Below are positions 1 through 37,523 of a DNA stretch of 37,523 bases, piece after piece. Positions within the stretch are counted from its first letter, which is position 1. Every line of letters starts with the position of its first letter. This stretch comes from Nitrospinota bacterium (GTDB taxonomy: Bacteria > JADFOP01 > DATKYB01): the NCBI GenBank assembly GCA_035528715.1, contig DATKYB010000044.1, positions 1 to 37,523 of the forward strand. Reading direction: 5' to 3'. Below the pieces are notes generated by a model. It was not told the origin of the DNA. It searched no databases and saw nothing but the letters and a program-made list of their open reading frames with translations. The translations under genes were made by a program, and so were the position numbers.

Positions 1-46
1 CCTCTATATTTAAAGATTAACGATTGATTCAAATTCACCCCCTTTT

Positions 47-133
47 TTAAATAATTTTTAAAAGCCAAAACAAGAAAACAACTCCAATCAAAAACAGAAT
101 TAGAGATATTATTAGATAGCTTCTTTTTCTCAT
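47..133 (-). CDS. single-TM micropeptide (28 aa)
   Basis: Short minus-strand frame reading MRKRSYLIIS at its start, then an almost wholly hydrophobic run (LILFLIGVVFLFWLL) and a KII tail before TAA. An AGAGGG Shine-Dalgarno lies 5 nt before the ATG. A positively charged N-terminus followed by one membrane helix is typical of small inner-membrane peptides, including toxin-like ones, but no family is recognised. It sits on the island side of the tRNA scar. Function unknown. Confidence 0.4.
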   Translation of the reverse strand: MRKRSYLIISLILFLIGVVFLFWLLKII

Positions 134-150
134 GTTATCCCTCTAAAAAT

Positions 151-211
151 TTACCCTATTTTTACCCTAACTCAGTCAAAACCTATCAACATTCATCAAT
201 ACCCATCAACA
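151..211. repeat. phased short direct repeats beside the att scar
   Basis: The heptamer ATCAAYA occurs three times, at 185-191, 195-201 and 205-211, exactly one helical turn (10 bp) apart. Just upstream TTACCCTA occurs twice, at 151-158 and 162-169 (11 bp apart). Phased iterons next to a tRNA attachment fragment are what arm-type integrase or excisionase binding sites look like. The role is inferred; the repeats are directly visible. Confidence 0.4.
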
Positions 212-295
212 TACCCTTATTTTCTTAATGGCTTTACAATCAATGAAAAACAAGGTATTATAGAGACTTAGAGAAATGTTTAAAAAGTGCTGATT

Positions 296-344
296 AGGAC
301 TGAAAATCCTCGTGTCGGCGGTTCGATTCCGTCTCTCGGCACCA
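296..344 (+). other. 3' fragment of tRNA-Phe (GAA), probable attachment site
   Basis: The sequence carries the 3' part of the anticodon arm (CTGAAAA loop, GAA at 302-304), variable loop, T arm (GGCGG-TTCGATT-CCGTC), acceptor strand TCTCGGC (334-340) and ACCA. A complete gene would need GCCGAGA about 70 nt upstream together with a D arm; neither is present. The anticodon stem has only 4 good pairs. This is the usual remnant left where an integrative element used the 3' end of a tRNA gene: the intact tRNA would be at the other end, so the element would lie to the left. Confidence 0.8.
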
Positions 345-479
345 CTCATAACTAATAAAATCAATGATTTACTGAATCCTCACATTTCGATTGGTTTTTA
401 CAAGGAAGAGGGGATCGATTCCCTTAACAAGATTCTTTATAGAGTAATCATCTGAAAATAGTTTAAGGTGAGTGAATAT

Positions 480-929
480 ATGTCTACCGATGAATTTTAC
501 TTTAGCATAGCAGTTGAAAAAGATAATATAAAACAACGATTAAGTGGTTTAATCAAGAAATATTATTACAAGACTAAAGCATCTGTTTTTGGTTTAAGAC
601 AAAAAGCGATAATCAAGAAGTATTATAAGAATGGAAAATTAATTAAGATGATTAACCACGATAAAATCAAAGGAATAGTTAAGGAAGTCATCTATAATGA
701 AAATGGAACAATAGGTTTAGAGAAAAATTACAGGAATAATAAACCTGAAGGTATTAACAAGCTTTATTACTTAAATGGAAGCTTGAAAGTAGAGATGAGT
801 TATAGTGATGGAAAGTTAGATGGCTCTTATAAGATGTATGAGCAAAACGGAAACTTAAAATTTATAGACTATTATGAAGATGGTAAAAAGATCAAACGGA
901 AATATACCATTCATTATCCCAACAAATAG
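480..929 (+). CDS. MORN-repeat protein (YwqK-like)
   Basis: 149 residues with at least three degenerate repeats of the form Y-x-N/D-G-x-L/K-x-G (for example NENGTIGLEKNY, YLNGSLKVEMSY, YSDGKLDGSYKMY, YEQNGNLK), the MORN_2 pattern of YwqK-type proteins. There is no signal peptide and no membrane helix. A GTG at 468 is also in frame, but AAGGTG (465-470) sits ideally in front of ATG 480, so I prefer 480. Some relatives are annotated as antitoxins of polymorphic-toxin systems; no partner toxin is next to it, so that role is not supported here. It is the first gene right of the tRNA scar. Confidence 0.7.
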   Translation: MSTDEFYFSIAVEKDNIKQRLSGLIKKYYYKTKASVFGLRQKAIIKKYYKNGKLIKMINHDKIKGIVKEVIYNENGTIGLEKNYRNNKPEGINKLYYLNGSLKVEMSYSDGKLDGSYKMYEQNGNLKFIDYYEDGKKIKRKYTIHYPNK

Positions 930-982
930 AATCCTTAATAGTCCCACCCTTTTTCTTTTTTCTTAAGTATATGTTAATGATT

Positions 983-1011
983 TTGTTAGTCTAACGGTAA
1001 TCTTTTATACT
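983..1011 (+). promoter_or_regulatory. sigma-70-type promoter for the PilZ pair
   Basis: TTGTTA (983-988), a 17-bp spacer and TATACT (1006-1011), about 70 bp upstream of the first PilZ gene. Confidence 0.5.
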
Positions 1012-1085
1012 AAAGTTTTAATAAGAGTTTATCGATAATAATAAATATAATAAGAAGAAACATTTAATTATCAAATTATCTGGAA

Positions 1086-1466
1086 ATGAAAACAATGGTA
1101 CAGAAAGAGAGGCGTAGAGCGCCAAGAACAACATTGAAAGATGCTTTTATGGATATCTATTCTATAGATACACGATATCTAAAAGAATATAAAGGAAAAA
1201 TCTTTGATATTTCTACTTTAGGGGTAAAATTTACTTCTAACAAACCTTATAGTAAATATACGGAAGTTCATGTTGGTCTTTTATTACCAAATTATAATTC
1301 TTTAATAAAGGTTATTGGTAGAGTGGTACGGTGCGAAGATAAAAGTAATGAAGATTACCACATTGCTGTAGAATTTAAGGAAGATACCTATCAACAGCGG
1401 ATAATAAATGAATATATAGAAGTTATGAAATTGTGGGATAAACAATTAGAGACACATAAAAATTAG
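1086..1466 (+). CDS. PilZ-domain protein (c-di-GMP receptor type)
   Basis: 126 residues made almost entirely of one PilZ domain. Both ligand-binding signatures are present: the RxxxR element (RRAPR, residues 10-14) and the D/N-x-S-x-x-G element (DISTLG, residues 41-46). These contact cyclic di-GMP in known family members. The length matches single-domain PilZ adaptors that act by binding a partner. No obvious Shine-Dalgarno stands before the ATG. A paralogue starts 43 bp downstream on the same strand, so the two are probably co-transcribed. The target process (motility, adhesion, polysaccharide) cannot be told from the window. Confidence 0.85.
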   Translation: MKTMVQKERRRAPRTTLKDAFMDIYSIDTRYLKEYKGKIFDISTLGVKFTSNKPYSKYTEVHVGLLLPNYNSLIKVIGRVVRCEDKSNEDYHIAVEFKEDTYQQRIINEYIEVMKLWDKQLETHKN

Positions 1467-1509
1467 TTTATTCTGTAACCAATTTATTAAATTTAATTTT
1501 ATTTAAACG

Positions 1510-1863
1510 ATGGGACAAATAGAAAGACGCAGAGCACCGAGAATAGTATTGAATAATGCTTCTCTTGATGTATATTCTGAAGAAGTGCCAGATCAAATAG
1601 AAGCAAGAGGGAAAATCTGTGATATTTCTCGTTTAGGAACGAAATTTATCTCTAACAAGCCCTATAAGGCCGATTCAAAAATTGATATAGCCCTTTTATC
1701 AAGAGACCATCTTCCATTAATCTATATTTCTGGAAGGGTTGTACGCTCTGCAAAGAAAGATAATGATGAGTTCTACACTGCTGTAGAATTTGCAGGTAAT
1801 CATGAGCAACAATCTAAAGTTGAAATTTACATGATAGCGATGAGATCGTTAGGTTCAAACTAA
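1510..1863 (+). CDS. PilZ-domain protein, tandem paralogue
   Basis: 117 residues, clearly related to the gene just upstream (same ERRRAPR start, similar DIS-x-LG-x-KF and SGRVVR segments). The c-di-GMP motifs are intact: RRAPR at 7-11 and DISRLG at 38-43. The pair looks like a local duplication that has diverged through most of its length. No clear ribosome-binding site is seen before the ATG, so it may depend on translation of the first gene. Confidence 0.82.
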   Translation: MGQIERRRAPRIVLNNASLDVYSEEVPDQIEARGKICDISRLGTKFISNKPYKADSKIDIALLSRDHLPLIYISGRVVRSAKKDNDEFYTAVEFAGNHEQQSKVEIYMIAMRSLGSN

Positions 1864-2004
1864 ATTCAACTCTCTCTTTATAATCCTTCATAATCCTTCC
1901 TTTAAAATCACTATTAGCCAGTTAATTAAAAAACCCCTTTTTGTTTTTTCGTAAGCAGAGGGGAGGTGTTCCGGTTTTATATATAACAGTTCTCCCCCCA
2001 ACCT

Positions 2005-2188
2005 TTGATAATCCAGATGAGTTTTTAGTTTGTTTTCCTGCTATTTTTCCTTGACAGTTATATACTTCAGGTCTAATCTGAAAAACCTATCTTCTCGGTT
2101 CTGCATCTTTTGATTAACTGTTACCCTTTGGGAGGGGGTAAAGATGCAAGGCCATACTCTTCTTGCCAGACTATTTCCTCAAGAAACC
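2005..2188 (+). promoter_or_regulatory. promoter-leader module, copy A
   Basis: Begins TTGATAATCCAGATGAG, then TTGACA (2051-2056), a 17-bp spacer and TAATCT (2074-2079), a good sigma-70 promoter. The transcript would start near 2086 and fold a hairpin with outer stem GCATCTTT/AAAGATGC (2103-2110/2140-2147) and inner stem ACCC/GGGT (2123-2126/2136-2139). A conserved tail CAGACTATTTCCTCAAGAAA follows. Copies B, C and D of the module occur at 2928, 3984 and 4974. The next reading frame starts at 2257. Confidence 0.7.
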
Positions 2189-2256
2189 TTCGCCCTCACT
2201 AATCTGTATTTTCTTTCTAATCTTCTTACAGTAATAAATTATAAAAGGGGAATGCT

Positions 2257-2346
2257 ATGAAAAGGTTTGTAATTATCTTAATAGTATTGGTCTTTTTAAT
2301 CGTCATTGTTGGTCTAATCAGAGCAGAAGTAGGCTGGCTTGGGTAG
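2257..2346 (+). CDS. single-TM micropeptide (29 aa), possibly interrupted gene
   Basis: ATG with an AAAAGGGG ribosome-binding site 6 nt upstream. It encodes a short basic start (MKR) and one hydrophobic helix (FVIILIVLVFLIVIVGL), then RAEVGWLG and TAG (2344-2346). The same frame stays open after the TAG for another 36 codons, to TAA at 2455, ending KANPKRR. The original product may therefore have been about 66 residues, cut by a nonsense mutation, or the short form may be the real product. It directly follows promoter-leader copy A. Confidence 0.45.
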   Translation: MKRFVIILIVLVFLIVIVGLIRAEVGWLG

Positions 2347-2461
2347 AATAAAACTTTAAACCCACGGAAACAAACCAAAGTATATAATTTTTGGTCTATC
2401 AAGGTTATTAGATTATTTTTCCACGATTACTACAAGGCAAACCCAAAGAGGAGATAAAAAA

Positions 2462-2797
2462 ATAGTATATCAAGAAACAGATAGGAATAGTAAAGAAGAA
2501 GAAGATGATGAAGTTGGTTTGTTTGATAGAGTCCCATTCTTGGTGGTATTCCCATTAGGTGTTGTATATTTTTTTGTATTGTTAAATTTTTCTTATTGGA
2601 TAATGTACGGCGCTTTGAACCCTTTTGACAACTATCTTGTTAGTTTAGTCTATCTTATACCTATTGTTTTCCTTTCTCCAGGATGGCTTATGTATCTATA
2701 TAATTGTAAAAACTGGATAGATTTTTTAAAATTTATAATTGTCTCGATTATAGCCTGTTTTGGTGTTAATTTTATGGCTCATTATTTAGGAAGATAG
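2462..2797 (+). CDS. small three-helix membrane protein, start codon uncertain
   Basis: The open frame encodes an acidic N-terminus (ETDRNSKEEEDDEVGL) and about three membrane helices (FLVVFPLGVVYFFVLL, LVSLVYLIPIVFL, FLKFIIVSIIACF). The only conventional in-frame start is TTG at 2519, which has no ribosome-binding site and would delete the acidic segment. A perfect AGGAG (2449-2453) instead stands 8 nt before ATA at 2462. The related junction at 5741-5768 has ATG in that place, so ATG to ATA mutation, or rare ATA initiation, is likely. Family not recognised. Confidence 0.55.
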   Translation: MVYQETDRNSKEEEDDEVGLFDRVPFLVVFPLGVVYFFVLLNFSYWIMYGALNPFDNYLVSLVYLIPIVFLSPGWLMYLYNCKNWIDFLKFIIVSIIACFGVNFMAHYLGR

Positions 2798-2927
2798 AAG
2801 ATAGTGGTCTCGGTCCTGGCGTTTAATAGACCAGAAAAGCCATTCCATTTTCATTCGGTATAATCCCTTTTTTATATCTCTATTCAAAAAGACAAAAATC
2901 CTCGCTTGTTTGTTAAATCCCTTTCCC

Positions 2928-3112
2928 TTGATAATCCAGATGAGTTCTAGTTGTAATTCCTGCTATTTTTCCTTGACAGTTATATACTTCAGGTCTAATC
3001 TGAATAACCTATCTTCCTGGTTCTGCATCTTGACAGCCACATTAAAACCTCTATTTGAGGGTAAAGATGCCAGACCATTACATTTCTTCCAGATTATTAC
3101 CTCAAGAAATCC
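2928..3112 (+). promoter_or_regulatory. promoter-leader module, copy B
   Basis: Close copy of module A: TTGACA (2973-2978), 17 bp, TAATCT (2996-3001), outer stem GCATCTT/AAGATGC (3025-3031/3064-3070), and a tail containing CCTCAAGAAAT. The inner stem differs in sequence but still pairs: CCTC/GAGG (3048-3051/3057-3060) replaces ACCC/GGGT of copies A and C, which favours selection on RNA structure. It drives the outer-membrane protein gene at 3162. Confidence 0.7.
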
Positions 3113-3161
3113 TCATTTGTCTATGTTCTATTAATTCAATTAAACATAAAAAGGTGAGATT

Positions 3162-3974
3162 ATGAAAAAATTGTTATTGTTAACAATACCTTTTCTTTTT
3201 TTATGGGTATCAAATAGTGTTGCAGAACCTTTGCCAAAACATATATGGGAATTTGGAACTGAAGTATCGCATATTAAATACGAAGAACCTGGGATAATGG
3301 AAGATAAGGGTATGATGTATGGGCTATCTGGTTCCTATACTTTTCACGATGGAATTATGTTTAACGGAGAAGCCAGACTTAGTTTTGGAGAGGTAGATTA
3401 TGAATCAGTAGAAACAGGGAGCATAGATAATATAGACGATTATATATTTGAGATTAGAGGAGTGTTAGGTTATGACTTTACTGTAGCAGAAACATCCTCC
3501 AGAACCTCTATCCTTTCCCCTTACATAGGATTTGGATACAGATATTTAAATGATGATTCAGGCGGCATGACTTCTACAACAGGTGCAAGAGGTTATGAAA
3601 GAGAGTCAAATTATTACTATAGTCCTTTAGGTTTATGGATAAACACCATTTATGAGAAATGGTCTTTTGGATTGATGCTTGAATATGACATTTTTTGGTA
3701 CGGATTACAGAAAAGTCACCTTAGTGATGCTGTTGCCGGTCTTAATGATGTCGAAAACGATCAAGATAGCGGTTATGGTTTGAGAGGTTCCATTAAAATC
3801 GTAAGAAAGTTTACGAAAAGAAGTTTAGTGATAGAACCTTTTATAAGATATTGGGATATTGAGAAATCAGATGAGTCACCAGTCACAACAACTTCTGGAT
3901 ATATTATTGGGCGTGGATGGGAACCAGAGAACGAATCGACAGAATTTGGTATTAAGATAGCTATAAGGTTTTAG
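3162..3974 (+). CDS. outer-membrane β-barrel protein
   Basis: 270 residues. A signal peptide (MKKLLLLTIPFLFLWVSNSVA, cleaved near residue 21) is followed by alternating amphipathic strands rich in Gly, Tyr and Trp, and the chain ends in FGIKIAIRF. A C-terminal aromatic residue is the usual β-barrel-assembly signal. Length and pattern suit an 8- to 10-strand barrel of the opacity-protein type. AAGGTG stands 6 nt before the ATG. Expression is probably set by promoter-leader copy B immediately upstream. Ligand and precise family unknown. Confidence 0.75.
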   Translation: MKKLLLLTIPFLFLWVSNSVAEPLPKHIWEFGTEVSHIKYEEPGIMEDKGMMYGLSGSYTFHDGIMFNGEARLSFGEVDYESVETGSIDNIDDYIFEIRGVLGYDFTVAETSSRTSILSPYIGFGYRYLNDDSGGMTSTTGARGYERESNYYYSPLGLWINTIYEKWSFGLMLEYDIFWYGLQKSHLSDAVAGLNDVENDQDSGYGLRGSIKIVRKFTKRSLVIEPFIRYWDIEKSDESPVTTTSGYIIGRGWEPENESTEFGIKIAIRF

Positions 3975-3983
3975 ATTATTTAT

Positions 3984-4062
3984 TCTGCATCTTTGATTCA
4001 CTATTACCCTTGGGAAGGGGGTAAAGATGCTAGACCGTAATATTTTTGTCAGATTGTTTCAT
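3984..4062 (+). repeat. leader hairpin module, copy C (no promoter part)
   Basis: Only the hairpin and tail of the module are present, starting 10 bp after the stop of the barrel gene: outer stem GCATCTTT/AAAGATGC (3987-3994/4023-4030), inner stem ACCC/GGGT (4006-4009/4019-4022), and tail GTCAGATTGTTTC. Because it lies between two same-strand genes it may act as a processing or attenuation element. Confidence 0.6.
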
Positions 4063-4170
4063 TTTCACATTCACACTGTAATTCTATTCGAAAGTTATCT
4101 GCAGAGAATTCTTAATTCTAATTAAAACTATTATCAATGTTTTTTTAATATTTTTACTAGGAGACAAAAT

Positions 4171-4944
4171 ATGCAGACTAGCCAAAATCTAGATTTAGAC
4201 AATATCGATGATTTCTTTTATCCACCCTCTATGCTCACTACAGGCGTTCTTGGAATTGTTGTAACGGCAATGGCAGGTGCATTGTTTTATTTTGTGTCAA
4301 TAAATATTGGTGGGGCTTCTGTAGTTTTAAGTCTTTTATTTGGATTGCGATTGTTTTTGAGTAGGCATATAAAAAAATATCCTCATTGGGGTAAAATTCT
4401 TTACTACCTAATAATTTCTCTACTTATATGCACTTCGGCAGCTGGATCAAATGCTCTTATGAGCAAAATTTATTTACCAAAAGCGCACGCAATAGAGATT
4501 GAAACAAAAAAACCCACTCATCTCATCATACAAAAAAAGCCCTTTTTCTATAATTGGACTGCAGAATCAAGACTATATACGAGAGCCAGCTGTAATGAGT
4601 TGAGGGGAATTCAATTAATGTTTAATATTAAAGAAGCTAAGAAAGATTTTTTTCAAAATATATTATCATTTTTTCACTTATTAGTTCCAGATTATAAAGT
4701 TCAAATAAAAATTGTTCCTAAAATATCTACGATTAATATTAACAAAGTTATTTTTTACTTGGATCCATTAACATTTGATGAGTTCGAGATAGTAAAAGAT
4801 TCAAAAGATAAATTCGAACTTAATTTGTTAGCTTGGAAATCTTTTGATTTGAAAGTAAAAGTAGTATTGGAATCTGGAGAATATTTTTTTCTTTTAGAAA
4901 GTATAATTCTAAAAAAAGTCCTTTATGTGAGAGAAAATAACTGA
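4171..4944 (+). CDS. membrane-anchored protein of unknown function
   Basis: 257 residues. The N-terminal third has about three hydrophobic helices (roughly 24-46, 48-62 and 74-92), after which the chain becomes soluble, with a β-rich C-terminal domain containing repeated short hydrophobic strands (VQIKIVPKIS, FDLKVKVVLES). This suggests a membrane anchor plus one extracytoplasmic or cytoplasmic domain. AGGAG stands 8 nt before the ATG. No family or catalytic motif is recognised. It follows leader copy C and is followed by copy D. Confidence 0.6.
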   Translation: MQTSQNLDLDNIDDFFYPPSMLTTGVLGIVVTAMAGALFYFVSINIGGASVVLSLLFGLRLFLSRHIKKYPHWGKILYYLIISLLICTSAAGSNALMSKIYLPKAHAIEIETKKPTHLIIQKKPFFYNWTAESRLYTRASCNELRGIQLMFNIKEAKKDFFQNILSFFHLLVPDYKVQIKIVPKISTININKVIFYLDPLTFDEFEIVKDSKDKFELNLLAWKSFDLKVKVVLESGEYFFLLESIILKKVLYVRENN

Positions 4945-4973
4945 TTCATGTTCACTCTGTAATTCCACTCCTG

Positions 4974-5055
4974 TTGATAATCCAGATGAGTTTTTGTTTG
5001 TGTTTTTACTGTTATGAACTACTTTTATTTCTAATCTTATGAAAAAACATATCTT
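4974..5055 (+). promoter_or_regulatory. promoter-leader module, copy D (degenerate)
   Basis: Starts with the same TTGATAATCCAGATGAG as copies A and B. The -10 TAATCT (5032-5037) and following GAAAAAACATATCTT are recognisable, but the -35 has decayed and the GCATCTT hairpin is absent; the next gene starts almost at once (5076). Confidence 0.5.
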
Positions 5056-5075
5056 AAAAAAGAGGAGAGATAAAG

Positions 5076-5612
5076 ATGTCTGATATTAGTGATACTGTGA
5101 AAAGTTTATATGAGAAGTTCCTCATGAGAGATTTGCTTTCATTTATAACACCTGGCTCAATTGTTGTTTTATCTATATATTTGCTTGGGTGGGGCTTGGA
5201 TATGATAAAAAGTTTTTTCGAGTCACTACCATTCTTACTATACATACCGATTTTTGGGTTTCTTTATATTGTAGGATTTGCAACTCAATATTTTGGAAGA
5301 CTTTTCAGACTAATTAGAATTCATAATCGTAATAATGAGAATGAGCATCTTAATGGATTAAGAAGGGTTTTGCAAAGAAGTAATAAAGAAATACAACAAC
5401 ATGAGAGATTTGTTGTTTTAAAGCAGATGTGTGGAAATAATGCTGTAGCGATATTAATCGCGGGATTTATTCTTGCCTTCAAATATCCTATTTGGTTTTT
5501 GGTCACATTTGGAGTAATTGTGTTTATTTGTTTAATTTTAGGACATTACCATAATCTACTACAACAGGAAATATGGGAAGATTTTGAAAATATACAAACT
5601 CAAGATAACTAA
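5076..5612 (+). CDS. membrane protein of unknown function (RDLLxFITPG type)
   Basis: 178 residues. A short cytoplasmic start (MSDISDTVKSLYEKFLMRDLLSFITPG) is followed by about four hydrophobic segments (around 27-42, 51-68, 122-136 and 140-156) and a central charged stretch (RNNENEHLNGLRRVLQRSNKE). The RDLL-F-x-x-PG entry into the first helix is a pattern I associate with uncharacterised small membrane proteins of accessory regions, but I cannot name the family. AGAGGAG precedes the ATG. It lies directly behind degenerate module D. Confidence 0.6.
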   Translation: MSDISDTVKSLYEKFLMRDLLSFITPGSIVVLSIYLLGWGLDMIKSFFESLPFLLYIPIFGFLYIVGFATQYFGRLFRLIRIHNRNNENEHLNGLRRVLQRSNKEIQQHERFVVLKQMCGNNAVAILIAGFILAFKYPIWFLVTFGVIVFICLILGHYHNLLQQEIWEDFENIQTQDN

Positions 5613-5629
5613 AACTACACAAAAGTACG

Positions 5630-5763
5630 ATGAGAAAATTACTTATATTTAAAAAACTATTAATCCTCTTTACCCTATTTTTCTCTAGCTTCCTCTCCAA
5701 ACAGAACAAGCATCAAACCTTGAAACAGCAAAATTTCAAAAGGTAAACCCAAAGAGGAGGTAA
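5630..5763 (+). pseudogene. frameshifted small exported peptide gene
   Basis: ATG 5630 opens a frame with a signal-peptide-like start (MRKLLIFKKLLILFTLFFSS) that runs to TAA at 5744. A neighbouring frame over the second half reads LQTEQASNLETAKFQKVNPK and ends RR-TAA at 5761, and looks like the original coding continuation. Its last codons, KVNPKRR, match KANPKRR at the end of the interrupted frame at 2257-2457, and both ends embed the AGGAG of the next gene. One frameshift near 5690 would join the parts. Confidence 0.4.
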
Positions 5764-5765
5764 AA

Positions 5766-6830
5766 ATGGAAAAGATGAAGTTATATAACCCGAGCAACCT
5801 GGTACTTCCACCACTTAAAATTACCAAGAAAAAAGATAGAAAATTAATGGAAAAAAATCCAAAGGTTAAAAATTTCATTGGGTCAAATTTGTTGCTTAAT
5901 AAGAAATTTAATAAATTATTTTTAGAAATTTTAGTAAAAAGCAAAGAGATTGAAAAAAGAATAGAAGCCATGATTCAGAAACCAATTAAAAAAGAAAAAA
6001 TTTTTGATGATATATGGCGAGAAAATTGGGAGTTCGAAAGTAAGGTATATAGTTATCATTCGAAAGCATTAGATGAATTTTTTAAATCATCAGAGTATGA
6101 TGAAATTATGAAGAAAGAAAATGGAGAAGCAATAGAAGAAATAGAAAATGATAGAGTAAAAGAGATATTAAGGAAAGTACCCATAAAATTAATACAAGAA
6201 AGAAATAAGAAATTTTTAACGAAAATAAAAAAACTATCAAACCAAATTCAGAATGCATTATCGAAATTTGAAGAAAATAAAAATATAAATTTAGAAATAC
6301 TGACACCAGTTAATTTATTTTTTTGTGTAAAGTGCAATCGTATAGTATCCAGAAATCAATTTAGGAGAACTACGTGTGCATGTACTGAAAAGATAAAAAC
6401 AGTTAAACAAACAATACAAGAAACAATAACATATTTTGAAAAAGAACTTATTGATTTGATTCAGCAGAATTATTGGTTTGAACATGGAGTAGATTATTTG
6501 CTCAGAAAAAAGAATTTTGAAACATTATGTGGTTATCATGTGCTAGGTCATTCTGGCAACTTGCATGAGATAGACAATATAGCAGAATCAAAATCATTAA
6601 ATTTAAGGTTTTTCTGTGAATGTAAAACAACGGGAGTAGGCAGTAATGATATTTTTGTACTGGCGGGAAAAATGACTGATATCGGATGCACCAGAGGATA
6701 CTTTTTTACCTCAGAATCAAATTTTCCAAGACAAGTTTATCGATTGGCTAGATCAAGAAACATTTCTATTATAGAAAATGTCTTGGAAAAATCTGAATCT
6801 GATTTGCTAGAAGAAATAATAGAAGATTAA
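5766..6830 (+). CDS. zinc-finger Mrr-like restriction endonuclease
   Basis: 354 residues. The N-terminal half is Lys/Glu-rich and helical with no recognisable domain. Residues 187-206 form a probable zinc site (CVKC...CAC: C187, C190, C204, C206). The C-terminal domain (about 235-340) has the PD-(D/E)xK arrangement HEID (E268, D270) followed by ECK (E285, K287), then a segment FFTSESNFPRQVYRLARSRN typical of Mrr/type IV restriction folds. The likely role is cleavage of foreign or modified DNA, but no methyltransferase or helicase partner is adjacent, so it would act alone. AGGAGG stands 5 nt before the ATG; that site is embedded in the preceding decayed frame. Confidence 0.65.
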   Translation: MEKMKLYNPSNLVLPPLKITKKKDRKLMEKNPKVKNFIGSNLLLNKKFNKLFLEILVKSKEIEKRIEAMIQKPIKKEKIFDDIWRENWEFESKVYSYHSKALDEFFKSSEYDEIMKKENGEAIEEIENDRVKEILRKVPIKLIQERNKKFLTKIKKLSNQIQNALSKFEENKNINLEILTPVNLFFCVKCNRIVSRNQFRRTTCACTEKIKTVKQTIQETITYFEKELIDLIQQNYWFEHGVDYLLRKKNFETLCGYHVLGHSGNLHEIDNIAESKSLNLRFFCECKTTGVGSNDIFVLAGKMTDIGCTRGYFFTSESNFPRQVYRLARSRNISIIENVLEKSESDLLEEIIED

Positions 6831-6839
6831 TATTCCAAT

Positions 6840-7083
6840 TCCCCCTTTTGTTTTTTAGGAATTTTTCCTTGCAAAGATTCGCAAAGGAATTTTTCCTTTC
6901 TGTTTCTTAAACTCCCCCTTCTGCTTTTTAGGTTTATGCCGAGGGGAGCGAGGATAAAACGGTAAAAGGTGTTTGAGCGTAGCGAGTTTCTTTTACCGTC
7001 TGAGCGAGCGAGAGCAGAAGCCGTTAAAAAAAGCAGGGGGGCACCTTCTTTAGTTACCTTTCTTGGGTGAGCAAGAAAGGTAA
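6840..7083. repeat. intergenic cluster of direct and inverted repeats
   Basis: AGGAATTTTTCCTT occurs at 6857-6870 and 6885-6898. A CCCCCTTNTGNTTTTTAGG segment occurs at 6841-6859 and again near 6914-6932. ACGGTAAAAG (6959-6968) pairs perfectly with CTTTTACCGT (6990-6999), and TTACCTTTCTTG (7054-7065) with CAAGAAAGGTAA (7072-7083), loop 6 nt. The motif GAGCGNNGCGAG also recurs. The last palindrome resembles extragenic palindromes seen in many genomes. No credible gene lies in 6831-7258. Confidence 0.7.
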
Positions 7084-7156
7084 AAAGGATCGGTTAATCC
7101 GTTAAGAAAATCGAGGGAGCGTCCTTCCTTTTACTCTTAAAAGTTTTAAAATAAAG

Positions 7157-7186
7157 TTGAATGAATCATTTTTTATATTGTATAAT
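7157..7186 (+). promoter_or_regulatory. sigma-70-type promoter for the sensor kinase
   Basis: TTGAAT (7157-7162), 18-bp spacer, TATAAT (7181-7186), 73 bp before the kinase ATG. Confidence 0.5.
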
Positions 7187-7258
7187 AAAAAATAGATTGG
7201 CTATTTACATCAGACAATAATCCAGCTATTTTTTTCAACGAATTCGGGTCTCAGAACT

Positions 7259-8665
7259 ATGAGAGATTCTAAAGAGATTCCAATTCCTCTTCCCCGATTA
7301 GGACTTTATTTTCTCGCTTTGGTAGTTGTCTGGTCTCTAATCATGTCCTTATCGCTTTATTTGAATGTGATATCAATAAAAGGAGATGCTTTAAAGGCAG
7401 CGAGAATCCAGGCCCAAGAGACATTAAAGAAAGATATTACTTATCGATTATGGAATTCGATTCATTGCGGGGTTTATGTTCCTGTAACAGAAGAGACAGA
7501 GCCCAATCCTTATCTCTCAAGCCATCCTGAAAGAGACATTACCACTCCCTCTGGCAAGAAGCTTACATTAATGAACCCGGCTTATATGACACGACAGGTT
7601 CATGAGTTGGGAAGTAAAAAATATGGAATTTTAGGGCATATAACGAGCCTGAACCCGATCCGTCCCGCAAATGTCCCTGATTCTTGGGAGGCAAAGGCTA
7701 TAAAGGCTTTTGAACGAGGAAAGATTGAATTTTGTTCTGTAGCGGAAATAAATGGTAAACCACATATGCGTTATATGCTGCCGTTATTGACGGATAAAGC
7801 CTGTTTGCAGTGTCATGCCAAACAGGGATACAAAGAAGGTGATGTTCGGGGCGGAATCAGCGTTTCTATTCCAATGGAACCGCTTTGGAATATTGAACGG
7901 AAGCGTATCATTAAGTTAACTTGGGGTCATGTCCTCCTTTGGATAACAGGAATGTTCGGAATCCTTTTAGTGATGAATCGGATTAAAAGAAGCGAAAAGA
8001 AAAGAGTAAGGGCAGAACATCAGATTCAAAAATCTCTGAAAGAAAAGGAGCTTCTTCTCAGAGAGATTCATCACAGGGTCAGGAGCAATATGCAGATTAT
8101 CTCAAGCATTCTCAAGCTGCAAACCCTCTCTTCCAAAAACAAGGAGATTGCAGATGTCTTTAATAAATGTCAGACGCGTATTGAGAGCATGGCTCTTGTT
8201 CACTTTATGCTTTATCAAACAGAAGACCTCTCAGAGATCAACTTTAAGGACTATATAGAAGACCTATCTAAAGCTCTCTTTGATTCTTATAAAAAGAATA
8301 AACAAAAGATTTCTTTAAATATAAATGTTAAAAATGTTTTTCTCGATATTGATACGGCTATTCCTGTTGGTATTATTTTAAACGAGTTGATTACCAACTC
8401 TTTGAAACATGCTTTTAAAGAAGAAGAAAAAGAAGGTGAAATCAGTATATCCCTCTCTGAGGTTGATGAAGAGAGATTAGAATTGATTGTTAAGGACAAC
8501 GGCATCGGTCTTCCAGAAGATTTTGATTTGAAGAAAACAGATACCCTTGGTCTTCAGCTTGTTAATCTTCTTGGGGAGGACCAGATTAATGGAGAGGTAA
8601 AGATCATTAGGGATGGCGGAACAGAATTTCAGATAGTATTCAAAAGAACTAGGTTTAAGAAGTAA
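7259..8665 (+). CDS. haem-binding (DUF3365) sensor histidine kinase, HisKA_2 type
   Basis: 468 residues. Membrane helix 1 is at about 15-38. A periplasmic DUF3365/Tll0287-type sensor domain follows, with a c-type haem motif CLQCH (C182, C185, H186). Helix 2 is at about 222-240. A short linker leads to a HisKA_2 dimerisation domain with phospho-acceptor in EIHHRVRSN (H271) and an HATPase domain with N box (N375, NELITNS) and D413 (DNGIGLP). The expected stimulus is redox state or a small gas or ligand at the haem. HisKA_2 kinases are often orphans, and no response regulator is nearby. The ribosome-binding site is weak. Confidence 0.85.
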   Translation: MRDSKEIPIPLPRLGLYFLALVVVWSLIMSLSLYLNVISIKGDALKAARIQAQETLKKDITYRLWNSIHCGVYVPVTEETEPNPYLSSHPERDITTPSGKKLTLMNPAYMTRQVHELGSKKYGILGHITSLNPIRPANVPDSWEAKAIKAFERGKIEFCSVAEINGKPHMRYMLPLLTDKACLQCHAKQGYKEGDVRGGISVSIPMEPLWNIERKRIIKLTWGHVLLWITGMFGILLVMNRIKRSEKKRVRAEHQIQKSLKEKELLLREIHHRVRSNMQIISSILKLQTLSSKNKEIADVFNKCQTRIESMALVHFMLYQTEDLSEINFKDYIEDLSKALFDSYKKNKQKISLNINVKNVFLDIDTAIPVGIILNELITNSLKHAFKEEEKEGEISISLSEVDEERLELIVKDNGIGLPEDFDLKKTDTLGLQLVNLLGEDQINGEVKIIRDGGTEFQIVFKRTRFKK

Positions 8666-8705
8666 AGTATAATTTCGGCAGGGTGAGAAATGGCTCTGCC
8701 TCGGT

Positions 8706-8963
8706 TTAGACCTTCAATTCCTTAATGATATAGAATCGTAGGGGACATCTGCAGTAATATGCTGTTCCAAAAGATATGGAGAATGTGCACTCCCATGGAT
8801 TTTTTTCCAAACACTCAAGAAATGATTCAAGCCCAACATCTCTGGCTTCGCAGAGATTTTCAAACCCCGATTTGTAACAGATAAAATCTTTCGGGCATTC
8901 CATCCTGGCAATGATTTTTTCTATTCTTCTTTTTTGTTCTTTTTGCAGTTTAGTATATTTCAT
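8706..8963 (-). CDS. small cysteine-rich protein, unknown function
   Basis: 85 residues: a Lys/Arg-rich helical start (MKYTKLQKEQKRRIEKIIARM) and a Cys-rich body with the pattern CPKDFxCYKSGFENLCEA...CLEKNPWECTF...YYCRCPLR. The regular Cys pairs suggest a metal- or cluster-binding cytosolic protein. An in-frame ATG lies 8 codons upstream (8987), but the best ribosome-binding site (AGGGAGAG) lies between the two ATGs and favours 8963. It converges on the kinase gene. Similar short proteins are, from memory, common in anaerobic Desulfobacterota-like genomes, but no function is known. Confidence 0.65.
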   Translation of the reverse strand: MKYTKLQKEQKRRIEKIIARMECPKDFICYKSGFENLCEARDVGLESFLECLEKNPWECTFSISFGTAYYCRCPLRFYIIKELKV

Positions 8964-9009
8964 ATTTTGATTTCTCTCCCTGACCATTCTTTTATATAAA
9001 TTAGTTTAT

Positions 9010-9051
9010 CTTTAAAAGCCCCATATAGTTTTAAGTATGGGGCTTTTAAAG
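9010..9051. terminator. perfect 16-bp inverted repeat, possible terminator
   Basis: CTTTAAAAGCCCCATA (9010-9025) pairs perfectly with TATGGGGCTTTTAAAG (9036-9051) across a 10-nt loop. It is a strong hairpin, but neither side has a long trailing T run, so terminator function is uncertain. It lies upstream of the minus-strand Cys-rich gene and upstream of the plus-strand repeat protein. The rest of 8988-9290 is plain AT-rich DNA. Confidence 0.5.
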
Positions 9052-9208
9052 AAAGGAGGGAAAAGTTTTGGCGGCTTTTTTTCTCCTATATAAAATATAG
9101 TAAAAAAACAAGAATTTTAAAACTCGAAAAATTACCTGTTTTTCCCATAATTTTTACTAGTATTTCGAATCATAATATGACTTTTTAAAACTACAAATTT
9201 AGCCTCTA

Positions 9209-9231
9209 TTGACAGAATAATGTTTTTTATG
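9209..9231 (+). promoter_or_regulatory. -35 promoter element for the repeat protein
   Basis: TTGACA at 9209-9214 followed by AT-rich DNA; the -10 is ambiguous. About 75 bp before the ATG at 9291. Confidence 0.35.
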
Positions 9232-9290
9232 AATATTTATAACAGGGATACATGGTATATTTGATTTAATATCAAGAGGAAAGTGATGAA

Positions 9291-9560
9291 ATGAAAAAAA
9301 TCTTTTTCGCGGTCATTCTTTTCTCTTTCATTTCGACTTCCACTGTTTTTTGCTGGGAAGATGAAGAAGCTGATAAAAGTGGCAATATAATAGTCTATGA
9401 TCCGAAGGGTCATATTCAATGGGGTCATGTTGGTAGTGGCGGCAATATGATAATACACGATCCGAAGGGTGATACGAAATGGGGGCATGTTGACAGGAAC
9501 GGCAATATCATAATGCAAGATAAAAAGGGTAGTATTAAAAGGGGTTATATGAAAAAGTAA
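9291..9560 (+). CDS. secreted protein with three 20-residue tandem repeats
   Basis: 89 residues. A signal peptide (MKKIFFAVILFSFISTSTVFC, probably cleaved near residue 22) precedes three consecutive repeats of about 20 residues with consensus GNIIxxDPKGxIxWGHVxx. The DNA repeat period is 60 bp. The third repeat has diverged (DKKGSIKRGY) and closes the protein. A Cys lies at the end of the signal region, but no convincing lipobox is seen. AGAGGA stands 10 nt before the ATG. The G-N-I pattern with a DPKG turn suggests a small β-structure. No family recognised. Confidence 0.7.
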   Translation: MKKIFFAVILFSFISTSTVFCWEDEEADKSGNIIVYDPKGHIQWGHVGSGGNMIIHDPKGDTKWGHVDRNGNIIMQDKKGSIKRGYMKK

Positions 9561-9655
9561 TGGTGATATAAATTTTCAATCCTTAAGAAATCCATCATTC
9601 CTTTCACTGTGCCCATCGAAGTCAGATGCTATCCAATTACCTTTATCTCAATAGC

Positions 9656-10123
9656 TTAGAGCTTATCAAAAATCTGCCTATTTTTCTCCAAGATCGGTAA
9701 AAGCTCTTTGTCCTCCTTTAAGGAGTGTCTGAGAAGATTATCTCTTATGGTCCGTCCTGCAACATTGAGCCTTTTATTTGTCTCTTCGTCAAGAGGGATA
9801 GTATTTTCAGAAACTATCTTTCTGAATTCTTCTAATTCTTTCAATATAATCCCGTGTTCCCTCTGCAATTCTAAAATCAATTTTACTGATTCTAGCGTGG
9901 GGGATTCTAAGAGGATAGGGGGGAAAATTTTCTTTTCTTCGAATTCAAAGTGGCTAATGACACTGCGTTCGAAAAAGTCTTCAATTCGTTTGATATTGGT
10001 CCAGCCTTCCTCTTCCAATAGAATGCCCAGGAGCTCTTCAAGGTTCTCTAAGTGTTCTGAAACCTCACTATGATCCTTAATAAGTCTTTTCAATGGGTCG
10101 ACCCACTCATCTGTTCGGCTCAT
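9656..10123 (-). CDS. hemerythrin HHE-domain protein
   Basis: 155 residues forming a four-helix bundle with the di-iron ligand set of the HHE family: H18 (KDH), H58 and E62 (ISHFEFEE), H90 (REHG), H133 and E137 (RHSLKEDKE). It is cytosolic, and likely binds O2 or NO, or stores iron; in anaerobes such proteins commonly protect against oxygen and nitrosative stress. AAGGAG stands 7 nt before the ATG. Monocistronic by layout. Confidence 0.85.
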   Translation of the reverse strand: MSRTDEWVDPLKRLIKDHSEVSEHLENLEELLGILLEEEGWTNIKRIEDFFERSVISHFEFEEKKIFPPILLESPTLESVKLILELQREHGIILKELEEFRKIVSENTIPLDEETNKRLNVAGRTIRDNLLRHSLKEDKELLPILEKNRQIFDKL

Positions 10124-10207
10124 AACAGATCTCCTTTATTCTTTCATTTTGGATACTTATCCCCAATTATTTATAGAAAATGAAGAGATATTTTCAGTGA
10201 AACTTTC

Positions 10208-10729
10208 TTACCATTGAATCCCTTTTGACTTTAAATAATTCTGTGATGGTCTATAGTTCAATCTGGCAGCAGCTTTAAAGTCATTAATCGCCTTCTCTTG
10301 TTTACCCAGTTTTTCATAGGCAAGGGCCCGGTTATGATAGGGCCAAGTAAAATTCGGCTCTAACTCTAGGGTTTTGGTAAAATCATTAATAGCCAGTTGA
10401 TATTTACCTATTATCCCATAAACAAGTCCTCGGTGATAATGAGCTAATGTATTTTTTGGGTTTAACTCTATGGCCTTTGAATAGTCATAAATAGCCAGTT
10501 GATATTTACTCAGTTTTTGATAAGCAAGCCCTCGGTTATTATAAGAAAATTCAAATTCAGGGTCTCTTTTTATGGACTTTGTATAAGCCACAATGGCTTC
10601 TTCGTAATTGCCTCCTAAATACAATTCATTACCCTTCTCATTCCAGTATTTAGCACTATCGGCAAAGGTTGTGCAGGGAGTTATCAATAAAGAAATGAAA
10701 GCAATCAGTGCGAATATTAACCTTTTCAT
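10208..10729 (-). CDS. exported TPR-repeat protein
   Basis: 173 residues: a signal peptide (MKRLIFALIAFISLLITPCTTFA), then four tetratricopeptide repeats (W-N-x-x-G-N-x-x-Y, Y-N-N-R-G-L-A-Y, Y-H-R-G-L-V-Y, Y-H-N-R-A-L-A-Y), each followed by the helix-B pattern A-I-x-D-F/Y-x-K-A. A protein-binding scaffold acting outside the cytoplasm. The ATG overlaps the TGA of the upstream XRE gene (ATGA), so the two are translationally coupled. Confidence 0.8.
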   Translation of the reverse strand: MKRLIFALIAFISLLITPCTTFADSAKYWNEKGNELYLGGNYEEAIVAYTKSIKRDPEFEFSYNNRGLAYQKLSKYQLAIYDYSKAIELNPKNTLAHYHRGLVYGIIGKYQLAINDFTKTLELEPNFTWPYHNRALAYEKLGKQEKAINDFKAAARLNYRPSQNYLKSKGIQW

Positions 10730-10908
10730 TTTTTTATCTCCTTACCCTCTAAATATTTAAGGGCTAATTTAAGGAATGGAGGTAGATTTTTCATCATACC
10801 TCTTTCCCATCTGCTAACAGTCATCACATCTACCCCTAAGACTTTGGCAAGATTGACTTGACTATAGCTGTTTTTTTTTCTCCATAATTTTAGCTGCTTT
10901 GGAGTCAT
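10726..10908 (-). CDS. small XRE-family helix-turn-helix protein
   Basis: 60 residues, essentially one Cro/CI-type DNA-binding domain: YSQVNLAKVLGVDVMTVSRWERG is the helix-turn-helix with the typical SRWERG recognition helix end. It has no effector domain, so it probably acts as a simple repressor, perhaps of its own two-gene operon. It is coupled by a 4-bp stop/start overlap to the exported TPR protein. A regulator joined to a secreted TPR protein is unusual. Confidence 0.8.
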   Translation of the reverse strand: MTPKQLKLWRKKNSYSQVNLAKVLGVDVMTVSRWERGMMKNLPPFLKLALKYLEGKEIKK

Positions 10909-11049
10909 GCAAATATTCTATACGAATTGCCTATATAAGTCAATTCTTTTCAAAAATTATTTCTGTTTCTTTGTTTCGATTTAAACATCTCAATTCTATC
11001 CAGCCTTATTCCATATAGCTTAATGTTTAATTCTCATAGGCAATTTTTA

Positions 11050-11165
11050 ACCTATGATAAATCTTAACTATCTTCACAAAACAGTTATCATTTTTCTATC
11101 CCTTTGAAACTAAAAGATTAATCAATTGTTCTCTTCAATTGCTCTTTTGGAATAAATATTGCTCA
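11050..11165 (+). promoter_or_regulatory. duplicated upstream region, copy 1, with sigma-54-like site
   Basis: Contains AACCTATGATAAA, CTATCCCTTTGAAACTAAAAG, CTCTTCAATTG and TTGGAATAAATATTGCT in this order; the same blocks recur at 15441-15550. The last block has GG (11149-11150), 10 bp, GC (11161-11162), the -24/-12 spacing of sigma-54 promoters. It precedes the GAF remnant by about 75 bp. The rest of 10909-11239 shows no gene. Confidence 0.45.
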
Positions 11166-11239
11166 AAGATTTCAACAAAGGGGGTTAGATAAATAAAAGT
11201 AATCTAAACATCATGATAAAGGATAAGTGAATAGGTACG

Positions 11240-11422
11240 ATGAATATCTATCCGAAGCAGCCGAGAAGATTTGCAGAAAAAGATATGGAGGTCTTGTCTT
11301 CCTTTTTTGATCAAGCTGCCAGGGCTCGTGTGAGAGCCAATCTTTTCAGAGAACTAGAAAAAGAAATTACTGAGATAAAAAAGACAGATTTGCAGATGAA
11401 GACATCCCTAAGAGAAAAATGA
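11240..11422 (+). pseudogene. C-terminal remnant of a GAF-domain protein
   Basis: 60 codons reading MNIYPKQPRRFAEKDMEVLS and then FFDQAARARVRANLFRELEK. This matches the last strand and helix of a GAF sensor domain plus the following linker. The N-terminal four-fifths of the domain is missing: an in-frame TGA stands just upstream. No ribosome-binding site is evident. It is best read as a gene remnant left by deletion or recombination, perhaps linked to the duplicated upstream region it follows. Confidence 0.6.
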
Positions 11423-11586
11423 CTCACTATAATACAATGAGTTAAATTCCTTACCATCCATAACATTATTTTCTTTTTTTTGAACAATCCCGATCAGTAA
11501 TTTCAAACGTAAGGGAGAATAAGGGGGTTAATTTCTAAATTAAATCTTTAATTCTTGACAATGTAATTTAAAAATTTTATATTTTT

Positions 11587-11739
11587 AAAAAAGACCCTGT
11601 CGTGTTCGTGATAAGAGGTTTTTCAAAAACTAACACTAAAGAAAAGGGACCTTTACTCTTCCAAGTTTTAGGTCGCCACTTGGTAAGAAAAAGTTCACTG
11701 CAAAAATCTTAAACACGGCATTAAGATGGGGTCTTTTTT
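11587..11739. repeat. 153-bp MITE-like element or large hairpin
   Basis: AAAAAAGACCC (11587-11597) is mirrored by GGGTCTTTTTT (11729-11739). Just inside, GTCGTGTT and AACACGGC are also nearly complementary. The interior carries no open frame of note. Size and terminal inverted repeats suit a non-autonomous IS derivative; no clear target duplication is seen. It lies just beyond the stop of the minus-strand operon ending at 11753, so a termination role is possible. Confidence 0.45.
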
Positions 11740-11752
11740 AATGGTTTAAAAT

Positions 11753-12157
11753 TTACATTATCTTATGTCCATATTCTTTCTCTACCATCTGGATTACCTC
11801 TGCGACTGAGAGTCCATCTTTTAGCTTCTTATTTATAAATCCTTTTTCCTCCAGGGCTCCCCGAGGCATATCGCAGCTACATTCAATCAGGGGAAGTTCT
11901 CCGCAACCACCACATGCACATTTGAAATTCGATGCGACTAACCAGGCTTGACTCCCGAGCGATCCATCACCTGCTGACGATGTTTGATAGATATTTCTGC
12001 TATATCTCGGAGCCTGATCCGAGAAGAAGGTTACTTTAACAGTAAGCCCCACTGAAAAGATGATTGCGATAACAGCTGCAATCATCCAGTAAGAGGGTTG
12101 GGACCTTCTTGAACTCAGTTTCGGTTGAGAAGTATTTCTTTTTTCTTTATTTGACAT
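11753..12157 (-). CDS. membrane-anchored CxCxxCG protein of the iron-ABC operon
   Basis: 134 residues: a charged N-terminus, one membrane helix (WMIAAVIAIIFSVGLTVKV), a linker, then a Cys-rich domain FKCACGGCGELPLIECSCDM followed by a helical tail. The Cys pattern resembles CcmH- and PCYCGC-type thiol or metal-binding domains on the outer face of the membrane. An upstream TTG at 12163 is in frame, but AAAGGA fits ATG 12157 better. It is the last gene of an operon with DUF2318, a permease and an ATPase. Likely role: handling metal or redox-active Cys at the transporter. Confidence 0.65.
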   Translation of the reverse strand: MSNKEKRNTSQPKLSSRRSQPSYWMIAAVIAIIFSVGLTVKVTFFSDQAPRYSRNIYQTSSAGDGSLGSQAWLVASNFKCACGGCGELPLIECSCDMPRGALEEKGFINKKLKDGLSVAEVIQMVEKEYGHKIM

Positions 12158-12205
12158 ATACAAAATCCTTTTCTGGGTATGATTACCCTCTTTTTAAAAA
12201 AATAT

Positions 12206-12880
12206 TCAGTTCTTTTCTATTAAGAGACCATCGGACAAATGTAATATCCTCTGGGTATATCTAGCGCATTGGAGGTTATGAGTAACCATAATGATTGTCA
12301 TTCCGGCTAAATTGAGTTTTTGCAGCAACTTCATAATTTCTCCTGTGGTTTTTGAATCAAGATTTCCGGTTGGCTCATCAGCCAAAAGTATAGGAGGTTC
12401 ATTTACAATTGCACGGGCAATTGCTACTCTTTCCTTTTCTCCCCCTGAGAGCTGATTCGGCAAACGATTCATCTTATTTCTAAGCCCCACGCTGATAAGG
12501 GCCTCTTCAGCCATGCGCCGTTTTTTCTTCCTGCTCATTTTTACTGTGGAGAGTGGAAGCATAACATTTTCTGCAACTGTCAGGTAGGGCATAAGATGGA
12601 AGCTCTGAAAAACAAATCCAAGAAACTCTCTCCTAAAATCTGCTTGTTGCTCCTGCTTAAGATTGTAAACGTCAATTTCGTCAACCATGTATTTGCCAAA
12701 AGTGGGATTATTGATGGCTCCCATCATGGAAAGAAGTGTCGATTTGCCAGATCCTGATTCTCCCATAACACCGACAAATTCACCTGCTTTGATCTGAAAG
12801 CTAATTCCGCGGACAGCCATTACTTCAGAGTGTCCGCTTCCATATTGTTTGATAAGATTTTCGGCTAAGATATAACTCAT
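12206..12880 (-). CDS. ABC transporter ATPase (MacB/LolD type)
   Basis: 224 residues with a complete nucleotide-binding domain: Walker A GESGSGKST (40-48), Q loop, signature LSGGE (144-148), Walker B ILLADEP (164-170), H loop (VTHN). Length and TGNLDS motif match LolD/MacB-type ATPases that pair with FtsX-type permeases. AGGAGG precedes the ATG, and the permease gene ends 10 bp upstream. It is the energy subunit of the adjacent permease. Confidence 0.9.
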   Translation of the reverse strand: MSYILAENLIKQYGSGHSEVMAVRGISFQIKAGEFVGVMGESGSGKSTLLSMMGAINNPTFGKYMVDEIDVYNLKQEQQADFRREFLGFVFQSFHLMPYLTVAENVMLPLSTVKMSRKKKRRMAEEALISVGLRNKMNRLPNQLSGGEKERVAIARAIVNEPPILLADEPTGNLDSKTTGEIMKLLQKLNLAGMTIIMVTHNLQCARYTQRILHLSDGLLIEKN

Positions 12881-12890
12881 GATATACCTC

Positions 12891-14048
12891 CTAAAGAGCT
12901 CTCAGGGCCTCGTTCGGATCGAGTCGTGCTGCCAGAAGGGCTGGATACATACTCGAAATAAGTCCGAGGAGAAACGAAAGAGCAAATGCCCAAACTGCTA
13001 AATAGAAGTTCAAGGGAACAGATACAGCATGGCTTTCAATAAAAAATCGAAGCGCAATCTTTGTTACCCCGAAACCTAAAAAGTAACCGACTATTCCGGC
13101 TATTCCAGAAATAATCGCGGCCTCAAAAAGTACAATTCGAATAATGTGACTCTTACGAAAGCCGATGGCTCGAAAGATCCCAATTTCTTCAGTTCTTTCC
13201 CTTATACTTCCCATCATGGTAACCAAGACAACCAAGCTTCCGACCAGAAGAACCACGGCGGAAATGCCGTAGGAGAATCTTCTAAACTGTGACAGAGTTT
13301 CCATACGGCCTTTTACAACTTGCTGAATAGCCATTACCTTGGCACCGGGAAGGGCATGGGAAAGCTGTTTCACCATTTCAGGTATGGGACAGGCCTGACA
13401 AAGTGCTGCAACCTCAGCCATTGAAATTAGCCCTTCCTTTCCCAGTAGTTTTTGGGCTGTTGAAAGATGAGCAAAGATCAGGTGGTCGTCCTGAGAACCG
13501 GTAGGGTGAAGAATACCTGAAACCATGAGCTTTTGGCCTTTTATTTCTAACTGGCTTCCCATTCCCAAGTTTAGAATACGAGCTGCCTCAGTTCCTAAAA
13601 GAACTCCGTTTTTATCTGGTAGCGATCCCTTAAAGTTCCACCATGGCTTTAAGATTCTTGTGGCTTTGAAATCAACACCTGCCAGCAGAACCCTGTGATT
13701 ATCCATATGGATTACTCCTAAAACCAATGGGCCCAGTGCAGCGATATTACTGGCATTTTTGATCGACTGCACTCGTGATAGTTCTTTTTCACGAATTTCC
13801 TGCATGTCGAATGAAACGCCCCCAAGAGAAAGACCGCCGTAAGTAAGGGTTAGGTTTTCAGATTTGGGAACAATCAGGATGTTAGCCCCGTATTTTTCGA
13901 GCTTATGATTAATGTCGCTTGTCATCGCCTCAATAAAGCTGATAATAAAGACTACTGTTGAGACACCGATCAGAAGTCCAGCAAGAACAAAAAAGGCCTT
14001 GGCCTTGCGGCGTATCAGGTTTCGAAAAGCAATTTCTTTAAGTGTCAT
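12891..14048 (-). CDS. FtsX/MacB-type ABC permease
   Basis: 385 residues: N-terminal helix (about 19-39), a large extracytoplasmic domain (about 40-260) and three C-terminal helices, with the FtsX-family signature EEIGIFRAIGF (about 288-298) before the last helices. The extracytoplasmic part contains CQACP (residues near 223), unusual for simple MacB proteins and possibly metal- or thiol-related. It starts 2 nt after the DUF2318 gene stop, so tightly coupled. Homologues occur in P19/Fet-type iron-uptake loci. Confidence 0.85.
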   Translation of the reverse strand: MTLKEIAFRNLIRRKAKAFFVLAGLLIGVSTVVFIISFIEAMTSDINHKLEKYGANILIVPKSENLTLTYGGLSLGGVSFDMQEIREKELSRVQSIKNASNIAALGPLVLGVIHMDNHRVLLAGVDFKATRILKPWWNFKGSLPDKNGVLLGTEAARILNLGMGSQLEIKGQKLMVSGILHPTGSQDDHLIFAHLSTAQKLLGKEGLISMAEVAALCQACPIPEMVKQLSHALPGAKVMAIQQVVKGRMETLSQFRRFSYGISAVVLLVGSLVVLVTMMGSIRERTEEIGIFRAIGFRKSHIIRIVLFEAAIISGIAGIVGYFLGFGVTKIALRFFIESHAVSVPLNFYLAVWAFALSFLLGLISSMYPALLAARLDPNEALRAL

Positions 14049-14050
14049 TT

Positions 14051-14614
14051 TTATGCCCTTCCCGAAAAATCAAAATACTGTTTTCCATCGATGATGTCTT
14101 TAACCTGAATGACCACGTTACCGTTATCAACTTTTCTCTTCAACGGAGCAGGGTTACATCCCCCTTGGACAACGTTAACAAGAACTGAAGCGAATCTGCG
14201 GCCACAGTTCCTGCATACCATGTAATCTCCGCTCTGGTAGTATCCTTTGCCTTCAGGCCAGCAAACATCGCAGGCGTCAAAAGCTGCACGAATGATATTG
14301 TCAGAACTTTTCAGAATAAAATACTTGATCGTGATGTTGCCATGCTTGTATTCGAAATGCCTTGCTTTACCATCATCGAAAAAACTTACAGGGTATATAA
14401 GCTCGGAAACACTACTCGCTGTCGAAAATTTTTCTGTCACGGCGTATTTATCTTTAGCTTTGCCCATGATAACAAAGAAGAGAGTGCCAACCAGCAAGAC
14501 TGCACAGATTATTGTAACAAAGAGGGAAGACCTGCTTTTTTTGTCGTTTCTGAGTACCGCAGCCTTTTTGGCTGCGTTCTTATCAAGGTTTTTTTTCTTT
14601 TTATTCTTGGACAT
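14051..14614 (-). CDS. DUF2318 membrane protein, probable iron handling
   Basis: 187 residues: a basic cytoplasmic start (MSKNKKKKNLDKNAAKKAA), one membrane helix (about 29-50) and an extracytoplasmic domain with the DUF2318 Cys signature: CDVCWP, then CRNCGRRF, then GGCNPAPL. Family members accompany FTR1, P19 and FtsX-type ABC genes in iron-uptake loci such as the Campylobacter p19 cluster, and are thought to bind iron or an Fe-S or haem group. First gene of the four-gene operon. GAGGA stands 8 nt before the ATG. Confidence 0.8.
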   Translation of the reverse strand: MSKNKKKKNLDKNAAKKAAVLRNDKKSRSSLFVTIICAVLLVGTLFFVIMGKAKDKYAVTEKFSTASSVSELIYPVSFFDDGKARHFEYKHGNITIKYFILKSSDNIIRAAFDACDVCWPEGKGYYQSGDYMVCRNCGRRFASVLVNVVQGGCNPAPLKRKVDNGNVVIQVKDIIDGKQYFDFSGRA

Positions 14615-14757
14615 AAAATATTCCTCATTTAATTGTTTGGATTTATCATTAAGAATTTAGGATTCAGACTAACAATAACCCCTAGTTAAAAGAATTCTAG
14701 CTAAATCAAAAGAATACCTCGTGTGGCTAAAGTTTTTTTAGAAATTTATTAAAAGAA

Positions 14758-15168
14758 TTAATAGAGAAGAGAGAGGTTTTGGAGGTAAATTGGTCGAGAT
14801 CGGTTTTTTACTCTAATATGAAGATATCCTTCCGAGCCTTTGAGTAGATGGGTATTTGAGATGGTATCATTTACAATGATAATTATGGAGTTAGGATTTC
14901 GGGGTTCCATCCTGACAAGCAGGGTAGAAGAGTCGGGTATATCAAGCGTTCTGCAATTTTCCATGTCACAGGGGTTTCCATGAGTCCCAGAACAGGACCG
15001 GTGGATTGAAGAAATTAATTTTGCCTCTGCATCTTCTTGAAGGCCTAGCATATAAGAATCCTTGCAGCAGTCTCCTATGCAACCGTCTTGGGTTGCCATA
15101 CTATTTGAGAAAAAACTGATGCTCAGAAGCAGGGCAAGTATAACGGAAAATATTTTTCGAGTTACCAT
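14758..15168 (-). CDS. exported cysteine-rich protein, unknown
   Basis: 136 residues. The signal peptide MVTRKIFSVILALLLSISFF (cleaved near 25, after SMA) starts at an ATG preceded by AAAGGGTG; an upstream in-frame start at 15231 would overlap the promoter and is rejected. The mature protein begins with CIGDCC and contains further Cys at CSGTHGNPCDMENC, then a β-rich C-terminus. Six to eight Cys suggest disulfides or metal binding. It lies upstream of, and on the same strand as, the iron-ABC operon, 143 bp away, and may share its regulation. Confidence 0.65.
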   Translation of the reverse strand: MVTRKIFSVILALLLSISFFSNSMATQDGCIGDCCKDSYMLGLQEDAEAKLISSIHRSCSGTHGNPCDMENCRTLDIPDSSTLLVRMEPRNPNSIIIIVNDTISNTHLLKGSEGYLHIRVKNRSRPIYLQNLSLLY

Positions 15169-15202
15169 TATCACCCTTTTCAATTCATCATTTAAAGATG
15201 GA

Positions 15203-15231
15203 ATATTAGAACTCCAACTCCTCATTGTCAA
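15203..15231 (-). promoter_or_regulatory. sigma-70-type promoter for the Cys-rich protein
   Basis: On the minus strand TTGACA (15226-15231), 17-bp spacer, TAATAT (15203-15208). Near-consensus. Its -35 lies in one arm of the 15226-15270 inverted repeat. Confidence 0.65.
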
Positions 15232-15270
15232 TAGAAAAGGCGTTGTTTTTCCATAATTTTTCTATTGACA
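15226..15270. promoter_or_regulatory. perfect inverted repeat, possible operator
   Basis: TGTCAATAGAAAA (15226-15238) is mirrored by TTTTCTATTGACA (15258-15270). Each arm contains a TTGACA reading outward. The left arm overlaps the -35 of the Cys-rich gene, so a dimeric regulator here would block it. Confidence 0.45.
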
Positions 15271-15426
15271 TCCATCTTATATTTTCTTTCTCGGTATAAG
15301 GGATTTGGTTCCTCCAGAATCTTGGAAAGAAGAAGTTGGAACTTTTGACTATTAAAACCAGCAATCTTCAGACAGTGTCAATTTTAGTCAGAATTTTGAC
15401 ACTAATCTTGGATAAATGTTAGATTT

Positions 15427-15550
15427 TTGACATATTTTAAAACCTATGATAAACTGATAAAAGTAGCGATAAATCTCCTATCCCTTTAAAACTAAAAGGT
15501 CTATTATATTTATTTATTATGCTGCTCTTCAATTGGAATGAATATTGCGT
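15427..15550 (+). promoter_or_regulatory. duplicated upstream region, copy 2, with two promoter motifs
   Basis: Shares AACCTATGATAAA, CTATCCCTTTAAAACTAAAAG, CTCTTCAATTG and GGAATGAATATTGC with 11050-11165. A sigma-70-like pair TTGACA (15427-15432)-N17-TAAACT (15450-15455) is present here only, and GG-N10-GC (15535-15548) has sigma-54 spacing. No protein gene follows; the hairpin at 15585 does. Confidence 0.4.
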
Positions 15551-15584
15551 ATAAAAGTAAATGTACCCTCCTTTCTTTATCGTT

Positions 15585-15638
15585 TTGAGCCACATTCTCT
15601 TATTTGAATGTGCTCCAGGAAAAAAGAATGTGGCTCAA
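15585..15638 (+). ncRNA. 14-bp stem hairpin, candidate small RNA element
   Basis: TTGAGCCACATTCT (15585-15598) pairs perfectly with AGAATGTGGCTCAA (15625-15638) over a 26-nt loop, which holds a second partial copy GAATGTGCTC. It lies about 37 bp after the GG-N10-GC site in a 620-bp gap without a credible protein gene. No T run follows, so it is not a standard terminator. Confidence 0.3.
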
Positions 15639-15789
15639 GATCTAACTATAATATTTATAAAAAGATTCCTCCTTATTTCAATCCTTTCAAATTGTATATT
15701 TTGTTACATTATAACGCTTCAGTATGCTAAGTGATTGAAATAGTTATTTTTATTTTTTTAAATTTCAATTTTTGCTTGGTTTTAAAATC

Positions 15790-16272
15790 TTAGAAGAGGG
15801 GCATATATTGTGATTTCGCAACATAATAGTTATCACCAGCTTTGATAACGAAATTTCCAGATTCTGTTTCCATATATACCGTAGAAGCGGGTTTTTCTAT
15901 TCTTTCTAAAGTCATAATTTTGATATGATCTTTCAATGATTTTATGGTATCTCCTGTCTTTAAATTCTCTACTTTAATCCATTTTGATTGATTTTCTTTC
16001 AGTACAAGTATGTGGTGGTCATTCGTAATAAATAGTCTTTGATTTATGGAGTAATAGTATGTTCTAGGATTATTTTTAACGATTTTAGTTATTTTTGTAT
16101 TGATAATCCTATTGTTGTTAATGTCCAATGATTGGATTGCATCACCCACCACTAAATCTTGAATCTTTACTAGATTTCCATTTTTTCCTACAACTAAACT
16201 ATCATGTAACAGAGAAGCTTTTTTAACATCACAACCTTTTTCATGATGAAATTTATATTCGTCCATAATCAT
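15790..16272 (-). CDS. stand-alone Hint (hedgehog/intein) domain protein
   Basis: About 160 residues made of one Hint fold. It has the block-A-like start GCDVKKASLLHDSLVV with catalytic-type Cys, then IQDLVVGDAIQSLD, the block-B-like TNDHHILVL, IKVENLKTGDTIKSL, and a final VYMETESGNFVIKAG strand pair. The intein-type C-terminal His-Asn is absent (the chain ends YYVAKSQYMPLF), so splicing is unlikely, though N-S shift and cleavage might remain. Only about 13 residues precede the Cys and there is no downstream toxin or extein. ATGs at 16272 and 16266 are both possible, with no good ribosome-binding site; a TTG at 16314 is less likely. Confidence 0.7.
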   Translation of the reverse strand: MIMDEYKFHHEKGCDVKKASLLHDSLVVGKNGNLVKIQDLVVGDAIQSLDINNNRIINTKITKIVKNNPRTYYYSINQRLFITNDHHILVLKENQSKWIKVENLKTGDTIKSLKDHIKIMTLERIEKPASTVYMETESGNFVIKAGDNYYVAKSQYMPLF

Positions 16273-16595
16273 CTTTTGTCTGTTATTCAGAGTAAAGATA
16301 AGAATGAAATACAACTTTTAAGGTAACGATTCAAAATTTTATGAGAGGGAATCCAAACCAAAAACTTATCTGGATTTTTAGTAGTACTAGAATAGGAAAT
16401 TGGATCTCATTTATTTGGATTTTATCAATCGGATAAAATAGAGTCAATTTGTTTTTACAGCTTTAGTCAATATTTTTTTGCGTTTTTTTGTTTTAATCCT
16501 TTGTATTTCTGTTACAATATGATTGTTTTTTTACCGACTTTGCATAAGAATTCTTTAGATTTTTGATATTAATCATTGAGATCTAAGGAGAAAAA

Positions 16596-17924
16596 ATGGA
16601 GTCTTTTTTAAACAGAGTTTTTAAAATTAGTGAGCTCAACACAGATATAAAAACAGAGGTACGCGCTGGTGTAACAACCTTTATGACCATGTCCTATATT
16701 ATCTTTGTTCAGCCTGCGGTTCTTTCTGTTGCAGGTATGGATTTTGGGGCGGTAATGGTTGCAACATGTCTCTCAAGCGCGGTTGCCACCTTTCTTATGG
16801 CCTTTCTGGCAAATTATCCTATTGCTCTTGCACCAGCCATGGGACACAACTTTTTCTTTGTTTTTACTGTGGTACTTGCGATGAAGATACCTTGGGAAAG
16901 TGCTCTTGGGGCAATATTTATTTCCGGCTCCCTCTTTGTGCTCATTTCTGTCCTTGGTTTTATAGATAAAATAATCTTAGCTGTTCCAGAGACATTAAAA
17001 AACGCTATTGCAGTGGGAATTGGTCTCCTTATCGCTGTGGTTGGGCTGGAATGGTCTGGACTTGTTGTTGACAGTCCAGGGACCTTAGTCACTCTGGGAA
17101 ACCTCAAGAGTCCTCCTGTAATCCTATCCCTCTTTGGCATCGCCCTCATAGCCATTTTATTATCCCTTAGGGTTAAAGGGGCTATTCTTTGGGGGATATT
17201 AGCCACTGCTCTAGCGGGCCTCCCTTTTGGTATGGTAAAATATCATGGTATTATAAGTAAGCCTCCCTCACTTCTCCCCACATTATTTAAACTTGATATA
17301 ATGGGTGCTTTTGATTTAGGAATCATTACTGTTGTATTTATCTTTTTCTTTTTAGACCTCTTTGATACGGTTGGTACCTTAATTGGCGTGGGTCAGGAAG
17401 CCGGCTTTATAAGAAATGGAAAACTCCCAAGGGCAAAAGGTGCCTTTTTGGCGGATGCTATAGGAACCGTTCAAGGAGCCCTTCTGGGAACCACGACAAT
17501 TACCAGCTATATTGAGAGCCTTGCTGGCATTTCTGAGGGAGGCAGGTCAGGCCTGGCGAATATCATCACTGCTCTTTTATTTCTTATATCTATCTTCTTT
17601 TATCCCCTAGCTAAGATGATAGGAGGGGGTTTTCAGGTATCAGAAGGAAATATACTCTATCCTGTTACTGCTCCTGTTCTAGTAATAATAGGAAGTATCA
17701 TGTTAAGAAGAACATCAGAGATACCCTGGAAAGATTACACAGAGGCGATACCAGCATTCTTAACACTAATTATTATGCCTCTTACCTTTAGTATAACAGA
17801 GGGAATTGCCTTTGGTTTTATATCCTATTCGCTTCTCAAACTCGTCTCTGGCAGAAGAAGAGAGGTACACTGGCTTATCCATCTCTTCGCAATCCTCTTT
17901 GTTATTCGTTACGCATTTGTTTAG
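16596..17924 (+). CDS. AzgA-type purine permease (NCS2 family)
   Basis: 442 residues, about 12-14 membrane helices. Family signatures: the N-terminal EVRAGVTTFMTMSYIIFVQP, the helix-3 segment ALAPAMGHNFFF (usually APGMGLNAFF) and FDTVGTLIGVGQEAGF. This is the adenine/guanine/hypoxanthine proton symporter group; specificity cannot be read from sequence. The Gly-to-Ala and Leu-to-His changes in the substrate-site motif are slightly unusual. AAGGAG precedes the ATG. No purine riboswitch is visible upstream. Confidence 0.88.
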   Translation: MESFLNRVFKISELNTDIKTEVRAGVTTFMTMSYIIFVQPAVLSVAGMDFGAVMVATCLSSAVATFLMAFLANYPIALAPAMGHNFFFVFTVVLAMKIPWESALGAIFISGSLFVLISVLGFIDKIILAVPETLKNAIAVGIGLLIAVVGLEWSGLVVDSPGTLVTLGNLKSPPVILSLFGIALIAILLSLRVKGAILWGILATALAGLPFGMVKYHGIISKPPSLLPTLFKLDIMGAFDLGIITVVFIFFFLDLFDTVGTLIGVGQEAGFIRNGKLPRAKGAFLADAIGTVQGALLGTTTITSYIESLAGISEGGRSGLANIITALLFLISIFFYPLAKMIGGGFQVSEGNILYPVTAPVLVIIGSIMLRRTSEIPWKDYTEAIPAFLTLIIMPLTFSITEGIAFGFISYSLLKLVSGRRREVHWLIHLFAILFVIRYAFV

Positions 17925-18019
17925 AAGATATTCTGGCTTATTTAGCCTCCCTCTTATCCCTCTCATTTTAAATTTTATTGAAAGATATAGGGAATCATAA
18001 TACATTGTAATTATAAACA

Positions 18020-19051
18020 GTGTATGGTAAAGATTTCAAAACACTAAGAAAAAATATGGAGTTTTTTATAGATAGGTTTGATGCTGCTAAAAGGCTGGCT
18101 GAAAGTTACAAGGAGAATTCATTGTCAAAAGAAAAAAAGATTGCCCTAATTAAATCCCGTATCGAAGAGGCTTATTTCATGATGAAAGAGTGTTCTCTCT
18201 GTCCCCGAAAATGTGGGGTTAATCGGTTAGAGGATGAGAAGGGATTTTGCAAATTGGGTAGGGAACTTATGATATCCAGCCATAATATCCATTATGGCGA
18301 AGAACCGCCAATCTCTGGCAAGAAGGGTTCAGGGACAATCTTCTTTACCTCCTGCACAATGAGTTGTGTATTCTGTCAAAATTATCCCATTAGTCAATTG
18401 AGGCATGGAAACATCATTCATTCCTCACAACTTGCAGAAATTATGGTCTGGCTTTTCCATAAAGGGGCACATAATATAAATCTGGTAACCCCAGCACACC
18501 AGACGCCGATGATTCTAGAATCTATTCTCAAGGCAATGGAAAGTGGATTGGATATACCTATTGTATTTAATTCCGGAGGATACGAATCAATCGACGTCCT
18601 AAAGCTTTGGGGAGGCATAGTGGATATTTACCTCCCTGATATGAAGTATTCTGATGAAAAACATGCTATGAAATATTCTTTAGCTTCAAATTATCCCGAG
18701 ACGAATAAAAGGGCTATACTTGAGATGTACAGACAGGTTGGAAGACTGGTTATTAATGAAGATGGTATAGCTGAGAGGGGACTTTTAATAAGGCATCTTA
18801 TTCTTCCCAAGAATATTGCTGGAACCGAGAAGATTTTAAGATTTATCTCTGAAGAGATTTCACCAAGTACATACATAAGTCTTATGAGTCAATATTTTCC
18901 AGCACATAAAGCTTTGAAAATAGATGAGTTAAGAAAAAAAACGAATAAACAGGAATATGAACAGGCTCTTTCTCTTATGGAAAAATTCGGTTTAGAGAAT
19001 GGGTGGGTTCAGGTAAAAAGTTTTTTAGGGAAAAAAGTAAAATGGGCTTAA
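18020..19051 (+). CDS. radical SAM protein, PflX/COG1313 type
   Basis: 343 residues from a GTG; an ATG 12 codons in (18056) is an alternative and neither has a strong ribosome-binding site. A conserved N-terminal Cys set (C58, C61, C65, C77: CSLCPRKCGVNR...GFC) precedes the radical-SAM cluster motif CTMSCVFCQN (C112, C116, C119). C-terminal features include ILPKNIAGTEKIL and a LMSQYFPAHKA segment typical of the PflA homologue PflX. It cleaves SAM to start radical chemistry; the substrate is not established for this subgroup. The stop lies 6 bp from the convergent TPR gene. Confidence 0.85.
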   Translation: MYGKDFKTLRKNMEFFIDRFDAAKRLAESYKENSLSKEKKIALIKSRIEEAYFMMKECSLCPRKCGVNRLEDEKGFCKLGRELMISSHNIHYGEEPPISGKKGSGTIFFTSCTMSCVFCQNYPISQLRHGNIIHSSQLAEIMVWLFHKGAHNINLVTPAHQTPMILESILKAMESGLDIPIVFNSGGYESIDVLKLWGGIVDIYLPDMKYSDEKHAMKYSLASNYPETNKRAILEMYRQVGRLVINEDGIAERGLLIRHLILPKNIAGTEKILRFISEEISPSTYISLMSQYFPAHKALKIDELRKKTNKQEYEQALSLMEKFGLENGWVQVKSFLGKKVKWA

Positions 19052-19057
19052 TATGAA

Positions 19058-20128
19058 CTATGCTTCTTGTTCCTTTTCAGGCTTAGGAATTTTACATAGA
19101 ATATTAACCTTTATTATCAATTCATTTATGGTTTCACTCAGATTCTTTCTTTCTAATTTCTTCGTTAATTGGATTAAGTTCTCACATCCCCTTTTATACT
19201 CATTCATCTTACCCAGCTTTTGATAAATGAGAGTCAGATAGTACTCAATTTCCATTTTTGCTTCTGGTCCTTTCCATCTACTTTCCTTTAAACGTTCTGC
19301 CAATTTATTAAAAATCAAAGTCGCCTCATCCCACCTCTTTAACTCAACAAGGATAATCCCCTTGTCTCTTATGGCATTGATATTTTCAGGATACTCACTT
19401 AATATCTCATTAGTGAAATGCAGGGCACTATCATATAGCCCTTCATTAAGAAGAATGGTAACCAGTGCTCCCTTTGCCTCAATCCTGGAGTAACTCCCTT
19501 GGGCTATTGCTCTCTGCATCTCATCAATCCCCTTTTGACGCTCATCCCCAAAAAAGGGCAGAAACCAGAGAACCCGGGATTTCACACTCCTCCAGTATTT
19601 ATAAACCCCTAATCCATAATAGGCATCATAAAGCTTTGGATTTATATCCAATGCCTTTTCGAGATAATCAGCACCCTTTACAGCATCTACGAATGCCCCA
19701 AACCAGTTACCCTTCTCAGTCTTATTGATAGCCCTATATCCATAGGACCCACCAAGATAAAAATAGGCCAGGTCATTATCTTTATCGTTCTTAACCAGTT
19801 TCTCTCCCTTTTCAATGGCCTCATTTATATAATAATCAAATTTATCATTAAAGACCATTGTTCTGTAATTCTGCATTAATACTTGATAAAGGGCAGCCGT
19901 ATAAAAATAGCCTATGGGGCTTTCTTTTTCTGAATCTATAATATTTCGAAAAGCCTTTAGTGCTTCGTCTGTTTTCTCCTTATTGACCTTATCAATACCT
20001 GTTTGAATGAGCATTTCTATTCGCTTGTCTATTTCTTTTTGAGCATAAAGGGAGAACGGAGCAAAAAGCCCTATAAATATGAAAGAAGTTATTGAAATTC
20101 TTATTATTATATTGAAGAAATGTAACAT
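19058..20128 (-). CDS. exported TPR-repeat protein
   Basis: 356 residues with an N-terminal signal/anchor (IIIRISITSFIFIGLFAPFSLYA) and helical repeats of TPR type through most of the chain (A-L-K-A-F-R-N-I-I, A-Y-F-Y-L-G-G-S-Y-G-Y, Y-D-A-Y-Y-G-L-G-V-Y-K-Y-W, A-I-R-D-K-G-I-I-L-V-E). The central YYGLGVYKYWRS-x-LWFLPFFGDER segment is characteristic of a group of uncharacterised envelope TPR proteins. ATG start without a clear ribosome-binding site; a TTGACA at 20191-20196 (minus strand) may be its -35. Likely a scaffold in the periplasm. Confidence 0.75.
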   Translation of the reverse strand: MLHFFNIIIRISITSFIFIGLFAPFSLYAQKEIDKRIEMLIQTGIDKVNKEKTDEALKAFRNIIDSEKESPIGYFYTAALYQVLMQNYRTMVFNDKFDYYINEAIEKGEKLVKNDKDNDLAYFYLGGSYGYRAINKTEKGNWFGAFVDAVKGADYLEKALDINPKLYDAYYGLGVYKYWRSVKSRVLWFLPFFGDERQKGIDEMQRAIAQGSYSRIEAKGALVTILLNEGLYDSALHFTNEILSEYPENINAIRDKGIILVELKRWDEATLIFNKLAERLKESRWKGPEAKMEIEYYLTLIYQKLGKMNEYKRGCENLIQLTKKLERKNLSETINELIIKVNILCKIPKPEKEQEA

Positions 20129-20295
20129 TATTATTTGGTCTTTAAAAATTTTTTACTGTCTTATTCAGCGTAAAGTAAACATAAAGTATTTGTCAAGTGA
20201 ATGTTGATAAAAAATATAGACGACCATATCAATCGGGGTAAATGGCCCTTTTTACTATTTCGCTCTTTTAATAATAAAGGGCTTTAAGAATATTA

Positions 20296-23200
20296 TTAAA
20301 AGATTTTTGGCCTGAAAAAATAGACCTTAGGATTGCCTGTTTTACCTTTTATACGTGCAATATCAACCTTGACGTATTTCGTTATCGCACTAGGGATTGT
20401 TTTCTTGATAATACCGAGGGGACCAGAGGCCAAATCCACACCAAAAGTAAAATCTATTTCATTTTTAAGATTATCCTCTGAACCGATGATATAGAAATCA
20501 AATCTGCCACCTTTGAACTTCATATCTAGATTGCTCTTTCCATCTTTGATTTTTGCTACTATCTCTCCCGTCTTAAAATCATAGCTTGTTGTTTGGAGAA
20601 AGGGAAAGACAACCGTTACATAAGCCGGTGCAGACTCTCCCCTTATGTATCCCTCATCTACTAACATTTTGGCATTGCCATAAAGTGATTTTATGATCTC
20701 CTCTTTATTATCGCCATGCCCTTTAAAATTAGCTTTAAAATCTACCTTATTTAATATATGAAGAGGGGGCAAGAAATAGTCGATAATCGGTTTTAGATTT
20801 TCATTTGCCTGAACGTCTTCAATATCCAGTTTTAGTTTAAACTCAGGCTTCTCTTTATTAAAGTCTATGAATGAAAAAATAAGGACAGAACCATTGTTCA
20901 TCCCAAACCTCAGCTCCTCAAAGTTAAAAACCCCATTTTTTAGATTCATCTTTCCCATTAGGTTGTTGAGTTCATATCTATTCGCATGAAGATTCTTGAT
21001 ACTTAGTTTTCCATAGACATCCGTATTTAATAGAAAATCAGAATTCTGATTGGAATCTTCAACTTGGGATTTTGAGATAGGCAACCACATTTCTTTTACA
21101 AGCATAAAAGGACTCAGATCGTTTAATTTTATGTTGCCTCCCTCTAATTCAAATCTTACCTTGGGCTTTAGTGAGTAATCATTAATCTGAGTTGAGAAGT
21201 TAAGTTCACTCTCGTTTAGCAAAAGACGCAAATTTTGAGTTATGATGACATCTGGGGTAAAACCTATTGTTCCATCAACCGCTATATTTAATTCATGTTT
21301 CCCCTGAGACTTTAAGACTGCATTATCAAATGTAATACTCCCTTTTAATTTAGGCATTTTAGCTTTTCCTTGAATATCGCTAAAAAACCTTATTTCCCCT
21401 TCAAATGAGGTCTCTTTAAAACCACTGTAGAACCTATCCAATGGCTTCAAATCTTTACATTTGCCTGCGACATTTAAGTCAAGATATTGAAAATCTTTTG
21501 ATGTCGAACCTTTTATGCGAAGACTCGATGTGTCAAGTGCAATCTTTAGAGAATTAAGACCAATGTCCTTTCCAATCCTTAGATTAAAAGATATATGGTT
21601 ACGAACACCTAACGGTTTTACAAAGCGTTCCTTATATGCAATCTCATTATTGGTTAGATCCATCGATCCGATAAGGGTATATTTTTTTCTTATACCCTTT
21701 ACATGCATTTCTGTTTTATTAACACCGGTTATTAACAGATCCTTAGGCAGAGGCAGTATCTTCTGGAAGTCAGAGATATTGAGAGTTGAACTACACCTGA
21801 TATCAAACCTTGATAGTCCCTCAACAAAGGCTATCTTACCTAATAGTTCTACTTTATGATGAGAAGATAAGAGGTTTATTTTGTTTATAGAAAAAATATT
21901 ATCAACAAGCTGAATATCATAGCTCAATCCAGCTTTTTCGTCAGAAGCCTTTATGAGATTTTCATTATATAACACCATGAATTCATTCAGGTCTGTACTT
22001 CCCTTTATTGTTAAGTTTTTCATGTTGCCAGTAAAGGAAAGATTATTTTTTATAGGACCTGAAACATTAATTTTATCAAATCTCTCCCTTATTTTCTCGA
22101 AAAATTTTGAGCTATCGCCCCCCAGTAACATTTTAATATCAATTTGTTGATCTCTTTTAAAATCTTTGATAATCCCTGAAACCTGTGCATTCAGAGAGTC
22201 AGAAGATAAAGCGATATTTTCTATAAAGAGATCCTTTTCTTTTGTTCTTAATCTGCAATTAATATTGACTATCTCGCCTTTTTCTTTGATAGAAGAATTG
22301 AGATATGAGAATTCTACATCGGACAGATCGGTAGTTCCTTCTATCAAAAGATTATCTGTACTTCCATTGAGTTTAATATTTGTTGAGGTCTTACCACTGT
22401 AATTAAATCGCGATGAACCTTTCTCTAATTCATTAATAAAATATTCAATGTCCAGCCTCATATTTAAAAAAGGCCTTACAGAGATATTCTCCAAAGACCC
22501 AGATAGTTTTAAATTTGAAAGTCCTGATTTTGCGATAAGTCTGTTCAGATTGATCTTATCTAATGAAACATTGTAAGACGAATCATAATCTAGTGTTAAT
22601 CCGTTTAATGATTTAGCCTCTTCACTTACTCCTGGTCTCTTAAAATCCAAATTTTTTATAACGATATTCCCAAAACTTCTGATATTTTCTTGGCCATCAA
22701 TATTTATATCTAAACTTCCTTTGACATTTTTGAGATTAAGTATAAAGGGTGTTTTTAACCAATCCTCGTCTAAGTTTTTAAAAACATCTAGCCCTTCAAA
22801 AGAGATTTTAGACTTAGCCACAATATTTTTTGGATCATATTTTCCATTTTTGAAGAGAGATATTGAACCTTTGCTTTTAATTCTCGCGGGCTTATCTTTA
22901 TCGATTATTTCAAATTTGACTTTATAGTTGATAGGGCTATTAATATCATCACTTTTTGCTTGAATATTTATTTTTCTCAGCTCAAAGCTATTTCCAGAGG
23001 TTAAATCTCTGTATTCTAAAGATCCATTTTCTAAAGAGATTTTAGAAACAAAAAAGATAAAGGGTTTTTTAAACAATGAATGAAAATTAAATTCTTTTTC
23101 AGTATCTCTTCTGATGTTAATCTTTGGTTCGATGATGGTTAAATCTTCTACTGAAAGTTGCCTTTTGAATAAAGGGATTAATCTTACATTGATATCAAAC

Positions 23201-23469
23201 ATCTTGATACTGACAATTTCTTCTGAAAGAGGTTCTTTTGTTTCTCTTATCAAGACATCATCTATTCTTATATGTCCCAATCTTGTTATAGAAATGTTAC
23301 CTAGGCTAAACTGTTGTGGAAATATTTGATTTAATCCACTGACGACTAAATTATTGATCCATTTGGTTGGAATGAGCTTCGGAAAGAATACAATTCCTGC
23401 AATTATGAGTATTATTAAAGATATGATGAGAAATCTCTTTAATAGACGAACCTTACCTTTTTCTTTCAA
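20296..23469 (-). CDS. AsmA-like/DUF748 envelope protein
   Basis: 1057 residues: one N-terminal membrane anchor (about 12-30) and a very long periplasmic part made of repetitive β-strands (I-x-G-S-T-D-L, L-N-G-S-T-D-N-L-L-I-E-G) typical of AsmA/TamB-like bridge proteins that carry phospholipids between membranes or affect outer-membrane assembly. The C-terminal part has the AsmA_2-like segments LYGNAKMLVDEGYI and FKGGRFDFYIIGSED. The start is TTG with a perfect AAGGAGG 6 nt upstream. plsC ends 27 bp upstream on the same strand, which links it to lipid supply. Confidence 0.8.
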   Translation of the reverse strand: MKEKGKVRLLKRFLIISLIILIIAGIVFFPKLIPTKWINNLVVSGLNQIFPQQFSLGNISITRLGHIRIDDVLIRETKEPLSEEIVSIKMFDINVRLIPLFKRQLSVEDLTIIEPKINIRRDTEKEFNFHSLFKKPFIFFVSKISLENGSLEYRDLTSGNSFELRKINIQAKSDDINSPINYKVKFEIIDKDKPARIKSKGSISLFKNGKYDPKNIVAKSKISFEGLDVFKNLDEDWLKTPFILNLKNVKGSLDINIDGQENIRSFGNIVIKNLDFKRPGVSEEAKSLNGLTLDYDSSYNVSLDKINLNRLIAKSGLSNLKLSGSLENISVRPFLNMRLDIEYFINELEKGSSRFNYSGKTSTNIKLNGSTDNLLIEGTTDLSDVEFSYLNSSIKEKGEIVNINCRLRTKEKDLFIENIALSSDSLNAQVSGIIKDFKRDQQIDIKMLLGGDSSKFFEKIRERFDKINVSGPIKNNLSFTGNMKNLTIKGSTDLNEFMVLYNENLIKASDEKAGLSYDIQLVDNIFSINKINLLSSHHKVELLGKIAFVEGLSRFDIRCSSTLNISDFQKILPLPKDLLITGVNKTEMHVKGIRKKYTLIGSMDLTNNEIAYKERFVKPLGVRNHISFNLRIGKDIGLNSLKIALDTSSLRIKGSTSKDFQYLDLNVAGKCKDLKPLDRFYSGFKETSFEGEIRFFSDIQGKAKMPKLKGSITFDNAVLKSQGKHELNIAVDGTIGFTPDVIITQNLRLLLNESELNFSTQINDYSLKPKVRFELEGGNIKLNDLSPFMLVKEMWLPISKSQVEDSNQNSDFLLNTDVYGKLSIKNLHANRYELNNLMGKMNLKNGVFNFEELRFGMNNGSVLIFSFIDFNKEKPEFKLKLDIEDVQANENLKPIIDYFLPPLHILNKVDFKANFKGHGDNKEEIIKSLYGNAKMLVDEGYIRGESAPAYVTVVFPFLQTTSYDFKTGEIVAKIKDGKSNLDMKFKGGRFDFYIIGSEDNLKNEIDFTFGVDLASGPLGIIKKTIPSAITKYVKVDIARIKGKTGNPKVYFFRPKIF

Positions 23470-23496
23470 AATCGCCTCCTTGATTGATAAGATCTT

Positions 23497-24210
23497 TTAT
23501 GAATTTAGATCAGGATTCCAGTTATCTAATATTCTTTGTCTTACCTTTTCTGCGAGGGCATTCTTATCCTCTAAGGTATAGTTCTTGGTTTCTATTGGAG
23601 AATCTATGATAAAAGTAACTCTCGCTGGACTAAATCTTTTTTCCCCTTTTTTGATAATCTTTCCAGTTCCATTAATCGTTATTGGAACAATAGGAATGCC
23701 TGCCTTAATAGCCATTACAAAACCGCCTATTTTAAAAGAACCAATTCTATTATCAATACTTCTTGTTCCTTCTGGAAATATTAATAGGGATATTCCTTCC
23801 TTTATTTTTTTTACACCCTCTAATAAGCTTCGCACCCCATCTCTGGTATTGCTTCTATCAATACGAATATGTCTCGCTGTGGATAGATGCCAGCCAAGTA
23901 TAGGAATTCTAAACAGAGACTCTTTTGCTAAAAAGCTAAATTGAAAAGGTATAGAGGATAATAAGATGGGAATATCATAAAGACTTTGGTGATTTGGCAT
24001 TAATACAAATGTACCAAGAGAATTCAGATTCTCCAGACCTTTTACTTCTACCTTAATACCTGTAAATTTTAGTATAAACTTTCCCCAGTAGGTTGATATA
24101 AGATGCTGAATCTTTCCAGTTTTATCAAATAATGATGATATAACTGAAAGAGTCCCAAAGACAATCGTGAATATAACAATTATCAAAATAACCGTATAAT
24201 ACAAAAACAT
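23497..24210 (-). CDS. plsC: 1-acyl-sn-glycerol-3-phosphate acyltransferase
   Basis: 237 residues. It transfers an acyl chain to lysophosphatidic acid to make phosphatidic acid at the inner membrane. An N-terminal membrane helix is followed by the four acyltransferase blocks: NHQSLYD (catalytic H74, D79), RIDRSNTRDG (near 117), FPEGTRS (145-151) and IPIVPITI (about 173-180). Length fits the family. AGGAAAG precedes the ATG. First gene of a pair with the AsmA-like gene. Confidence 0.88.
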   Translation of the reverse strand: MFLYYTVILIIVIFTIVFGTLSVISSLFDKTGKIQHLISTYWGKFILKFTGIKVEVKGLENLNSLGTFVLMPNHQSLYDIPILLSSIPFQFSFLAKESLFRIPILGWHLSTARHIRIDRSNTRDGVRSLLEGVKKIKEGISLLIFPEGTRSIDNRIGSFKIGGFVMAIKAGIPIVPITINGTGKIIKKGEKRFSPARVTFIIDSPIETKNYTLEDKNALAEKVRQRILDNWNPDLNS

Positions 24211-24301
24211 AATTTTCTTTCCTGCAAGCTATTTTTTTAAGATTCCTTTGAAATTTAAATTTCTACAATCTTAAGGGTTTATTACCATTTTGAGTTTTTT
24301 A

Positions 24302-24330
24302 ATTATATCTTAATGGTAACCCCGTTGCAA
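24302..24330 (-). promoter_or_regulatory. sigma-70 promoter for plsC and the AsmA-like gene
   Basis: Minus strand TTGCAA (24325-24330), 17-bp spacer, TATAAT (24302-24307). Confidence 0.65.
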
Positions 24331-24422
24331 TATCCACTTAATTTTTTACTTTTTTATATTAAAAAAATATCAGATAAAGTTTTTTACGATAAAAATCTTA
24401 TTGATCATAGGAAGCTTTTTCC

Positions 24423-24451
24423 TTGACAACTTTTTTGAGGTATGTTAAATA
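24423..24451 (+). promoter_or_regulatory. sigma-70 promoter for the SAM-riboswitch operon
   Basis: TTGACA (24423-24428), 17-bp spacer, TAAATA (24446-24451). Start of transcription would be a few bases before the riboswitch P1 stem at 24461. Confidence 0.7.
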
Positions 24452-24460
24452 GACAAAACT

Positions 24461-24577
24461 CTTATCTAGAGTGGCTGAGGGAAAGGCCCTAAGAAGCCAC
24501 AGCAACCGATCCTCTAAAAAGAGGATGTCCGGTGCTAATTCCTACAAGGTTATTACCTTGAAAGATGAGAAGATAAG
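24461..24577 (+). promoter_or_regulatory. SAM-I (S-box) riboswitch aptamer
   Basis: P1 pairs CTTATCT (24461-24467) with AGATAAG (24571-24577). The conserved core is present: AGAGTGGCTGAGGGA, GGCCC, AGCCACAGCAACC, then GGTGCTAATTCC and AAAGATGAG. In the family, SAM binding stabilises P1. Here the P1 3' side (ATGAGAAG, 24565-24572) can instead pair with CTTCTCAT (24595-24602), the left arm and loop of the terminator, so SAM should cause termination. It controls the thrC-like, sulfur-carrier and NIL genes, tying them to methionine rather than threonine supply. Confidence 0.93.
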
Positions 24578-24585
24578 GATTCGAT

Positions 24586-24621
24586 AAAAAGCCTCTTCTC
24601 ATTTTGAGAAGGGGCTTTTTT
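24586..24621 (+). terminator. riboswitch-controlled intrinsic terminator
   Basis: GCCTCTTCTC (24591-24600), loop ATTTT, GAGAAGGGGC (24606-24615) with one G-U pair, then six T. Confidence 0.9.
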
Positions 24622-24665
24622 GTTATGAAGAATTAATTAAGGCATATCTAAAAAAGGAGAAAAGT

Positions 24666-25901
24666 ATGGGTTATGTATTAGGTTTAAGATGCAAAGAATG
24701 TGGTAGGGATTATCCAAAGGAACCAATTCATGTTTGCGAGTTTTGTTTTGGTCCTTTAGAGGTGGTTTATGATTATGATGGGATAAAGAAGGCGGTATCC
24801 AGAGAGTCAATTGAAAAGGGTCCTAAAAGTATGTGGAGATATAGAGAGTTTTTACCCATAGATGGTGATCCAACGGTTGGTCTTCATGTTGGGTTTACCC
24901 CTTTTTTTAAGGCAAAGAATCTCGGGAAGGCTTTAGGGGTAAATAATCTCTATATTAAGAATGACAGCGTAAATCATCCAACCCTTTCTTTTAAAGATAG
25001 AGTGGTCTCTGTTGCGATTACAAAGGCTAAAGAGTTTGGATTTGATGTTGTTGCATGTGCGTCAACGGGTAATTTAGCTAATTCTGTTGCTGCACATGCT
25101 TCTGAGGCAGGGTTAGAGAGTTATATCTTCATTCCCTCGGATTTAGAAGCAGGAAAGGTTTTAGGAACTCTGATTTATGGAACACATCTCGTAGGCGTTA
25201 AAGGGTGTTATGACGATGTGAATCGCCTTTGTAGTGAAATATCTGCTAATTTTCATTGGGCCTTTGTAAATATAAATATTCGTCCTTATTATGGTGATGG
25301 TTCTAAAACCTTTGGCTATGAGATTGTTGAACAGCTAGGCTGGAAGGCGCCTGATAATATTATAGTTCCAGTTGCAGGAAGTTCTCTTATTGTAAAGGTA
25401 TGGAAGGCGCTTAACGAATTTCAGAAGATAGGATTAATTGATGAGGTAAATACCAAGATTTTTGCAGCACAGGCTACAGGCTGTTCTCCCGTTACTACCG
25501 CAATAAAAGAAGGAAGAGATTTTATAAAGCCTGTTAAACCCAATACGATTGCTAAATCAATAGCCATAGGTAATCCTGCTGATGGATATTATGGAATCAA
25601 GACAGTATCAGAAAGTGGAGGGTATGGAGAAGATGTAACTGATGAAGAGATTGTCGAAGGAATGAAGCTTCTGGCTAAGACAGAGGGAGTTTTTACAGAA
25701 ACAGCTGGCGGAGTAACTGTGGGGGTAACGAAGAAGCTTATTCAACAGGGAAGGATAGGAAAAGATGAATTAACAGTAGTTTCAATTACAGGGAATGGGC
25801 TGAAGACTCAGGAAGCAGTAATAGGTAAGATTGGGGAACCGATTATTATTGAGCCTAGTCTTAGCTCTTTTCAGAAAACTTTTAATAATAAGGAGGTATA
25901 A
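24666..25901 (+). CDS. thrC: threonine synthase homologue, candidate homocysteine synthase
   Basis: 411 residues, PLP fold type II. N-terminal zinc ribbon C9-x2-C12...C24-x2-C27, PLP lysine K110 in LSFKDR, phosphate-binding ASTGNLANS. The family converts O-phosphohomoserine to threonine. Here the gene lies behind a SAM riboswitch and 3 bp ahead of a sulfur-carrier gene, a context shared with thiocarboxylate-dependent Cys/homocysteine synthesis (CysO-CysM, HcyS-MetY). I infer it may use the same phosphohomoserine substrate but add sulfur to give homocysteine; classic threonine synthase remains possible. AAGGAG precedes the ATG. Confidence 0.88.
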   Translation: MGYVLGLRCKECGRDYPKEPIHVCEFCFGPLEVVYDYDGIKKAVSRESIEKGPKSMWRYREFLPIDGDPTVGLHVGFTPFFKAKNLGKALGVNNLYIKNDSVNHPTLSFKDRVVSVAITKAKEFGFDVVACASTGNLANSVAAHASEAGLESYIFIPSDLEAGKVLGTLIYGTHLVGVKGCYDDVNRLCSEISANFHWAFVNINIRPYYGDGSKTFGYEIVEQLGWKAPDNIIVPVAGSSLIVKVWKALNEFQKIGLIDEVNTKIFAAQATGCSPVTTAIKEGRDFIKPVKPNTIAKSIAIGNPADGYYGIKTVSESGGYGEDVTDEEIVEGMKLLAKTEGVFTETAGGVTVGVTKKLIQQGRIGKDELTVVSITGNGLKTQEAVIGKIGEPIIIEPSLSSFQKTFNNKEV

Positions 25902-25904
25902 TTT

Positions 25905-26183
25905 ATGTCAGTACAGGTTCGTATACCCAGTCCGTTGCTGAGCCTCACACAAAATAAAAGTGAGGTTACTGCTGAAGGCAGTAATGTTAAAGAGGTCTTA
26001 GAGGATCTGGAAAAGCAATTTTCAGGTATTAGGGAAAGACTCTTTGATGAGAGTGGTTCAGTAAGGAGATTCATTAATATTTACATCAATGAGGAAGACA
26101 TCAGATTTTTAGATGGGGAAAACACCCAAATAAAAGATGGGGATGAGATATCTATTATTCCTGCAATAGCAGGCGGAAAATAA
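25905..26183 (+). CDS. MoaD/ThiS-family sulfur-carrier protein ending GG-K
   Basis: 92 residues, ubiquitin-like β-grasp fold, with family segments VRIPSPL, EVLEDLEKQFSGI, FINIYINEEDIRFLDG and DGDEISIIPAIAGG. Sulfur carriers work by thiocarboxylation of a C-terminal Gly-Gly; here one Lys follows the GG (codons GCA GGC GGA AAA TAA), so the tail would need trimming by a peptidase before activation, as for HcyS of Wolinella, whose extra Ala is removed by the JAMM peptidase HcyD. AAGGAGG precedes the ATG. It lies between the thrC-like and NIL genes. Confidence 0.87.
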   Translation: MSVQVRIPSPLLSLTQNKSEVTAEGSNVKEVLEDLEKQFSGIRERLFDESGSVRRFINIYINEEDIRFLDGENTQIKDGDEISIIPAIAGGK

Positions 26184-26213
26184 AAACTTTTCAAAAAGAA
26201 AGGGAGCTTTGAA

Positions 26214-26453
26214 ATGCCTAGTGTAAAGGTTCATTTAACATTTCCAAATGAAATAGTGAAAAGACCTATCATTTATGAGATAGGACATGAGTTTAAGGTG
26301 GTTACTAATATCAGAAGGGCTAATGTTGCTGAGACCACAGGTTGGGTTGACTTAGAAATAACAGGAGAGAGTGAAGAGATAGAAAAGGCTTTAGAGTCTC
26401 TCAAAAAAATCGGTGTGAGGATCGATCCTATTGAAGGGAATGTGATAGAGTAG
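26214..26453 (+). CDS. NIL-domain protein
   Basis: 79 residues forming one NIL (ferredoxin-like) domain: KVHLTFPNEIVKRPIIYEIG at the start, then FKVVTNIRRANVAETTGWVDLEITG and a C-terminal IEKALESLKKIGVRIDPIEG. NIL domains occur at the C-terminus of MetN methionine importers and, fused to ferredoxins, in archaeal homocysteine-synthesis proteins. A free NIL protein in this SAM-controlled operon supports a methionine/homocysteine role. AAAGGGAG precedes the ATG. Confidence 0.85.
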   Translation: MPSVKVHLTFPNEIVKRPIIYEIGHEFKVVTNIRRANVAETTGWVDLEITGESEEIEKALESLKKIGVRIDPIEGNVIE

Positions 26454-26469
26454 GGTATGATGCTCTTGT

Positions 26470-26553
26470 ATGGAAGAAATAATTTTTATCCCAAAGCTTA
26501 TAATGAATGAAATGCTTGCTCATGTTAAAAGGAAATTAATATATTCTTTTTAA
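26470..26553 (+). pseudogene. N-terminal remnant of a JAMM/Mov34-type peptidase
   Basis: 27 codons after the NIL gene (16 bp past its stop) reading MEEIIFIPKLIMNEMLAHVK and then RKLIYSF-stop. The first 20 residues have the shape of the start of small JAMM (M67) peptidases, a strand with IPK followed by a helix with the pattern x-E-M-x-x-H-x-K-R. The catalytic H-x-H...D part is absent in all frames downstream. The match is short and made from memory, so it is only suggestive. No good ribosome-binding site. If correct, the operon once carried the carrier-processing peptidase. Confidence 0.35.
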
Positions 26554-26605
26554 TCAATCTTTCTCTTAGACCAAGCATATCATTTTATTTATATTTTAGA
26601 ATTTT

Positions 26606-26645
26606 AAAGTGGGGATACCTGTTTTAATAGATATCCCCACTTTTT
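26606..26645 (+). terminator. intrinsic terminator of the thrC-carrier-NIL operon
   Basis: AAAGTGGGGATA (26606-26617) pairs perfectly with TATCCCCACTTT (26632-26643), followed by further T. About 150 bp after the NIL stop. A-rich/T-rich flanks make it usable from both sides. Confidence 0.8.
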
Positions 26646-26711
26646 CAGGTTCTCATAGATATGATTTAAAAATTTTGGATCGACCTCTTTGCTCCGTTAA
26701 AAAACCTTTAA

Positions 26712-26909
26712 CTATAGGTCTTTATGAAGCCTTATAAAATGGGAGATAGAGCGGTCATAAGTTTTTTCTGTCTCTTTATTGAAGAAACAGGCAGGAAGTT
26801 GATTAATATTTAGGTGATATTGGATACATTCACAACAGATTCCCTTTTTTGAGCAGGGTTCATAGGTACAATTGCAAAAATCTAGGTTATCTTTTTTTGA
26901 ACATTCCAT
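26712..26909 (-). CDS. DUF6485-type small Cys-rich protein
   Basis: 65 residues with regular Cys pattern: [28 protein letters not shown], then [20 protein letters not shown] and [10 protein letters not shown]. The CCEC-x2-YH...LPACFF block is the hallmark of DUF6485, short proteins of anaerobes. Function unknown; the Cys set suggests zinc or an Fe-S cluster. GGGAG precedes the ATG and a consensus promoter drives it. Confidence 0.75.
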
Positions 26910-26956
26910 AGTTTTGACATCTCCCTTTTATGTTTTGGATGAATTCATTTACTCTT

Positions 26957-26984
26957 ATTATAGTCCGTGGTAAATGGTTGTCAA
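26957..26984 (-). promoter_or_regulatory. consensus sigma-70 promoter for the DUF6485 gene
   Basis: Minus strand TTGACA (26979-26984), 16-bp spacer, TATAAT (26957-26962). Confidence 0.75.
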
Positions 26985-27020
26985 TATTCTTCAAGAAAGA
27001 CAGCTGTAAAACTTATGAAT

Positions 27021-27048
27021 TTGCATTTTGAATACAATCATTTATAAT
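27021..27048 (+). promoter_or_regulatory. sigma-70 promoter for the DUF1573-DsbD operon
   Basis: TTGCAT (27021-27026), 16-bp spacer, TATAAT (27043-27048), divergent from the DUF6485 promoter. Confidence 0.65.
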
Positions 27049-27114
27049 GACAAAAGAACTTTCGTTCGATATTATTGAAGACCAAAATAATAGATAAAAA
27101 AGGAGAAGAGAAGT

Positions 27115-27519
27115 ATGAGGAAAGGCGTTCGCATTTTTATCATTATATTTTTTTTCTTATCTTTTTTGAGTTCTCTTATCTCAGCCAAAGAAATAGATGG
27201 ACCAAAAGCCCTCTTTTTTAGAAAATCTTTTAATTTTGGGAAGATAAAAGAGGGGAATAAGGCCTCTACTATTTTTAATTTCAAAAACATAGGAACAAAA
27301 GATTTAGTAGTTAGGAAGATAAGAGTTTCCTGCGGCTGTACCGCTACCCTCCTTTCCACTGATCTGCTCAAGCCTGGTGAGACAGGTGAGCTAAAGGTCA
27401 CCTTTGATTCTAAAGGTTTGGAAGGGGAAATAAAGAGATCTATTTATTTTCATTCGAATGATCCGGATAATCCCGTAATACAACTCATTATTAATAGTAT
27501 TGTAGAGCCCAGGAGCTAG
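27115..27519 (+). CDS. exported DUF1573 protein
   Basis: 134 residues: a signal peptide (VRIFIIIFFFLSFLSSLISA) and one Ig-like DUF1573 domain (FNFGKIKEGNKASTIFNFKN, VSCGCTATLLS, LKPGETGELKVTFD, IYFHSNDPDNPVIQL). The CGC pair is a recurring feature of the family. Its TAG overlaps the ribosome-binding region of the next gene (AGGAG 27511-27515), so the pair is translationally coupled; a periplasmic partner of the thiol-redox protein downstream is plausible. Confidence 0.85.
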   Translation: MRKGVRIFIIIFFFLSFLSSLISAKEIDGPKALFFRKSFNFGKIKEGNKASTIFNFKNIGTKDLVVRKIRVSCGCTATLLSTDLLKPGETGELKVTFDSKGLEGEIKRSIYFHSNDPDNPVIQLIINSIVEPRS

Positions 27520-27520
27520 A

Positions 27521-29029
27521 TTGAAAAGAGCCTTCCAATTATTTCTTATATCATTCCTTATTCTCATATCTTTTTCAACCCCATTATTGTCTGGAAAATC
27601 TAAACCAACCATCGAGATGTATTTTTTCTATTCCAAAGAGTGTCCTGAGTGTCAACTTATTATGAAAGAGCTTTTTCCTTCCTTGGAATCTGAATATAGC
27701 CTGAATATAAAAAGGTTTGAGATAAACGATCCATCAAATTATGAAAAGCTTCTTATCCTTGAAGAGAAATATAAAGATGAGGACAATGAGATTCCTGTTA
27801 TTGTTATTGGCAATTATCTTATCAGCGGGGAAAAGGAGATTAAATCTCAGCTGGAGAGGATAATAAAGGAGTATGAAAACAGAGGAGGGATTTCTTTTGT
27901 TCCTATAGAAAAAAGAAAGGTATTAACGGAGAAGGTATCTGATAATAACATCTATATAGCTTATTTTTGGAAAAAGGGATGTATTAAGTGTGACAGGACA
28001 TTTTATGACCTTAAAAATTTAAAGAGAAAATATCCAAATCTTGTAGTAAGAGAATTTAACATCGAGGATGAAGATGCTAAACTTCTCTACGAGGCCCTCG
28101 GAGAATACTATGGCATTGAAGAAACCAGAAGATTGATAACTCCGGGGATATTTATCGGAGAAGATTTTCTTCTCTATGATAGTATAAAGAGAAGAACAAT
28201 AGAAGAGAAGATAAGGAAATATTTAGAGAGCGGAACAAAGAAGCCTTGGGAGATATCCCCTCTCCTTAAAAAAGAGGCAAGAGATAGAATCATTGAGAGG
28301 TTTAAGTCATTTGGTCTTTATGGTATTGCCATGGCTGGAGCTATTGATGGCCTCAACCCCTGTGCAATGGCGATCTTGGCCTTTTTTATTTCTTACCTCT
28401 CTTTTATTGGAAAAAGATCGAGAGAGATTCTCATGGCAGGAGTATCCTATTCATTCGCTAATTTTCTGGCATATCTCCTCATTGGTCTTGGTCTGCTGAA
28501 GTTTCTTGAAACCCTCGCCTTTATTCCTTTGATTATAAATATCCTGATAATAGCTATGGCTGCCTTTGTTATTGTTTTAGGATTTCTGAGCCTTTATGAT
28601 TATTATCTGTACAAAAAAGGAAGCACCAGAGAAATAAAGCTTCAATTGCCGGAAAGGCTAAAACAGACGATACATAAAACCATAAGAGAAAGGACGAAGA
28701 CAAAGCATATTGTTATGGCATCCTTTACTATCGGTTTTCTTATAGCCTTTCAAGCCTTTTTCTGCACGGGTCAGGTTTATCTACCAACAATACTCTTTGT
28801 TTCAAAGATTTCTCAGTATAAATATAGTGCCATTGGGTATTTGATTTTCTATAATCTCTTTTTTATTATACCTTTGATTATTATCTTCCTCCTTGCCTAT
28901 TTTGGTGTGAGATCAGAGAACTTATCTGGATGGGCTGAAAAAAGGGTAGGGATGGTAAAGATTATGACGTCACTTTTATTCTTTACCCTTGGCGGCGTCT
29001 TAATTGTTTTTATATTTTATCAAATTTAA
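27521..29029 (+). CDS. thioredoxin-DsbD/CcdA fusion (thiol-disulfide transporter)
   Basis: 502 residues from a TTG 5 nt after AGGAG. A signal peptide (about 1-24) is followed by a first thioredoxin/glutaredoxin-like domain with CPEC (C41, C44), a second with CIKC (C154, C157), then a six-helix CcdA/DsbD membrane domain with its two redox Cys in DGLNPC (C281) and FFCTGQVYLP (C415). It should pass electrons from the cytoplasm through the membrane domain to the periplasmic thiols. Canonical DsbD has one C-terminal thioredoxin domain; here two sit at the N-terminus. It is coupled to DUF1573 and converges on tupC. Confidence 0.82.
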   Translation: MKRAFQLFLISFLILISFSTPLLSGKSKPTIEMYFFYSKECPECQLIMKELFPSLESEYSLNIKRFEINDPSNYEKLLILEEKYKDEDNEIPVIVIGNYLISGEKEIKSQLERIIKEYENRGGISFVPIEKRKVLTEKVSDNNIYIAYFWKKGCIKCDRTFYDLKNLKRKYPNLVVREFNIEDEDAKLLYEALGEYYGIEETRRLITPGIFIGEDFLLYDSIKRRTIEEKIRKYLESGTKKPWEISPLLKKEARDRIIERFKSFGLYGIAMAGAIDGLNPCAMAILAFFISYLSFIGKRSREILMAGVSYSFANFLAYLLIGLGLLKFLETLAFIPLIINILIIAMAAFVIVLGFLSLYDYYLYKKGSTREIKLQLPERLKQTIHKTIRERTKTKHIVMASFTIGFLIAFQAFFCTGQVYLPTILFVSKISQYKYSAIGYLIFYNLFFIIPLIIIFLLAYFGVRSENLSGWAEKRVGMVKIMTSLLFFTLGGVLIVFIFYQI

Positions 29030-29034
29030 AACAA

Positions 29035-30042
29035 TTAATAGACCTGGACCGATGAAGTTTTAAAAGTAAGAAAGACCTCTGATCCGATCATAAGCTTCAT
29101 CTCAGCGCAGGATTCTTTAGTTATTATTGCAGCAAAATCCAATCCAACATTAACGACTACCTTTATCTGTTCTTTTATCTCAGATATCTTTTTTATCTTT
29201 CCTCGAAAAGAATTTCGTGCACTGGACTCAAAGGGCTTATGAGATAAAATAATATCTCTTGGATCAATTGAGATAATGGCCCTTCCAAGCTTGTCAGATG
29301 TAAGGCAAATTTCAATATTGTTTTTGCTGAATATCTTTATCCCGTTGCCCTTTTTTATTTCTCCTTGAAAGATGTTTTCATAGTAAGTTTCAGACAGGTT
29401 TCTGTTTATGATAGAAAGAACCTTGTCAGCAAGGAGATATGCCTGTGTGGGATTGTGCGTTGTTATGATGATCGTGCTATCCTTTTCTTCTCTTATTTTA
29501 AGGATGATTTCCTCAATTATCTTTATATTAACCTGGTCTACATTAGCTGCGGGTTCGTCCAAAAAAAGAACCTTAGGCTTGATAGCCAAACCCCTTGCAA
29601 TGGCAACCCTCTGTGCTTCCCCCCCTGAAAGGTGAGTTACCCTTTCTTCTTTGAGATGGGATAAGCCGACAAGCTCAAGGGTTTTTCCCACACCCTCTTC
29701 AATACTCTTTTTGTCAAGGTTTCTCAGCCTGAGGCCATAGGCTACATTCTTATATACAGTTGTGTTAAAAAGATACGGGTTCTGCATGACCATGGTCATT
29801 TCTCTCTGAATAGTTAAGAGATCAGGTGAGTTGTAGATGTCTTTACCCTTGAAAAAGACCTTTCCAGATGTAGGTTTTTCTAGGGCATTTAATATCTTTA
29901 AAATAGTGGTCTTTCCTGAACCATTTGGTCCGACAACAGTATAAATTTTCCCTTGAAAGAGTTCTAGATAAGGGATGTCAAAGATTTCTCTCTCACCAAA
30001 TGATTTTTTCAAATTGCTTATAACAAACAAGGGTTCACTCAT
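29035..30042 (-). CDS. tupC: tungstate/molybdate ABC transporter ATPase
   Basis: 335 residues: Walker A GPNGSGKTT (38-46), signature LSGGEAQ (138-144), Walker B VLFLDEP (158-164), H loop (TTHN). The C-terminal part (about 225-335) has two β-rich segments (FRGKIKKISEIKEQIKVVVN, GSEVFLTFKTSSVQVY) of TOBE/Mop type that bind oxyanion or regulate transport. Starts 2 nt after tupB. Energises uptake of tungstate (or molybdate) with TupA and TupB. Confidence 0.88.
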   Translation of the reverse strand: MSEPLFVISNLKKSFGEREIFDIPYLELFQGKIYTVVGPNGSGKTTILKILNALEKPTSGKVFFKGKDIYNSPDLLTIQREMTMVMQNPYLFNTTVYKNVAYGLRLRNLDKKSIEEGVGKTLELVGLSHLKEERVTHLSGGEAQRVAIARGLAIKPKVLFLDEPAANVDQVNIKIIEEIILKIREEKDSTIIITTHNPTQAYLLADKVLSIINRNLSETYYENIFQGEIKKGNGIKIFSKNNIEICLTSDKLGRAIISIDPRDIILSHKPFESSARNSFRGKIKKISEIKEQIKVVVNVGLDFAAIITKESCAEMKLMIGSEVFLTFKTSSVQVY

Positions 30043-30044
30043 TT

Positions 30045-30737
30045 TTATCCCTGTTTTCTCTGAAAGTGATGGAATAATATATTTATTGAAAAGGCCACTG
30101 AGAGAAGGATGATTCCCAAAGCAATTCCAAAGCCAAATTCTCCCTTGCTCGTTTCAAGGGCAATGGCAGTTGTGATGGTTCTTGAATATCCCTTTATATT
30201 TCCTCCCAGCATGATTGCGGATCCTACCTCAGCAATAACCCTTCCAAAACCGGCTATGATCGCGGCAAAAATACCAAACCTCGATTCCCCAAGAATCGTC
30301 ATAGTTGCCTGAAATCTGTTTGCCCCTAATGTAACAGTTGTCATTTGGATTCTTTTGTCCAAACCCCGCACAGCAGAGAGGGTAAAGGCAGCAATAATAG
30401 GGGTCCCGAGAATGAGATCACCAATAATAATCGCAGAGGGGGAGAATAAAAGACCAAATGATCCCAAGGGTCCCTGCCTAGAAATAAAGGCATAGACAGT
30501 GAGTCCTACAACCACTGTTGGAAGAGCCATAAGGGTATTGAGTATGATTGTAACAATCCTTTTTCCCTTAAACTCATTGACTGCTATAATAAATCCAAGG
30601 GGCACTCCTATAAGCGTAGCTAATAAAGTAGCTATCAAAGAGACCTTGAGAGATACGAGAACAATTTCGAGTATCTCAGGGTCGGAGGTAAATATGAGTT
30701 CAAGGGCCTTTTTCAGCCCCTCTGCGATAATATACAT
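30045..30737 (-). CDS. tupB: tungstate ABC transporter permease
   Basis: 230 residues, 5-6 membrane helices with the ABC-coupling EAA-type loop (TTVTLGANRFQATMTILGESRFG). Characteristic TupB segments are LIGVPLGFIIAVNEFKGKR and EVGSAIMLGGNIKGYSRTITTAI. Starts 12 bp after tupA. Pairs with TupC. Confidence 0.88.
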   Translation of the reverse strand: MYIIAEGLKKALELIFTSDPEILEIVLVSLKVSLIATLLATLIGVPLGFIIAVNEFKGKRIVTIILNTLMALPTVVVGLTVYAFISRQGPLGSFGLLFSPSAIIIGDLILGTPIIAAFTLSAVRGLDKRIQMTTVTLGANRFQATMTILGESRFGIFAAIIAGFGRVIAEVGSAIMLGGNIKGYSRTITTAIALETSKGEFGFGIALGIILLSVAFSINILFHHFQRKQG

Positions 30738-30749
30738 AGTAAATCTCTC

Positions 30750-31565
30750 TTAAGGTATAGCTAAAGTTTTAAAGAGAACCTCGCCGAACTTTTTATATTC
30801 CCTTATCAATTTTTGCCCCTCAGGTGATGTGACCCAGCCTATAAAGGCCATGGCCATGACATAATTTGTATGCGGATATTTCGCTGGATTCACTGCTATG
30901 ATACCATAGGGATTATAGAGGATTTTATCCCCTTCGTAAACGACCACGATATCAATCTTATTTTTGAAGGCCAGATAGGTACCCCGGTCAGCAATTGTAT
31001 AACCAAGCTTTTCATTAGCAGTGACAATCGTATCTCCCATTCCCCTTCCTGTTTCAAAATACCATCTTCCTTCAGGCTTAATTCCAGCTTTTTTCCATAT
31101 TGCCTTTTCCTTTTTGTGGGTTCCAGAATTATCCCCTCTGGAGAAGAAGGGTATTTTCCCTTTGGATATTTTTTTGAAGGCATCCACAGCACTTTTTGCC
31201 CCTCTTGCACCAGAGGGGTCATTCTTGGGACCAAGAAGAATAAAATCATTATACATCACATCCCGTCTATTAACACCATATCCCTCTGCAACAAATTTCT
31301 CTTCAGCCTTTCTGGCATGGACAAAGACAATATCAACATCACCATTGCTTCCAAGTTTTAAGGCCTTTCCTGTTCCAACAGGGATGACGTCTACTCTGAC
31401 ATTGAACCTTTTTTCAAAAGGGGGAAGGAGAACATTCAAAAGCCCGGAATTTTCCGTGCTTGTTGTTGTTGACATCTTTAATCTTTCATCAGCATAAGCC
31501 TTTAAAGAAAAAGCAAAGATAAGAGTAAAGACCAACAAAAATACAAGAAATTTTCTATTCTTCAT
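30750..31565 (-). CDS. tupA: tungstate-binding protein
   Basis: 271 residues from the ATG preceded by AGGAGGGTG; the frame is open to 31589 but that start lacks a ribosome-binding site. A signal peptide (FLVFLLVFTLIFAFSLKAYA) is followed by the TupA hallmark STTTSTENSGLL, the TTTS segment that wraps the oxyanion, then PVGTGKAL, GDVDIVFVHA and FSRGDNSGTHKKE. Captures tungstate in the periplasm for TupBC. Controlled by the upstream riboswitch and terminator. Tungsten use points to aldehyde:ferredoxin oxidoreductase or tungsten formate dehydrogenase elsewhere in the genome. Confidence 0.9.
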   Translation of the reverse strand: MKNRKFLVFLLVFTLIFAFSLKAYADERLKMSTTTSTENSGLLNVLLPPFEKRFNVRVDVIPVGTGKALKLGSNGDVDIVFVHARKAEEKFVAEGYGVNRRDVMYNDFILLGPKNDPSGARGAKSAVDAFKKISKGKIPFFSRGDNSGTHKKEKAIWKKAGIKPEGRWYFETGRGMGDTIVTANEKLGYTIADRGTYLAFKNKIDIVVVYEGDKILYNPYGIIAVNPAKYPHTNYVMAMAFIGWVTSPEGQKLIREYKKFGEVLFKTLAIP

Positions 31566-31721
31566 TCTTTCACCCTCCTTTTTCAACAATCCGTTTCAAC
31601 GATAAAGACAATATGTTATTCACGATTTTTTACTTCATCTGCATCCCCCCTTTTTTCTATGGAATCTTGAGGCGTTTTACTAAAAAAAGTGCCTGAAAAG
31701 GAGAGATTTATTTGATTCCAA

Positions 31722-31756
31722 AAAAAACCAACATCCGTGTTGGATGTTGGTTTTTT
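31722..31756 (-). terminator. terminator in the tup leader
   Basis: On the minus strand AACCAACATCC, loop AACAC, GGATGTTGGTT and a run of T. It directly follows the Moco-type aptamer and ends about 155 bp before tupA. It has matching A-rich and T-rich flanks, so it could work in both directions. Confidence 0.85.
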
Positions 31757-31761
31757 AAACC

Positions 31762-31857
31762 AGAATATGTCTCCTTTTCAAACACGGGAGGCATGGGAGT
31801 TTCCTTCCATACCCTACTGTCCCTTCCCCTTAGATTTTCAGAAAATCCTTAGGAAGA
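31762..31857 (-). promoter_or_regulatory. Moco/Tuco-family riboswitch controlling tupABC
   Basis: On the minus strand the leader has a CTTCC/GGAAG stem (31852-31856/31823-31827) enclosing a GATTTT-CTG-AAAATC hairpin, then ATGGAAGGAAACTCCCATGC and the block GCCTCCCGTGTTTG (31779-31792) followed by AAAAGGAGACAT. The order GAAGGAA...GCCTCCCGT...AAAGG.G.ACAT matches my memory of the E. coli moaA Moco leader. Moco-family RNAs are known upstream of molybdate and tungstate transporters. With the terminator just downstream it should shut off tup when cofactor is plentiful. Confidence 0.78.
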
Positions 31858-31888
31858 AAGGATCGGAGAATTTCAAAACTCTGATATC

Positions 31889-31915
31889 TCTATAATAATA
31901 TTTTGACTATGTCAA
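31889..31915 (-). promoter_or_regulatory. promoter of the tup operon
   Basis: Minus strand TTGACA (31910-31915), 15-bp spacer, TATAGA (31889-31894). Confidence 0.5.
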
Positions 31916-31945
31916 GAAATTTTTCTATCTATTATAATTTCTTTA

Positions 31946-32461
31946 TTAAGATAGTGCTTCTATTATGGCTCTGTGAAAAGCAGGGATATCATCTGGTTTT
32001 CTGGATGTAATCAAATTCCCATCCACTACAACCTCAGCATCTATGTATTCTGCTCCAGCATGAACCAGATCATCCTTGATAGCAAAAAAGCCAGTAACCT
32101 TCTTTCCCTTTAAAATACCAGCCGAGGCCAACATCCATCCTGCATGACAAATAGCTGCTACGACCTTGCCTTTTTCAAACATCTCTTTTACAACTCTAAC
32201 CATATCTTTTGAACGTCTCATAACGTCTGGGGCATATCCTCCAGGAATAATTAGGGCATCAAACTTTGAAGTATCTACATCTTTTACATTTATATCAGGA
32301 TGGACAGGGAGCCCGTGTTTACTTTTATATTCTTTTTTGCCAGAACCTACAACGCTCACCTCTGCCCCTTCCTCTATAAATCTATAATAGGGACACCAGA
32401 ATTCATACTCATTATAAAGGTCTTCTATAAGAATCAAAAATTTTTTACCTTCGAGTTTCAT
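31946..32461 (-). CDS. DJ-1/PfpI-family protein
   Basis: 171 residues, glutamine-amidotransferase-like fold with nucleophile elbow AAICHAGWML (C105, H106) and the PfpI-type DALIIPGGYAPDVMRR and NLITSRKPDDIPAF segments. PfpI/YhbO proteins have been described as proteases and as deglycases/glyoxalases; the exact activity is unsettled. AAGGAGG precedes the ATG. Monocistronic. Confidence 0.85.
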   Translation of the reverse strand: MKLEGKKFLILIEDLYNEYEFWCPYYRFIEEGAEVSVVGSGKKEYKSKHGLPVHPDINVKDVDTSKFDALIIPGGYAPDVMRRSKDMVRVVKEMFEKGKVVAAICHAGWMLASAGILKGKKVTGFFAIKDDLVHAGAEYIDAEVVVDGNLITSRKPDDIPAFHRAIIEALS

Positions 32462-32498
32462 AGCAATCCTCCTTGATTAAGAATTTTTTAGGACTTTT

Positions 32499-32526
32499 AT
32501 TATAAATCATTCATTTTCTATTTCAA
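32499..32526 (-). promoter_or_regulatory. promoter for the PfpI-family gene
   Basis: Minus strand TTGAAA (32521-32526), 16-bp spacer, TATAAT (32499-32504). Confidence 0.6.
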
Positions 32527-32609
32527 TTGAAATTATTTTCTTGTGATGGTTTTATCTCTAATAGAACGTCTAGTTGCTATTTGATTGATAATCTACCTAT
32601 ATAGTTTCC

Positions 32610-32638
32610 TTGACAATTGAGTAATTTTTAAATATTAT
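32610..32638 (+). promoter_or_regulatory. promoter for the DksA-family gene
   Basis: TTGACA (32610-32615), 17-bp spacer, TATTAT (32633-32638), about 70 bp before the ATG. Confidence 0.65.
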
Positions 32639-32709
32639 TTAAAAAACAATTTATTTTATCAATTCTTTATGGGATGCTGGATCTGGGTTAATCATGAGGA
32701 ATAGTTAGG

Positions 32710-33072
32710 ATGAAAAAGAAACAACTTGATTTTTTTAAGACAAAGCTTTTGAGTAAAAAGAATCTTCTGATTCAAGAAGCTAATAAGACGCTAGATAATG
32801 GATTGAATGTACAAAAAGAAGATATGCCTGATACTGTGGATCGATCTTCTATTGAGACTGATCGTAATTTTCTTCTTCGCCTTCGAGATAGAGAAAGAAA
32901 ACTTCTCAAGAAGATTAATGAATCTCTGAAGAGGATTGAGGATGGGTCTTTTGGTATATGTCTTCGATGTGGTGAAGAGATAAACGAAAAGAGATTGAAA
33001 GCGAGGCCTATGGCTACCTTATGCATATCATGTAAAGAAGAACAAGAGAAAAAGGAAAAATTGTCGAGCTAA
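32710..33072 (+). CDS. DksA/TraR-family zinc-finger protein
   Basis: 120 residues: a long helical hairpin with acidic residues in MPDTVDRSS (D41, D44) and a C-terminal four-Cys zinc finger, CLRC...CISC (C84, C87, C105, C108). Such proteins enter the RNA polymerase secondary channel and modulate the stringent response with ppGpp. Shorter than E. coli DksA (151), like many DksA homologues outside γ-proteobacteria. Driven by a near-consensus promoter. Confidence 0.87.
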   Translation: MKKKQLDFFKTKLLSKKNLLIQEANKTLDNGLNVQKEDMPDTVDRSSIETDRNFLLRLRDRERKLLKKINESLKRIEDGSFGICLRCGEEINEKRLKARPMATLCISCKEEQEKKEKLSS

Positions 33073-33080
33073 AACCTTCT

Positions 33081-33857
33081 TTACGTCTCTTTGTAGTCCC
33101 CTTCTTTTAGAGTAGTATAAAATGATAATACTTTTCTAGAGTATCTTTTATGAAATATCTTTCCTTTTTTCATCATGTGGGAAATCTTTGAAGGACCTCT
33201 ATTATATGCTTCTAATGCTAAATCGATATCTTCAAAAATGAGGTTTAGCTTGGATAGATAATAAGATCCCATCCTGATATTAATAAAAGGATTATAGAGA
33301 GCATTGTCATTTTTCCAGTTGATATTTGTTTCTTTAGCTATCTCTTGAGCGGTTACTGGAAGAATCTGCATGAGACCCTTAGCCCCCTTTTTGGATTTGG
33401 CCCAGTTGTTAAAAGAGCTCTCCGTTGAGATTATTGCAACAATAAGAAGAGGATCGTGACCATATCGAATGCTTTCTTTATATATAATTTCCGCAAGTTT
33501 ATTTTCTTGATCTTTTTTGAGGCCAGTGTTGAAATTATTGATTATTTCTTTTATCATATTCTCTGTTTTTGATCTTTCATTATATATAGCCTCTGCAAGT
33601 TTATTTTCTTGGTTCTTTTCAAGGTCAACGATGAAATTATTGATTATCTCTTTGATGAAATCTTCATTTTTTTGTATTTCTATATCTTTATGAAAGATTT
33701 TCTTGAGAGGAGTATAGTAGCTTCCTTCAGAATAAAAGTAGATATTAGTTGTTAATAGCCCGACAAGAAAAAAACAAGATAGGTTTTTGAAACTCAGATC
33801 AATTTTTTTCTTGAAGAATAATTTAGCAAAGTATTTTAAGCAGTTTTTCAATACCAT
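33081..33857 (-). CDS. lytic transglycosylase (SLT domain) with duplicated linker
   Basis: 258 residues. An N-terminal anchor (about 28-42) is followed by two near-identical helical repeats of 26 residues (67-92 and 101-126; IKEIINNF...QENKLAExIY, period 34), then a C-terminal SLT domain with catalytic Glu in STESSF (E146), GAKGLMQILPVTA and ALEAYNRGP. Cleaves peptidoglycan between MurNAc and GlcNAc in the periplasm. AAGGAAG precedes the ATG; consensus promoter upstream. The duplicated linker looks recent and may adjust reach or dimerisation. Confidence 0.85.
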   Translation of the reverse strand: MVLKNCLKYFAKLFFKKKIDLSFKNLSCFFLVGLLTTNIYFYSEGSYYTPLKKIFHKDIEIQKNEDFIKEIINNFIVDLEKNQENKLAEAIYNERSKTENMIKEIINNFNTGLKKDQENKLAEIIYKESIRYGHDPLLIVAIISTESSFNNWAKSKKGAKGLMQILPVTAQEIAKETNINWKNDNALYNPFINIRMGSYYLSKLNLIFEDIDLALEAYNRGPSKISHMMKKGKIFHKRYSRKVLSFYTTLKEGDYKET

Positions 33858-33876
33858 AAATAGCTTCCTTTTTTTT

Positions 33877-33906
33877 AATATAGGATTGATCTTTGATGTT
33901 TGTCAA
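33877..33906 (-). promoter_or_regulatory. promoter for the lytic transglycosylase
   Basis: Minus strand TTGACA (33901-33906), 18-bp spacer, TATATT (33877-33882). Confidence 0.65.
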
Positions 33907-34273
33907 GAAAAAAACTATATATTGTATAGAGTAGATAATAAAATACTAAATGTTGTGTTTTCAGTCATTTTCAACGGCATCTCAAAATTTTGTACAGAAA
34001 CCTCTTTTAGGAGGAGGTTTAATATCTTCTTCTCTAAATATTTCCAACTCATATTATTATTGAATACAAATTATGTTAAAAGAGCTTTTAGTATCAAATT
34101 ATGCACTTTAAGTCAAGAAAAAAATTAACTATTTTTTATAACAAAATGATGATGTTTCGAAGTTGTTATTCTTTGAAATTATGTATAATTACATCAAGAA
34201 AAAAATCAAGATACTTTATTTTAACAATGGCATTTTCTGGATATAATTTATTGATATTTAAAGGCATTGACTA
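33907..34273. other. AT-rich intergenic region with a recurring TCAAGAAAAAAA box
   Basis: No credible gene. TCAAGAAAAAAA occurs at about 33903, 34113 and 34195; on the minus strand this is a T run followed by CTTGA, and the first is the transglycosylase -35. The other two could be extra -35 elements or chance in AT-rich DNA. AAAGG 9 nt before 34274 serves the next gene. Confidence 0.4.
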
Positions 34274-35536
34274 ATGAGAAAAAATACCAAATATATAGTC
34301 ATAGGAAACGGTATAGCTGGTATAAGCGCTATAGAAGGAATTAGGAATAGAGATACCCAATGTAATATTACTGTTATTTCCCAGGAGCCATTTCTGGCTT
34401 ACTCTCCAACGTCACTACCATATTTGATAGAGGGAAAGATTACTGAAGATAAGATTTTTATAAGAAATAAAGAGTTTTATAAAAAAAATAGGGCAAGACT
34501 TATTTTGAATAAGAGAGCATTAGGAATAAATCCTTTTAATAAAGAGGTTTTTCTTAGTGGCGGTAAGAACCTTACCTATGACTCTCTTCTTATAGCTACG
34601 GGGGCTGAGCCAATAATTCCAAATTTATACGGACTAAGTCGTTGTGATTACTTTGTATTAAAGACCCTAAAAGATGCCAGAAGATTAAAAAATGAGGTCC
34701 TTGTAAACGGTCATGTTGTGATGTCAGGTGGTGGTTTAATCGGTATAGAGCTGGCTTATATTCTTAGAAGTCAAGGATTTGAGGTTACAGTTATCGAAGA
34801 AAAGGAGCGCATACTTTCTTTTTATTTTGATGACGAGGCTGAGAAAATTATCAGGGATATCTATAGAAAAAATGGTGTCAATTTTATTCTCAATTCAAAA
34901 CTGGTTGGAGGGGAAAGGAAAAAAGAAAATCGACTGATTTTAAAACTTCAAAACGGAAATAAAATCAGGACTGATTTATTTATTATTTCTGTGGGAATGA
35001 AACCTGCTGTAGATTTTTTAAAAAATAGTAATATTAGAGTAAATAAAGGTATCATAGTCGATAGAATGATGCGAACAAATTACAATAATATTTTTGCCGC
35101 TGGAGATGTGACGGAGGCAAGGGATTTTTTTTCAAAAAAGAAGGTCTTAAGTCATATTATTCCATCAGCTATTTATCAGGGCAGAATTGCAGGTTTGAAC
35201 ATGGCGGGTGGAAATGAAACATATAGTGGCAATATATCAATGAATATATTCAGTTTCTTTGGAAATGAGGCCTTATCAATAGGTGATGTATTTGTTAATG
35301 GTCGAAATATTAAGATAGTTAAGAAGGTTCAAACAAGTAAAAATAGATTTTATAAGTTAGTCTTGAAAGACAACTGCTTAATCGGCGCTGTTTTGATTAA
35401 TGTAAATATTAAACCAGGTATACTTCTTAATCTTATAAAGAGAAGAATTGATCTCTCCCCTTGGCTAGAGTCGGTGGGAACAGGCTTCTTTAACTTTGGA
35501 AAGGTTTTTCAAAAAGCGATTGGTAAAATGGATTAA
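34274..35536 (+). CDS. FAD/NAD(P)-dependent oxidoreductase (NirB/rubredoxin-reductase type)
   Basis: 420 residues. FAD-binding GNGIAGISA (11-19), central FAD segment SLLIATGAEP (about 104-113), NAD(P)-binding GGGLIGIELA (152-161), and second FAD motif NNIFAAGDV (271-279). At the position where CoA-disulfide reductases carry a redox Cys (CGLPY), this protein has SPTSLPY (44-50), so it is a flavin electron-transfer enzyme rather than a disulfide reductase. The partner acceptor is unknown; no rubredoxin or siroheme domain is present. AAAGG precedes the ATG. Confidence 0.82.
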   Translation: MRKNTKYIVIGNGIAGISAIEGIRNRDTQCNITVISQEPFLAYSPTSLPYLIEGKITEDKIFIRNKEFYKKNRARLILNKRALGINPFNKEVFLSGGKNLTYDSLLIATGAEPIIPNLYGLSRCDYFVLKTLKDARRLKNEVLVNGHVVMSGGGLIGIELAYILRSQGFEVTVIEEKERILSFYFDDEAEKIIRDIYRKNGVNFILNSKLVGGERKKENRLILKLQNGNKIRTDLFIISVGMKPAVDFLKNSNIRVNKGIIVDRMMRTNYNNIFAAGDVTEARDFFSKKKVLSHIIPSAIYQGRIAGLNMAGGNETYSGNISMNIFSFFGNEALSIGDVFVNGRNIKIVKKVQTSKNRFYKLVLKDNCLIGAVLINVNIKPGILLNLIKRRIDLSPWLESVGTGFFNFGKVFQKAIGKMD

Positions 35537-35538
35537 TG

Positions 35539-35565
35539 GGGTTAAGCTCTTCATAACCCTTTTTT
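35539..35565 (+). terminator. terminator after the FAD oxidoreductase
   Basis: GGGTTA (35539-35544), loop, TAACCC (35554-35559), then six T. It overlaps the stop of the convergent thiD-thiN gene. Confidence 0.65.
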
Positions 35566-36885
35566 GATATTAATAATCTTATCCACTACATCATTAGCAT
35601 TCTTTCCTATAACCCTAATCATTGCCTCTTTTTCATGACCTCCCAAATCATAGATAATGTCTGGAACTGACCCAAATCTTTTTATTGCTGTTTCTGTACC
35701 CCATTCTAAAGACGAACCTTCTTTTGTCTTGATTCTTTTTGGTTCTTCCTTTCTATTGAAGCTCGATATCTTCATCCGCAGTCTTTTACAAGTATTGATA
35801 GCTTCTTTAGAATAACAGATGTTCATTACTGCCCTTTTTTCAGGATCGTATTTTAAAACCGTAAGAATAATATTAGCCACATGTCTTGAGGCTCCGAACC
35901 GAGGAGATGATAAGGTTCTTATTTCATCACCAAACCTTATTATTCTTCCTGGAAAGGCAATAATATCGAAATAGTCCCTGGCAAAGGGAAGAGCAAGCCC
36001 GAAGTTTGATTGGACTTCTGGGATTAATTTTCCTATTTTCTCCTTTTTTAATTTCTCAAGAGCTCTTCCCAACTCTTCTACAAGATGATATCTATCGATC
36101 TCCCTATATATATTAGAAAAGTGGTGGGTGGGGCCATGTCCTTTTCCAATATCCAGCGAGTATCGAATAGCAGTAGTAATATAATCTTTTGCTGTTCTTA
36201 TGGCATCTTTAAGGTTGTTTCCTTTTGCAAGTTCTGCGGTGATGGCTGCAGAAAAGGTGCACCCTGTTCCATGTGTATTTTTAGTCTTTATGCGCTCTGA
36301 AGAATATTCTATAAACTCTTTACCATTATAAAACAGATCGAGGGCATTTCCCGTTAAGTGTCCTCCTTTAATAACGACATTTTTTATTCCCCAATCTACA
36401 ATCTTTCTAGCAGCCCGTTTCATGTCTTGAATACTTTTTATATTGATTCCTGTTAAGACCTTTGCCTCTTCGGTATTTGGTGTAATGACATATGCGAGTG
36501 GAAGAAGCTTTGTGATAAGGGCCTCCTTTGCCTCTGTTCTGAGAAGGTGGTCACCGCTCTTCGCTACCATTACAGGATCTACTACTAATTTTTTTATCTT
36601 ATGCTCTTTTATTTTTTCACTTACCTTGATTACAATCTCAGAACTTGAGAGCATCCCTGTCTTTGCAGCATCTACGCCTATATCCTTTGCAACGGCATCT
36701 ATCTGGAGTCCTACAAAGTCAGGAGATATGTCAAATATTCCTTCAACACCTATCGTATTTTGGGCAGTTAAAGAGGTAATCGCAGAGGTGCCAAAAACTC
36801 CTAAGGCTGAGAAGGTCTTTAGGTCTGCCTGAATTCCAGCACCGCCTCCTGAATCTGATCCAGCAATTGTTAGAGCAACCTTCAC
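35551..36885 (-). CDS. thiDN: HMP-P kinase / thiamine-phosphate synthase fusion (ThiD-ThiN)
   Basis: 444 residues from a GTG with AGGGGGA 8 nt upstream. Residues 1-260 are ThiD: GSDSGGGAGIQADLKT, KTGMLSS, VVDPVMVAKSG and HGTGCTFSAA (C209), which phosphorylates hydroxymethylpyrimidine (phosphate). Residues 270-444 are ThiN: SNFGLALPFARDYFDIIAFP, SSPRFGASRHVAN and EWGTETAIKRFG, a thiamine-phosphate synthase unrelated to ThiE. ThiN was first known from archaea and a few bacteria. The fusion covers pyrimidine activation and coupling. No TPP riboswitch is visible upstream. Confidence 0.9.
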   Translation of the reverse strand: MKVALTIAGSDSGGGAGIQADLKTFSALGVFGTSAITSLTAQNTIGVEGIFDISPDFVGLQIDAVAKDIGVDAAKTGMLSSSEIVIKVSEKIKEHKIKKLVVDPVMVAKSGDHLLRTEAKEALITKLLPLAYVITPNTEEAKVLTGINIKSIQDMKRAARKIVDWGIKNVVIKGGHLTGNALDLFYNGKEFIEYSSERIKTKNTHGTGCTFSAAITAELAKGNNLKDAIRTAKDYITTAIRYSLDIGKGHGPTHHFSNIYREIDRYHLVEELGRALEKLKKEKIGKLIPEVQSNFGLALPFARDYFDIIAFPGRIIRFGDEIRTLSSPRFGASRHVANIILTVLKYDPEKRAVMNICYSKEAINTCKRLRMKISSFNRKEEPKRIKTKEGSSLEWGTETAIKRFGSVPDIIYDLGGHEKEAMIRVIGKNANDVVDKIINIKKGL

Positions 36886-36965
36886 TTTTAAAATCCCCCT
36901 TTTGTTATGTTTATTAATAATAAAACAAATCTATTATTGTTTTTGTATCCTCCAATCCATTCATT

Positions 36966-37151
36966 TCAGAACCGTATAAAAAAATCTATAAATGGATTTT
37001 CAAACTCCTTTGAGGACTTTCTGTAATAATAACGCATATAGAGCAACATTATGCCAGCAAAAATTAAAATCATGGCAACAATGATTGATAAAAGTGGTGG
37101 ATAGAGAGCGATCAGAATCCCAGAAAAAATAAGCAAAAGGCCTAAAAACAT
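36966..37151 (-). CDS. small two-helix membrane protein
   Basis: 61 residues: two membrane helices (FLGLLLIFSGILIALYP and LLSIIVAMILIFAGIMLLYM) separated by a short Pro turn, then a basic/aromatic tail (RYYYRKSSKEFENPFIDFFI). GGAGGG stands 6 nt before the ATG. It resembles DUF3096-type two-helix proteins in shape, though I would not insist on the family. Function unknown. Confidence 0.65.
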   Translation of the reverse strand: MFLGLLLIFSGILIALYPPLLSIIVAMILIFAGIMLLYMRYYYRKSSKEFENPFIDFFIRF

Positions 37152-37200
37152 TTTACCCTCCGTTTTGGAACGTTTGAATAAATAAATTATTTTTAATGAT

Positions 37201-37229
37201 AAAATATGGTTATATAAATATTATGTCAA
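37201..37229 (-). promoter_or_regulatory. promoter for the small membrane protein
   Basis: Minus strand TTGACA (37224-37229), 17-bp spacer, TATTTT (37201-37206). The rest of the 37152-37461 gap is AT-rich with no gene I can support. Confidence 0.6.
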
Positions 37230-37461
37230 GAAGTAATTATTGAGCCCGGTTAGATAAGACTTTTTGTAAATCTAAAAAAAGCCATTAAAGAAAATATACA
37301 ACTAAAATCCTTAATAAATCTATAGAGATAAAAGGGGATTAGTTAAGAACTTTTAATTGCAATTTTTTTTTCATTTTCTATAATTACCTAAATTAATATA
37401 ATGTTCGAGCTTTTTGGAAAATGAACAAGTTAGGCAGTAGACGACTCGCACAGAGGGTCAT

Positions 37462-37523
37462 ATGTTAATAGAATCCTCAGCTCCTACAAGGATAGATCTT
37501 GGAGGGGGTACGCTTGATATATA
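37462..37523 (+). CDS. GHMP-family sugar kinase, 5' end only
   Basis: The last 62 bases open a frame MLIESSAPTRIDLGGGTLDI. The APTRIDLGGGTLDI motif is the N-terminal sugar-binding strand of GHMP kinases of the galactokinase/heptose-7-phosphate kinase group. GAGGG (37453-37457) stands 4 nt before the ATG. The gene runs off the window; substrate cannot be decided. Confidence 0.75.
   Translation, partial: MLIESSAPTRIDLGGGTLDI

Follow-up and report, generated by a model that had tools for sequence, protein, structure and literature searches.

We found a small RNA hairpin present in 12 copies, distributed across seven contigs, in a 2.0-Mb Nitrospinota genome. All 12 copies lie in sense orientation upstream of a gene start. 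We consider the best explanation, and probably the correct one, to be a translation-control hairpin that acts on a coupled leader open reading frame (ORF) and has been multiplied within this one genome.

Hairpin copies in the window and across the genome

The window (contig C44, 37,523 nt) is part of a 1.99-Mb draft genome that comprises 152 contigs and is 97% complete. The initial annotation described four copies of a promoter plus structured leader in this window (sites A to D). The blocks shared among the four sites are real and far beyond chance (BLAST E = 1e-42 to 1e-10), but the sites represent three kinds of thing and not four copies of one unit. Both parts occur only in A and B, which are 81% identical across 187 nt and carry, in this order, a Q block, the same TTGACA-N17-TAATCT promoter (2051-2079 and 2973-3001, as first reported), and the hairpin. 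Site C has the hairpin alone, which begins 9 nt past the stop of the outer-membrane gene after B and lacks a TTGACA-type promoter. Site D has only the upstream Q block and the stretch before it, with neither the TTGACA promoter nor the hairpin. The TTGATAATCCAGATGAGT block is found at 2005, 2928, and 4974 (sites A, B, and D). Besides copy A, the Q block occurs at 2928, 4974, and 16376-16353 (minus strand) of the window and on contigs C76, C67, and C136, and at several of its sites a sigma70-type promoter lies roughly 35 to 60 nt upstream of it. The features of the region are as follows.

2005..2043, + strand: Q block of copy A (TTGATAATCCAGATGAGTTTTTAGTTTG...CCTG), from sequence matches
2051..2079, + strand: promoter P2 of copy A, TTGACA-N17-TAATCT, from sequence; conserved in B, C123, and C5
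2097..2153, + strand: hairpin of copy A, predicted to sequester the Shine-Dalgarno sequence (SD; GGGAGGGGG) and the ATG, from predicted fold and alignment
2144..2260, + strand: leader ORF A, 38 codons (MQGHTLLARLFPQE...GML*), TGA overlapping the next ATG (ATGA)
2257..2346, + strand: candidate gene after A, a 29-aa predicted single-membrane-span peptide (MKRFVIILIVLVFLIVIVGLIRAEVGWLG), from sequence
2928..2965, + strand: Q block of copy B
2973..3001, + strand: promoter P2 of copy B, TTGACA-N17-TAATCT, from sequence
3019..3076, + strand: hairpin of copy B, with CCTC/GAGG as the anti-SD/SD of its variant inner stem (folding z of -2.6, alignment)
3067..3165, + strand: leader ORF B, 32 codons (MPDHYISSRLLPQE...VRL*), TGA overlapping the next ATG (ATGA)
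3162..3974, + strand: outer-membrane beta-barrel protein after B, 270 aa (PF13505 at E = 4e-6, narrowly missing the curated cut-off; signal peptide judged by eye)
3984..4034, + strand: hairpin of copy C, in the gap separating the genes that follow B and C, from sequence and predicted fold
4027..4125, + strand: leader ORF C, 32 codons (MLDRNIFVRLFHFH...NSN*), stop 45 nt short of the next gene
4171..4944, + strand: membrane protein after C, 257 aa, weakly similar to pYEATS (PF20305 at E = 3e-5, short of the curated cut-off)
4922..5012, + strand: site D, Q block and preceding stretch only; homologous to C76:6106-6296

A BLAST search of the genome with copy A recovered seven additional hairpins outside the window, with further copies at E = 1e-42 to 1e-10, and covariance models added two divergent copies. 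Beyond A, B, and C, the copies are referred to as C123, C5, C129a to C129d (four on C129), C15, C27, and C134. When run on the genome, covariance model R2 returned exactly 12 strong matches (E = 4e-19 to 6e-10), with the next match at E = 2.4; because this model was built from the same 12 copies, it is the gap to the next match and not the scores that carries weight.

Since the 12 copies are on seven contigs, the hairpin family cannot be put down to local tandem duplication and is not confined to one region. The suggestion in the initial annotation that the module had spread within an accessory region is not supported by this distribution or by the position of the window copies: relative to the remnant of a tRNA-Phe attachment site at about 296-351, they sit on the chromosomal side. 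Its fallback, a simple segmental duplication with no further copies, does not apply either, because further copies and covariation beyond the first three were found; segmental duplication alone is ruled out by the seven contigs and the unrelated genes.

The downstream genes are unrelated within the window, as originally stated, and mostly so across the 12 copies. Between loci with unrelated genes, similarity on the BLAST map starts no earlier than the Q block or promoter and stops mostly 30 to 60 nt past the hairpin ATG, so that the hairpin and the start of the leader are the unit that has been kept; longer shared stretches are seen for B versus C129a (to about +90) and B versus C15 (to about +110). 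Where the downstream genes are paralogous, gene and leader were duplicated together, which is the case for three gene families (C129a/C15, C129b/C129d, and C129c/C27). Divergence in the shared part amounts to 10 to 30% for most copy pairs, and the spread of the hairpin was thus not a very recent burst.

The covariance-model search that the initial annotation proposed for the genome and its relatives yielded the 12 copies described here and nothing convincing outside this genome. Searches of sets of 60 and 193 genomes of relatives gave scattered single matches at E = 8e-4 or worse, and those inspected were unconvincing. The searchable set held two genomes of the same class, both of another family, and the hairpin was found in neither. 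Pattern scans, which need near-exact matches and could miss diverged relatives, gave one chance match among GTDB contigs (exact pattern) and two near-identical phage matches in IMG/VR, both without the hairpin, and no copy was found in the plasmids and phages searched. Because no close relative was among the genomes searched, absence elsewhere does not date the family.

Hairpin structure and the leader start site

The 3' arm of the hairpin reads SD, short spacer, and ATG in 12/12 copies (e.g., TTTGGGAGGGGGTAAAG-ATG in A, TTTGAGGGTAAAG-ATG in B, and CGAGAGGTTTTT-ATG in C134). On the predicted folds, the hairpin thus forms a region of translation initiation in which the 3' arm hides the start of a leader ORF. 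When a canonical anti-SD is assumed, SD strength at the leader ATG places nine copies in the top 1% of the window's 1,205 ATGs and the other three in the top 10%. Pairing with the 16S rRNA end ranges from -6.1 to -15.0 kcal/mol at leader ATGs, against a median of -7.3 at gene starts in the window, and the leader SDs are therefore comparable to or stronger than those of real gene starts. Neither the SD nor the leader-ORF ATG in the 3' arm figured in the initial annotation.

The outer stem GCATCTT/AAGATGC, which hairpins A, B, and C do keep, covers the ATG, and in the inner stem an anti-SD is paired with the SD. The change of the inner stem from ACCC/GGGT to CCTC/GAGG had been called compensatory, and it is indeed a paired change; given the makeup of the inner stem, it represents a joint change of SD and anti-SD, a reading that had been overlooked.

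In the 12-copy alignment, 98% of the cells in the outer helix (nine pairs) are paired, compared with 29 to 47% in slid-register controls, and compensatory changes affect four of the nine pairs, which none of 500 shuffles equaled; this covariation is drawn from paralogous copies of one genome and from the outer helix only, and the alignment tested is also the one that yielded the structure. A single divergent copy, C134, supplies three of the four compensatory changes, and its minimum-energy fold gives the same ATG other partners than the aligned register does. All three AUG bases are predicted to be paired (P of at least 0.9) in 9 of the 12 copies, with weaker pairing in C123, C27, and C15. 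Relative to dinucleotide shuffles, minimum folding energies gave z values from +1.5 to -5.6, with values below -1.5 only in B, C5, and C134. As most copies are ordinary by this measure, the structural case rests on covariation and on the position of the SD and ATG, not on stability.

Rfam covariance models gave no match in 1900-5200 even at E values up to 5, and a known riboswitch was rejected on that ground. Elsewhere in the window, the only Rfam matches are SAM and Moco riboswitches. Two additional structures were considered and rejected. A second hairpin after the first (CTTG...CAAG) seemed by eye to covary, but C and C5 lack it and the consensus fold does not include it. An anti-sequestrator formed by AGATG in the Q block and CATCT in the 5' arm, judged by eye, agrees with some C129-type copies and with C15; it was dropped because C129d and C27 break it and because Q lies upstream of the promoter in A and B.

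Leader ORFs, downstream genes, and alternative explanations

The leader ORFs range from 12 to 56 codons (A, 38; B, 32; C, 32; C123, 56; C5, 27; C129a, 26; C129c, 37; C15, 12; C27, 31; C134, 39). In C129b and C129d, the hairpin ATG is the gene's own start and encodes the N terminus of 663- and 634-aa inverse-autotransporter-like proteins. In A and B (ATGA) and in C129c (ATGGTGA), the leader stop and the next gene's ATG overlap; the stop precedes that ATG by 12 nt in C27 and 17 nt in C134, while in five copies it falls 45 to 175 nt short of the gene. In 7/12 copies, frame 0 either is the gene or runs to within 20 nt of it, and the other two frames do so in 1/12 each. When only the locus-specific spacers of nine independent loci were shuffled, four frame-0 couplings were observed against 2.0 expected (P = 0.07). 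In addition, most main genes carry their own SD. Translational coupling of the leader to the main gene is likely but unproven, and the reading-frame statistics (P of about 0.07) are suggestive only.

Differences between copies number 215, 210, and 163 at codon positions 1, 2, and 3, and this lack of a third-position excess indicates that selection does not act on the amino acids of the leader peptide. A conserved leader peptide of the attenuator or arrest type is ruled out on the same ground, and the initiation region, not the peptide, is therefore taken as the functional part.

Products encoded downstream include the 29-aa membrane peptide (A), outer-membrane barrel (B), and membrane protein (C) of the window; Legionella-OMP-like barrels (C129a and C15); paralogous inverse autotransporter barrels (C129b and C129d); and further barrels (C129c and, by similarity to it, C27). 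C123 precedes a gene for a secreted TRAP-binding-protein-like product (by eye; Pfam gave no match), C5 one for a penicillin-binding protein that combines transglycosylase and transpeptidase domains, and C134 one for a small zinc-ribbon-like protein (by eye). Overall, 10/12 products are plausibly exported or membrane bound; those left out are C5, whose N terminus is ambiguous, and C134. A c-di-GMP link through neighboring PilZ genes, which lie near two clusters, was set aside as weak because the genome has 24 PilZ domains.

STAB-SD and ompA 5' hairpins are models for the stabilization of mRNA and for ribosome landing pads, and the 12 copies might similarly form a passive expression cassette, in which a promoter plus a strong SD or hairpin stabilizes the mRNA or receives ribosomes and was duplicated with no regulatory input. 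Such a cassette would suit the very strong SDs 95 to 243 nt upstream of genes, the ordinary folding energies, and the distance of several copies from the gene, which is too great for tight coupling. However, a landing pad needs no compensatory changes that keep the start codon covered, and copy C is inside an apparent operon without a promoter of its own, so we consider this explanation unlikely.

We are more doubtful still of a CsrA regulon, in which CsrA would bind a loop GGA beside the leader SD and repress the leader and, via coupling, the main gene, as in Escherichia coli iraD, a precedent with the same arrangement (PMC5574718). The genome encodes CsrA (C38:2149-2304, E = 1.8e-23), and GGGAGG or GGAAGG occurs in or beside the apical loop in 9/12 hairpins. 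However, B, C27, and C134 have no loop GGA, so that the motif is not common to all members, and where present it is also just part of a strong SD. Moreover, most type-I loops (TTTGGGAGG) lack ANGGA, the context in which CsrA binds.

ROSE elements are RNA thermometers present in multiple copies before different genes, and the hairpins resemble them in that respect and in their short stems, which sequester both SD and ATG and could be melted by heat to free them. We regard a thermometer as very improbable, since in most copies the ATG is predicted to stay about equally paired from 25 to 60°C, the targets are envelope proteins and not heat-shock proteins, and no Rfam thermometer matched. Least credible of all is a MITE- or REP-like dispersed repeat that lies before genes by chance, which the mosaic makeup (blocks in differing combinations in A/B, C/C5, and D/C76) might suggest but which is hard to reconcile with the retention of SD, ATG, and sense orientation before a gene start in every copy and with the lack, by eye, of terminal inverted repeats or target duplications.

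Comparison with known systems and proposed mechanism

The leader ORF of E. coli iraD is repressed by CsrA via translational coupling (PMC5574718). As in iraD, the leader ORF here is short, its initiation region would be the control point, its stop can overlap the main start, and a structure hides an SD; unlike in iraD, a single locus where the leader SD is the site blocked by CsrA and the SD hidden by structure belongs to iraD itself, here it is the leader start that is hidden, and the hairpin is repeated 12 times (PMC5574718). The Mycobacterium tuberculosis uPPE2-ppe2 leader, in which a B12 riboswitch shuts off the start of the coupled ORF, is the nearest parallel for layout (PMC11260477). 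It shares the occlusion of the leader start in RNA structure and the AUGA stop/start overlap, and its termination-reinitiation on the main gene is what we propose here; it differs in having a known aptamer in place of a small hairpin with no Rfam match (PMC11260477). Copy C can also be compared with Salmonella mgtQ, where a small ORF and stem-loops in the mgtC-mgtB intergenic region are reported to govern how the second gene of an operon is translated; mgtQ is described as acting through its acidic residues, whereas the leader peptide sequence here is not conserved (PMC8092293). The TAACTGA repeats of Beggiatoaceae are likewise reported to be lineage-restricted intergenic repeats and have been proposed as a post-transcriptional network, but they are short direct repeats and not a hairpin with SD and ATG (PMC4679880).

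Under the translation-control explanation that we favor, one arm of the hairpin would pair, in the inner stem, with the SD of a short leader ORF and, in the outer stem, with its start codon, and as long as the hairpin is closed, ribosomes would not start on the leader. A putative trans-acting factor, either a small RNA or an RNA-binding protein, would open the hairpin, and the unpaired conserved TTGATTNANTATT bulge on the 5' side is the obvious candidate for its docking site. Once the hairpin is open, ribosomes would translate the leader and, on ending at or close to the next start codon, would reinitiate on the main gene or unfold its start. At the two outer-membrane genes with C129b and C129d, the hairpin start would be used directly for the protein. 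Duplication of promoter plus hairpin, or of the hairpin alone, would have put mostly envelope genes under the same gate.

The distribution of the hairpins suggests, but does not prove, shared translational control of the downstream envelope genes, and a regulon defined by the hairpin copies, as the initial annotation envisaged, is plausible. A more far-reaching version is possible but rather speculative, namely, a lineage-specific post-transcriptional regulon in which one signal-responsive hairpin at no fewer than 12 loci gates a coupled leader ORF and sets the repertoire of envelope and outer-membrane proteins, making it a class of regulatory RNA with a putative ligand or partner.

To our knowledge, hairpins over the start site of a coupled leader ORF have so far been described as single loci. 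The kind of hairpin is familiar, and its multiplication before mostly unrelated envelope genes is unusual. If the translation-control explanation is correct, this dozen-member family in a 2-Mb genome would be a compact case of a regulon built by copying an RNA gate and not a protein-binding site, and it would predict a single trans factor and a common response of the outer-membrane proteins.

A second shared leader motif

The Q block, which lies upstream in copies A and B of the repeated start-codon hairpin, is a second shared leader motif: its sequence (TTGATAATCCAGATGAGTTTTTGGTTTGGTTC) was found again, without the hairpin, downstream of the promoters of other genes in the window and on other contigs of the same genome.

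Window 16376-16353, minus strand: Q block without hairpin
Window 4974-5012 (site D): Q block without hairpin
Contigs C76:6187, C67:21106 and C136:20178: Q block without hairpin

Promoters of the TTGAC-N17-TAGAAA type are located about 35 to 60 nt upstream of these hairpin-less blocks, and the genes that follow them include one encoding a Hint/intein-like protein.

Other features of the window and a candidate integrative element

Window 24459-24571, plus strand: SAM riboswitch, upstream of a threonine-synthase-like gene (gene identified by eye)
Window 31755-31880, minus strand: Moco/tungsten riboswitch, upstream of a tungstate-type ABC transporter operon (operon identified by eye)
Window about 296-351: truncated tRNA-Phe(GAA) gene that keeps its 3' part and lacks the 5' half
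Contig C43, 1474-1549 (locus L141): intact tRNA-Phe(GAA) gene

The intact tRNA gene is 0.6 kb from the end of C43 and is followed on the opposite strand by an apparent tyrosine integrase gene, read by eye. The fragment and the intact gene look like two attachment sites, with an integrative element between C43 and the window's contig, C44.

Separately, the ribosome-binding stretch at window 2434-2466 (AACCCAAAGAGGAGATAAAAAAATAG) is near-identical to that upstream of the ATG at 5766, with ATA standing in place of the ATG. The 92-amino-acid membrane ORF downstream may use a nonstandard start codon or may have decayed.

Outer-membrane genes and PilZ domains

Four consecutive outer-membrane genes on contig C129 (6239-13400, locus L023), encoding, in order, a Legionella-OMP-like protein, an inverse autotransporter, a barrel, and an inverse autotransporter, each have their own promoter and hairpin copy. 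This cluster adjoins 1 of the 24 PilZ domains in the 2-Mb genome, and copy A adjoins 2 (window 1086-1863). This number of PilZ domains in 2 Mb points to heavy c-di-GMP signaling.
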